48,015 nt of DNA from Candidatus Accumulibacter contiguus. GTDB lineage: Bacteria; Pseudomonadota; Gammaproteobacteria; Burkholderiales; Rhodocyclaceae. The first letter of the stretch is position 1. Each line of letters starts with the position of its first letter. The stretch spans positions 1 through 48,015 of the forward strand of contig NZ_SPMX01000005.1 in NCBI RefSeq assembly GCF_012940005.1, read 5' to 3'. A program made the translations under genes and the position numbers. Under the pieces are notes generated by a model that saw only the letters and a list, made by a program, of their open reading frames with translations, was not told the origin of the DNA and searched no databases. Shown piece by piece: positions 1 to 48,015 of this stretch.

Positions 1-92
1 ATCGCAGACTGACGATGGCCACGCAAATGCTGCACCACTGCTGCCAGGGCGCTCATCGGAAGGTGCGCAGGAGTCCGATCGATGAGTGCCGA

Positions 93-1535
93 TCAGGGTG
101 CATATTGGTCGAGGTAATCGTGCACTGCCAGGGCTCCCAGTTGATATACGTCGCGCGAAGACTCTTCGATGCGGCTTTGCTGCTCCGGAGAAAACCGGCG
201 TGCCAGATGCGTTCTGAATTTCTCGACCAGCACGGGAATACCTTCGGCACGGCGACGACAGTGCCCAAGCGGGTACTCGGAGATCAGTTCTGCTGTCCGG
301 CTACCATCAGCGAATACGACTTGCACGGCGTTGGCGATCGAGCGCTTGGCCGGGTCCAGGTAGTCCGCCGAAAACCTCGGTTCTTCGCTGACCTCGATCT
401 TCGCACGTAGCGCGTCGATGCGTGGGTCGGCAGCCGCTGCGTCCTCGTAGTCTTCGCCAGTCAGCCGGCCCTTGATCAGTGCAACGGCGACCATGTATTG
501 CAGGCAGTGGTCGCGGTCGGCGGGGTTGAAGAGCGGCCCCTTCTTGTCGATGATGCGCAGCGCGGATTCGTGGGTACGAATCAGCACCCTGAAGATCGTA
601 TCGATCCGTCCAAGCACCTGTGGATGCAGTTCCACCGCACACTCGACCGCCGTCTGGGCATGGAATTCGGCAGGAAAACTGATCTTGAACAGCACATTTT
701 CGATCACGTAGCTGCCATACGGACGCGACAGGCGGAATGGCTGTCCCCTGAACAGAACCTCATAAAAGCCCCAGGTCGGGGCAGTCAACACCGTCGGGTA
801 ACCCATTTCACCCTTGAGTGACATCAACGCCAGCAGCACACCACGCGCGCTGGCATCGCCGGCCGCCCAGGATTTGCGCGAACCGGTATTCGGCGCATGC
901 CGATAAGTGCGCAGCGGCTGACCATCGACAAAAGCCTGCGAAACGGCATTGATGATCTGCTCTCGCCCGCCGCCCATCAGCCAGGTACATACCGCGGCAG
1001 TAGCCACCTTGACCAGTAGCACGTGATCCAGCCCAACGCGATTGAAGCTGTTTTCAAGTGCCAGCACGCCCTGGATCTCGTAGGCCTTGATCATCGCTTC
1101 GAGGACTTGGCGCATCTGCAGCGGCGCCTGCCCGCTGGCGACGCGGCTTCGCGACAACCAGTCGGCAGTGGCGAGAATACCCCCGAGATTATCCGAAGGA
1201 TGCCCCCATTCGGCCGCCAACCAGGTGTCGTTGAAGTCCAGCCAGCGAATCAGGGTGCCGATGTTGAAGGCCGCCTGCACCGGGTCGAGTTGAAATGCGG
1301 TGCCGGGAACCCGGGCACCGTCGGGAACGACGGTGCCCGGGACGATCGGCCCGAGCAGTTTGCTGCAGGCCGGGTAGGCGAGCGCTTCGAGGCCACAACC
1401 GAGAGCGTCGATCAGGCAATAACGCGCCGTTTCAAAAGCCGCCCTCGACTCGACCTTGAAGTCGATGACGTAGTCGGCGATATCGACCAGAACCCGGTCC
1501 GGTACGGGACGAGTGGTGGGAATGCGTGTGCTCAT
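93..1535 (-). CDS. prpD: 2-methylcitrate dehydratase, MmgE/PrpD family
   Basis: This 480-residue protein fits the MmgE/PrpD family, whose members are about 480 residues and dehydrate 2-methylcitrate to 2-methyl-cis-aconitate in the cytosolic methylcitrate cycle for propionyl-CoA. Seen in the sequence: an N-terminal block with [16 protein letters not shown], then DFNDTW and [11 protein letters not shown], which match the conserved core of PrpD proteins. I chose the ATG at 1535 ([10 protein letters not shown]), because the reading frame upstream of it is low-complexity and unlike the family. It lies 41 bp downstream of prpC on the same strand, so the two are probably cotranscribed. prpB and acnD are not in the window. 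The reaction is assigned from family and neighbour; other MmgE/PrpD members act on related substrates. Confidence 0.9.
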
Positions 1536-1576
1536 GTCGGTTTCTCTTGCTGCAAAACGGATGCCTCGTGGAATAC

Positions 1577-2725
1577 TCAGCTTCGTTTTGACAGGATGAC
1601 GAACTCCTGTGCCTCCGGCCCGATGTAGTTGGCTGAGGGTCGGATGATTTTTCCATCGATGCGTTGCTCGATGACGTGCGCCGCCCAGCCGCTGGTGCGG
1701 GCGATGACAAACAGGGGCGTAAACATTGGTGTCGGAACGGCCAGCATGTGATACGCCACACCCGAGAACCAATCGACGTTGGGAAACATGCGCTTCTGCT
1801 CCCACATCACGGCCTCGATGCGACTGGCGATGTCGAACAGTACCAGGTTGTCTCCAGCGGTGCACAATTGCTGGGCGACGGAGCGGATGACCTTGTTGCG
1901 CGGATCGGCGATGGTGTACAGCGGGTGCCCGAAACCGATGATGATTTCCTTGTTTTCAAGACGGCGGCGAATGTCCTGCTCGGCGTGTTCGGCGTCGTTA
2001 TAGCGGCTCTGGATCTCGAAAGCAACCTCGTTGGCACCACCGTGCCGACGTCCGCTGAGCGCGCCGATGGCACCGCTGACCGCCGCATACAGGTCGGCAC
2101 CGGTGCCGCTGATCGTCCGGGCGGCAAAGGTCGAGGCGTTGAACTCGTGCTCGGCATAGAGCACCAGCGACTTGTCGAGGCTGCTCGCCTGCAGCGCCGT
2201 CGGAGCCTTGCCCCGCAAGAGGTGAAGGAAGTGCGCGGCGATCGAGTCGTCATCGGTCTCGGTCTCGATACGCCGGCCATTATGCGACCAGTGGTACCAG
2301 TAGAGCAGCATCGACGCGAAGCTGGCAATCAGCCGATCGGCAATCTCGCGCGCAGCACCGGGGTTATGGTCCTGCGCCTCCGGCAGAATCGTGCCGAGCG
2401 CCGAGCAACCGCTACGCAAGACGTCCATCGGATGCGCCGAGGCCGGCAGGTTCTCCAGCATCGGTCGCAGCATCACCGGCAACCCACGCAGCGTCTTGAG
2501 TTTCTTCTTGTACTGGTTGAGCTGGGTCAGACTCGGCAAGCGCCCATAGAGCAGCAGATAGGCCACTTCCTCGAAAGTGGCATGCTCGGCGAGCGCAATG
2601 ACATCGTAGCCGCGGTAATACAGATCGTTGCCGACCCGCCCCACCGAACAGATTGCCGTGTCGCCGGCGACCACGCCGGACAGCGCGACCGATTTCTTGA
2701 CCCTGGGCAGTTCGATTTCCTTCAC
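1577..2725 (-). CDS. prpC: 2-methylcitrate synthase / citrate synthase family
   Basis: Condenses propionyl-CoA with oxaloacetate to 2-methylcitrate, the entry step of the methylcitrate cycle. The 382-residue product carries the citrate synthase active-site blocks: a histidine in [10 protein letters not shown], a second in GFGHPLY and the aspartate region in [14 protein letters not shown] start it at a GTG ([11 protein letters not shown]) because a GGAGG lies 8 bp upstream. A longer frame reaches 2791, but its extra residues are unlike the family. Its size, close to the usual PrpC length, and the adjacent prpD favour methylcitrate synthase over the housekeeping citrate synthase, which is normally about 430 residues. 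Confidence 0.9.
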
Positions 2726-2777
2726 TTCGTATTCCTCCCTCGTTGGCGAGCCACTCGGCCCGCGGCTGCAGGCCATC

Positions 2778-3266
2778 TTACTTCTTCGCAATTCCGGTAT
2801 CTTGCCCGTCGCTGGCGTGCAGGTGCAGCGGTGGCAAAAAGGCGAGCAAACAGGCGTTTTCGTGGCCTTTCAGGTATTTGGGCAGGGCAACGACTTCCAC
2901 CTCGGTGACGCCGGCCTCGATCATTCCGAGACGTACCGCCGCCTCACGTGACAGGTCGATCAGCCGGCTGCGATGTCCCATGCGATCATTGATCCTGACC
3001 ACCACGCAACGCGCGGACAAGATCCGGCGCACGGCCACCAGCGAGCCCAGGGGAAAGCGATTGCTTGCTGCCGAAATGGTCTGGTGATCAAAATGCTCGC
3101 CGGAAGCCGTTTTGCGCCCGCTAAATGCGGTGCCGTAAAAGCTGGCTCGGCCGCTCAGGATCGGCGAAGTATTCGGCCATTCGCCCGGTGTACCGAGCGC
3201 AGGAGAGGCCGCGCCAAAAGCTGATCCTGAAAACAGCAAAACCAGCACCACAAACACAAATTTCAC
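2778..3266 (-). CDS. secreted RlpA-like double-psi beta-barrel protein
   Basis: A 162-residue protein with an N-terminal signal peptide (hydrophobic [16 protein letters not shown], likely cleaved after SAFGA) followed by one RlpA-like double-psi beta-barrel: [19 protein letters not shown] at about residues 38-56, then [19 protein letters not shown] with the conserved aspartate. RlpA proteins are periplasmic or outer-membrane lytic transglycosylases acting on naked glycan strands. This short version has no lipobox and no SPOR domain, unlike the full RlpA encoded at 8598-9677. The start is a GTG with GAGGAG 9 bp upstream. It sits 52 bp upstream of prpC on the same strand, but a functional link is not evident. 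Confidence 0.8.
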
Positions 3267-3774
3267 AGGATATGGCTCCTCAAGGTGGCCGCAAGAGCCA
3301 GATCGATTGCAGGCCAGGCCTGTCGTCAAGCATCCTCACTGCCTGCGCGCGCATCTGGGTGGGCAGCATCTGGTCAAACGGTCATGATTTTGCAAGACAC
3401 ACCCGATGATGAAAAGTCAAGACCGTTTCCCCTCTCCCCCCAACCCCTCCCCCCGCGAGGGGGGGAGGGGAGATTCGAGAGTCGCTCGCGACTTTCATAG
3501 TAGCCATAGTGCTGGAGGCGATCACCGCTGACGCACTGGCCAAGGGTGTCGAATACCGTCCGCAACAGCTCAGAGCGCTTACAATTCCGACAATTCCTGC
3601 AAGGTGGCGCATGGTGACTCCCCGGTGGCAATTGGCAAGGCTGCAGCTTCGCCTGCGTAAGCATATCCTGCGCTTCGGCACGCGCACAAGTCGGCAGACC
3701 ATCAGGCTGCTGCCCGGGCGACCGCCGCGCGCGGCCGGGGTATGCAAATCGAATCGATCCGGGGCGTCGAAAGA
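3267..3774. other. 508-bp intergenic stretch without a convincing gene
   Basis: This stretch lies between the divergent RlpA-like gene and the VTT-domain gene. Reading frames on both strands are short, rich in Arg and Pro, and unlike known proteins. The only structured content is the palindromic repeat copy at about 3377-3516. No clear sigma-70 promoter was recognised, although the promoters of both flanking genes must lie here. Confidence 0.5.
3377..3516 (+). repeat. degenerate copy of the 144-bp palindromic element
   Basis: This matches the reverse complement of the element at 18729-18872 almost base for base. It begins AACGGTCATGA and continues through GAAAAGTCAAGACCGTTT, the C-tract/G-tract hairpin flanking CCGCGAGG, and the AGTCGC...GCGACTTTCAT hairpin. 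The far terminal inverted repeat is not recognisable and the inner arms carry mismatches, so this copy looks older or truncated. Its orientation is opposite to that of the other copy. Confidence 0.8.
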
Positions 3775-4293
3775 ATGAAGACGCACCCGCTTCCCGACTG
3801 GTTGCGACGGCTGCTGATGCGCAGTGTGGCACATCGTTACTATTCGCTGGTCGTGACGGCGATCGCCTTTTCGTCGACGATGACCTTCACCTTCCCATTC
3901 GTTGCCGTACTGATCCCGGCGGTGCTGCTCTCGCCCAGGCGCTGGCGATCGCTCGGACTGCTCTGTGGCCTTGCCAGTGGCTGCGGTGCTGCGGTACTGG
4001 TCGAGATTTTCCAGTATCTGGGATCGGAGTTCATCGTCTCGCACTACCCGGAACTGATGCACTCGCAGGCCTGGCTGACGGCCAGCGAATGGCTGCAGCG
4101 CTGGGGCCTGGTGGCCATGCTGATCATTGCCGGTTCGCCGATACCGCAGACACCCGCACTGCTTTTCTGCGCCCTGGCCGACGTATCGACGCTGGGCATC
4201 CTGATCGCAGTCGGCATCGGCAAGACGGTCAAATACCTGTTTCTGGCCTGGGCCACAGCCCGCTATCCGGCGCGCTTCATCCGTTACAACTGA
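3775..4293 (+). CDS. small VTT/DedA-like (YqaA-type) inner-membrane protein
   Basis: A 172-residue integral membrane protein with several hydrophobic segments (about residues 22-45, 50-75, 108-130 and 140-165). The block around AGSPIPQTPALLFCALADVS resembles the re-entrant loop of the VTT (SNARE-associated/DedA-like) family. DedA superfamily members are implicated in lipid translocation and membrane homeostasis; this specific member has no proven role. The start at ATG 3775 (MKTHPLPDW) is preferred over an in-frame ATG at 3742, because it sits just before the amphipathic N-terminus. The ribosome binding site is weak in both cases. It is convergent with lipA, with 17 bp between the stop codons. 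Confidence 0.65.
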   Translation: MKTHPLPDWLRRLLMRSVAHRYYSLVVTAIAFSSTMTFTFPFVAVLIPAVLLSPRRWRSLGLLCGLASGCGAAVLVEIFQYLGSEFIVSHYPELMHSQAWLTASEWLQRWGLVAMLIIAGSPIPQTPALLFCALADVSTLGILIAVGIGKTVKYLFLAWATARYPARFIRYN

Positions 4294-4310
4294 GCAGCAG
4301 ACACCCCGGA

Positions 4311-5303
4311 TCAGGCGACGCCGGCGCTGTGCGCCTGCACATCCGCCCAGTAGCTGGAGCGCACCATCGGACCGCAGGCGGCACCAGTGAAACCCATCGC
4401 CAGCGCCTCCTGCTCGTACATCTTGAAGATCTCGGGATGCACATAGCGCATTACCGGCAGGTGATGGCCAGAAGGTGCCAGGTACTGGCCGATCGTCAGC
4501 ATATCGACGTCGTTGGCACGCAGGTCTCGCAGCACTTCGAGGATCTCGTCGTCGCTCTCACCCAGGCCGACCATCAGTCCCGATTTGGTCGGCACCTGTG
4601 GATAGCGTGCCTTGAAGCCTTTGATGAAAGCCAGCGAATGCGCGTAATCGGCACCGGGCCGAGCCTGGCGATACAGGCGCGGCACCGTTTCCAGGTTGTG
4701 GTTGAGGATGTCGGGCAGCGCCTGCCCCAGGATCTCGATGGCGATCTCCATGCGGCCCCGGAAATCGGGAACCAGCGTCTCGATGGTCGTGTCGGGCGAC
4801 CTGCGACGCACTTCGGCAATCACCTCGACGAAATGCTGTGCGCCGCCATCACGCAGGTCATCGCGGTCGACGCTGGTGATCACCACATAGCGAAGCTTGA
4901 GTCGGGCAACGCTGTCGGCAAGATGGGCAGGCTCGTTGACATCGGGCGCCAGCGGCTTGCCATGACCGACGTCACAGAACGGGCAGCGACGCGTACAGAT
5001 GTCGCCGAGGATCATGAAGGTCGCCGTACCGCGGCCGAAACATTCGCCAATGTTCGGACAAGCGGCTTCTTCACAGACGGTATGCAGCTTCTGATCGCGC
5101 AACATTTTCTTGATTTCACCGAAGCGACCCGCCTCGTTACCCGCCTTGACCCGAATCCAGTCAGGCTTGCGCTGTGGCGCCTGCGGGACGATCTTGATCG
5201 GAATGCGGGCCGTTTTCAGTTCACCCCTTTCCTTGATGCCGGCGATCCTGGCACCTGTTCTTGCCACCCCCTGCCCTGCCTGCCCATCATTCTGACTGCT
5301 CAT
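4311..5303 (-). CDS. lipA: lipoyl synthase
   Basis: Radical-SAM enzyme that inserts two sulfur atoms into protein-bound octanoyl groups to make lipoyl cofactors for 2-oxoacid dehydrogenases and the glycine cleavage system. The 330-residue product shows the radical-SAM CxxxCxxC motif CTRRCPFC (Cys103, 107, 110). It also has the three auxiliary-cluster cysteines in the [12 protein letters not shown] block (Cys77, 82, 88) and the C-terminal RSSYWAD signature containing the serine ligand. The start is the ATG that overlaps the lipB stop in an ATGA arrangement, which implies translational coupling. Length and motifs are those of an intact enzyme. Confidence 0.97.
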
Positions 5304-5926
5304 CGCTTGCGCTCCAGTTGTTCCACGAGATGTCCGGCCAGTGCCGTCGCTGCTTGTGCGGGGGTCAGCGCGATGCCGAGATCGCGGGTCTGCGTCACCG
5401 GCAGGCCGGGGTAACCGCAGGGGTTGATTGCTGCAAACGGTGACAGATCCATCGCAACATTCAAGCTGATTCCATGGTAACAGCACCCCTTGCGGACGCG
5501 CAGGCCAAGCGCCGCCACCTTGGCCACGCCCACATAAACTCCCGGTGCGCCGCCATGCCGCTCGGCAACGACACCATGCTCGGCAAGCAGGTCGATCGCC
5601 GCCTGCTCGATCGCCGTCACCAGCTCGCGCACTTTCAGCTTCCTTCGGTTCAGATCCAGCAACAGGTAGATCACCACCTGGCCCGGACCATGGTAGGTGA
5701 TCTGGCCGCCCCGGTCGGTCTGCACCAGCGGAATGCCCAGGTCGGCCAGCAGATGCTCCGGTTTGCCGGCCTGCCCGAGGGTGAGCACCGGCGCATGCTG
5801 GCAACACCATAGTTCGTCGACCGTCTGGTCGCTTCTTGCAGCAGTAAAACGGACCATTTCCTGCCAGGTCTGCCAGTAATCGGTGCAGCCAAGATGGCGA
5901 ACCCGCAGCGACGAGGCAGCCGGCAT
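5300..5926 (-). CDS. lipB: lipoyl(octanoyl) transferase
   Basis: Transfers octanoyl from octanoyl-ACP to lipoyl domains, providing the LipA substrate. The 208-residue protein has the [13 protein letters not shown] block, a lysine in VAKVAALG (Lys136) and a cysteine in INPCGYPG (Cys170), corresponding to the catalytic Lys/Cys dyad of LipB. I start at ATG 5926, which gives the usual family length. An in-frame GTG at 5983 overlaps the stop of the upstream DUF493 gene (GTGA) and would add 19 residues; neither start has a clear Shine-Dalgarno sequence. The lipB stop overlaps the lipA ATG. Confidence 0.95.
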
Positions 5927-5979
5927 GGCGTCGCTGTCGAAACCGTCCGAATCACCGGCACCGCCCTCACCGGCCGGTT

Positions 5980-6249
5980 TCACAGAACGATCTTGACCAG
6001 CGGATGGCTGCTCAGTTCCCGATAGAGCGCGTCGAGTTGTGCCCTGCTGGTGGCATTGATGGTGCAGGTAAGGCTCAGATACTTGCCGGTCGATGAAGAA
6101 CGCACCTCCATCGTCGCAGGATCGAAATCCGGCGCCTGCGACAGCATGACTTCGAGGACCGCCTGCGTCAAGGCCTCGCTGGCCGTTCCCATGATCTTCA
6201 GCGGGAAAGCGCAAGGAAACTCGAACAGGCGGTCAGTCTCGTCGGACAT
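5980..6249 (-). CDS. DUF493 (YbeD-like) regulatory-type small protein
   Basis: An 89-residue cytosolic protein of the DUF493/YbeD family, with FEFPCAFPLKIMG near the N-terminus and YRELSSHPLVKIVL at the C-terminus. The fold is ACT-like; the biochemical role is not established, but the gene is commonly found between dacA/dacC and lipB. I chose ATG 6249 (MSDETDRLFEF) because GGAG lies 6 bp before it. An upstream in-frame ATG at 6270 lacks this. It is followed immediately by lipB. Confidence 0.85.
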   Translation of the reverse strand: MSDETDRLFEFPCAFPLKIMGTASEALTQAVLEVMLSQAPDFDPATMEVRSSSTGKYLSLTCTINATSRAQLDALYRELSSHPLVKIVL

Positions 6250-6350
6250 CGGCGCTCCGGTTTGTTTCATCGAGCAAAACGCTCATCGGCAGTAATCGCC
6301 TCTCGCGACGACACCCAGACATCGCGACGGCTGCATGCCCCATGTAAAGA

Positions 6351-7484
6351 TCAAAGAAACCAGAGACGGACGCTGTCGATCATGCGGCCAAGAATGCCTG
6401 CGGCCGGCACCTCCTCAAGCGCCACTACCGGGTAATCGCCATACGCTTTGTCATCGATGCTGACCTTCAGGGTAGCCAGCACCTGCCCGAGGGCGACCGG
6501 CGCCATCAGCCGCTGTTGCGACACGAGTTCAGTCTTGATTTTGGGACCGAAACCCTTGGGCACTGTCATCACGAGATCCCTGGCAAAACCAATCTTGACC
6601 GTACTCTCCTTGCCCTTCCAGACCTTCAGCGTGGAAACCGGCTCGTTTTTCGCATACAGTTGCACGGCATCGTAGAACTGGAAGCCAAAGTTGAGCAGTT
6701 TCAGTGATTCCTGTGCGCGCGCACGGTCCGACGCCGCACCGAGCACCACCGAAACCAGGCGACGCGACCCGCGTTTCGCCGACGAGACCAGGCAATAACC
6801 CGCCGCCTCGGTGTGACCGGTCTTGAGGCCATCGACGGTCGGATCGATATACAACAGGCGGTTGCGATTCGGCTGCCTGATGTTGTTATAGCGAAATTCC
6901 TTCATCGAGTAGTACTTGGCGTACTCTTCGGGAAAATCACGAATCAGGGCATCGGCCAGAATCGCCAGATCGCGTGCCGTCGTATAGTGCTGCGGATCAG
7001 GCAGGCCGCTCGAATTGCGAAAACTCGATCCCTTCATGCCCAGTCTCTGCGCCTCACGATTCATCATCTGGGCGAAGTTCTCCTCGTCACCGGCAATGGC
7101 TTCGGCTAGCGCGACACAGGCGTCGTTGCCCGACTGGACAATCATTCCCTTCAGCAGATCCTCAACCCGGACCTCTGTGCCGACCTGGATGAACATTCGC
7201 GAACCGCCCGTTTTCCAGGCCTTCTGGGAGACCGGCACGGTCTGATCAAGCTTGATCGTACCCTGTCTGATCGCCGCAAAACTCAGATAGGCCGTCATCA
7301 GCTTGGTCAGTGACGCCGGCTCGAGGCGCTGGTCGGGCGCCTGTCCGGTCAGTTCCTGCCCGGAAGCCGACTCGACCAGCAGCCATGACTTGGCCGCCAG
7401 TACCGGCGGTGTCGGCAGTTGCTGAGCAGCGGCCAGAACGGGAAGGCAGAGGAGAACGAAAAGCAGGGATCGAAGCTTGAGCAT
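6351..7484 (-). CDS. dacC: serine-type D-Ala-D-Ala carboxypeptidase (PBP5/6 family)
   Basis: Low-molecular-mass penicillin-binding protein that trims the terminal D-Ala from peptidoglycan stem peptides in the periplasm. The 377-residue product has a signal peptide (LLFVLLCLPVLAAA), the SxxK motif SLTK (Ser58-Lys61), SGN (118-120) and KTG (221-223). A C-terminal beta domain precedes a terminal amphipathic helix (GRMIDSVRLWFL) of the type that anchors PBP5/6 to the membrane. It is intact and of normal length. About 100 bp separate it from the DUF493 gene downstream on the same strand, consistent with a dacC-DUF493-lipB-lipA unit. The symbol could equally be dacA. Confidence 0.93.
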   Translation of the reverse strand: MLKLRSLLFVLLCLPVLAAAQQLPTPPVLAAKSWLLVESASGQELTGQAPDQRLEPASLTKLMTAYLSFAAIRQGTIKLDQTVPVSQKAWKTGGSRMFIQVGTEVRVEDLLKGMIVQSGNDACVALAEAIAGDEENFAQMMNREAQRLGMKGSSFRNSSGLPDPQHYTTARDLAILADALIRDFPEEYAKYYSMKEFRYNNIRQPNRNRLLYIDPTVDGLKTGHTEAAGYCLVSSAKRGSRRLVSVVLGAASDRARAQESLKLLNFGFQFYDAVQLYAKNEPVSTLKVWKGKESTVKIGFARDLVMTVPKGFGPKIKTELVSQQRLMAPVALGQVLATLKVSIDDKAYGDYPVVALEEVPAAGILGRMIDSVRLWFL

Positions 7485-7678
7485 GGCTGGATGTCTGGGC
7501 AAAGGGGCGATTATAGCAAGCCATCCCGGCCATACCCGTATGCGTTTTGTGACCAATCCAGTCAGGAGATTCCTCGCTTCCGTGATCTACTCCACAGCCC
7601 GTTACACCAAGCTGCCAGTACAGTAGTGACACTTTTCGGGATGTATACCCACGCGCAAGTGGTTACCGCTGGACTCTA

Positions 7679-8597
7679 TTGTTGCCACCTTTCCGACCTA
7701 TTTCGAACTCCCTTGATCTGCAAGGTGCGTTTGCACAACTGTCAAGACGAGGATTTGCCGGTCATCGCCTCGACGAGACCCTGCGCCAGCTCACCGCCAC
7801 CACCAGCCAGATGCTCAACATCGAGCGTGTCAGTCTGTGGGGCTTGAGTTCGCAAGGCGAGAATCTCGAGTGCATCAATCTCTACGAGCTGTCTCGCGAC
7901 CGGCATAGCAGCGGCCTGACACTGCGCGCGGCACGCTATCCGGAATATTTCCGGGCACTCGAGAAGGGCGACCCGATTGTTGCCGATGACGCGATGAAGC
8001 ATCCGTCCACCCGTGAGTTCGGCAACGACTATCTGCTGATGAACGGCATCAGTGCCGTCATCAACTCGCCGATTCATGCCCAAGGAGAATTGCAGGGCGT
8101 GCTCTGCATCGAGCGCGTCGGACCGCACTCGGCCTGGACTTCGGTGCAGCGATTGTTTGCACATGCCGTCGCCAGTCTGGTCAGCCAGGCCCTGCTGCAA
8201 AATCAGCTGCTTTCGATCAAGGAAGAACTGCGCGACGCCAACAGCCTGCGACGCGCACTGTTCGAGAGTGCGCGTGACGCCATCCTGATCTCTGACGCCA
8301 ACACCGGGCATATTCTCGAAGCCAACCCACAGGCGAAAAAAACTCTTCGGGCGACAGTTGCAAGCGCTTCTCGGCGTCCAGAGCAATGCAGTCCATGGCA
8401 GCGGCGACAGCCTGGACATTCGTGATCTGTGCAAGCAGTTGGCCAGGAGCAGCGGTGCGGAGTCGGTGCGCAGCGAAATGCTCGCTCACGATGGCAAGCG
8501 CATCCCCCTCGAAATCAGGAGCCAGGTGGTGCAGCTCGGGCAAGGCAGGAAGGTCGTGCAGGGGGTATTCCGCCCACTCGACAGTGACGACGCCTGA
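7679..8597 (+). CDS. GAF-PAS sensory protein, split by a +1 frameshift
   Basis: The first frame encodes a GAF domain (about residues 20-170: ERVSLWGL, GDPIVADDAMKHPSTREF, SAVINSPIHAQGELQGVLCIE). A linker helix and the start of a PAS domain follow (LFESARDAILISDANTGHILEANPQAKK). The frame is then lost at a run of seven A (8336-8342). With six A the protein would read on as LFGRQLQALLGVQS and IRDLCKQLA to the stop at 8597, completing the PAS domain. There is no output domain, so it may be a truncated or partner sensor. The start is uncertain: a TTG at 7679 has no clear ribosome binding site. It is divergent from dacC. Confidence 0.7.
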
Positions 8598-9677
8598 TCA
8601 GCGCGCCACGAAGGTGGGCTTGTAACCCAGTGCCAGACGAATCCTCTCGGCAATCTTTTCGGCATCGACACGGCTGATATATGGACCCAGATGGACGCGG
8701 TGCATGCCGCCACCGGCGTTGATCTGGATTCCCTCGTTGAGCCAGTCCAGTTCACGCAACAGGTGGGCACGCAGACTCTCGGCGTTTTCGGCGCTGGCAA
8801 AGGCACCCAATTGCAGGAAAACGCCGCGTAGGCCCACGGACGCGGTGGCAGATGCCGCCGGCGTCACATCGACCAGCAGGGATGGCGCGGCCGCCTTGTC
8901 GGGGCCGAGCCTGGCCGCCAGCAGTTCAATCTCGTCGCGCTCCGCCGGGCCGGGAACCACTCGTGATGGGCGTGCTGGCGCCGGCATCACCTGCGCGTAG
9001 CTCATCGTCGTCGCGCCTGCCGGCAGAATCGACTCGACTTCGACCAGGGTGCTGCCGTTGTCCACGTACCCCAATCGGTAAGCGGCCGCATACGAGAGAT
9101 CGATGACACGATCCGCATGGAACGGCCCCCGGTCGGTCACTCTCACGACCACCGACTTTCCATTGCTGACATTGGTTACCCGCGCGTACGAAGGAATTGC
9201 CAGTGTCGGGTGTGCGGCGGTCATCGAGAACATGTCGTAGGGTTCGCCGATCGACGTGGGTTGTCCATGAAACTTCTTGCCGTACCAGCTCGCCACACCG
9301 CGCTCCTGATGGGGTCTGAGACTGGCATGTGGCTCATAGGCCTTGCCGAGAACGACATACGGTCGGTTGGCGAAGCGATGCAGCGGTTCAAGGCGCGGCT
9401 GCGCGTCGGGAATCTCATCGAGATTGTCGGGAAACTCGTCCCCCGGGCCATCGTCCTTGTAATAGGCGCCCCCTCGCTTCTGCAGGACGTTCGCCTTCCT
9501 GACCATCTTCGCCGGTGCCTTGGCCGGCTCGGCCGTGCGCGCCCCTGCCTCGGCCGGACGCGATGGCTGACTACCACAGGCTGCGAGGAGCAATGGCAAC
9601 AGGCACAGTGCCGCGGTGTACGGCAGTTGCCTGGCCAGTCCAGCCAGCCCAGCCAGCCCACACTCCGCTCGCCTCAT
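8598..9677 (-). CDS. rlpA: septal ring lytic transglycosylase RlpA (lipoprotein)
   Basis: A 359-residue outer-membrane lipoprotein. An N-terminal hydrophobic segment ends in the lipobox LLAAC (Cys34). The double-psi beta-barrel occupies about residues 125-210 (GVASWYGKKFHGQPTSIGE, then VVRVTDRGPFHADRVIDLS). A C-terminal SPOR domain (about 280-355, VFLQLGAFASAENAESLRA) would bind denuded glycans at the septum. RlpA cleaves naked peptidoglycan strands. The ATG overlaps the rodA stop (ATGA), making it the last gene of the mreB-mreC-mreD-mrdA-rodA-rlpA operon, a common betaproteobacterial order. Confidence 0.95.
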   Translation of the reverse strand: MRRAECGLAGLAGLARQLPYTAALCLLPLLLAACGSQPSRPAEAGARTAEPAKAPAKMVRKANVLQKRGGAYYKDDGPGDEFPDNLDEIPDAQPRLEPLHRFANRPYVVLGKAYEPHASLRPHQERGVASWYGKKFHGQPTSIGEPYDMFSMTAAHPTLAIPSYARVTNVSNGKSVVVRVTDRGPFHADRVIDLSYAAAYRLGYVDNGSTLVEVESILPAGATTMSYAQVMPAPARPSRVVPGPAERDEIELLAARLGPDKAAAPSLLVDVTPAASATASVGLRGVFLQLGAFASAENAESLRAHLLRELDWLNEGIQINAGGGMHRVHLGPYISRVDAEKIAERIRLALGYKPTFVAR

Positions 9678-10780
9678 TTTCGGACCAGCATCCGGTGCGT
9701 CTGGATGCTCATCAGGATGCCGATACCGATCGACAGGGTCACCAGCGCCGTTCCGCCATAACTCATGAACGGCAGTGGCACCCCGACCACCGGCAGAATG
9801 CCGCTGACCATGCCCATGTTGACGAACACATAGGTGAACAGGCTCAGCGTCACCGAGCCGGCCATGACGCGCGCGAATAGCGTCGAGGCATTGGCGGCGA
9901 TCATCAGGCCACGCGCAACCAACAGAAAGTAGAGCAGCACCAGGATGCTGTTGCCGAGCAAACCGCGCTCTTCGGAGAATACGGCGAAGATGAAGTCGGT
10001 ATGGCGCTCGGGGATGAATTCGAGGTGGGTCTGCGTACCTTCCAGCCAGCCTTTGCCGAATGTACCACCCGAGCCGATGGCAATGGTCGACTGGATGATG
10101 TGATAACCCGCCCCAAGCGGATCGCTGGTCGGATCGATCAGGGTCAGGATGCGTTTGCGCTGGTAATCATGCAACATCGTCCACACGAAAGGTGCCGCCG
10201 CCGCCGCCGTAGCGAACAGGCCAATGATCACCTGCCAGGGCAGACCGGCCAGGAAAATGACGTAGAAGCCGGCGGCACCGACGAGTATCGCCGTTCCGAG
10301 ATCAGGCTGCTTGGCAATCAAGGCGAAAGGGATGAGCAGCAGCAGACAGGCAAAGAGATAATGGCGGAATCTGAGCACCGCTTCGTGCTTGTGAAAGTAC
10401 CAGGCGAGCATCAGCGGCACGGCAATCTTCAGCACCTCGGAGGGCTGGATGCGGGTAAACCCGAGCGACAACCAGCGTCTGGCCCCATTCACCTTGACCC
10501 CGAAGAAAAATACGCAAATCAACAGGATCACGCCGAGCACGTAGAGCGGCACGCCGAAGCCCATCAGCTTCTGCGGTGGCAACTGCGCCACCAGCCACAT
10601 CGCACAAAATCCCACCGCCATGTTCACGGTCTGCGCCAGCAGGCGGTTGCTGGCGTCGTAGGTGGCGCTGTAGACGGTTGCCAGGCCAGTGGCCATGATC
10701 AATGCGGTGATCAGCAGCAAGGGCCCGTCGAGGTGTTCGACCAGGCGCACCCAGACGCGGTGCAGCAACGGCGGCAACAT
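9674..10780 (-). CDS. rodA: peptidoglycan glycosyltransferase RodA (SEDS family)
   Basis: Polytopic inner-membrane SEDS polymerase that extends glycan strands from lipid II together with PBP2 during cell elongation. The 368-residue protein has about ten hydrophobic segments and the SEDS signatures KQPDLGTAILV, GKGWLEGTQTHLEFIPERHTDFIF and LPFMSYGGTAL. It starts at an ATG 3 bp after the mrdA stop, and its own stop overlaps the rlpA start. Confidence 0.97.
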   Translation of the reverse strand: MLPPLLHRVWVRLVEHLDGPLLLITALIMATGLATVYSATYDASNRLLAQTVNMAVGFCAMWLVAQLPPQKLMGFGVPLYVLGVILLICVFFFGVKVNGARRWLSLGFTRIQPSEVLKIAVPLMLAWYFHKHEAVLRFRHYLFACLLLLIPFALIAKQPDLGTAILVGAAGFYVIFLAGLPWQVIIGLFATAAAAAPFVWTMLHDYQRKRILTLIDPTSDPLGAGYHIIQSTIAIGSGGTFGKGWLEGTQTHLEFIPERHTDFIFAVFSEERGLLGNSILVLLYFLLVARGLMIAANASTLFARVMAGSVTLSLFTYVFVNMGMVSGILPVVGVPLPFMSYGGTALVTLSIGIGILMSIQTHRMLVRK

Positions 10781-10783
10781 CAG

Positions 10784-12724
10784 CTAGTCCTCCTCGACAT
10801 CGTCTTCCCGTGCTGCCCCCTTGGGCAGCTTGCCGAGCAGATAGTAATCGAAAACCATGCGTGCGATCGGCGCCGCCGACTGGGCACCAAAACCACCGTT
10901 TTCCACCAGCACGGCCAGCGCGATCTTCGGCTGGTCTGCCGGCGCAAAAGCGATGAACAGCGCATGGTCACGCAACTCCTTCTTGACACTCGACGACCGG
11001 TACTCCGCTCCCTTGAGGCTGAAAACCTGCGCCGTGCCGGTCTTGCCTGCGGAGATATAGCCGGCACCGGCAAAAGCGCGCGCGGCAGTGCCCGCAGTGT
11101 TGACGCCGATCATCGCCTTCTTGATGGTGTCGACATTCTGCCGCTTCCACGGCAGAATGCGCAGCGGCTCCGGCTCGATCATCGTCTGCTCGCCACTTCG
11201 GCTGTCGGTAATGTACTTCACGAGGTGCGGCCGGAACATCACCCCATTGTTGGCAATGGTGGCCGTCGCCTGCGCCAGCTGGATCGGAGTGTAGGCATTG
11301 TAACCCTGACCGATGCCGATCGAAATCGTTTCACCGGCAAACCACTTCTGCTGCTCCGGTCGCTTGAAACGACGCTTCTTCCACTCCGGCGACGGCAGCA
11401 CACCTTCCGATTCCCCCTCGATGTCTACGCCGGTGCGTTGACCGAAACCCAGCTGCCCCATGAAGCGCGCGATGCTGTCGATGCCCATGTCGTTGGCGAG
11501 CATGTAGTAGTAGGTATCACAGGACTGGACGATCGACTTGTACATATCGACGCTGCCGTGCCCCCCCTTCTTGTCATCGCGAAACTGGTGCCCGCCGAAG
11601 TTGAAAACACCGGGATCGAAAATCGTCTGTCCGGGCGTGCGCTTGCCGGTTTCCAGCGCCGCCATTGCCATGAACGGCTTGAAGGTCGAACCCGGTGGAT
11701 AGGCGCCGTTCAGCGCGCGGTTGAGCATCGGTTTGTCTGGCGAGTTGTTGAGCAATTCCCAGTCATCGTTGCGAATGCCATCGACAAAGAGATTCGGGTC
11801 GAAGGAAGGGGTGGACACCAGCGCGAGGATGCCTCCGCTCGATGGCTCGATCGCCACCAGCGCGCCACGGCGGTCGCCAAAAGCCTGTTCGGCCATTTCC
11901 TGCAACTTGACGTCGAGCGTCAGCGTCAGGTTGTTGCCCTGTACCGGCGCCGTCCGCGACAGGCTGCGAATGGCCCGGCCGCCCGCATCGATTTCGACCT
12001 GCTCATAGCCGGTTTCTCCATGCAACTGATATTCGTATTTCTGTTCCAGTCCGGTCTTGCCGATATGGTCGGTGCCTTTGTAGTTGGCGGTCTGTTCGTT
12101 TTCCTCGATGATCTCCAGGTCACGCTTGTTGATGCGATTGATGTAGCCGATGGCGTGCGCAGCGACCGGACCCAGCGGATACTGGCGGAACAGGCGCGCC
12201 TTGACCTCGACACCGGGAAAGAGATAACGGTTGGCCGCGAAACGGGCGACTTCTTCCTCGCTCAGGCGAGTACGAATCGGCAGGCTTTCAAAGTTCCTGC
12301 TCTCTTCGAGCAACCTGCGAAAACGCTTGCGGTCCTTGGGCAGGACCTCGATCACCTTGCCCAGACCTTCGATTGTCGCTTCGAGGTCCGCGACCTTCGA
12401 CGGCGTAATCTCCAGCGTGAACGCCGAGTAATTGCGGGCCAGGACCGTGCCATTGCGATCGACGATGACGCCCCGGTTGGGAACGATCGGCACCAGGGAA
12501 ATCCGGTTGTCCTCGGCGCGGGTGGTGTAGTAAGCGTGCTGAAACACCTGCAAATGGACAAAGCGCACAATCAGGACAATGAAAGCCGCCAGCACCGCGA
12601 CCCCGGAAAGAGCGATCCGGAAGCGAAAGCGATACAGCTCGCGATCGGTGGCATTCAACGGTAACTGAGCAGCCAGCAAGGTGAAACCCTCAGCGATGAC
12701 GTCGGACTCATGAGCGCTGCGCAT
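10784..12724 (-). CDS. mrdA: penicillin-binding protein 2 (transpeptidase)
   Basis: Elongasome-specific D,D-transpeptidase (class B PBP). Numbered from the ATG used here, it has one N-terminal membrane anchor (about residues 35-60), a pedestal domain with NRGVIVDRNG, and the transpeptidase motifs STFK (346-349), SCD (401-403) and KTGT (560-563). The start is uncertain: a GTG at 12748 and an ATG at 12724 are both in frame, neither with a strong ribosome binding site. The typical family N-terminus begins near DRELYRFRFR, so even a later start is possible. It is intact and sits between mreD and rodA. Confidence 0.95.
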   Translation of the reverse strand: MRSAHESDVIAEGFTLLAAQLPLNATDRELYRFRFRIALSGVAVLAAFIVLIVRFVHLQVFQHAYYTTRAEDNRISLVPIVPNRGVIVDRNGTVLARNYSAFTLEITPSKVADLEATIEGLGKVIEVLPKDRKRFRRLLEESRNFESLPIRTRLSEEEVARFAANRYLFPGVEVKARLFRQYPLGPVAAHAIGYINRINKRDLEIIEENEQTANYKGTDHIGKTGLEQKYEYQLHGETGYEQVEIDAGGRAIRSLSRTAPVQGNNLTLTLDVKLQEMAEQAFGDRRGALVAIEPSSGGILALVSTPSFDPNLFVDGIRNDDWELLNNSPDKPMLNRALNGAYPPGSTFKPFMAMAALETGKRTPGQTIFDPGVFNFGGHQFRDDKKGGHGSVDMYKSIVQSCDTYYYMLANDMGIDSIARFMGQLGFGQRTGVDIEGESEGVLPSPEWKKRRFKRPEQQKWFAGETISIGIGQGYNAYTPIQLAQATATIANNGVMFRPHLVKYITDSRSGEQTMIEPEPLRILPWKRQNVDTIKKAMIGVNTAGTAARAFAGAGYISAGKTGTAQVFSLKGAEYRSSSVKKELRDHALFIAFAPADQPKIALAVLVENGGFGAQSAAPIARMVFDYYLLGKLPKGAAREDDVEED

Positions 12725-12757
12725 CGGGGAACACAGCGCCGGCAGCACAGCACGGGC

Positions 12758-13282
12758 TCAGAGCGGCCGGTTGGCATCACGGTCTACGGGTTGGTGCTGC
12801 GGCAGCAGCAGGATGAAGGTCAGCAAGGGCCACAACAACGTACCGAAAATGGGTCCGAGGAAATAGCTGATGCCTGGTGAATCGGCGCCGGCGAGCAGGC
12901 GCACGCTGAACTGCACCAACTGGACCAGCAAGAGCAGCGGCAGTACCTGCAAGGCTTGCAGCCCGAGCGGAAACCACAGGATCCGGCGCGACAGCGAGGA
13001 TCCGCAGTAAGCCGCCAGGACATAGGCCAGCGCGTGCTGTCCGAGCAGACTGGCATCGGCAACGTCCATGGCCACGCCGAAAACGAAGGCCAAGCCCATG
13101 CCGACGCGGCGTGGCTCGCGAATACTCCAGAAAACGATCAACAAAGCCAGCCAGTCGGGCACGCCGCGCCAGACGGTGGTCGGCAGGAAGTTCAGCAGCA
13201 GCGCTGCCAGCAAACTGAAACCGATGAACCACGGGCGTACCGGCAAGAGAATGCGTGATGAGGAGTAGCTGCTGGTCTGCAT
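12758..13282 (-). CDS. mreD: rod shape-determining protein MreD
   Basis: A 174-residue inner-membrane protein with about five hydrophobic segments, for example FSLLAALLLNFLPT, LLIVFWSIREPRRVGMGLAF and LPLLLLVQLVQFSV. The GVAMDVADASLLGQHAL block is typical of MreD. It is part of the elongasome and bridges MreC with the RodA/PBP2 synthase. It begins 5 bp after the mreC stop. Confidence 0.93.
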   Translation of the reverse strand: MQTSSYSSSRILLPVRPWFIGFSLLAALLLNFLPTTVWRGVPDWLALLIVFWSIREPRRVGMGLAFVFGVAMDVADASLLGQHALAYVLAAYCGSSLSRRILWFPLGLQALQVLPLLLLVQLVQFSVRLLAGADSPGISYFLGPIFGTLLWPLLTFILLLPQHQPVDRDANRPL

Positions 13283-13287
13283 CGGGT

Positions 13288-14220
13288 TCAGTCCTTTTTC
13301 AGGCGTTTCTTCTTTGCCTGTCCGGATCGCACCGGCGATTTGGCTTCCCGACCGGCAGCCTCCCTGACGAGTTGCTCCGGCAAGACCACCGCCGGACGCG
13401 GGTCGAGGATCATCACTTCGCTGAAATTCTCGACGCCGGCCAAGGGCATGCAGAAGATTCTGGCAAATGAGTATGAGGTGTCGCGTTCGATGTGCACCAC
13501 CCTGGCGACCGGGAAGCCCGGTAGAAAGATGCCGTCCAGTCCCGAGGTGACCAGCACGTCGCCATCCTGAACGTCGGCGTTGGCCGGCAGAAAACGCAGT
13601 TCGAGCTGGCCGTTGCCGAGACCGAAAACCACCGAGCGCAAGCCGGTGCGAACGATCTGTACAGGCACTGCCTGTTCCTTGTCGGTAATCAGCGTCACTT
13701 CGGCGACGAAGGGAAACACTCTGGTCACCTGACCGACGATGCCCGCATCATCGATCACCGGCTGCCCGGCAAGCACCTTGTCCTGCTGCCCCTTGTCGAT
13801 GACGATACGCCGCGAATAGGGATCGCGCGCCGAATAGAGAATCTGTGCCAGTTGACCGCTCGCCTGCTGCCGCTCCTTGACGCCGAGGAGTTTGCGCAGA
13901 CGCACGTTCTCGATTTCCAGGTGCTGGGTACGCAGCAGCGTCGCCACGTTGTCAAGGCGAGCACGTTTCAACTGGGCATTTTCATCCTGCAAACGCGACA
14001 CGCTCACGAAATAATTCCCGGCGTTATCGAGAAACTTCGCCGGCAGCTGAGCCAGATGTTGCACCGGATGGGTGAACATGGACAGCGCCTGCCGCAGCAC
14101 CTCCAGCGTTTGCAGGCGCGCGTCGGCCACCAGGAGTGCAACCGACAGCGCAACGTAGAACGACAGCAGCGCCACGGGTGCCGGCCCGCGTTTGAAAAAC
14201 GGTGGCGGCTGGTGGTCCAT
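13288..14220 (-). CDS. mreC: rod shape-determining protein MreC
   Basis: A 310-residue bitopic protein: a cytoplasmic N-terminus (PPPFFKRGPAP), one membrane helix (LLSFYVALSVALLVADARL), a coiled coil (about 75-115, LQDENAQLKRARLDNVATLLRT), then the periplasmic beta domains (VIDKGQQDKVLAGQPVIDDAGIVGQV; GDVLVTSGLDGIF). MreC activates PBP2. The C-terminus is lysine-rich. The start is ATG 14220; the preceding in-frame TTG is less likely. It follows mreB by about 55 bp. Confidence 0.95.
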   Translation of the reverse strand: MDHQPPPFFKRGPAPVALLSFYVALSVALLVADARLQTLEVLRQALSMFTHPVQHLAQLPAKFLDNAGNYFVSVSRLQDENAQLKRARLDNVATLLRTQHLEIENVRLRKLLGVKERQQASGQLAQILYSARDPYSRRIVIDKGQQDKVLAGQPVIDDAGIVGQVTRVFPFVAEVTLITDKEQAVPVQIVRTGLRSVVFGLGNGQLELRFLPANADVQDGDVLVTSGLDGIFLPGFPVARVVHIERDTSYSFARIFCMPLAGVENFSEVMILDPRPAVVLPEQLVREAAGREAKSPVRSGQAKKKRLKKD

Positions 14221-14274
14221 CAATCAGGCCTGGAGTTGACAAGGTGCGGCGATCACAGCACGCACCGCGGCGCG

Positions 14275-15369
<1,095 letters not shown>

Positions 15370-15422
15370 TTATGATACCTTATATGGCCTCCTCATTTAA
15401 CAACCTTGGTGATTTCCTGCCC

Positions 15423-15719
15423 ATGTCGCTTACCCTAGAACAGGTCCGTCGCGTTGCCCACCTCGCCCGAATCGAAATCAGTGATGTCGAAGCGCGTAGC
15501 ACGCTCGGCCAACTGAACGAGATTTTTGGCTTGATCGAAGAGATGCAGGCGGTTGATACACAAGGCATCGAACCCATGGCGCATGCCCAGGATGTGGCAC
15601 AGCGCCTGCGTGCCGATGTAGTGAGCGAGTCCGACCAGCTCGCTCAGCGTGCCGCTTTCCAGGCCATCGCACCGGAAACCGAGGCCGGACTCTACCTTGT
15701 GCCAAAGGTCATCGAATGA
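15423..15719 (+). CDS. gatC: Asp-tRNA(Asn)/Glu-tRNA(Gln) amidotransferase subunit C
   Basis: A 98-residue belt subunit that stabilises the GatA-GatB complex converting misacylated Glu-tRNA(Gln) and Asp-tRNA(Asn) to the amides. It shows [16 protein letters not shown] and [14 protein letters not shown], typical of GatC. The start is ATG 15423 (MSLTLEQV); the frame extends to 15345, but the upstream part is unlike GatC. A weak promoter candidate (TTGGAA, 17-bp spacer, TATATG) lies 40-70 bp upstream. The stop overlaps the gatA ATG (ATGA). Confidence 0.95.
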
Positions 15720-17185
15720 TAGAGCACAGCCTCCAGGCGATGGCGGCCGCCCTGGCGAACAAGGAGATTTCGAGCGTCGAACTGACCCAGCTCTACCTCG
15801 AACGCATTGCCCGCCACAACTCGCAACTCAACGCTTACATCACCGTCGATCCGGCCCGCAGTCTTGCCCAGGCAGACGCCGCCGACGCGCGCCTGGCCAG
15901 GGGCGAAGGCGGTCCGCTGACCGGCATCCCGATCGCGCACAAGGACATCTTCTGCGCCAGTGGCTGGCTGACCACCTGTGGGTCGAAGATGCTGAGCAAT
16001 TTCGTCAGCCCCTACGATGCCGCAGTAATTGCCCGCTTCCATGCCGCAGGTGCGGTGATGCTTGGCAAGACCAACATGGACGAGTTCGCGATGGGTTCGT
16101 CGAACGAAACGTCCTTCTACGGGCCGGTACACAACCCCTGGGACGACAGCCGCGTTCCCGGTGGTTCTTCCGGCGGATCGGCCGCTTCGGTCGCCGCGCG
16201 CCTGGCACCGGCAGCCACCGGCACCGACACCGGCGGATCGATTCGCCAACCGGCGGCATTGTGCAACCTGACCGGGATGAAGCCCACGTATGGCGTCATC
16301 TCGCGTTACGGCATGATCGCCTTCGCGTCTTCACTCGATCAGGCCGGACCCCTTGGCCGCTCGGCAGCCGACTGTGCCATCCTGCTCAACGCCATGGCCG
16401 GCTTCGACGAACGCGATTCGACGAGTCTCGACCGCCCAGCTGAAGATTTCAGCCGCGAGATCAATGCCACGAGCACCGCAAAGCCATTGGCCGGATTGAA
16501 AATCGGCCTGCCGGAAGAGTTTTTTGCCGGCGGCTGCAGTCCCGAAGTGATGCAACTGGTCGAGGCGGCAATCGGCGAGTACCGCCAGCTCGGTGCCGAA
16601 ACCGTTTCCATCCGCCTGCCGAGCATGGGCCTTTCGGTGGCCGCCTACTACGTGATCGCACCAGCGGAAGCGAGTTCGAACCTGGCGCGCTTTGACGGCG
16701 TTCGCTACGGCTATCGAGCACCGGACTATCAGGACCTCAACGATATGTACTGCAAGAGTCGTGCGCAGGGCTTCGGTGACGAGGTCAAGCGACGCATCCT
16801 GATCGGCACCTACGTCCTGTCGCACGGCTACTACGACGCGTACTACCTGCAGGCGCAACGCATCCGTCGCCTGATCGCCAATGACTTCGCCAGTGCCTTC
16901 CAGAAATGCGACGTGATCATCGGGCCGACCAGTCCGAGCACCGCTTTCCAGCTCGGCGAAAAAGCGGCCGATCCGGTGCAGATGTACCTGTCGGATATCT
17001 ATACGATCGCCGTCAACCTCGCCGGCCTGCCCGGAATTTCAATCCCCTGCGGGTTTGCCGGCGGCTTGCCGGCCGGCCTGCAACTGATTGGTGACTATTT
17101 CACCGAGGCCCGGCTGCTCAACATCGCCCACCGCTACCAGCAGGCAAACGCCTGGCACCTGCAGCGGCCAGGCGGATTCGACTGA
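15716..17185 (+). CDS. gatA: Asp-tRNA(Asn)/Glu-tRNA(Gln) amidotransferase subunit A
   Basis: Glutaminase subunit of the amidotransferase, of the amidase-signature family. In the 489-residue protein the Ser-cisSer-Lys triad is visible: Lys76 in IAHKD, Ser151 in GGSSGGSAA and Ser175 in [10 protein letters not shown]. Ammonia released from glutamine is channelled to GatB. It is translationally coupled to gatC through an ATGA overlap. It is intact and of normal length. Confidence 0.97.
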
Positions 17186-17204
17186 GAAGCGGCAGCCGGC
17201 AAAT

Positions 17205-17256
17205 ACCGTCGGAGCGCCCTCCTCCGGCCAGCGCCGGCAGGCCTTTCGCCGACGGT
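17205..17256 (+). terminator. possible hairpin between gatA and gatB
   Basis: An 8-bp perfect inverted repeat (ACCGTCGG at 17205-17212, CCGACGGT at 17249-17256) encloses a 36-nt loop, itself rich in CCGG complementarity, and is followed by TTCTTG. It lies in the 94-bp gap between gatA and gatB. It could be an attenuating or RNA-stabilising structure. There is no long U-tract, so a full intrinsic terminator is unlikely. Confidence 0.3.
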
Positions 17257-17279
17257 TCTTGAAGAGAGAGTAAGCAGTG

Positions 17280-18731
17280 ATGAAACAGTGGGAAGTCGTC
17301 ATCGGCATCGAAACGCACGCGCAGTTGTCTACCCAGGCCAAGATCTTCTCGGGCAGTTCGACTGCCTTTGGCGCCGCCCCCAACGTCCAGGCGAACGCCG
17401 TTGACATCGCCCTGCCTGGCGTCCTGCCGGTGCTGAACAGGGGCGCCGTGATCTGCGCGATCCGCTTTGGCCTCGCGGTCGACGCGAAGATTGCCCCCCG
17501 ATCGGTCTTTGCACGCAAGAACTACTTCTACCCGGATCTCCCCAAGGGGTATCAGATCAGCCAGTACGAATTGCCAGTGGTGCTGGGCGGCAAGTTGGCC
17601 ATACCGGTCGGAGAAAGCGAAAAGGTCGTTTCCCTGACCCGCGCTCACCTCGAAGAGGATGCTGGCAAATCGCTGCATGAAGGCTTGGGGCAGCATTTCC
17701 GGGGCCGCTCGGGAATCGACCTCAACCGTGCCGGTACTCCCTTGCTGGAAATCGTCAGCGAACCCGACATGCGTTCTTCCGCCGAAGCGGTCGCCTATGC
17801 CCGGACCTTGCACGCGCTGGTGCGCTGGATCGGCATCTGTGATGGCAACATGCAGGAGGGATCCTTTCGTTGTGATGCCAACGTCTCGGTGCGCCCCGTC
17901 GGCCAGCCGCACTTCGGTACTCGCCGGGAAATCAAGAATCTGAACTCTTTCCGCTTCATGCAGCAGGCCATCGACTACGAGGTGCAGTGGCAGATTGCCA
18001 CCCTTGAGGATGGTGGCAGCATCGAGCAGGCGACGGTCCTATTCGATCCGGAAAGCGGTGAAACGCGCGCCATGCGTTCGAAGGAAGATGCTCACGATTA
18101 CCGATACTTCCCCGATCCGGATCTGCTGCCGCTGCTCATCGATCAGCAGTGGATCGAGCAGATTCGTTCGCAACTACCCGAGTTGCCGACCGCCAAACGC
18201 GAACGCCTGATTGCCGACTACGGGCTTTCCGCGTATGACGCCAAGGTTCTCACCAGTTCGCTGGAACTGGTCGGCTACTACGAAGCCGCCGTCGCCACGG
18301 CCGGCAAGGCAAACGCCAAGACCTGCGCCAACTGGGTCATGGTCGACCTGACCGCCCGCCTCAACAAGGAAGACCGAGAAATCAGCGAATCGCCGGTCTC
18401 GGCAGAACAACTCGGCGGCCTGCTCGCCCGCATTGGCGACGGCACGATCTCGACCAATATCGCCAGGAAGGTTTTCGATGCCCTGTGGAGCGGCGAGGGC
18501 AGTTCGGCTGACGAGATCATCGCCAGGCAGGACCTGCAGCAGATCAGTGACAGCGGCTCCCTGGAAACGCTGCTCGATGAACTGCTCGCCGCCAACCCGG
18601 CGATGGTTGCCGAGTTCCGGGCCGGCAAGGAAAAGGCCTTCAACGCACTGGTCGGTCAGGCCATGAAAGCGACGCGCGGCAAGGCCAACCCACAGCGCGT
18701 CAGCGACCTGCTGCGCAAGAAACTCGGCTAA
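17280..18731 (+). CDS. gatB: Asp-tRNA(Asn)/Glu-tRNA(Gln) amidotransferase subunit B
   Basis: A 483-residue tRNA-binding, ATP-dependent amidotransferase subunit. The N-terminal catalytic cradle ([55 protein letters not shown]) and the C-terminal YqeY-like tail ([26 protein letters not shown]) are both present. The start is ATG 17280 after GAGAGAG; a GTG directly before it is in frame but less likely. The TAA stop forms the first three bases of the terminal inverted repeat of the palindromic element at 18729-18872. Confidence 0.97.
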
Positions 18732-18872
18732 CGGTCATTACATGGCTTAATGTGAAAGTCGCGTATGCGACTCACGAATCTCCCCTCCCCCCTCGCGGGG
18801 GAGGGGTCGGGGGGAGAGGGAAACGGTCATGACTTTCATGATCGGGGGTGCCTGGAAAAGTCATGACCGTTA
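18729..18872 (-). repeat. 144-bp palindromic element with terminal inverted repeats (MITE-like)
   Basis: The element is bounded by a perfect 10-bp inverted repeat: TAACGGTCAT at 18729-18738 and ATGACCGTTA at 18863-18872. Inside are three further dyads. The first is AGTCGC-gtat-GCGACT near 18758. The second is a G/C-tract hairpin around CTCGCGGGGG (18781-18815). The third is a 15-bp inverted pair, AACGGTCATGACTTT (near 18821) with AAAGTCATGACCGTT (ending at 18871). It encodes nothing. It lies between convergent genes, and its two ends supply both stop codons (TAA). A diverged copy lies at 3377-3516 in the opposite orientation. Non-autonomous transposition (MITE or REP-type) is inferred. Confidence 0.8.
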
Positions 18873-19502
18873 GGGCCGCGCTGGTGGCCGCTTTGAAATC
18901 TCAACGAAGCGGCGCCGGTCCTCGTCGTACTTCAGCCGGATCGCCTCCAGATCCCTGTTCTTGGACTCGATGACCGACTCCTGCGCCCTGATCTCGTGAT
19001 CGGCGTCGCGCAGACCCTTGGCCACGTCTACCGGCAACTGTCGGTTTCTGTAGAACTCCGCTTCATCCTCGAATTTCTTGCGCAGCCTGCGGATCTCCGC
19101 GATTCGATCCTGCGCAGCCTGAATCGCCGCAGTAAGGTCCCGCTCGGCGCGGCTACGCATGATTTCGATATCTTTTTCGCTGCCATAGGTATTGAGCAAG
19201 GCCTGATCCTTGCGCCGCTGTTCGTTGAGCACCCGTTCCTGCTCGCTACGCCGTTTTTCCTCGGCGGCGCGCTGGGCTCGCTGCTCGGCGGTCAGTGGCG
19301 CCTCGACAGTCCGTTCTCGGCCGGAAGTACCCAACTCGCGATAGGCACGTCCATAACAGGCCGGAGGCAAAACGTCGCCACATACCTGCTTGCCCTGCGC
19401 ATCCGTGCAACAGAAAATCGAAGCGGCTGCGAAGCTCGCGTCTCCGCCGGTCACCACCAACAGCAGGAGGGCGCAACTAGCCGCTGTGGGCAAGAAGGCC
19501 AT
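18870..19502 (-). CDS. secreted cysteine-containing coiled-coil protein of unknown function
   Basis: A 210-residue protein not assigned to a function. A signal peptide ([19 protein letters not shown]) is followed by a short Cys-rich segment ([26 protein letters not shown]), reminiscent of DUF4124-type periplasmic proteins. From about residue 70 to the end it is a highly charged, probably coiled-coil region rich in Arg, Glu and Gln. It overlaps the 3' end of pyrE by 26 bp and is probably cotranscribed with it. The stop codon lies in the terminal repeat of the adjacent palindromic element. Confidence 0.65.
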
Positions 19503-20127
19503 AGGTCTGCCGATAATGAGCTACCGCTGTCTCGTTCTGCCTGAAATCCGGATGCTGTTGGAGAAAGCTCATCAGATCATCGAGGTTGGCGACGGCCAGC
19601 ACCGGAATGGCGTAGTCCCGCTCGACTTCCTGTACCGCCGACAACTCACCGCTGCCGCGCTCCATGCGATCCAGAGCGATGACCACGCCGCAGGGCGAAG
19701 CACCGGCGGCACGAATCAGCTCCACCGACTCACGAACCGAAGTACCGGCGGTGATCACGTCGTCGATGATCAACACGCGACCGGCCAGTGGCGCACCAAC
19801 GATGCTGCCGCCTTCTCCGTGATCCTTGGCCTCCTTGCGATTGAACGAGAATGGCAGGTTGTGCCCTGCCCTTGCCAGGGCAACGGCGACCACGGCCACC
19901 AGCGGGATGCCCTTGTACGCCGGGCCGAACAGACCGTCGACGGCGATCCCACTGGCGGTGATCGCCTTGGCGTAGAATTCCGCCAGCCGCCCCAGCGCCG
20001 CACCGTTGTTGAACAGGCCAGCGTTGAAAAAGTAGGGCGAAAGCCGTCCCGCCTTGGTCGTGAAACTACCAAAACGCAGCACCTCCTGAGCAACGGCAAA
20101 CTCGATGAATTCCTGACGAAAGCCCAT
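19477..20127 (-). CDS. pyrE: orotate phosphoribosyltransferase
   Basis: Forms orotidine 5'-monophosphate from orotate and PRPP in pyrimidine synthesis. The 216-residue protein has the PRPP-binding loop [17 protein letters not shown] and [15 protein letters not shown] near the N-terminus. The start is ATG 20127 ([12 protein letters not shown]), giving the standard length. It is divergent from xthA across 43 bp, which holds AT-rich promoter sequence (AAAATATTTTCGCG). Confidence 0.96.
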
Positions 20128-20170
20128 AAAATATTTTCGCGATGAAAGCCGTTTCCGGCATCGGTCCTCT

Positions 20171-20954
20171 ATGTTACGCATCATTACGTTGAATCTCAAC
20201 GGTATTCGTTCGGCATGGCGCAAGGGGCTTCTGCCCTGGGCCGGCGCCCAGCATGCGGATATCCTCTGTGTGCAGGAAATCAAGGCGCATGCTGCGGACC
20301 TCGATGAAGAAATGCGAGCGCCCGAGGGTTTCCATGCCTACTACCGCTACGCCGAGAAAAAAAGGCTACAGCGGCGTCGGTCTGTGGTGCCGCCACAGAC
20401 CGGAGCGGGTATTCGACGTGCTGGGAAGTGAGGAGTTTGACCGCGAAGGGCGCTATCTGCGCGCGGATTTCGGAAATCTTTCGATCATCTCGCTGTATCA
20501 GCCCTCAGGTTCCAGCTCCGAGCAACGGCAGGAGGCCAAATTCCGCTTCATGGCCCTGATCTATCCGCATCTCGTCGAACTTGCGTCGAGCGGGCGCGAC
20601 ATCATTATCGGTGGCGACTGGAACATCGCCCATCAGGAAATCGACCTCCGGAACTGGCGTGGCAACCGCAGGAACTCGGGATTTCTGCCCGAGGAGCGTG
20701 CCTGGGTGAGCCGACTGCTCGACGAAGGCGGCTGGTGCGATGTATACCGCAGCCTGCATCCCGACAGCACTGGCGAGTCTTACACCTGGTGGTCGAATCG
20801 TGGCCAGGCCTGGGCAAAGAACGTCGGCTGGCGGCTCGACTATCAACTGGCGACGGCCGCCATCACCAGCAAGGCGCGCAGCGCAGCCGTCTACAAGGAA
20901 CAGCGGTTCAGCGACCACGCGCCATTGACCATCGATTACGACTATTCACTGTAG
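20171..20954 (+). CDS. xthA: exodeoxyribonuclease III, split by a +1 frameshift
   Basis: AP endonuclease and 3'-5' exonuclease of base-excision repair. The N-terminal part ([30 protein letters not shown]) is in one frame. The remainder ([50 protein letters not shown]) is in another. The break is at seven A (20357-20363): six A would give [12 protein letters not shown] continuously. All catalytic blocks are otherwise intact (Glu in QEIK, Asp/Asn in GDWNIAH, Asp-His in SDHAP) at a normal length of about 260 residues. A sequencing error is the likeliest reason; a real inactivating mutation cannot be excluded. Confidence 0.85.
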
Positions 20955-21124
20955 GCCGATTGACGAGAATGAGTTCGCGTCTGCCCGGAACGGAGGCCCT
21001 GGCACAGCGCAACGGCTTTTATGCATTGCTCTCCGCGCCCGATTTCTATAATCTGAGAACCTCGTTGAGGTTTGCCCCTGCACCCTCGCTATTCCTGCCA
21101 TCATCTTCCCCTGTGAGGTTCATC

Positions 21125-21445
21125 ATGTCCGAAGTTACCGATCTTTCCTCCGCCAGCAAACAAAAACTCGTCTCCGACATGAAGGTCGTCGTCGCCGACG
21201 CAGAAGAAATCCTGCGTGCCACGGCTGGCGTTGCCGGCGACAAAATGGGCGATCTGCGCGAGCGCATCGGCGAGCGGCTGCGCGATGCCAAGCTCCGCCT
21301 GGCAGATGCCGAAGCGGCACTGGTCGACCGCACCAAGGCCGCGGCACGTGCCACCGACGACTTCGTACACGAAAATCCCTGGCGTGCCGTCGGCGTTGCC
21401 GCAGCTGTCGGTCTGCTGCTCGGGGTGATCATCGGTCGTCGATAA
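21125..21445 (+). CDS. DUF883 family (ElaB/YqjD-like) membrane-anchored protein
   Basis: A 106-residue protein with a long helical region (LVSDMKVVVADAEEILRATA, then RLRDAKLRLADAEAALVDR) and a C-terminal membrane helix ending in GLLLGVIIGRR, the hallmark of ElaB/YqjD. Such proteins tether ribosomes to the membrane in stationary phase in E. coli. The start is ATG 21125 (MSEVTDLSSASK). It is followed by yqjE-like and yqjK-like genes in the order seen in enterobacteria. Confidence 0.85.
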   Translation: MSEVTDLSSASKQKLVSDMKVVVADAEEILRATAGVAGDKMGDLRERIGERLRDAKLRLADAEAALVDRTKAAARATDDFVHENPWRAVGVAAAVGLLLGVIIGRR

Positions 21446-21468
21446 TCGGTCGCGACCGTCTGACAGCC

Positions 21469-21879
21469 ATGAGCGAGACACCGGGCGGCGCAAGCGGCGG
21501 CCTGCTGGCAGCCACCAGGAACAGCGCCGCCACACTGCTGGCCATCGGGCGCACGCGACTCGAACTCCTTGGCAATGACCTCAAGGAAGAAAAGCTGCGT
21601 GCCGTCCGTATCCTGCTCCTGTCGCAAGTACTGGCGTTTTCTCTGATGGTCGGCACGATCCTGGCGATCACCTTGCTGGTCGTCGTGTTCTGGGACAACC
21701 GGGTGCTCCTGCTGAGCGCTTTCACCGTCATTTCGCTGACCAGCGGAGGTATTGCCTACGCGGCTCTGCGACGTGCACTGCGTACCAGCCATCAACCCCT
21801 CGCGGCCAGCGTTGCCGAGCTTGCAGAAGACCTTCGCCAGATGAAAGGCGCCGCCAGCAATGAACCAAGAGCTGATTGA
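21469..21879 (+). CDS. YqjE/phage-holin-like membrane protein
   Basis: A 136-residue protein with an N-terminal amphipathic region and two membrane helices (VLAFSLMVGTILAITLLVVVF and VLLLSAFTVISLTSGGIAY), matching the YqjE (DUF1469/holin-X-like) family. It lies between the YqjD-like and YqjK-like genes and overlaps the latter by 20 bp. Its molecular role is unknown. Confidence 0.8.
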   Translation: MSETPGGASGGLLAATRNSAATLLAIGRTRLELLGNDLKEEKLRAVRILLLSQVLAFSLMVGTILAITLLVVVFWDNRVLLLSAFTVISLTSGGIAYAALRRALRTSHQPLAASVAELAEDLRQMKGAASNEPRAD

Positions 21880-22165
21880 CCTTGCCATCGAGCGCGGCAG
21901 ACTGATCGAACGTATCAGCAACCAGCGCCGGCTCCTTGGCCAGCAACTGCAACCGCTGGGCGCAGGCCTCGCGACTGCCGACCGTGCCATTGCCAGCGTT
22001 CGTCAGGGCAGTGATTACGTCAAACAACACCCGGAAATGGTCGCCATCGGCGTCGCTGTGCTGGTCGTGCTGCAACCGCGCCGCGTCTGGCGATGGAGCC
22101 AGCGAGTTTTTTTCGTTTGGCGCACCTGGCGCATGCTGCGCAAACAGATCGGGATCCCGGCCTGA
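21860..22165 (+). CDS. YqjK-like protein
   Basis: A 101-residue basic protein. The N-terminal helix MNQELIDLAIERGRLIERIS, one hydrophobic stretch (PEMVAIGVAVLVVLQP) and an Arg/Trp-rich tail (RRVWRWSQRVFFVWRTWRML) resemble YqjK. It overlaps the yqjE-like gene, giving a yqjD-yqjE-yqjK set linked to stationary-phase or stress membranes. The family role is not established. Confidence 0.7.
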   Translation: MNQELIDLAIERGRLIERISNQRRLLGQQLQPLGAGLATADRAIASVRQGSDYVKQHPEMVAIGVAVLVVLQPRRVWRWSQRVFFVWRTWRMLRKQIGIPA

Positions 22166-22238
22166 TCATCCCTTGCCGCGCAAGCCGAGTCAGAGAATCA
22201 CATCCCTCGCCTCCTCGGCAATCTGCAGAGCCTCCCGG

Positions 22239-22970
22239 TCACTCCCAGATACCCAGCTCGACCAGTTGCCGGGTCGCCGCTGCCGCCCAACCCTGATTCG
22301 CCAGCGGGCTCGCGGGACTCGGATGCAGCACGCGAGCGGTTCTGACCTGCGTCCCGGCGAGCGCTTCGGCTGCCCGCGTTTCGGCGAAAGCGCCGACGCC
22401 AACCACCCATTCGGGCTGCAAGACAGAGACCAGCGTCTTCAGGTGCGCATCGCAAGCCACCCGCAGCGCTGCCGCTGCAGCTGCCGGCAGCCTGTCGGGG
22501 GTCAGGTTGCGAGCTTGATCGAAAAAGGCCAGCGGGCAATAGTTGGCGACGAAATGCTCAGCAAAAAACGCGTCGGCAGAACCGAAGCGCTCGCGGAACA
22601 ATCCCCACAGACGCCGCCCACTGACCTCGGAGCGTGCGCAGGCAAAGCCTTCGATCGGTCGCCGGGGATTTTCGACAGCCGGTTTCAGCACTGCGGCCTC
22701 GATCCCCAACCAGTCGCGCACCGCTGCGACTTCACCGAAAGGCACGCCGCATTGCACCATCCCGAAGGGACCCGGGTTCATTCCCAGAAAGACCACCCGC
22801 CGAGTGCTTGCTCCATAGCGACGCAGGTACAACTCGTGCGCTGACCAGGCATAACTCAGCGGATTGTAGACGTGGCTGACCGGCGGCGAGAAGGTGAGCG
22901 TCGAGACGCTGGCCGACAACTGCCGGGCGGCAGCGATCAGCGTGGCGGCGACGGGCGAATCTCGTTCCAT
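22239..22970 (-). CDS. SMUG1-type uracil-DNA glycosylase family protein
   Basis: A 243-residue protein with the SMUG-like active-site motif GMNPGPFGM (about residues 63-71) and a C-terminal HPSPASP motif, as in single-strand-selective monofunctional uracil-DNA glycosylases. The predicted role is excision of uracil or oxidised pyrimidines. The start is ATG 22970 (MERDSPVAATL). The start region overlaps the 3' end of the AmpG-like gene by 34 bp, so it is the distal gene of the metX-metW-ampG unit. Confidence 0.85.
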   Translation of the reverse strand: MERDSPVAATLIAAARQLSASVSTLTFSPPVSHVYNPLSYAWSAHELYLRRYGASTRRVVFLGMNPGPFGMVQCGVPFGEVAAVRDWLGIEAAVLKPAVENPRRPIEGFACARSEVSGRRLWGLFRERFGSADAFFAEHFVANYCPLAFFDQARNLTPDRLPAAAAAALRVACDAHLKTLVSVLQPEWVVGVGAFAETRAAEALAGTQVRTARVLHPSPASPLANQGWAAAATRQLVELGIWE

Positions 22971-24196
22971 GGCGCAACCTTCAGCAACAGCAACATGCCC
23001 GGAGCGGCAAGCAGAAAACACAGGATGAAGAAGCTGACCCAGCCCAGCGACTCGACCAGCGCGCCTGCCGTCGCGTTGATGAAGGTCCGGGGAACGGCGG
23101 CCAGGCTGGTAAACAGCGCAAACTGGGTGGCCGTGAAAGCCGGATTGGTGGCACGCGCGATGAAGGCGACGAAAGCGGCAGTACCCAGGCCGACGCCCAG
23201 GCACTCGGCAGCAATCACGGTGGCCAGAGCGGCCCGGTCAAGTGCATCGACAGGCGCCTGCACGCCACGCCACGCCAGCCAGGCGAAGCCGAGAATGGTC
23301 ACCATCTGAACCAGGCCGAATAACCACAGCGCGCGGTTGATCCCCAGACGCACCATCCACAAGCCACCCAGCAGGCCGCCGAATACCGCCGGCCAGAGTC
23401 CGGCATGCTTGGCAATCACGCCGACATCGGTCTTGCTGAAGCCCAGATCCAGATAAAACGGCGTCGCCAGGGCGGTCGCCAGCGAATCGCCGAGCTTGTA
23501 GAGAAAAATGAAGCCGAGCACCAGCAGCGCACCCCGCCAGCCCTGACGGCCGATGAACTCGTGAAACGGCTCGACCACTGCCTGGCGCAAGGTCTTCGGC
23601 GCCCCGAGCATGGGCGGTTCGCCGACCAGCAGCACCATCACCATTCCCGGTAACATGAAAGCTGCAGTAATCCCGAAAACCTGCGCCCAGGGCAGCAGGT
23701 CGGCGAGGATCAGCGACAGCGATCCCGGCACCAGCCCGGCAATCCGGTAGGCATTGACATGCACCGAATTGCCCAGACCGAGTTCCTGATCGCTGAGGAT
23801 TTCGCGGCGAAACGCATCGAGCGCGACATCCTGCGTCGCCGACAGGAAAGCCAGCGTCACCGACAACCAGATCACCGGTGTCAGATTGCTCGACGGCGAG
23901 AATCCTCCGAGCAGACCAATCGACAGTAGCAGGCCGAGCTGCGAGAACAGCATCCAGCCACGCCGGCGACCCAGGGGCAGGCGATAACGATCCAGCAGCG
24001 GCGCCCAGATGAATTTCCATGTGTAGGGAAACTGGATCAGCGCGAACAGGCCGATGGTTCTGAGATCCACTCCTTCGCTGCGCAACCACGCCGGCAGCAG
24101 ATTGAGCAGCAGGTACAGTGGCAAACCCGAGCTGAAGCCGGTAAACACGCAGATCAGCATCCGCCTGGTCAGCAGCAGGCGTAGCCAGCCAGGCAT
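22937..24196 (-). CDS. ampG: AmpG-like muropeptide permease (MFS)
   Basis: A 419-residue, about 12-TM major facilitator protein. The blocks GLPLYLLLNLLPAWLRSEGV, FPYTWKFIWAPLLDRY, SATQDVALDAFRREIL and FLYKLGDSLATALATPFYLDLGFS match AmpG, which imports GlcNAc-anhydroMurNAc peptides for peptidoglycan recycling. The start overlaps the metW stop (TGATG), implying coupling. Substrate is inferred from family. Confidence 0.88.
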   Translation of the reverse strand: MPGWLRLLLTRRMLICVFTGFSSGLPLYLLLNLLPAWLRSEGVDLRTIGLFALIQFPYTWKFIWAPLLDRYRLPLGRRRGWMLFSQLGLLLSIGLLGGFSPSSNLTPVIWLSVTLAFLSATQDVALDAFRREILSDQELGLGNSVHVNAYRIAGLVPGSLSLILADLLPWAQVFGITAAFMLPGMVMVLLVGEPPMLGAPKTLRQAVVEPFHEFIGRQGWRGALLVLGFIFLYKLGDSLATALATPFYLDLGFSKTDVGVIAKHAGLWPAVFGGLLGGLWMVRLGINRALWLFGLVQMVTILGFAWLAWRGVQAPVDALDRAALATVIAAECLGVGLGTAAFVAFIARATNPAFTATQFALFTSLAAVPRTFINATAGALVESLGWVSFFILCFLLAAPGMLLLLKVAPWNEIRPSPPR

Positions 24197-24819
24197 CAGG
24201 ATCTTCGTCCGAGGCGATAGAAGGCGAGACTGCCGTTGAGATTGGGATCTTCGCAGACCTCGCGTCCGGCTTCGTCGAAAGCCAGACGTTCGCGAATCTC
24301 GATGTCGAGCCGGCGACACAGATCCTCGAAGTCAACAATTGTGAAAAAGCGCACATTCGGGGTGTCGAACCAGTCATAGGGCAGGTCTTCGGAAACCGGC
24401 ATGTGCCCTTCGCTGATCGCTGCTCGGTTGGCACGGTAGGCGAAATTGGGGAAGCTGACCACCGCCTCTGCAGCGACGCGCAGCATCTCGGTGAGGATGC
24501 GCTCGGTGGCACGCATCGTCTGCAGCGCCTGAGAAATGATCACATGCTCGAAGGATCTGTCCTCAAAACCGGAAAGTCCGCACTCGATATCCATCTGGAT
24601 CACATCCACCCCGTTGCGGATACATCCGAGGATGCTTTCATGGTCGATTTCGACGCCGTAGCCACTGACATCCCGCGTTTCGTTCAGGTAACGCAGCAAT
24701 CTGCCGTCACCGCAACCCAGGTCGAGAACGTGCTCGCCAGGCGGAATCCAGTTGGCGATCACCGCAAAGTCGAAGCGCTCCCGCTGCTCGGCCCGGACTC
24801 TCCGCTCATGCTCGGTCAT
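24196..24819 (-). CDS. metW: methionine biosynthesis protein MetW
   Basis: A 207-residue methyltransferase-fold protein with the SAM-binding GxGxG block [16 protein letters not shown] and typical MetW sequence [20 protein letters not shown]. It partners with MetX in methionine synthesis; an acyl-transfer activating role is inferred from linkage, not shown here. The ATG overlaps the metX stop in an ATGA arrangement. Confidence 0.93.
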
Positions 24820-25942
24820 ACGGCGATGTTCTCCAGATAGGCACGTAGCAGCGCGTGATAGTGGGGATCGTCGAGCAGGAACGAGTCATGCCCGGCACCG
24901 CAGTCGATCTCCGCGTACACGACGCGCCGGCGATTGTGCAGCAGCGCAAAGACGATCTCACGCGAACGCGCCGGTGCGAAACGCCAGTCGGTCGAAAAAC
25001 TGGCGACAAAGAAGCTGGCCTTGGCACGCGCCAGCGCAGCGGGCAGATTGCCCTCGTAGTCATAGGCGGGATCGAAGTAGTCGAGTGCCTTGGTCATCAT
25101 CAGATAGGTATTGGCGTCGAAGAAAGCGGCAAACTTGTTGCCTGATAACGCAAATAGGACTCGATCTCGAAATCGACCTCGTAACTGAACTTGTGCTCGC
25201 CATGGCGCAACTGACGACCGAATTTCTCGGCCATCTGCGTATCCGACAGATAGGTGATGTGACCGACCATTCTCGCCAGCCGCAAGCCCCTGGTCGGGAT
25301 GACCCCATGATCAGCGTAGTAGCCCCCATGAAAATCCGGATCGGAAATGATCGCCTGTCGCGCCACCTCGTTGAAGGCGATGTTCTGTGCCGACAGCTTG
25401 GGCGCCGAAGCGATCACCATGGCGTGCCGGATTCGCTCCGGGAATTGCAGTGACCACTCGAGCGCCTGCATGCCACCGAGGCTGCCGCCAATCACCGCAG
25501 CCCATGTGCGCACGCCCAGATGGTCGGCCAGACGGGCCTGTGCCGCGACCCAGTCCTCGACCGTCACCAGTGGAAAATCAGCACCGTAGCGCTTGCCGCT
25601 CTCCGGATTGATCGACAATGGCCCGGTAGACCCGTAGCAGCCACCGAGGTTGTTGACCCCGACCACGAAGAATTTTCTGGTGTCGAGCGGCTTGCCCGGA
25701 CCGACGAGGTTATCCCACCAACCGACGTTTTCCGGATCGTCAGCATAGTGGCCGGCGACATGGTGACTACCGGAAAGGGCATGGCAGACCAGCACGGCGT
25801 TGGTGTGTTCGGCGTTGAGCGTACCGTAGGTTTCGAAAACCAGTTCGAAACCCGGCAACTCGGCACCGCTCTGCAGCCGCAGCGGCTCGTTGAATTGCGC
25901 TCGCCGAGGCGCAACGACTCCGACTGAATTCTCAGGTGACAT
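24816..25942 (-). CDS. metX: homoserine O-acyltransferase MetX, split by a -1 frameshift
   Basis: Acylates homoserine in methionine synthesis (acetyl or succinyl donor not resolvable by eye). It is an alpha/beta hydrolase with the nucleophile elbow GGSLGGMQ (Ser154) and the C-terminal Asp/His of the triad in FSTDWRFAP and CGAGHDSFL. The frame breaks at GG (25141-25142 on the plus strand as CC). One extra G would restore [20 protein letters not shown] and the family-typical length of about 375. The first frame otherwise ends early with an unrelated tail ([13 protein letters not shown]). A homopolymer undercall is likely. It lies 33 bp after ptsI and is coupled to metW. Confidence 0.85.
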
Positions 25943-25975
25943 CGTGATCGGTTCGGTGGCAGGAAAAAAATGAAT

Positions 25976-27724
25976 TCAGACGCAACTGTTGAGTTTCTCC
26001 AGTTGCTCGCGAATCTTCGCCGGTTCCTCATGGCGCAACAGGCGGCGAACGATGGGCGCCAGTTCGGCGCAGTTGCTCTGCATGATCTTCTGCTTGACCG
26101 AGAGGATCTGTGCCGGATGCATCGAGAACTGGCGCAGCCCCATCCCCAGCAGCAGCCGCGTCAGGGTCGGGTCACCGGCGAGTTCGCCGCAGATCGAAAC
26201 CGGGATATAGACCTTTTCGGCGCTCGCGATGGTGTGCGCCAGCAGCATCAACACTGCCGGATGCAGGGGATCATAGAGCGGTGCGACCTCTTCATCGCTG
26301 CGATCGATGGCCAGTGTGTACTGGATCAGATCGTTGGTACCAATCGACAGAAAATGCATGCGCCGCAGGAACAGGCCGACGGCCAGCGCGGCGGCCGGGA
26401 TCTCGATCATCGCTCCCACCTGGATCGCTTCATCGAAGGGAACGCGTTCGCCGCGCAGGCTCGACTTGGCCCGCTCTACTGCTGCCAGCGTCTGATCGAT
26501 TTCGTGCGCCTGCGAAAGCATCGGGATCAGGAGCTTGATCTTGCCGTACTTCGAAGCGCGCAGGATGGCTCGCAACTGCGTCTGGAACATCTTCGGCTCG
26601 GCCAGCGACAGGCGGATGGCACGTAGCCCGAGCGCCGGGTTGCTTTGCAGGCGCTCGCCCTGCATCTTTTCCGGATGGAGATCCTTGTCGGAGCCGAGAT
26701 CGAAGGTGCGGATGGTGACCGGCCGGCCGCCCATGCCCTTGACGACCGTACGATAGGCCTCGAACTGTTCGTCCTCGGTCGGCATGTCGCCGCGATCGAG
26801 GAATATGAACTCGGTGCGAAACAGGCCAATCCCTTCGGCACCGCCATCAAGCGCTGCAGCGACGTCGCCCGGCAGTTCGATGTTGGCCTGAAGATCGATA
26901 TCGACGCCGTCGAGGGTCACCGACTTCGCTGTCCTGAGACGTCTGAGCTTGATCCTTTCAAGCTCGATCTGACTCTTTCTGAGCCGGTACTCTTCGAGGA
27001 TGCGCGGATCGGGGTTGACGATCAGGACGCCACGCGTGCCATCGACAATCAACACCTCATCGTCGTGAATCAGTTGCCGGGCGTTATGCAGGCCAAGCAC
27101 CGCCGGAATGCGCAGGCTGCGCGCGAGAATCGCGGTGTGCGAAGTCGAGCCGCCGACATCGGTGACAAAGGCAGCGAAATGATGTTCCTTGTAGGAAATC
27201 ACGTCGGCTGGCGAGAGATCGTGCGCGACGACGATCAGATTCTCTTCCTTGATGCCCTTGCCGGTTCTCAGGGACATCCGGCCTGGCTGACCGACCAGTT
27301 CCTTGACCACCCGCTCGACGACCTGGCGTATGTCGTAGCTGCGCTCGCGCAGGTACTGATCGTCAATACTCTCGAACTGGGCGACCAGGAGTTCCATCTG
27401 CTGCACCAGCGCCCATTCGGCATTGCAGCGACGCTCGCGGATCAGTTGTTTGGGAACTTCCGCCAGTTCGGGATCGGAAAGGATCATCGAATGCAGGTCG
27501 ATGAAAGCGCCGAACTCGGTCGAGGTATGCTGCATGCGTCCCTTCAGTGCCGCAAACTCCTCACGCACGCGCAGCAGCGCGGCCTCGAAGCGGGCCACCT
27601 CCTTGTCCACCAGGCGTGGCGCGATGAACAGATGCGAGACCTCGAGTGTCGCGTGCGACATCAGATGCGCCTGTCCAATCGCGATGCCACCGGAGACCGC
27701 CAGGCCATGCAGGGTAAAACTCAT
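25976..27724 (-). CDS. ptsI: phosphoenolpyruvate-protein phosphotransferase (PTS enzyme I)
   Basis: Autophosphorylates from phosphoenolpyruvate and passes phosphate to HPr. The 582-residue protein has the phosphohistidine motif GGSTSHTAILARSL (His196), FRTEFIFLDR, and the C-terminal PEP-binding blocks FFLRRMHFLSIGTNDL and PVSICGELAGD. It lies 7 bp after ptsH. No sugar permease is nearby, so the chain probably serves regulation through the adjacent soluble EIIA. Confidence 0.96.
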   Translation of the reverse strand: MSFTLHGLAVSGGIAIGQAHLMSHATLEVSHLFIAPRLVDKEVARFEAALLRVREEFAALKGRMQHTSTEFGAFIDLHSMILSDPELAEVPKQLIRERRCNAEWALVQQMELLVAQFESIDDQYLRERSYDIRQVVERVVKELVGQPGRMSLRTGKGIKEENLIVVAHDLSPADVISYKEHHFAAFVTDVGGSTSHTAILARSLRIPAVLGLHNARQLIHDDEVLIVDGTRGVLIVNPDPRILEEYRLRKSQIELERIKLRRLRTAKSVTLDGVDIDLQANIELPGDVAAALDGGAEGIGLFRTEFIFLDRGDMPTEDEQFEAYRTVVKGMGGRPVTIRTFDLGSDKDLHPEKMQGERLQSNPALGLRAIRLSLAEPKMFQTQLRAILRASKYGKIKLLIPMLSQAHEIDQTLAAVERAKSSLRGERVPFDEAIQVGAMIEIPAAALAVGLFLRRMHFLSIGTNDLIQYTLAIDRSDEEVAPLYDPLHPAVLMLLAHTIASAEKVYIPVSICGELAGDPTLTRLLLGMGLRQFSMHPAQILSVKQKIMQSNCAELAPIVRRLLRHEEPAKIREQLEKLNSCV

Positions 27725-27731
27725 GATGCAC

Positions 27732-28001
27732 TCACTCCGCCTCGCCGAACCTTTCCGCGATCAATCCGAGGATCGCCTCGTTCGCTGCCTGTTCGTCCGC
27801 ACCGTCGGTCTCGACGACCACTGTCGAACCCTTGCCGGCAGCCAGCATCATCACGCCCATGATGCTCTTGGCGTTGATGCGGCGCGCCCCCTTCTCCATC
27901 CAGACGTCGCTGGCGAAGCGGCTGGCAAGTTGCGTCAGCTTGGCCGAAGCACGGGCATGCAGGCCCAGCTTGTTAATGATTGCAGTTTCAGCACGTACCA
28001 T
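27732..28001 (-). CDS. ptsH: phosphocarrier protein HPr
   Basis: An 89-residue HPr with phosphoacceptor His15 in NKLGLHARAS and Ser46 in NAKSIMGVMML, both conserved. The start is ATG 28001, with AGGAG 6 bp upstream; a TTG just before it is in frame but less likely. It sits between the EIIA-Man gene and ptsI. Confidence 0.95.
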   Translation of the reverse strand: MVRAETAIINKLGLHARASAKLTQLASRFASDVWMEKGARRINAKSIMGVMMLAAGKGSTVVVETDGADEQAANEAILGLIAERFGEAE

Positions 28002-28018
28002 CAAAAACTCCTGTGATT

Positions 28019-28411
28019 CTAGGCAGGCGGCGGCAGCTTTACGACGCCATCATGGGCACCGCTGATCGCCTTCTGCAACATGGTTTCCATCCCTTTCTCG
28101 CGATAGGTCAGAGCGCGCAGCAGCATCGGCAGACTGAGGCCGGCAATGCCTTCGACACGGCCCGGCTCGAGCAGCTTGAGCGCCAGGTTGCCGGGTGTCG
28201 CACCGAAAACGTCGGTCATCACCAGGACCCCTTCGCCATGGTCGACTTCTTTCAGCAGCAGGCGCGCCAGCGGCAGGATGTCGAGCGGATCGTCCTGAGC
28301 TGCCACGCCAAGCTGTGCGATCAGGGGCGGACGCTTGTTGAGCACGTGACAAATATTCTGGATCAGGCTTTCACCAAACGAGCCATGCGTTATCAGGAGA
28401 ATACCGATCAT
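28019..28411 (-). CDS. PTS EIIA component, mannose family
   Basis: A 130-residue soluble EIIA of the mannose/sorbose type: phospho-His9 in ILLITHGSFGESL, then VLVMTDVFGATPGNLAL. I start at ATG 28411, preceded by GGGGTGG; a GTG at 28420 is possible. No EIIB, EIIC or EIID is present, so it is likely a regulatory EIIA acting with HPr and EI, as in many betaproteobacteria where the set lies near gshB. Confidence 0.9.
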   Translation of the reverse strand: MIGILLITHGSFGESLIQNICHVLNKRPPLIAQLGVAAQDDPLDILPLARLLLKEVDHGEGVLVMTDVFGATPGNLALKLLEPGRVEGIAGLSLPMLLRALTYREKGMETMLQKAISGAHDGVVKLPPPA

Positions 28412-28481
28412 TGTTTCCACCCCTTACGACAGGCCGTCATTCTAAGCGATTCCGCGCTGCTCGGCAGCATTGGCGAACGCC

Positions 28482-29527
28482 TCAAGGGATGACTTCAAGC
28501 CCCTTCGGCTCGCCGCCGACGTATTCGAGCCGACCGTGCAGCGCACGGCTGACCTGCACCTGGCCTTGTGCGTCGACCCGCAGCACCTGCTCGACCTGCA
28601 GCGCACGCGCCAGGCGCGGCCAGTCGCTACCGGCAATGAACAGAGGCTTGGAGGCGACATCGGAAAGTGTCCCGGCCGCCGCGCGCGGCGTGATCAGGAC
28701 GCTCAACGACTGCGTATGCGGCACCGGCTGCGCACTGCGCGGGTCGAGCAGATGGCAGTAGCGATGGCCGTCGAGCTCGAAGAAACGCTGATAGTCACCC
28801 GAGGTGCCGATCGCCTCACCATTCGCCAGTTCGACTGTCGCCAGCGGCCCGGGCTGACGCGGGTGCTGGATGCCGACGCGCCAGCGCTGCCCATTCTTGC
28901 TCCCCAGCGCCATGACATTGCCGCCGATGTTGATCAGTGCATTGTGCACCCCCTGCGCCTGCAGAATGGCCGCCGCGCGGTCGAGCGCGACACCCTTGAG
29001 GTAACCCCCGAAATCGAGGGCCACTTCGCGCTTGTCGCTGCTGACGTAAGCGCCCTCGATCCGCAGGTCGAGAAGGCTCGGCCGGACTGCCCGCCAGGCA
29101 GCCAGAGCCAGCGGATCGGGCAGGATGGCCGGCAATTCATCGGACTGAAAACCCCAGAGGCCGATCAGACGGCCGATTCCCGGGTCGAAAAGCTGTTCGC
29201 CGAGGCGAGTCAGATGCTGCGCCTCGGTAATCAGCTCGGCCATTTCCGGCGTCACCGGCTGCCGCCGGCCAGCCGCAATGGCCGCGTTCAGCGCGCTCAG
29301 TTCGGATGGCTTCCAGGCATGGTAGGTTCGATGCAGACGATCGAACTCGCGCAGCACGGCTGCCGCTGCCGGACGTGCTGCCGCTTCGTCCAGGCCGGCG
29401 ATCAGCACTTCGACGCGGGTCCCGAAAACGAAGGCTTCCTGATGGTGCAAGGCGCCCGCTCGCAGGCCGCCAGGACGCTGGCAAGAAGCAGCGCGAGCAG
29501 GCAGACTAGGAGGCTAGGAGGCGGCAA
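28482..29527 (-). CDS. apbE: FAD:protein FMN transferase (ApbE lipoprotein), N-terminus out of frame
   Basis: Flavinylates threonine in partner proteins such as Rnf/Nqr subunits. The main frame (28482-29450) holds GTRVEVLIAG, HRTYHAWKPSELSALN, FDPGIGRLIGLW, DFGGYLKGVALDRA, INIGGNVMALGSK and TSGDYQRFFELDG, as in ApbE. Upstream, in another frame, runs a lipoprotein signal (LLALLLASVLAAC, lipobox Cys22 counting from a TTG at 29527) that would join if one T were added near 29450 (reading APLHHQEAF). The lipobox and the family's usual periplasmic location suggest one gene with a single-base deletion. The true start is uncertain and overlaps the gshB 3' end by about 14 bp. Confidence 0.8.
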
Positions 29528-30467
29528 GGCACTGACGGTCGAGGGCGGCAATGAACATGGCGGCGGCGTCGAAACCGGTCTGCCCGGCGATTTCGACCAT
29601 GCAGGTCGGGCTGGTGACGTTGATTTCCGTCAGCCAGTCGCCGATCACGTCGAGACCGACCAGCAACAGGCCGCGGGCGGCCAGCACCGGCGCCAGCGTG
29701 CTGGCGATTTCCCAGTCGCGCGCGCTCAGTTCGCGGGCCACGCCGGTGCCGCCGGCAGCCAGGTTGCCACGGGTTTCGCCGGCCTTGGGGATGCGCGCCA
29801 GGCAATAGGGAACCACTTCACCGCCAACGATCAGGATGCGCTTGTCGCCATCGACGATCTCGGGGATGTAGCGTTGCGCCATGAGCGTGCGCGCGCCGTC
29901 ACGGGTCAGCGTTTCGACGATCACGTTGCGGTTCGGGTCGTCATGACGGACACGGAAAATCTGGGTACCCCCCATGCCGTCGAGCGGTTTGAGAATCGTG
30001 TCGTGTTCGTAGTCGATGAACGAGTGAATCACCGCAGCATCGCGCGCCACCAGTGTCGGTACCGAAAAATGCGCGAATTCGGCGATCGACAACTTTTCGG
30101 AATGGTCGCGCAATGCGCGCGGTCGGTTGAAAACGCGCGCGCCCTCGGCTTCGGCACCTTCGAGCAACCAGGTGGTGGTCACGTATTCCATGTCGAAGGG
30201 TGGATCCTTGCGCATCACAACGGCGCGAAAATCACGCAGGGCGACGACGCGACGGTCGACCTCGACGAACCAGTCCTGATCGTCGGCGAGCATTTCCAGA
30301 TGCACCGCGGCAGCGCAGACGCCGTGCAGCGGCGACCAGTGAATCGCCTCCTGCTGGATCGTCCACACCGCGTGCCCTGCCGCCTGGGCAGCGCGCATCA
30401 TCGCGATACTGGTGTCCTTGTAGGCCTTCAGCGACCGCAGAGGGTCGACGATGAATGCTATGCGCAT
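29514..30467 (-). CDS. gshB: glutathione synthetase
   Basis: An ATP-grasp ligase joining glycine to gamma-glutamylcysteine. The 317-residue protein begins MRIAFIVDPLRSLKAYKDTS and contains RKDPPFDMEY, ILKPLDGMGGTQIFR, KRILIVGGEVVPYCLARIP and FVGLDVIG-like VGLDVIGDWLTEINVTSPT, all typical. The start is ATG 30467, overlapping gshA by 10 bp. Besides glutathione, the pathway relates to the peroxidase remnant and the ergothioneine genes further right. Confidence 0.96.
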   Translation of the reverse strand: MRIAFIVDPLRSLKAYKDTSIAMMRAAQAAGHAVWTIQQEAIHWSPLHGVCAAAVHLEMLADDQDWFVEVDRRVVALRDFRAVVMRKDPPFDMEYVTTTWLLEGAEAEGARVFNRPRALRDHSEKLSIAEFAHFSVPTLVARDAAVIHSFIDYEHDTILKPLDGMGGTQIFRVRHDDPNRNVIVETLTRDGARTLMAQRYIPEIVDGDKRILIVGGEVVPYCLARIPKAGETRGNLAAGGTGVARELSARDWEIASTLAPVLAARGLLLVGLDVIGDWLTEINVTSPTCMVEIAGQTGFDAAAMFIAALDRQCLAAS

Positions 30468-31768
30468 GCCACTTGCTCCTCTATCGGTGCCGTACGTTCG
30501 AGTTCGAGCGAGGCCGCGAGCTGCGCCAGGCGGGCAACCACGCCGTAAACGTAAAAGCGGTTCGGTGCAGCATCGGGATTCTGGCAATGGTCGGGCAGCG
30601 AGCAACTGGTCTCGAAGGCCAGCGGCTCGAAGTGCATGCCCGGCGCGTTGAGATTCTCATCCTTGCCACGCCCGCTATGGACACGGTAGAAGCCGCCCAC
30701 GACAAAGCGGTCGATCATGTACACCACCGGTTCGGCGACACCTTCGTCGCTACCGCTGCCGACCCGCTCATAGGAATGCACTCCTTCCTGGATGATCACC
30801 TGCGACACCGCCAGGCCTTCCTTGATCACCGACATCTTGTTGCGCTGCCTGCGGTTGAGGCCGGTCACCTGCGCCGCATCCTTGACCGTCATCACCCCCA
30901 TGCCGTAAGTACCGGCGTCGGCCTTGACGACCACGTAAGGAGTTTCTTCGATCCCGTATTGCTGGTATTTCTCGCGGATCAGACCGAGCACGGCATCGAC
31001 ATTGGCAGCCAGGCAGTCCTCGCCCTGTCGCTCATGAAAATTGACGCTGCTGCAGACCGAGAAGTAGGGGTTGATCCGCCACGGGTCGATCCCGACCAGT
31101 CTGGCGAAATCCCCCGCCACCTCATCGTAGGCCGCAAAGTGGTTCGACTTGCGGCGCAAAGCCCAACCCGCATGCAGCGGCGGCAGAACGAACTGCCCGT
31201 CGAGGTTCTGCAGGATGGGCGGGATACCCGCCGAGAGATCGTTGTTGAGCAGGATCGCGCAGGGGTCGAAGCCTTCGAGGCCCAGCCGGGAGCGGCTGCG
31301 CAGCAGCGGTTCGAGAAGCAGCGAACTGCCGTCGGGAAGCGCCACCGGCGTCGGCCTGTCGATCTCCGGCGACCACGAGCCGAGGCGCACGTCGAGGCCG
31401 GTCAGGCGCAGGATCGCCGCGAGCTGTGCGACGTTCTGCAAATAAAAGAGGTTGCGCGTGTGCTTCTCGGGAATCAGCAGCAGCCTCCTGGCGTCGGGGC
31501 AGATCCGGTCGATCGCCGCCATCGCTGCCTGCACGCAGAGCGGCAGGAAGGTGGCGTCGAGGTTGTTGAAGCCCCCGGGAAACAGGTTCATGTCCACCGG
31601 CGCAAGCTTGAAACCTGCGTTGCGCAGGTCGACCGAGCCATAAAAAGGCGGCGTGTGCTCCTGCCACTGCCCGCGCAACCAGCGCTCGATCTCCGGCATG
31701 GCGTCGAGGAAACGCCGCTCAATCTCCAGCAGTGGCCCGCTGAAGGCAGTCATGAGACGTGGAACCAT
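30458..31768 (-). CDS. gshA: glutamate-cysteine ligase (betaproteobacterial type)
   Basis: First step of glutathione synthesis. The 436-residue protein resembles the proteobacterial glutamate-cysteine ligase form of about 430 residues rather than the E. coli type. Visible blocks are SVDLRNAGFKLAPVDMNLFPGG-like sequence (about 44-66), PEKHTRNLFYLQNV, VVVKADAGTYGMGVMTV (nucleotide-binding) and MIDRFVVGGFYRVHSGRG. It heads the gshA-gshB-apbE-EIIA-ptsH-ptsI array. Upstream are 127 bp with no gene. Confidence 0.92.
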   Translation of the reverse strand: MVPRLMTAFSGPLLEIERRFLDAMPEIERWLRGQWQEHTPPFYGSVDLRNAGFKLAPVDMNLFPGGFNNLDATFLPLCVQAAMAAIDRICPDARRLLLIPEKHTRNLFYLQNVAQLAAILRLTGLDVRLGSWSPEIDRPTPVALPDGSSLLLEPLLRSRSRLGLEGFDPCAILLNNDLSAGIPPILQNLDGQFVLPPLHAGWALRRKSNHFAAYDEVAGDFARLVGIDPWRINPYFSVCSSVNFHERQGEDCLAANVDAVLGLIREKYQQYGIEETPYVVVKADAGTYGMGVMTVKDAAQVTGLNRRQRNKMSVIKEGLAVSQVIIQEGVHSYERVGSGSDEGVAEPVVYMIDRFVVGGFYRVHSGRGKDENLNAPGMHFEPLAFETSCSLPDHCQNPDAAPNRFYVYGVVARLAQLAASLELERTAPIEEQVACA

Positions 31769-31895
31769 GGGCTTTCTCTCCTTCCCGTCAGCGCCGGTCG
31801 ACGCAGCGGAATGCTCGGTGGGAACACCTGCTCTACGGCAGATCGACTGGTGATCTTACAGCAGCACGGCTTCGGCAGGCGATCCGGACGCACCG

Positions 31896-32378
31896 TCAGC
31901 GTTCCCCCCAGGGCATCACCGGCACCGTCGAGATGCTGTTCGCTGGCGCGCCGTCGATCAGCTTGCGACTGATCGCGAGGTAGACCAGGGTCTTGTGGGC
32001 TTCGTCCCACATCCGGATGACGCGCGTCTCCTTGAACAGAATCGAGGTATCTTCGGCAAACACCGTTGCCTCTTTCGGCAGCTTCGCGGGCAGAACAATC
32101 GGTCCAGTCTGCCGGCATGCCAGCGAGAACTGCGAGGGGTCCTGCGCGAGGCCGAACGAGCCGCTGATGCCGCCGGTTCTCGCCTGGCTGACATGACAGG
32201 TCACACCCGGCACTTTCGGATCAGGAAAACTCTCGACGCAGACCCGGTGATTGGCGCCAACCAGCTTCCACTCGGTGGTCACACAACCGACCTGCTCGGC
32301 CATCGCCAGTGCGCTCCAGAAGGCAAGCAGGCCCCAGACAACAGCCTGCCGAAACGACGTCCAATGATTGCGATTCAT
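31896..32378 (-). CDS. creA: CreA family periplasmic protein
   Basis: A 160-residue protein with a signal peptide (AVVWGLLAFWSALAMA) and the CreA core: VGCVTTEWKLVGANHRVCVE, DPKVPGVTCHVSQARTGGI, FGLAQDPSQFSLACRQTGPI. The function of CreA is unknown. The start is ATG 32378 (MNRNHWTSF), with GGAGAG upstream, 15 bp after the parC stop on the same strand. Confidence 0.9.
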   Translation of the reverse strand: MNRNHWTSFRQAVVWGLLAFWSALAMAEQVGCVTTEWKLVGANHRVCVESFPDPKVPGVTCHVSQARTGGISGSFGLAQDPSQFSLACRQTGPIVLPAKLPKEATVFAEDTSILFKETRVIRMWDEAHKTLVYLAISRKLIDGAPANSISTVPVMPWGER

Positions 32379-32392
32379 CAATTTCACTCTCC

Positions 32393-34745
32393 TCACTCCG
32401 GATACGCGGCCAGCGTCACCTGGCCGAGTTGCCCCACCGGCGAGCCGCGCCGCGCACGCTGACCGAGATGCCGATCTTCCGAAAGCAGGGTCTTGATGCG
32501 GTTTCGGAACATCCCCTTGATCGTCACCCGGTCACCCTGGATGGCAACGACCGCGCGCAAGGATTCGTCGTCGTGCAGGCCGATGATCTGCACGCCCTTG
32601 CCGGCCGACAGGCGCTTCATCTGTTCGAGCGGAAAAATCAGCAGGCGGCCATCTTCGGATAATGCCGCCAGATGATCCTTGCCGGCAAGCCGCAGCGGCG
32701 GCAGGATGGTCGCGCCCTCTTCGACGCTCAGGAAGGCCTTGCCGGCCTTCTGACGCGACAAGAGGTCGGCGTAGGTGCAGATGAAGCCGTAGCCCGAGGT
32801 CTTGGCGACCAGCAGTTCGTCCTCCGGCAGTCCGGTGAGTACATGCGCGACCTTCCCGGTACCGAGCTCGACGAACGACGACAGCGGCGCGCCCATGCCG
32901 CGACCGTCGGGAAGACTGGCGACCGCCAGGGTGAACGCACGCCCTTCGGTCGACAGGATCACCAGCGAGTCCACCGAGCGGCATTCCTGCGCCGAACCGG
33001 CGCGATCGCCATCCTTGAAGACGACGCCCGAAAGGTCGAGGTTGTGCCCCTGCCGGACACGCGCCCAGCCCTTCTCGGAGATGATCACGGTCACCGGTTC
33101 ATCGGCGACGGCAGCGACCTCCGAGCGCGAAGCGGTGGCCGCCGCGAGGAGGATCGTCCGGCGGGCGTCGCCATGCTTCTCGGCATCGGCCCGAATTTCG
33201 CGAATCACCTGCCGGCGCAACAGCGTGTCGCTGCCGAGCAGCCTGACCAGACCTTCGCGTTCACCACGCAGCTTCGCCAGTTCCTGCTCGATGCGAATTC
33301 CCTCGAGTCGGGCCAACTGACGCAGGCGGATTTCCAGGATGTCTTCGGCCTGCCGGTCCGAGAGCGTGAAGCGCGCGATCAACGCCCTTTTCGGATCGTC
33401 GGATTCGCGAATGATGCGGATCACTTCGTCGATGTTGAGGAAGACGATGTGCCGGCCTTCGAGAATGTGGATGCGGTCGTCGGCCTTCTGCAGGCGGAAC
33501 TCGGTACGCCGATGCACGGTCCGGATGCGGAAGCTGCACCACTCGCCGATCAGGTCGGCGAGCGATTTCTGGCACGGCCGGCCGTCGATGCCGACCGCCA
33601 CCAGGTTGATCGGTGCCGAGGTTTCGAGGCTGGTATGCGCCAGCAGCAGCGCCACGAACTCGTTGCGATCGATGCGCGAGCTGCTCGGCTCGAAGACCAG
33701 ACGCACGTCGTCGTCCTTGCCCGACTCGTCGCGCGCGCGATCGAGCTGCGAAGCCATCAGCGCCTTGAGCTGCGCCGCCGCCTGTTCGATCACCTTCTTG
33801 CCCGGTTTCGGCTGTGGATTGAGCAGAGCCCCGACCTCGGAGAGCACCCTGGCCGAGGAAACGCCCGGTGGCAACTCCTTGAAAACCACCTGCCAGGCGC
33901 CACGCGCCATCTCCTCGATCTCGTAACGCGCACGCACGCGCAGGCTGCCGCGGCCGCTGCCATAGGCGGCGGCGATGTCGCTCGCCGACGAGATGATCTG
34001 CCCGCCACCGGGGGTAGTCGGGGCCGGGGAGGTGCGCCATCAGTTCGCGGACGCCGGCGGCCGGGTGCTCGATCTTGTGGATCACCGCTGCGGCGACTTC
34101 GCGCAGATTGTGCGAAGGCATTTCGGTGGCCATGCCGACGGCGATTCCCGAAGCGCCGTTGAGCAGCAGGAAAGGTAGCCTTGCCGGCAAAAATGCCGGT
34201 TCATCGAAGGAGCCGTCGTAATTCGGCTGAAAATCGACGGTGCCTTCACCGAGTTCGCCGAGCAGCAGTTCGGCGATCGGCGTCAGGCGCGCTTCGGTGT
34301 AGCGCATCGCCGCGGCGTTGTCGCCGTCACGCGATCCGAAATTGCCCTGGCCATCGACCAGCGGGTAGCGCAGCATGAACGGCTGCGCCACGCGCACCAT
34401 CGCGTCGTACGCCGAGGTGTCGCCGTGCGGGTGATACTTGCCGATCACGTCGCCGACGACGCGCGCCGACTTGACCGGTTTGGCGGTCGCCGACAATCCG
34501 AGTTCGCGCATCGCGAAGAGAACGCGGCGCTGCACCGGTTTCAGCCCGTCCTTGACATCCGGCAGCGCGCGACCCTTGACCACCGCGATCGCATACTCCA
34601 GGTAGTCGCGCGCCGCCGAATCGTGCAGCAGGATGCTGTCGTCGTCTTCGCCAGGCGGCAGCACCGCCGGCGGCGGTACGGCTGGCGGTGCCGCCGGCAC
34701 CTCGAGCAGGTCGCCAAACAGGTCTGGCGTCGAATTTTTCCTCAC
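32393..34745 (-). CDS. parC: DNA topoisomerase IV subunit A, split by a +1 frameshift
   Basis: DNA breakage-reunion subunit of topoisomerase IV, which decatenates chromosomes. The N-terminal half includes the quinolone-determining region [19 protein letters not shown] and catalytic Tyr149 in AMRYTEARL. The C-terminal half has the coiled coil and beta-pinwheel. The frames part at five G (34010-34014 on the plus strand). Four would give [21 protein letters not shown] and a protein of about 783 residues. It starts [14 protein letters not shown]. As parC is essential, an assembly error is much likelier than real loss. parE is not in the window. Confidence 0.9.
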
Positions 34746-35141
34746 TGGCAGATCACCCTCAAATTATTGCGCCGAGTCCCAGGCAACGCGAGATCGCCAC
34801 CACCTCCGGCTGGACTCTCTCCAGTCGCAGGCGCTCGATCGCCGCCTCGCACTCGTCGCTGTCGAACGTATGGATCTTGCGCAGCATGTGCTTCCTGCCC
34901 TGGCCGGGGACATCATCAACCCGAAGGCCTGAGCGGAATGAGGAGGACAGGATCGCCTGCCTGGAGTGACGTTCCTGTGGTTCAGAATCGCTGTGAGTCA
35001 GTCCGGGAATCGTTTCGAAGCGCTGCATGGCATGCGATTGTACCGCACACGCGTGCTTCACCATGCCTGCGTGTTGCTGGCGGTGAAAAACCGCGTAAAG
35101 TTGGCGGCCAAGAGGTCCTGTCTGCAGGGCAGACGGTCATC
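34746..35141. other. 396-bp stretch with at most one short unassigned reading frame
   Basis: It lies between parC and the SDR gene, both on the minus strand. A minus-strand frame (34759-35064) could encode up to 101 residues, with the most protein-like part at its end (MLRKIHTFDSDECEAAIERL and about 20 more). I do not recognise it, and no ribosome binding site supports it. It may be a remnant or non-coding. Confidence 0.35.
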
Positions 35142-35912
35142 TCAGCCCCCGGTGATGCGGCGAACGAGCGGAAAGTACCAGCTATAGGGCAGCAGCGACA
35201 GCCACTTCATCGCCCGCGTGAAGCGCTTCGGATAATGGATTTCAAAGGCGCTACCGGCAAAACCGGCAAGCGTCTCCACGGCCGCCTGTTCAGGGGTGAG
35301 CAGCGCCGGCATGGCGAAGTCGTTCTGGGCAGTAAGCGGCGTGGCCACAAAGCCCGGATTGATCACCCGCACGCCAATCCCTTGCGGGTGCAGATCAAGA
35401 TACAGTGCCTCGGCAAAGTTGATCAGGGCGGCTTTGGTCGGACCATAAATCAGCGACTTCGGCAGACCACGATAACCGGCCACACTGGCGACGAAACCGA
35501 TCTGGCCTTCGCCCTGCTGCAACAGTTGCGGGACGACACGGGCAGCGAACGCCACGGCACCGCCAAAGTTCACATCGATCATCTGGCGCGCCCTGGGCAC
35601 GTCGAGTTCCCAGGCGCGCATCGGCAAATAGTCGCCAGCGACATAGAGCGCCACGTCGACGCCACCCCACGCCGCCAGCAGCGAGTCCCAGGCGCTGCAC
35701 AGGCTTGCTTCGTCGGCCGCATCACAGGGGAGCACCAGCGCTTGCGGAGCGCCATTGGCCACCGCTTGCAGTTGGCGCACCTTCCGTGCCGAGAGCGCGA
35801 CCCTTGCGCCGCGCGCCAGCAGCAGGCGGCCCAAGGCGGCGCCGATGCCACTCGAAGCGCCGAGCAGCCACACGCGTTTCCCCGACCAGTCGTCGATGTG
35901 CGGATTCATCAT
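35142..35912 (-). CDS. short-chain dehydrogenase/reductase
   Basis: A classical 256-residue SDR: NAD(P)-binding VWLLGASSGIGAALGRLLL, then VAGDYLP, a catalytic Ser in FVASVAGYRG and YGPTK (Tyr and Lys). The C-terminal aromatic/basic segment (RAMKWLSLLPYSWYFPLVRR) suggests membrane association. Its substrate is unknown. In related bacteria such an SDR sits with an FAD oxidoreductase, DUF1365, a cyclopropane-type methyltransferase and DUF3833, a set often light- or singlet-oxygen-responsive. Here it lies directly after the DUF3833 remnant. Confidence 0.85.
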   Translation of the reverse strand: MMNPHIDDWSGKRVWLLGASSGIGAALGRLLLARGARVALSARKVRQLQAVANGAPQALVLPCDAADEASLCSAWDSLLAAWGGVDVALYVAGDYLPMRAWELDVPRARQMIDVNFGGAVAFAARVVPQLLQQGEGQIGFVASVAGYRGLPKSLIYGPTKAALINFAEALYLDLHPQGIGVRVINPGFVATPLTAQNDFAMPALLTPEQAAVETLAGFAGSAFEIHYPKRFTRAMKWLSLLPYSWYFPLVRRITGG

Positions 35913-35913
35913 C

Positions 35914-36191
35914 TCATCGCCTGGTGAAACTCAGGGTGACTTCACCCAGATGAAAGTCCAGCGTCGACGCGGGTGATGGTCCATACGCGGCGCGAGGTGC
36001 GGCCATCCGACCACGAGAAATGCTCGTCAAGGGTACCGACATCGACTCCATCGCGCTTCTCCCAACTGGCGTCGATGATCACGTGAAAATGCCTGATCAC
36101 TTCGCCGGAACGATTCTGAACTCCAGGGTGTTGCGCCAGCGCCAGGCCAACACGGCGGCGATGGACTTGAAGAGGTGAGGGCATTGTTCAT
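35914..36191 (-). pseudogene. DUF3833 remnant (collapsed gene, possible DUF1365 start)
   Basis: Pieces of a DUF3833 protein appear in two frames. RSGEVIRHFHVIIDASWE and GTLDEHFSWSDGRTSRRVW come first. The family C-terminus LDFHLGEVTLSFTRR then follows in a different frame, ending at the TGA at 35914. The middle third and the N-terminal lipoprotein part are missing. At the other end an ATG overlapping the stop of the FAD oxidoreductase gene (ATGA) begins MNNAL, as a DUF1365 protein might, and is lost at once. I infer that one or more deletions fused what were several genes between the oxidoreductase and the SDR. Confidence 0.65.
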
Positions 36192-37516
36192 GCGAAAACA
36201 CCCGCTCGCCGCCGTACAGGCGGCGCCGGGGATGCCGCGGCCGTGCCTTGCCAGGGCGCACGACAGGCCAGGGCATTCGCCACCTGCAGCGCCGATTTCA
36301 GACCATCTTCGTGAAAACCGTAGCCGCCCCAAGCGCCGCAAAACCACACGCCGCTGGCGCCCGAAATGGTCGGCAGCTCACTTTGGGCTGCGATTGCGGG
36401 CCCGTCAAAAATCGGATGTGCATAGTCAAATTCGGCAATCACCCTCTCGGTCCTGGGCTCGCGCTGTGGATTCAGCGAAACCATCATCGGCATCCTGAAG
36501 GGCAGCGGCTGCAGACGGTTGATCAGGTAGGAGACACTGACCGGCCGCAGGTCGAGTTCCTGTGCGCTCGACAGGTAGTTCCACGCCGACCAGAGGGTAG
36601 GATCGCGGGGCAGAAGGGCAGCGTCCGTGTGCAGCACGGCGCGATTTGGCGCGTAGCGGATGGCACCGAGCGTGCGCCGCTCGGCCGATGTGGCTTCCTC
36701 TCCGAGAATTGCCAACGCCTGGTCGCTGTGACAGGCAAGCACAACCTGATCGTAGGACTCGACGCCTTCGTCGGTGTGCAAGAGCAGGCCGAGTTCGCGG
36801 CGCTGCACGTGGCGAACCGGCGTAGCCATACGAATGTCGTCGAGTCCGGCAGCCAGCTTGCAGACATACTCCCGGCCGCCGCCCCGGACTGTTCGCCAGA
36901 GTGGTCGATCGAAAACCTGGAGCAGTCCGTGATTGCGACAAAAGCGCACAAAACTGGCCAGTGGATAGTCGAGCATCTGGCCCGCCGGACAAGACCAGAT
37001 CGCCGCCGCCATCGGCAGAAGATACCACTCGGCAAAGGGCCGCGAGTAACCGCCCGCGTCCAGGAAACAGCGCAGACTCCGGTCATACTCGGGATACTGT
37101 TCCAGGCAGGCAACGCTTTCCCGGTTGAAACGCAGGATGTCGGCAAGCATGCGCCAGAAATCACGCCGCAGCAGATTGCGTTTCTGCCCGAAGACGGTCG
37201 CCAGGCTGCTGCCGGCCCACTCCAGTTGCGGCTCTTCGAGGCTGACCGCAAAGGACATTTCCGTCTCGACGCTGGCTACCCCCAGGTGAGCAAACATGGC
37301 CGTCAGGTTTGGGTAGGTCTTGCTGTTATAGACCAGAAAACCGGTATCGACGGGATGCTCAACGCCGTCCACAGTCACATCGACGGTATTGGTGTGCCCC
37401 CCGAGATACGACCCTGCCTCGTACAGCGTCACCAGGTGCTTTTGCGACAGCAACCAGGCACTGGCCAGGCCGGAAATTCCCGATCCGACCACGGCGATAC
37501 GTTGTGCGCCAGGCAT
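36188..37516 (-). CDS. FAD/NAD(P)-binding amine-oxidase-like oxidoreductase
   Basis: A 442-residue flavoprotein: dinucleotide fold RIAVVGSGISGLASAWLLS, then SYLGGHTNTVDV, VDTGFLVYNSKTYPNL and a C-terminal FAD contact GVWFCGAWGGYGFHEDGLKSA. It belongs to the COG2907-type oxidoreductases that accompany DUF1365, CFA-like methyltransferases and DUF3833 in gene sets linked to modified or unsaturated fatty acids and light or oxidative stress. Those partners are missing or in remnants here. It lies 17 bp after folE2 on the same strand. Confidence 0.85.
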   Translation of the reverse strand: MPGAQRIAVVGSGISGLASAWLLSQKHLVTLYEAGSYLGGHTNTVDVTVDGVEHPVDTGFLVYNSKTYPNLTAMFAHLGVASVETEMSFAVSLEEPQLEWAGSSLATVFGQKRNLLRRDFWRMLADILRFNRESVACLEQYPEYDRSLRCFLDAGGYSRPFAEWYLLPMAAAIWSCPAGQMLDYPLASFVRFCRNHGLLQVFDRPLWRTVRGGGREYVCKLAAGLDDIRMATPVRHVQRRELGLLLHTDEGVESYDQVVLACHSDQALAILGEEATSAERRTLGAIRYAPNRAVLHTDAALLPRDPTLWSAWNYLSSAQELDLRPVSVSYLINRLQPLPFRMPMMVSLNPQREPRTERVIAEFDYAHPIFDGPAIAAQSELPTISGASGVWFCGAWGGYGFHEDGLKSALQVANALACRAPWQGTAAASPAPPVRRRAGVFA

Positions 37517-37533
37517 GTTCTCGTCCTCCGGCT

Positions 37534-38349
37534 TCAGGCGACTTCACTGCCAGCATTTTCGCCGCTGATCTCGGCGTAGGCAGAGTGGTTGTGAATCGAC
37601 TCGAAGTTCTCGGACTTGACCGTCCAATTTGCGATCCGTGGCTCGTTCATCAGACGCAACGCGATGTCGCGAACCAGGTCCTCGACAAACTTCGGATTGT
37701 CGTAGGCTCGCTCGGTCACCCACTTCTCGTCCGGGCGTTTGAGCAACCCGAAGACCTCGCAGGAGGCCTCCTCCTCGGCAAGGCGTACCAGTTCTTCCGG
37801 CGTCATCCCTGAACGGAGGCGGACGCTGATGGTGATGTGCGATCGCTGGTTGTGGGCGCCGTATTCGCTGATTTCCTTCGAGCAGGGGCATAGACTGGTA
37901 ACCGGCGCGACCACCTCGAGCGTTAGTTCAACCGCCTGCCCTTGGCGCTTCTCCACAATCATCCGGACGTCGTAGTCGAGCAGGCTCTCGACCCCGGATA
38001 CCGGCGCTGCCTTGCTGATGAAATAGGGAAAGGCGAGTTCGATTGCACCGCTCTGCGCATCCAGGCGCAGCAGCATGTCGTCAAACATGCGCAGCAAACG
38101 ATTGACGTTCAGTGGTGCACGCCGCTGTTCGAGCACCTCGACAAAGCGGGACATGTGCGTGCCCTTCACCTCGGGCGGCAGGCCAACCGACATCGACAAC
38201 CGGGCTACCGTGTTTTGAACGGTGCCGGCAGCATCGAGCAGCGCCAGCGGGTAGCGCAGGTCCTTGACGCCAACCTTGTGAATCGCCAACTGGCGAAGGT
38301 CGGCGCGGGCCTGCATGTCGGGAAGGAAGAATCTGTCTGGGGCGTTCAT
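37534..38349 (-). CDS. folE2: GTP cyclohydrolase FolE2
   Basis: Type IB GTP cyclohydrolase, making dihydroneopterin triphosphate; it is metal-promiscuous and in some bacteria is induced under zinc limitation. The 271-residue protein shows GVKDLRYPLALLD, GTHMSRFVEVLEQR, the metal-binding TSLCPCSKEISEYGAHNQRS and ESIHNHSAYAEI. Tetrahydrofolate or pterin made here could serve photolyases or other pterin enzymes, but none is in the window. It is followed by the FAD oxidoreductase gene. Confidence 0.93.
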   Translation of the reverse strand: MNAPDRFFLPDMQARADLRQLAIHKVGVKDLRYPLALLDAAGTVQNTVARLSMSVGLPPEVKGTHMSRFVEVLEQRRAPLNVNRLLRMFDDMLLRLDAQSGAIELAFPYFISKAAPVSGVESLLDYDVRMIVEKRQGQAVELTLEVVAPVTSLCPCSKEISEYGAHNQRSHITISVRLRSGMTPEELVRLAEEEASCEVFGLLKRPDEKWVTERAYDNPKFVEDLVRDIALRLMNEPRIANWTVKSENFESIHNHSAYAEISGENAGSEVA

Positions 38350-38398
38350 TTTGTGGTCTCCATGGTGGCGAAAAGGCTGGATGTCAGACGGACGTTGG

Positions 38399-38741
38399 TC
38401 ACGGTTTGCCGAGAAACTCTTCGATCCTTGCGAGCAAAGCCCTGTCCTCGGGCTTGACGCGACTACCGAAGCTCAACACCTGCTGGCCGCTGCGATCGAT
38501 CAGGTACTTGTGAAAATTCCATTGCGGTTCCGTACCGGTCACTTTGGCGAGTTGCGCGTAGAGCGGGTTGGCGTGCTTGCCGGTTACCGTTGTCTTGGCG
38601 AACATCGGAATTCGGTATCACCGGGCAGGCATCGGCTGCGATAGCAGGCGGTGCGGCCACTAGGCTGACCGCCAGGAACAGAGCAGACAGCAGGAGGGCA
38701 CCAGTTGCTGGACCTACGTTGTGGCGCACGGTGGTGTTCAC
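38399..38741 (-). pseudogene. glutathione peroxidase remnant with internal deletion
   Basis: An N-terminal signal peptide (LLLSALFLAVSLVAAPPAIA, then ADACPVI) reads from a GTG at 38741. It is followed, in another frame, by the C-terminal third of a glutathione peroxidase: PMFAKTTVTGKHANPLYAQL, EPQWNFHKYLIDRSGQQV, FGSRVKPED. Roughly 80-90 residues are missing, including the catalytic Cys/Sec loop and the Gln of the active site, so it cannot be functional as read. Its promoter and twin operators are intact, see 38743-38832. Confidence 0.85.
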
Positions 38742-38742
38742 G

Positions 38743-38759
38743 TTTTGTCCTGGACAAAA
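38743..38759. promoter_or_regulatory. operator A: perfect dyad TTTTGTCC-T-GGACAAAA
   Basis: A perfect 8+1+8 inverted repeat, ending 2 bp from the GTG start of the peroxidase remnant. It lies about 15 bp downstream of the -10 hexamer, where a bound protein would block initiation or elongation. Its centre (38751) is 73 bp from that of operator B. Confidence 0.8.
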
Positions 38760-38774
38760 ATATAAATTACTGCC

Positions 38775-38803
38775 AATATATAAATACCTACCCATATTGT
38801 CAA
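38775..38803 (-). promoter_or_regulatory. sigma-70 promoter of the peroxidase remnant
   Basis: Reading the minus strand: -35 TTGACA (38803-38798), a 17-bp spacer, and -10 TATATT (38780-38775). This is a near-consensus housekeeping promoter in an AT-rich island within GC-rich DNA. It is framed by operators B (upstream) and A (downstream). Confidence 0.75.
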
Positions 38804-38815
38804 CAATTTTCTAAA

Positions 38816-38832
38816 ATTTGTCCTGGACAACA
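38816..38832. promoter_or_regulatory. operator B: TTTGTCC-T-GGACAAC
   Basis: A second copy of the dyad (TTGTCC-T-GGACAA core, 38818-38830), lying about 14 bp upstream of the -35 hexamer of the minus-strand promoter. On the plus strand an ATG directly follows it (38832), opening a 52-codon frame to 38990 of doubtful reality. Confidence 0.75.
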
Positions 38833-38856
38833 TGGGTACTCGTCCGGCCATGAATA

Positions 38857-39577
38857 TCAGTGCCGTCGACTGCGATAGCGGCCTCGGAAAAGACACCCTG
38901 CGCGTCCGGGAGTGTCGTTACGGCTTCTATCGTGTTTTGAGCCGAGGCGCGGCGGCGCCACCGGTGTCGCGGGTTCTTTTGGAAAGGTGAAGACGGCATC
39001 GGCCAGGCCAGGGCGAATCTCGCGGCAGTCCTCGCCGGGTGAGAGCGGCAGGAGCGTCGTGACGCGATCGACGCCGAGACCGCGCAACTGGTGCGGCACG
39101 CCAAAGCCGAAGCGCAAATGCCCGCTGCCGATGATGCCGACGACCAGCGGCGGCTGCCCCTGCGGCCCGGTGACCCGTTGCGCCACCAGCGCCTCGGCCA
39201 TGGCGTGCTCCCAGTTCTGCTGCGCCTCGACGAAGTACTGGAAGCCCGAGTCTGCCCGGCCGCCCTTCAGCTGCGCGTGCTGCCGATATACCGTAATCAG
39301 GAAGTCCAGGTAGGCCTCACTGGCCAGCGCCGGGCGGCCGACGCCCTGGCGTTGGTGGTCGGGGAGGGCCTCCCGGCCGCGCTCATCGATCGCCCGGGTC
39401 AGGCTGGCGTCGACATTGAGAGCGACCATCGGGATGCGGTTGATGCGCGCGAACTCGAACAGCGGCAGCCGGACGCTTGCAACCAGCCGCTCGGAGCGGC
39501 ACAGGCAGCGGGCGGTGCCGACCAGCCGAGCGCGGCCGCGAGCACAGGATCAGCCGCGAAGTACGATAGCTATTCAT
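38857..39577 (-). pseudogene. ChaN-like (heme-binding, Tiki-fold) lipoprotein remnant
   Basis: The main surviving part (FEFARINRIPMVALNVDASL, EAYLDFLITVYRQHAQ, FQYFVEAQQNWEHAMAEAL, PPLVVGIIGSGHLRFGFGVP, DAVFTFPKE) matches the C-terminal half of ChaN-type proteins. Upstream, a start (MNSYRTSRLIL) and a signal-like segment (LAAALGWSAPPAACAAPSGW) lie in other frames. The region that should hold the catalytic/heme-binding GE-H motif is missing, and the C-terminus also changes frame near PPRLG. I read this as a decayed gene. Confidence 0.7.
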
Positions 39578-39695
39578 GGCGCCGCTCCTGTCAAGTGTCG
39601 TTATGGTGGCTGGCAGGGCCGGTTGCAGTTCCCTTGTTCCTGCCAAGGAGTATGATCGGTCATCAAGACTTTTTTTGGAGGTTGCTGAATTGCCT

Positions 39696-40616
39696 ATGGC
39701 TTCCGTTGGCCTTGTCGCCGAAATCGCCGCCGGACTGTGCGCAGCGCAGGCAAACGTTTCGCCGAAGTATTTTTATGACGCCGCCGGCTCGGCGCTCTTC
39801 GAGCGGATTACGCGCCTGCCGGAGTACTACCTCACCCGTACCGAAGCCAAGATCATCGAGACCCATGGCGAAGAGATGGCACGGCAGATTGGTCCCGGCG
39901 CGACGGTGATCGAACTGGGGGCCGGCAACTGCGAAAAGGCGCGAGCGCTGTGCGCGATGATCAGGCCCAGGTGCTTCGTTGCCATCGATATCTCGGCCGA
40001 TTTCCTGCATCAGGCCGTCGATGGCCTGCGCGACGCCTTTCCTTCCCTCGATGTTCGCCCCGTCGTCGCCGATCTGCTGGGCGAGATTGTCCTGCCCGGC
40101 GATGTTCCGTCCGCCCGACGCCTGGTGTTCTACCCTGGTTCGTCGATCGGGAATTTCGACCCTGAGGTGGCACTCACCCTGCTCGGCCGCATGCGCGGTC
40201 TGCTGGGGAACGATGGGGCGCTGCTGATCGGCGTCGACCTGGTCAAGGACGAAGCGGTGCTCGAAGCGGCTTACAATGACGCCGCCGGGGTGACCGCTGC
40301 TTTCAACCTGAATGTGCTGCAGCACCTCAACCGGCTGCTGGGTGCCGATTTTGACCTCACGCAGTGGCAGCATCGCGCTTTCTTCAATCGCCAGAAGTCA
40401 CGCATCGAGATGCATCTGGAAGCTTTGCACGAAACGCGGGTAGCGTGGCCGAATGGCTTCCGGAACTTTCGCCGCGGCGAGCACATCCACACCGAGAACA
40501 GCTACAAGTACCGTATCGACGACTTCGCCGGCCTGCTCGGGCGCGCCGGCTTCAGCAACAGCCTGCGCTGGACCGATCCCGAGCAGTGGTTTGCGATCTT
40601 TCTTGCCCGGCCCTGA
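39696..40616 (+). CDS. egtD: L-histidine N(alpha)-methyltransferase (ergothioneine)
   Basis: Trimethylates histidine to hercynine, the first step of ergothioneine synthesis. The product of about 306 residues shows SPKYFYDAAGSALFERITRLPEYYLTR-type sequence at the N-terminus, the SAM-binding ATVIELGAGNCEKA, and VFYPGSSIGNFDP. The start is uncertain: GGAGG ends 8 bp before an in-frame TTG (39690), whereas the ATG used here (39696) is 14 bp away. The TTG may be the real start, adding two residues. egtB follows 24 bp downstream. Confidence 0.93.
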   Translation: MASVGLVAEIAAGLCAAQANVSPKYFYDAAGSALFERITRLPEYYLTRTEAKIIETHGEEMARQIGPGATVIELGAGNCEKARALCAMIRPRCFVAIDISADFLHQAVDGLRDAFPSLDVRPVVADLLGEIVLPGDVPSARRLVFYPGSSIGNFDPEVALTLLGRMRGLLGNDGALLIGVDLVKDEAVLEAAYNDAAGVTAAFNLNVLQHLNRLLGADFDLTQWQHRAFFNRQKSRIEMHLEALHETRVAWPNGFRNFRRGEHIHTENSYKYRIDDFAGLLGRAGFSNSLRWTDPEQWFAIFLARP

Positions 40617-40640
40617 AAGCATCTCCTGGAGCATAGCCTG

Positions 40641-41891
40641 ATGCCGCTCAACGATCTCTCGGCCCCCTACCGGCGGGTGCGTGACTGGACCCTGGAACTG
40701 TGCGCAGCGCTGTCGGTGGAGGACTGCTGCGTGCAGTCGATGCCCGACGCCAGCCCGGTCAAATGGCACCTCGCCCATACCACCTGGTTTTTTGAGACCT
40801 TCGTCCTGGAACCCTGGGAGCGTGGCTTCCAGCCCTTCAACGAAGCCTTCCGGGTGCTTTACAACTCGTATTACAACGCCGTCGGCGACAAGCATCCACG
40901 GCCCGAGCGCGGGTTGTTGACCCGCCCGGCGTTTGCTACCGTTCTCGCCTACCGGGCCGACGTCGACCGTCGCCTGCAGGGCCTGCTCGCCGAGCAGAGG
41001 GGGGGAGAAGCGTTGACGGCACTGGTCACTCTCGGCCTGCACCACGAACAACAGCACCAGGAACTGATCCTGACCGACCTCAAACACCTCTTTTCGCGCA
41101 ACCCCCTGGCGCCGGCTTACGCCGCCAGGCCACCGGCCGCAGCAGCAGCGCCGGCGCTGAACTGGCATGACTTTCCGGGCGGGGTGGTGATGATCGGCCA
41201 TCAGGGCTCCGGCTTCTGCTACGACAACGAGACACCGCGCCACCGTGTGTTCCTCGAACCCTACCGGCTGGCCTCGCGTCTGGTGACCAACGGCGAGTTC
41301 CTGCAGTTCATCGAGGCCGGCGGCTATCGGGAACCCGTCCATTGGCTCGCCGAGGGCTGGGACTGGCGGGTTGCCGAGAACCGCATTCACCCGTTGTACT
41401 GGCGGCGGCGGGAGGACTGGCAGGAATTCACCCTCGGCGGGCTGGTTCCCCTCGATCGCCAGCGACCGCTGGTGCATGTCTCCTACTACGAAGCCGATGC
41501 CTATGCCCGTTGGGCCGAGGCGCGGCTACCGACGGAGGCGGAATGGGAAAATGCGGCCGCCGGCGTCCCGATTGCCGGCCATTTCGCCGGTCGGCGGGAC
41601 TTTCATCCCGCTGTCGCAGCAGCCGGCGGCATCAGCCAGTTGTTTGGCGATGCCTGGGAATGGACCCGCTCGAGCTACGATCCCTATCCGGGTTTCCGCG
41701 CCGGGGCGGGCGCCGTGGGTGAGTACAACGGCAAGTTCATGGTCAATCAGTACGTCCTCCGGGGTGGCTCCTGCGTCACCCCCGACGACCACCTGCGGGC
41801 CAGTTACCGCAACTTCTTTCCGGCGACGGCGTGCTGGCAGTTCTCGGGTATCCGCCTGGCCCGTGACGCCGAACCTGGCGGCAACGGATGA
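40641..41891 (+). CDS. egtB: hercynine oxygenase / sulfoxide synthase (ergothioneine)
   Basis: A non-heme iron enzyme that couples hercynine to cysteine or gamma-glutamylcysteine with O2. The 416-residue protein has an N-terminal DinB-like domain with likely iron ligands in KWHLAHTTWF (His43/His46) and LGLHHEQQHQEL (His135, His139). A C-terminal FGE-sulfatase-like domain follows (GGVVMIGHQGSGFCYDNETP; RLPTEAEWENAA; WEWTRSSYDPYPGF; VLRGGSC). No egtA, egtC or egtE is in the window. gshA upstream could supply gamma-glutamylcysteine. Confidence 0.93.
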   Translation: MPLNDLSAPYRRVRDWTLELCAALSVEDCCVQSMPDASPVKWHLAHTTWFFETFVLEPWERGFQPFNEAFRVLYNSYYNAVGDKHPRPERGLLTRPAFATVLAYRADVDRRLQGLLAEQRGGEALTALVTLGLHHEQQHQELILTDLKHLFSRNPLAPAYAARPPAAAAAPALNWHDFPGGVVMIGHQGSGFCYDNETPRHRVFLEPYRLASRLVTNGEFLQFIEAGGYREPVHWLAEGWDWRVAENRIHPLYWRRREDWQEFTLGGLVPLDRQRPLVHVSYYEADAYARWAEARLPTEAEWENAAAGVPIAGHFAGRRDFHPAVAAAGGISQLFGDAWEWTRSSYDPYPGFRAGAGAVGEYNGKFMVNQYVLRGGSCVTPDDHLRASYRNFFPATACWQFSGIRLARDAEPGGNG

Positions 41892-42015
41892 CCCTGCGTG
41901 TGCGGTTTCTTCGCAGTGGGGAGTCGTCTCCTGCATTCGTCGAATGCACAGCGGCCGAAGAGGGAACGCAGGCGGTCATTGTCGTAATCGCATCAACTTG
42001 GGTTCAGGCGAGGCG

Positions 42016-42044
42016 CGGACAGCCTGACCAGAACGGCCTATAAT
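42016..42044 (+). promoter_or_regulatory. sigma-70 promoter candidate upstream of the SRPBCC-LOV genes
   Basis: CGGACA (42016-42021), a 17-bp spacer and a perfect TATAAT (42039-42044), about 97 bp before the SRPBCC start, in a 249-bp gap after egtB. The -10 is strong and the -35 shares four of six bases with the consensus. No copy of the TTTTGTCC dyad was seen here. Confidence 0.5.
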
Positions 42045-42140
42045 CTCGCAATTGCTGGCGGGAACCGGGCAGACAGCACTGAGCCCAGCATTTTCGAATC
42101 GTTGCAGGCAGCACTACGCAACGATGATGAAGGATAGGCA

Positions 42141-42593
42141 ATGATCACCGCTAAAGCGGACGTTCTGGTGTTTGAAGAGATCGACCGGGTCTACCAGTTC
42201 GTCGCCCCTGATTTCGTGACCAATTATCCCCGCTGGTCACCGGAAGTGGTGAGTCTCGAACCGCTGTCGGTCGGCCCGGTGCAGGTGGGTTTCCAGGCTC
42301 GGCAGACACGTGTCGATCACGGCCACAAGTCGGAATCGGTTTTTGAGGTGGCCGAACTCGAACCGCTGAAGCGGGTCTGCTTCAAGGGTGTTTCGGATCC
42401 GTTTCGCTCGATCTACGAATTCGATGACCGCAGTTCGTCCACGTTGCTGACCTTCACCTTCGAAGTGGAAGCGCTGGCGCCGCACATCCGCCCATTCGAA
42501 AAACTGGTGCGCATCGCGGTACAGGATGGTGCCAGGCGCTTGGTGAAAAAGCTCAAGCTGCTCATCGAAAAGGAAATGCTGAACAACGTCTAG
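42141..42593 (+). CDS. SRPBCC (START/polyketide cyclase-like) protein
   Basis: A 150-residue protein with a single SRPBCC-type helix-grip domain (VFEEIDRVYQFVAPDFVTNY; VGFQARQTRVD; FDDRSSSTLLTFTFEVE; LVRIAVQDGARRLVKKLKLL). Such domains bind hydrophobic ligands; the ligand here is unknown. It is followed by the LOV gene after about 50 bp and is probably cotranscribed with it, raising the possibility of a light-linked role. Assignment is at fold level only. Confidence 0.7.
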   Translation: MITAKADVLVFEEIDRVYQFVAPDFVTNYPRWSPEVVSLEPLSVGPVQVGFQARQTRVDHGHKSESVFEVAELEPLKRVCFKGVSDPFRSIYEFDDRSSSTLLTFTFEVEALAPHIRPFEKLVRIAVQDGARRLVKKLKLLIEKEMLNNV

Positions 42594-42645
42594 CAGTGCA
42601 GGAGCAATCGCATTGCTGAGAGATTTGAGGTCCACGGAGGCTCTG

Positions 42646-43077
42646 ATGTTCACGACGGCAAAAGACGATGGTTTGATTCCCTACGTTCTCACCCAGATTC
42701 TCGATGCCTGCGTCAATGGCATCACCCTGTCCGACCCGGATCTACCCGACAATCCCATTGTCTATGCCAACCAGGTCTTCGAGCAGATATCCGGCTACTC
42801 GCAAGCAGAGATCATCGGTCGCAACTGTCGCTTCCTGCAGGGAGAAGAACGCGAACAGCCGGCATTGGCAACCATCCGCGCGGCGCTGGCAAAAAAGGAG
42901 GGGTGCGTGGTGACCTTGCGCAACTATCGCAAGAACGGCGAGCTGTTCTTCAATCGACTGTCGATCCGCCCGCTGGTGGATCGCGAGGGCAAGGTTATTT
43001 ACTACCTCGGCGTACAGTATGACATCACCGATCAACTCAGGGCCAGCGGCGAAGGCGACCCGATCAGCTTCGCGTAG
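42646..43077 (+). CDS. short LOV-domain blue-light photoreceptor
   Basis: A 143-residue protein that is almost only a LOV domain (about 28-130): ITLSDPDLPDNPIVYANQVF, the flavin-binding signature GRNCRFLQG with adduct-forming Cys61, then LRNYRKNGELFFNRLSI and YYLGVQYDIT with the usual Asn and Gln flavin contacts. There is no kinase, GGDEF or HTH, so it is a short LOV protein comparable in size to those of Pseudomonas putida; output would be by protein interaction. The start is ATG 42646 with GGAGG 5 bp upstream; the TTG at 42613 is rejected. Confidence 0.92.
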   Translation: MFTTAKDDGLIPYVLTQILDACVNGITLSDPDLPDNPIVYANQVFEQISGYSQAEIIGRNCRFLQGEEREQPALATIRAALAKKEGCVVTLRNYRKNGELFFNRLSIRPLVDREGKVIYYLGVQYDITDQLRASGEGDPISFA

Positions 43078-43143
43078 TCAGCCTGAGCGGAACTTCAGCC
43101 GCCTCTGTGAGTCTTCATTGCAACCCTCAACGGGAGCCACACC

Positions 43144-43434
43144 ATGCCAAGAGCCATTTGGAAAAACGCCGTCATTGCCGAATCCACGACCTTCGAGACT
43201 GTCGAGAACAATGTCTACTTTCCGCCTGGCACGGTAAAGACCGAGTATCTCCGCGCCAGCGACACCCACACTACCTGCCCGTGGAAGGGCGTCGCCAGCT
43301 ATTACGACGTAATCGTCGACGGCCAGGTGAACAAGGACGCGGCCTGGTATTACGCCAACCCCAAAGACGCCGCGAAGAACATCAAGGACCACATTGCTTT
43401 CTGGAAAGGAGTCACGGTCGAGGCGGGTCGGTGA
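43144..43434 (+). CDS. DUF427 family protein
   Basis: A 96-residue protein of the DUF427 type: KAIWKNAVIAES-like N-terminus (MPRAIWKNAVIAE), VYFPPGTVKTEYL, THTTCPWKGVASYYDV and AAWYYANPKDAAKNIKDHIAF. Its biochemical role is unknown. It frequently occurs with light- or oxidative-stress genes and here follows the LOV gene by 66 bp. Confidence 0.85.
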   Translation: MPRAIWKNAVIAESTTFETVENNVYFPPGTVKTEYLRASDTHTTCPWKGVASYYDVIVDGQVNKDAAWYYANPKDAAKNIKDHIAFWKGVTVEAGR

Positions 43435-43499
43435 GCAGCAGGAGCGTGCAGCTACCAACGCACGAAGTGCGAGGCAGGTGCGTCGAATCGAGGCCCTAT

Positions 43500-44201
43500 T
43501 CATGAACCTCCCCTTGTTTCGATCGGGATGGTGCCAAGCCACTTCGGCGCGCCGCTGCCGTTGATCTGAAAAATGCTGCCGCCACCGGCAGGAGGCGTTG
43601 CCTCGGTGAAGGCGTTCACCACGACCTGATGAGTGACCAGGATCACCGGCTGACCATCGATCGGCAGCCTGGCAAGAAACGCCCGCAAGCCGTCCAGAAT
43701 CCGTTGCCGATCGTCCTGCCGTTCGAAAAAGGAATTCAGCGCGGGCAAGGGCTCTACTGGCCCAAGGTCCAGCAGGCGGGCCGTTTCGAGCGCGCGGCAC
43801 CACTGGCTCGAAAAGACTCTCGCATGGGTCAGGCCGGCCGCACGCAGACGGGCCCCCAACTGTCGTGCCTGAGCCCGGCCACTGGCATCAAGATTGCGCT
43901 GGGTGGAACAATCGCCGATGACGAAATTCGGCGGGTCGCCGACCCCCGGCGCGTGGGCATGGCGGAGCATCAGCAAGCGGCCTGGCTTGGCCAGTTCGCC
44001 CAGCGGCACCGGCAGGCCGTCGGCCCGCGCCGGCAAGGAGCTTGCCATGGCCGCAAGGGAAAGGATGAGCAGCGAGAACAGCGTCCTCTTTCCTTCAGCC
44101 AACCAGTCCAGTCGCGAATCGATGGCTCTTGACCCGAGCCATCTGGCGATCGTCGGGCAGGTGACCTCGACGTCATCTGATCCTACAGTAGCCCGGAACA
44201 T
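43500..44201 (-). CDS. secreted histidine phosphatase family protein
   Basis: A phosphoglycerate-mutase-like histidine phosphatase: the RH(G/A) motif in LLMLRHAHAPG, RALETARLL and the second histidine in VILVTHQVVVNAF. A hydrophobic signal (FSLLILSLAAMASSLPARA) precedes the domain, so it is probably exported. The start is unclear: ATG 44201 leaves a long N-region before the signal, and a later non-ATG start nearer LAEGKRTLFSLL is possible. Substrate is unknown. Confidence 0.75.
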   Translation of the reverse strand: MFRATVGSDDVEVTCPTIARWLGSRAIDSRLDWLAEGKRTLFSLLILSLAAMASSLPARADGLPVPLGELAKPGRLLMLRHAHAPGVGDPPNFVIGDCSTQRNLDASGRAQARQLGARLRAAGLTHARVFSSQWCRALETARLLDLGPVEPLPALNSFFERQDDRQRILDGLRAFLARLPIDGQPVILVTHQVVVNAFTEATPPAGGGSIFQINGSGAPKWLGTIPIETRGGS

Positions 44202-44230
44202 TGGCGAACAGTCCTTGGGCACGAAGACGG

Positions 44231-44575
44231 CTAACGCCGATCGGGAGAATCCGGGGTTTCCGAATCCTCGAGGGGATACGCGTCCGCCACATAAGCGGGC
44301 CCTTTCATAACCATGACGATGAGGGAAGCGATGGCCACTGTAAACACGGCCGTCCAGTGCAGGACCACGATACTGATCGCCAGAATGTCGACCGTCTGGA
44401 GGCGAGTCGCGGCCTGCACGGCATCCCCTTCCCCAGAAAAGATCCTGACGGCAAGCGACGGCAGTGCCAGAAGCAGCGTGCCGAAAACGAGCATGCGGGG
44501 TAACAGGCGCAGTACGTCGCGCTCACGCCCAGCTGGCGCCTGCACGAATCCCGGAAGTCTGTTGAAGGCGTTCAT
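44231..44575 (-). CDS. small two-helix membrane protein, unknown function
   Basis: A 114-residue protein with two hydrophobic segments (MLVFGTLLLALPSLAVRIF and ILAISIVVLHWTAVFTVAIA) and an acidic C-terminus (LEDSETPDSPDRR). GGAG lies 5 bp before the ATG at 44575. No domain is recognised. It is upstream of the histidine phosphatase gene on the same strand. Confidence 0.6.
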   Translation of the reverse strand: MNAFNRLPGFVQAPAGRERDVLRLLPRMLVFGTLLLALPSLAVRIFSGEGDAVQAATRLQTVDILAISIVVLHWTAVFTVAIASLIVMVMKGPAYVADAYPLEDSETPDSPDRR

Positions 44576-44697
44576 CGTTGCTCCTTTATTCGTTACCGTG
44601 AAAGTCGCGCCAGGAAGAGAAACGGCAGCAGTCCTCCGCAACCGAGCCAGGCAACGCTGTGTGGCATGGGATCAGGCAGCGAGTACGTTATGCCGCT

Positions 44698-45438
44698 TTA
44701 CCTGACCAGGGGCCGAATCGTCGAAAAGCCGGCGTCCATCGACCACACCTGGCCGGTCACCCGCGCAGCCTTGTCCGAGAGCAGCCAGATCATCAGTTCC
44801 GCCAGTTCGTCTGGGGAGCCAATGCCCGGCAGCGGGTACTGGCGAGCCGCGGCGTCGCGGCCCATCGCGCTGCCGAGGATGGCCGTCGCGGCCGGCGTGT
44901 CCATGATGCCGGGCGCGACGGCGTTGATCCGGATGTTATTTCCCGCATAGGTCGCCGCCGCGCTGCGTACCAGTCCTTCGACACCGGCTTTCGCCGCTGC
45001 TACCGCCTCGTGATTGGGAGTGCCGATGCGCGCAGCAGCCGACGAAACCAGCACCGCCGATCCCGCGCACTTGGCGTCGCGCAAAGCGCCGACGAAAGCC
45101 GCCAGCGTATGGAAGGCGCTGATCAGATTGGCGTTGAGGCAGGCCGCAAAGTCGACCTCGGACATCCGATGCAGTGCGCCAAGGCGAATATTCCCGACGC
45201 AGTGCGCGAATGCTGTGGGCAGCATCTGGTGCGCTTGAGCCACCGCGAAAATGTGGCGCGATCCGGCTACGCTGGAGCAGTCAGCAACCACCTGTAGGTG
45301 GCTGTCGCCGTAGATGCGAGCCAAGCGCTCGCCCTCCCGGCTGGTCACGATCACCCTCCAGCCTGCCTCTGCCAGCCTGGCCACCACCGCTTGACCGAGC
45401 CCGCCTGCCGCTCCAGTGACAAGAGCTATTCTTTCCAT
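44698..45438 (-). CDS. SDR family protein lacking the catalytic tyrosine
   Basis: A 246-residue Rossmann protein with IALVTGAAGGLGQAVVARL, AHCVGNIRLG, a Ser in VLVSSAAARIG and INAVAPGIMDTPA. At the spacing expected for Tyr-x3-Lys the sequence reads VAAAK, so the tyrosine is replaced by valine while Ser and Lys are kept. It is either a catalytically unusual or a non-enzymatic SDR. It has a good ribosome binding site (GGAGAAGATATGTC-ATG). It is divergent from the TIGR02450 gene across an intergenic region holding operators C and D. Confidence 0.8.
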   Translation of the reverse strand: MERIALVTGAAGGLGQAVVARLAEAGWRVIVTSREGERLARIYGDSHLQVVADCSSVAGSRHIFAVAQAHQMLPTAFAHCVGNIRLGALHRMSEVDFAACLNANLISAFHTLAAFVGALRDAKCAGSAVLVSSAAARIGTPNHEAVAAAKAGVEGLVRSAAATYAGNNIRINAVAPGIMDTPAATAILGSAMGRDAAARQYPLPGIGSPDELAELMIWLLSDKAARVTGQVWSMDAGFSTIRPLVR

Positions 45439-45525
45439 GACATATCTTCTCCAGTTTCACCTGCTGTCCAGCAAGGGACTTCTTGTCCGTCACAGAAAGC
45501 AGCAGTTTGATCGATCGGAAGGCAC

Positions 45526-45542
45526 TTTTGCGCTGGACAAAA
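45526..45542. promoter_or_regulatory. operator C: half-degenerate dyad TTTTGCGC-T-GGACAAAA
   Basis: The right half GGACAAAA is identical to that of operator A; the left half has two mismatches. Its centre (45534) is 75 bp from operator D. It lies 88 bp upstream of the divergent SDR gene start. Confidence 0.6.
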
Positions 45543-45600
45543 AAAGCAAAATGCACGTCAGATACACCTAATTTCGTGCTAGCATAACAAAACAACTGAA

Positions 45601-45617
45601 TTTTGTCTAGGACAAAT
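45601..45617. promoter_or_regulatory. operator D: TTTTGTCT-A-GGACAAAT
   Basis: A near-perfect copy of the dyad, directly abutting the ATG (45618) of the TIGR02450 gene, as operator A abuts the peroxidase start. A weak promoter (GTCAGA, 17 bp, TAGCAT at 45580-45585) sits between C and D at positions equivalent to those of the peroxidase promoter. Confidence 0.75.
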
Positions 45618-45905
45618 ATGAAGAAAACCGAAAAAGGCTCTGCTACACCCCGAATTGGCGTCCAGGTTTTCGGTTCGCAAAATGCTCGCCGCCTGAACCC
45701 GAAGAAGCTGCTGCTCAGCAAGTGGACGGCGGTTACCCCGCATGACCAGGAGAAGCACTTCATCGTCACCCGAGTGATTCAACCGGAGCCCCCGGCCACT
45801 CGAATCGAGAGCATCGAACTGGAAGCCGTGTACTCTCGCCGAGTATTTTCGCTGTTCTGGCACAAGCTCACTGATCGCCAGCAGTGGCTGCAAGGCTGGC
45901 AATGA
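45618..45905 (+). CDS. TIGR02450-type small Trp-rich protein
   Basis: A 95-residue protein with the family core LNPKKLLLSKWTAVTP, EKHFIVTRV, YSRRVFSLFWHKLTDRQQWLQGW. The family is of unknown function and is often found beside photolyase, cryptochrome and other light-stress genes. The start is ATG 45618; an in-frame TTG inside the operator at 45603 is rejected. There is no Shine-Dalgarno sequence because the operator occupies its place, so the transcript may be leaderless or nearly so. Confidence 0.8.
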   Translation: MKKTEKGSATPRIGVQVFGSQNARRLNPKKLLLSKWTAVTPHDQEKHFIVTRVIQPEPPATRIESIELEAVYSRRVFSLFWHKLTDRQQWLQGWQ

Positions 45906-45962
45906 CTTGTGCCAGGAAGAATCTGCGAACAGGCTCGCCGAATCGTGGTTGACAAGAAAACC

Positions 45963-46935
45963 ATGAATTCAATTCCCCATCTGGCGCTGATCGGTGCCGG
46001 CATCGCCGGCCTGTCCTGCGCCACGGCACTGCAACAGGCTGGCCTCGAAGTCAGCCTGTTCGACAAGAGTCGCGGCGCGGGCGGACGGATGAGCACGCGT
46101 CGAGGCGACGACTGGCAATGCGACCACGGTGCCCAGTATTTTCCGTGCCGAAGTGGCGCGCTGGCAGCGGGCCGGGGTCGCGGGTTGGTGGGATCCCAGG
46201 CTATGGCTGTTTGATGGCAATTCGCCGAAAGAACGCGAGTCTACGGTCGAGCGCTTTGTCGGCATGCCAGCCATGACGGCGCCCGCCCGCTATCTGGCCA
46301 GCACACTGACCGTGCAAACAGCAACGAAGATCCAGCAGCTCAGGCGCCGGGCGCGCGGCTGGCAGGTTTTCTCGGCTGAAAACGGCTGGCTGGAGACGAG
46401 CTTTGCGGCCGTCCTGCTGGGCGTCCCGGCGCCGCAGGCGGCACCCTTGTTGCAGCACCTGGCCCCCGAGTTGGCGGCACTGGCCGGCAGTGCCGTGATG
46501 CGCGGCTGTTGGGCGCTGATGCTGCACTTTGCCGCTCCGGTGGACCTGGCCTTCGATGCCGCCTTCGTCAATCAGGGCCCACTGCGCTGGATCGCCCGCA
46601 ACAGCGGCAAGCCGGGCCGCAGCGGCGAGGAAACCTGGCTGCTGCATGCCCGCGCAGAATGGAGCGAGGCGCATCTGGAAGAAGATCCGGAGAGCGTCGC
46701 CGCAGCGCTGCTGTACGCCTTTGGCCAACTGGGCGGTCCGGCCCCGCAAGCCTGGACTGCGCACCGCTGGCGTTACGCCGATACCGAACCAGCCCTCGTC
46801 GAAGGGTGCGCCTGGCGTCCAGAGATTGGCCTGGGGCTTTGCGGCGACTGGCTCAACGGTGGCAAAGTGGAGGGTGCCTGGCTCAGCGGCCGGACGCTGG
46901 CCGAACAGGTGGTGCGGTCGTTCGCGCGGTGCTGA
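45963..46935 (+). pseudogene. renalase-like FAD/NAD(P) oxidoreductase, broken by a small deletion
   Basis: The first frame begins PHLALIGAGIAGLSCATALQ, then DKSRGAGGRMSTRR and CDHGAQYF. At about 46139-46143 the frame changes to FRAEVARWQRAGVAGWWDP, continuing to GLGLCGDWLNGGKVEGAWLSG and the stop at 46935. Related proteins have about seven residues (of the TARDPAF kind) between YF and RAEV. The missing length is not a multiple of three, so some 20 bp appear deleted between short TTC repeats. Otherwise it is complete, at about 325 residues. A functional product would need the deletion to be an artefact. Confidence 0.75.
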
Positions 46936-46948
46936 CCGCCGAACCTGC

Positions 46949-47175
46949 TCAGTCGCGGCCGAGGATGATGACCAGATCATCATGTTGACGCCCCATGACT
47001 TGCGGCACGCGCTGCGCGGGGCGCACACCCCAGAGGCGACAACTTCGCTGCGTCCTCTCCGCATTGCGGCGCAGCCCTGCCACGAACCTTTCCTTCTGAC
47101 GCGCGGCTTGCCCTGTCTGGATCGGCAACACGACTTGCCGCAACGCCCGCGCATCGGGCTTGGTCAGAAAACCGT
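46949..47175 (-). pseudogene. unidentified protein, C-terminal fragment
   Basis: A minus-strand frame with protein-like character (DSYGFLTKPDARALRQVVLP, then ERFVAGLRRNAERTQRSCRL, VPQVMGRQHDDLVIILGRD and stop) has no start and loses coherence near 47175. I do not recognise the family. It is convergent with the renalase-like gene. The 263 bp beyond it (47176-47438) hold nothing I can support. Confidence 0.4.
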
Positions 47176-47438
47176 ATGAGTCCCGGCACGCCCCTCCGGC
47201 AGACTAGCCGCTGGCGCGAGTACGTTCGCGTCTTCTACCGGGCGCACATGCCGAAGTATTTCGAGCAGAACGTATTCGGCCACACTCGGGCGCTGCCGGG
47301 ATGGTTCTGGAACGGTCAGACCAGGATACGCTGTCTCTCGCACGCCATCGGCCAGTCTCTCTTCTTGTCCGGATGGTCGGCTACCGTGGCAAGGAGATCG
47401 CTCAACGGTTCGAGCTGCCGGGCACCGGGCTTGGCCTC

Positions 47439-47735
47439 GTGATTCCCGCGCGGCTTGCCTTCATCAACCTGCAGACCACCGGGGCCAATCCGGTACGGGA
47501 CCGCATCACAAGGATCGGCGTGCTGGAAGCCGAGGGTGACCGGGTTTCGACCTGGAGCACCTTGGTCAACCCACAGCGGCCGATCCCTGCACTCATCCAG
47601 CGACTCAACGGTATCCGCAACGAGGCGATAGCCGACGCCCCTACTTTCGCCCAAGTCGCGGCAGAACTGGCCGATCGCCTGCATGGGCGTCCGTTCGTTG
47701 CCCACCATGCCCGCTTCAACTATGGTTTCGTCAAG
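47439..47735 (+). pseudogene. DnaQ/epsilon-type 3'-5' exonuclease fragment, catalytic acids replaced, cut by IS66
   Basis: From a GTG at 47439 the 99 visible residues follow the DEDDh exonuclease fold (ARLAFINLQTTGANP, TWSTLVNPQRPIPALI, FVAHHARFNYGFVK). Motif I, normally DxE in FxDLETTG, reads N10-L-Q12. Motif II, normally NARFD, reads HARFN94. All three visible catalytic acids are therefore amides. The frame is interrupted at 47736 by the end of an IS66-family element, so motif III is not visible. The upstream frame to 47301 is not family-like. Confidence 0.7.
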
Positions 47736-48015
47736 GTAACTACTCAGGGCGACCACGCCGAAGCTCAAGCGAGGCGAGGCTGAGGGGGCTGGCCCTGGAA
47801 AGTGAGGATCAGGGCGTGGAAGAGATTGGCGCCCTGCTTGTGCATGGTTGCGAGATACGAGTGAATGATGCAGTAGGCATCGGCCCCCTTCTTGGTCCGG
47901 AAGCCGCCGGAGACTTTCTGTTTGACCTTGGACATGCGCACGGCTTGCTCGGCCAGGTTGTTGGTGAACGGAACGCCGGGATCCGTGGCAAAGCGCCAGA
48001 CATCGTCGGTGTAGG
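47736..48015 (-). mobile_element. IS66-family insertion sequence, right part outside window
   Basis: The element boundary is placed at GTAACTACTCAGGG (47736), because IS66-family ends begin GTAA and the exonuclease frame is lost there. The 8 bp before it (CGTCAAGG, 47728-47735) would be the target duplication; the other end lies outside the window. It carries the transposase C-terminus on the minus strand. Confidence 0.75.
47765..48015 (-). CDS. IS66-family transposase, C-terminal part (runs off the window)
   Basis: Reading inward from the right edge: YTDDVWRFATDPGVPFTNNL, AEQAVRMSKVKQKVSGGFRT, KKGADAYCIIHSYLATMHKQ, GANLFHALILTF and a stop at 47765. The FTNN-AEQ-RM-KVKQKVSGGFRT block is the end of the IS66 DDE domain including the last catalytic Glu, and SYLATMHKQG-NLFHAL is the IS66 C-terminal domain. 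The N-terminus and accessory genes lie beyond the window. Confidence 0.9.
   Translation of the reverse strand, partial: YTDDVWRFATDPGVPFTNNLAEQAVRMSKVKQKVSGGFRTKKGADAYCIIHSYLATMHKQGANLFHALILTFQGQPPQPRLA

Follow-up and report, generated by a model that had tools for sequence, protein, structure and literature searches.

Paired dyads at near-whole-turn spacing as putative operators of a LitR/CarH-type repressor in Candidatus Accumulibacter and its relatives

Results

Dyad pairs, genes and promoters in the window

The window (the whole stretch of DNA analysed, 48,015 nt) contained two dyad pairs, A/B and C/D, each lying between genes or gene remnants that read away from it (Table 1). A pattern scan for TTTTGTCC-N-GGACAAAA at ≤3 mismatches yielded four matches, all at positions already reported by an earlier reading of the sequence alone (the sequence-only reading). 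In 100 shuffles of the window, the mean was 0.10 matches at the same threshold, and four were never reached. The centre-to-centre spacing was 73 bp for A/B and 75 bp for C/D, which agrees with the 73–75 bp claimed before. One site of each pair is indeed placed at a start codon: the last base of dyad B doubles as the A in the start codon of a regulator remnant (ATG, 38832–38834), and the ATG of the DUF2389 gene (45618–45620) immediately follows dyad D. For the peroxidase remnant, which reads leftward, a possible GTG start codon is found 1 nt from dyad A.

Table 1. Features of the two dyad pairs and their surroundings (positions in the window)
Feature	Positions	Strand	Remarks
FAD-dependent oxidoreductase, amine-oxidase type	36188–37516	-	in relatives a frequent neighbour of folE2 and the regulator
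folE2, type I GTP cyclohydrolase, downstream of A/B	37534–38349	-	PF02649, 1.5e-88
Glutathione-peroxidase remnant, leftward gene at A	38405–38741	-	tblastn
Dyad A, TTTTGTCCTGGACAAAA	38743–38759	none	0 mismatches
Leftward promoter in A/B	38775–38803	-	TTGACA (38803–38798), 17 bp, TATATT (38780–38775); 11/12
Dyad B, ATTTGTCCTGGACAACA	38816–38832	none	2 mismatches
Regulator gene-start remnant, LitR/CarH-type, second clade	38832–38927	+	~32 residues
Short LOV (PAS) protein	42613–43077	+	contains NCRFLQ; LOV family match
Short-chain dehydrogenase/reductase (SDR), leftward at C/D	44698–45438	-	domain match; synteny
Dyad C, TTTTGCGCTGGACAAAA	45526–45542	none	2 mismatches
Leftward promoter-like element in C/D, towards SDR gene	45581–45609	-	TAGACA-17-TATGCT with TG; 9/12
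Dyad D, TTTTGTCTAGGACAAAT	45601–45617	none	2 mismatches
DUF2389 tryptophan-rich protein, rightward at C/D	45618–45905	+	PF09493, 4.7e-18; TIGR02450 of the sequence-only reading

Two genes next to dyads A and B were no longer intact. For the regulator remnant, the best match was the regulator of L043/G021 (E 6.5e-11; 78% over 32 aa), and a weaker trace with one stop continued to 39020 (E 0.0018). Judging by these matches, the local regulator gene beside dyad B has decayed to a stub. The statement of the sequence-only reading that no regulator is encoded in the window thus needs correction, as what is left of the start of a sister copy sits beside dyad B. The peroxidase next to A, a gene type that it had listed among the targets, turned out to be a remnant as well: only the C-terminal 70 residues (38405–38614) match the intact G010 protein (73%; PF00255, 1.2e-33 for the intact gene), and the remnant starts with a leader-like stretch. 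The motif NCRFLQ in the LOV protein is presumably the flavin-cysteine signature.

The near-consensus promoter that had been proposed in A/B is on the minus strand, and in C/D the scan gave a weaker, promoter-like element on the same strand. The first base of the A/B -35 and the centre of dyad B are 21 bp apart, 1 base under two 11-bp steps. In C/D, the minus-strand half of dyad D (TAGACA) is itself the -35 of the leftward element. Where relatives have the regulator, the right half of the distal dyad in its promoter (TGGACA or TAGACA; 25 distal sites) forms a rightward -35, and a TAnnnT -10 comes 17 bp after it. In these promoters, the distal site does not lie upstream of the rightward -35, in contrast to the layout of the sequence-only reading. 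In the window, the corresponding -10 place is occupied by CAATAT (at A) and by GTCAGA (at C), so the rightward promoter is not preserved there.

A LitR/CarH-type regulator linked to the dyads

A MerR-type regulator that carries both signature motifs of CarH has its only intact copy in the genome on contig C96, and a third dyad pair (74 bp) lies directly upstream of it. The domains found were MerR_1 (PF13411, E 1.7e-12) and B12-binding_2; the match to B12-binding PF02310 was weak and under the Pfam cut-off. Residues 6–276 of 301 align with CarH (E ~1e-25). Among the unique regulators from this and related genomes, 132 were 270 residues or longer, and all of these had Wx9EH and ExHxxG. The longer motif ExHx2G-x41-SxV/T-x22-27-GG was likewise found in 132 of 132 by a relaxed pattern, in which V/T may also be S, GG may be GA and the gaps may be wider. 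In the available text of PMC8156234, motifs of the Wx9EH and ExHx2G type are said to define CarH.

While the sequence-only reading could not name the regulator, its family can be named: by domains and motifs, it is a LitR/CarH-type MerR protein with B12 motifs, and it presumably binds B12. A cobalamin adenosyltransferase gene was found in the genome; a search for phytoene desaturase (crtI family) gave nothing above the cut-off. The A/B site is probably served by the C96 regulator, the local copy being decayed.

Conservation and spacing of the pairs

We collected 151 regulator loci, corresponding to 134 unique proteins after 17 identical copies had been dropped. A dyad pair was located ≤200 bp upstream of 124 of the 134 regulators (mean of shuffled sequences: 0.55), and stretches of the same length inside the regulator gene contained none (0/134). 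The linked regulator gene that the sequence-only reading had suggested looking for is thus present in this genome and in its relatives. Ten regulators had no pair ≤200 bp upstream; one of these (G036) has a 62-bp pair before the neighbouring DUF1365 operon instead. In the genome studied, seven dyad sites were found at ≤2 mismatches versus one for a reversed-pattern control, and 17 versus seven at ≤3 mismatches. In view of the latter ratio, the 3-mismatch sites of this genome were set aside as mostly chance. Both comparisons, with the control at ≤2 mismatches and with the shuffled upstream regions, place the dyad upstream of genes more often than expected by chance.

The spacings fell into classes of 53, 62–64, 73–77 and 86 bp, with 42 bp in two more distant genomes. 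For L168 and L193, the spacing was read by hand as 64 bp (best-scoring pair) and not as the 84 and 83 bp of the script, which relied on a 3-mismatch site. All classes together correspond to ~4 to 8 helical turns; the seven turns put forward earlier hold for the pairs in the window, but not as the sole class. A quick tree was calculated with 133 rows (one short row omitted). In 21 path-disjoint comparisons on this tree, the spacing differed by 1 bp (10 comparisons), 2 bp (2), 4 bp (1), 11 bp (5), 12 bp (2) or 21 bp (1); differences of 5 to 10 bp did not occur.

A search by pattern only (spacings of 41–102 bp) in 150 genomes of the family returned 47 pairs, and the reversed control none. Spacings, taken manually from the site coordinates, were 62–64 or 73–75 bp in 45 of the 47 pairs, with one pair at 59 and one at 95 bp. 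A LitR/CarH-type regulator gene lay within ~1.5 kb of 41 of them. The pair in G191 (L207, 75 bp) had neither a regulator nor folE2 nearby. At class level, no pair was found at 8 of 15 regulator loci.

Orthologues of C/D at the DUF2389 gene were spaced 73–75 bp in 7 of 11 loci of the genus (one via a 4-mismatch site) and 65 bp in two; the second site was absent in the remaining two. Five more distant DUF2389 homologues showed no pair. The DUF2389 promoter spacings of 65, 65 and 66 bp are off exact steps. The expectation that the spacing is conserved at orthologous promoters thus holds at the regulator promoters and in the seven DUF2389 loci. The paired spacing is conserved far beyond the Candidatus Accumulibacter genome studied.

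Half-site series

Each dyad consists of two inverted GGACA half-sites about one central base; the half for which this base is a T makes up a full TnnACA. In the 73–77 class, TnnACA recurred at 11 bp in 51 of 79 loci, at 22 bp in 62 and at both in 49. In the 62–64 class, it was found at 11 bp in 24 of 43, so that over half of this class likewise has half-sites at 11-bp steps. At other offsets on the same strand, TnnACA was rare in both classes. In most 73–77 promoters, the series runs from the proximal dyad to the leftward -35, and its last half-site is the -35 hexamer. The series is not universal, as TnnACA is missing from both the 11-bp and the 22-bp position in 15 of 79 loci of the 73–77 class, and 10 of 79 have none on the minus strand between the dyads, proximal dyad included. 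In the window, it is degenerate at A/B and was not seen at C/D. On the other strand, starting from the distal dyad, neither class showed an 11-bp series; only 49 bp (13/79 and 6/43) and 28 bp (5/43, 62–64 class) recurred.

Discussion

Proposed mechanism and alternatives

We consider it likely that the dyad pairs are operators of a B12/light-controlled LitR/CarH-type repressor, with both sites on one face of the DNA and a photoprotection regulon under its control. The operators, the spacing classes, the half-site geometry and the linked regulator with its motifs can be read from the DNA itself; from these, we infer DNA binding, B12 binding, light response and bridging. Each pair frames a promoter of the sigma70 type, in many cases two divergent promoters that overlap. 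Half-sites also serve as -35 hexamers, so that a bound repressor would block RNA polymerase. The position of the dyads near one helix face (~4 to 8 turns) fits two dimers or one tetramer touching both. With AdoCbl bound, the repressor would keep the promoters off in the dark; in the light, AdoCbl would be broken and the repressor released.

The pairs occur at the regulator gene itself, at a set with folE2, FAD oxidoreductase, DUF1365 and cyclopropane-synthase-type genes, and at a set with DUF2389, SDR and FAD genes. These genes may be read as a photoprotection set. The sequence-only reading had assumed paired repressor-type operators of a small regulon, and the analysis supports this, along with its near-whole-turn spacing and its theme of light or oxidative stress.

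The quantised spacing could also have arisen by gain or loss of whole 11-bp CarH repeat units by a fixed divergent promoter core, with no bridging involved. Sequence logos fit this: the leftward -35 is 52 bp from the distal centre in both the 63 and the 74 type, and the two types differ by one TnnACA repeat. However, ten second-clade promoters of the genus keep 73–76 bp with no TnnACA at 11/22 bp, the 12 extra bp of G010 are outside the repeats, and the distal dyad of the 42-bp type instead overlaps a leftward -10. We regard this account as possible but somewhat doubtful.

It is unlikely that the light signal comes from the LOV protein, as in Pseudomonas mendocina, with an illuminated LOV protein relieving the DNA binding of a class II LitR. 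The short LOV protein of the window is 3.8 kb from A/B, and the P. mendocina layout is similar, with Site 1 overlapping the -35 and Site 2 downstream of the transcription start but before the ATG (PMC9758184, available text). However, a close LOV orthologue was found in only 8 of 28 genomes of the genus (own genome included), versus 25 of 28 for the regulator. Class II LitRs are said in the same text to be without one of the two B12 domains, whereas both CarH motifs are invariant here. At E 1e-15, G026 and G010, the genomes with the closest regulators (96% and 91% identical), gave no match to LOV, and for this reason we rejected LOV as an obligatory sensor. A second light input may still come from the LOV protein of the window.

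That the palindrome is bound by an unlinked dimeric repressor (e.g. GntR-type), with the LitR-type gene as one target among others, is very improbable: the dyad is a generic palindrome and as such a candidate for other dimeric repressors, but 41 of the 47 family pairs found from the pattern alone are close to a LitR/CarH-type gene, and the TnnACA half-site equals the published CarH half-site (PMC8156234, PMC9304148; available text).

Starting from the operator reading, a wider proposal can be made, which we put forward tentatively and hold at just short of an even call. A CarH lineage would have a two-dyad operator at whole-turn spacing over many genera, in which a tetramer bridges the dyads and clamps the divergent promoters. 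The 11-bp repeat would be the evolutionary lengthening step, and the photoprotection set would lack carotenoid genes and comprise pterin, modified fatty acids and flavin enzymes. The natural spacing series (42 to 86 bp), mostly from orthologous promoters, is a ready test of CarH-type bridging of separated sites. The data suggest that Accumulibacter and its Dechloromonas and Azonexus relatives have a light response linked to B12, and the dyad pairs are candidate light-switchable operators.

Comparison with known systems

A literature search of titles and abstract openings returned no description of a paired-dyad operator. In the available text of the papers cited below, the systems compare as follows.

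CarA of Myxococcus xanthus is similar in that two dimers bind cooperatively and the proposed site consists of two inverted repeats, one over the -35 (PMC8156234, PMC9304148). It differs in being without Wx9EH and B12-independent, with a total site of ~55 bp (PMC8156234).

PmlR2/PplR1, the class II LitRs of Pseudomonas, also have a pair of sites, the first overlapping the -35 and the second ahead of the ATG, and their light-induced sets resemble the genes here (photolyase, FAD oxidoreductase, SDR, fatty-acid and pterin genes; PMC9758184). In contrast, their operator consensus is T(G/A)TACA-N12-TGTA(C/T)A, one B12 domain is reported absent, and the light signal comes via a short LOV protein (PMC9758184). 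TGTACA was not found within 350 bp upstream at the 15 class-level loci. Class II LitRs are reported to keep only one B12 domain, whereas the motifs of both domains occur in all 132 regulators here, the PF02310 match being weak and below the cut-off.

The CarH operators described in these papers, in Thermus thermophilus, Bacillus megaterium and Cystobacter, are tandem 11-bp direct repeats of TnnACA at carotenoid promoters (PMC8156234, PMC9304148). Unlike these, the half-sites here are inverted into near-perfect dyads in phased pairs 42–86 bp apart, and the identified neighbour genes are not carotenoid genes, with no crtI-family match above the cut-off. Shared with CarH are the MerR DNA-binding domain, both B12 motifs, TnnACA, the -35 overlap and, in most but not all promoters of the 73–77 class, the 11-bp period, and for Sorangium CarH a divergent overlapping promoter pair has been proposed, as here (PMC8156234, PMC9304148).

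Dyad pairs and a linked regulator

The four dyads proposed in the sequence-only reading were found where it had placed them, with 0, 2, 2 and 2 mismatches (shuffled windows averaged 0.10 sites), and its centre-to-centre spacings of 73 bp (A/B) and 75 bp (C/D) were reproduced. Genome-wide (5.02 Mb, 167 contigs), a search with up to two mismatches gave seven sites against one for the reversed-pattern control. Besides the window's four, these were two sites on contig C96, 74 bp apart, and a single site on contig C59, whose partner 66 bp upstream is weak. With up to three mismatches, the excess was small (17 sites against 7).

Immediately downstream of the C96 pair is a gene encoding a 301-residue MerR-type protein, the only intact copy of this regulator found in the genome. 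The alignment to CarH covers residues 6–276 (E about 1e-25); a B12-binding_2 domain was identified, and the B12-binding match was weak, below the cut-off. The gene is divergent from a series of DUF1365, cyclopropane-synthase-type, MFS and DUF3833 genes.

The regulator was present in 38 of 61 genomes including this one, and in 25 of 28 within the genus (96% match in G026). A scan of named genomes yielded 80 loci, including Dechloromonas, Azonexus, Zoogloea, Massilia and Ramlibacter. The 151 regulator loci collected corresponded to 134 unique proteins, and a dyad pair was found ≤200 bp upstream of 124 of them. Equally long stretches within the regulator genes contained a pair in 0 of 134 cases, and dinucleotide shuffling gave 0.55 pairs on average (20 rounds). 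The spacings, including two hand corrections, were 53 (1 locus), 62 (6), 63 (32), 64 (5), 73 (6), 74 (67), 75 (3), 76 (2), 77 (1) and 86 bp (1).

A search of 150 family genomes from 68 genera, left open to any spacing between 41 and 102 bp to avoid bias, returned 47 pairs, at 59 (1), 62 (4), 63 (21), 64 (4), 73 (2), 74 (13), 75 (1) and 95 bp (1); the reversed-pattern controls gave 0 in all 150 genomes. A regulator match accompanied 41 of the 47 loci, folE2 or an FAD oxidoreductase five more and neither the last one. At class level, a regulator match was obtained in 15 of 369 genomes, this one among them; at the 15 loci examined in the 14 other genomes, the pair spacing was 63 or 64 bp in five cases (two from one genus) and 42 bp in two, and eight loci had no pair.

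Two side observations concern pair number and targets. Three second-clade regulator promoters (L148, L041, L149) have three dyads in a row about 73 bp apart, near −8, −81 and −154. Locus L207 has an exact-core pair at 75 bp with neither regulator nor folE2 nearby; it adjoins an ORF resembling, by eye, a PAS chemoreceptor and is a possible extra target.

Coordinates of dyads and associated features
Feature	Position	Strand	Remark
DUF3833 remnant	35969–36118	−	50 residues, 66% to C96 copy; between FAD oxidoreductase and SDR gene
Peroxidase remnant	38405–38614		beside A
Dyad A	38743–38759		
Dyad B	38816–38832		
Regulator remnant	38832–38927		adjoins B
EgtD-like histidine methyltransferase and EgtB-like enzyme genes	39576–41888	+	after regulator remnant
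Dyad C	45526–45542		
Dyad D	45601–45617		
FAD oxidoreductase	45945–46614	+	after DUF2389 gene; two overlapping frames
L207 pair	G191 C1:1067205–1067290		

Promoters A/B and C/D

That no regulator is encoded in the window holds for an intact copy only: the remnant beside B matches second-clade regulators with up to 78% over 32 residues (E 6.5e-11, 134 regulator queries). Because of this remnant, A/B was probably once a divergent promoter, with the folE2 operon on one side and a regulator copy, since lost, on the other; regulators adjoining folE2 or an FAD oxidoreductase recur across the family. TTGACA begins 21 bp from the centre of B, with TATATT following after 17 bp (11/12 matches). The same geometry, at 21 or 22 bp by eye, is seen in those folE2 promoters of G010 and G013 that have no neighbouring regulator. 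The intermediate 11-bp repeat has the degenerate form TAGAAA. The peroxidase beside A is itself a remnant, its match being limited to residues 181–250 of the intact G010 protein (PF00255).

Judging from the DUF3833 remnant, the light-gene cluster of the window is partly decayed. The EgtD-like and EgtB-like genes are suggestive of ergothioneine synthesis.

At C/D, a leftward promoter-like element has the minus-strand half of D as its −35, and no 11-bp repeat series was found. Among 11 DUF2389 orthologues of the genus, two-site spacings were 75 (own), 73, 74, 74, 74, 75, 65 and 65 bp; a further one was about 73 bp through a 4-mismatch site, and G019 and G021 had no second site. At the C59 paralogue the spacing is 66 bp, and five homologues outside the genus had no pair. 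Given the spacings at the orthologues, C/D is also conserved, though less strictly. For the FAD oxidoreductase following DUF2389, the matches fall in two frames that overlap, through either a frameshift or a sequence error; a paralogue on C59 has an open frame of 243 residues.

Anatomy and evolution of the spacing

In the first 30 regulator promoters, TGGACA or TAGACA, which makes up the right half of the distal dyad, is compatible with a rightward −35; a TAnnnT −10 follows 17 bp further on. On the opposite strand, TnnACA recurs 11 bp from the proximal centre, and in the 74 type also at 22 bp. Logos from 32 loci at exactly 63 bp and 67 at exactly 74 bp have the last TnnACA as TTGACA, the leftward −35, with TATCTT after 17 bp; this −35 lies 52 bp from the distal centre in both types. 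Both loci with a 42-bp spacing have the leftward −35 at 11 bp, and there the distal dyad is overlapped by the corresponding −10 (TATTGT, by eye). TnnACA occurred at 11 bp in 24 of 43 loci of the 62–64 class; in the 73–77 class, it occurred at 11 bp in 51 of 79, at 22 bp in 62 and at both in 49.

On one quick tree, the turn classes required nine changes, and well-supported branches forced at least three for the 73–77 class. For 21 path-disjoint pairs of neighbours that differ in spacing, chosen greedily on that tree, the difference was 1 (10 cases), 2 (2), 4 (1), 11 (5), 12 (2) or 21 bp (1), and never 3 or 5 to 10 bp. Selection for helical phase would give this pattern, as would gain or loss of whole 11-bp units. 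TnnACA was at neither 11 nor 22 bp in 15 of the 79 loci of the 73–77 class. Since ten of these, second-clade promoters of the genus, still keep 73–76 bp, an independent constraint on spacing is favoured.

Mechanism and comparison with known systems

Paired predicted operators, their spacing classes and a linked regulator with both CarH motifs (132 of 132 unique regulators of at least 270 residues) are established at the sequence level. In the dark, the AdoCbl form would bind and block both promoters; in light, the repressor would be released from them. An adenosyltransferase for AdoCbl production is encoded in the genome, and no crtI-family phytoene desaturase there reached the cut-off. A close orthologue of the window's short LOV protein occurs in only 8 of the 28 genomes of the genus and is missing in genomes with a nearly identical regulator; this protein may therefore be at most an additional input, analogous to PmSB-LOV (PMC9758184).

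The CarH/LitR family is already known. Within a limited open-access literature, we found no description of a phased two-dyad operator with an 11-bp step, nor of the present gene set under a B12-motif CarH; either may have been described elsewhere. According to PMC8156234 and PMC9304148, the CarH half-site is nnnnTnnACAn, arranged as tandem 11-bp repeats with the −35 among them. Most regulator promoters of the 73–77 class, though not all, have TnnACA half-sites at an 11-bp step with a −35 among the repeats.
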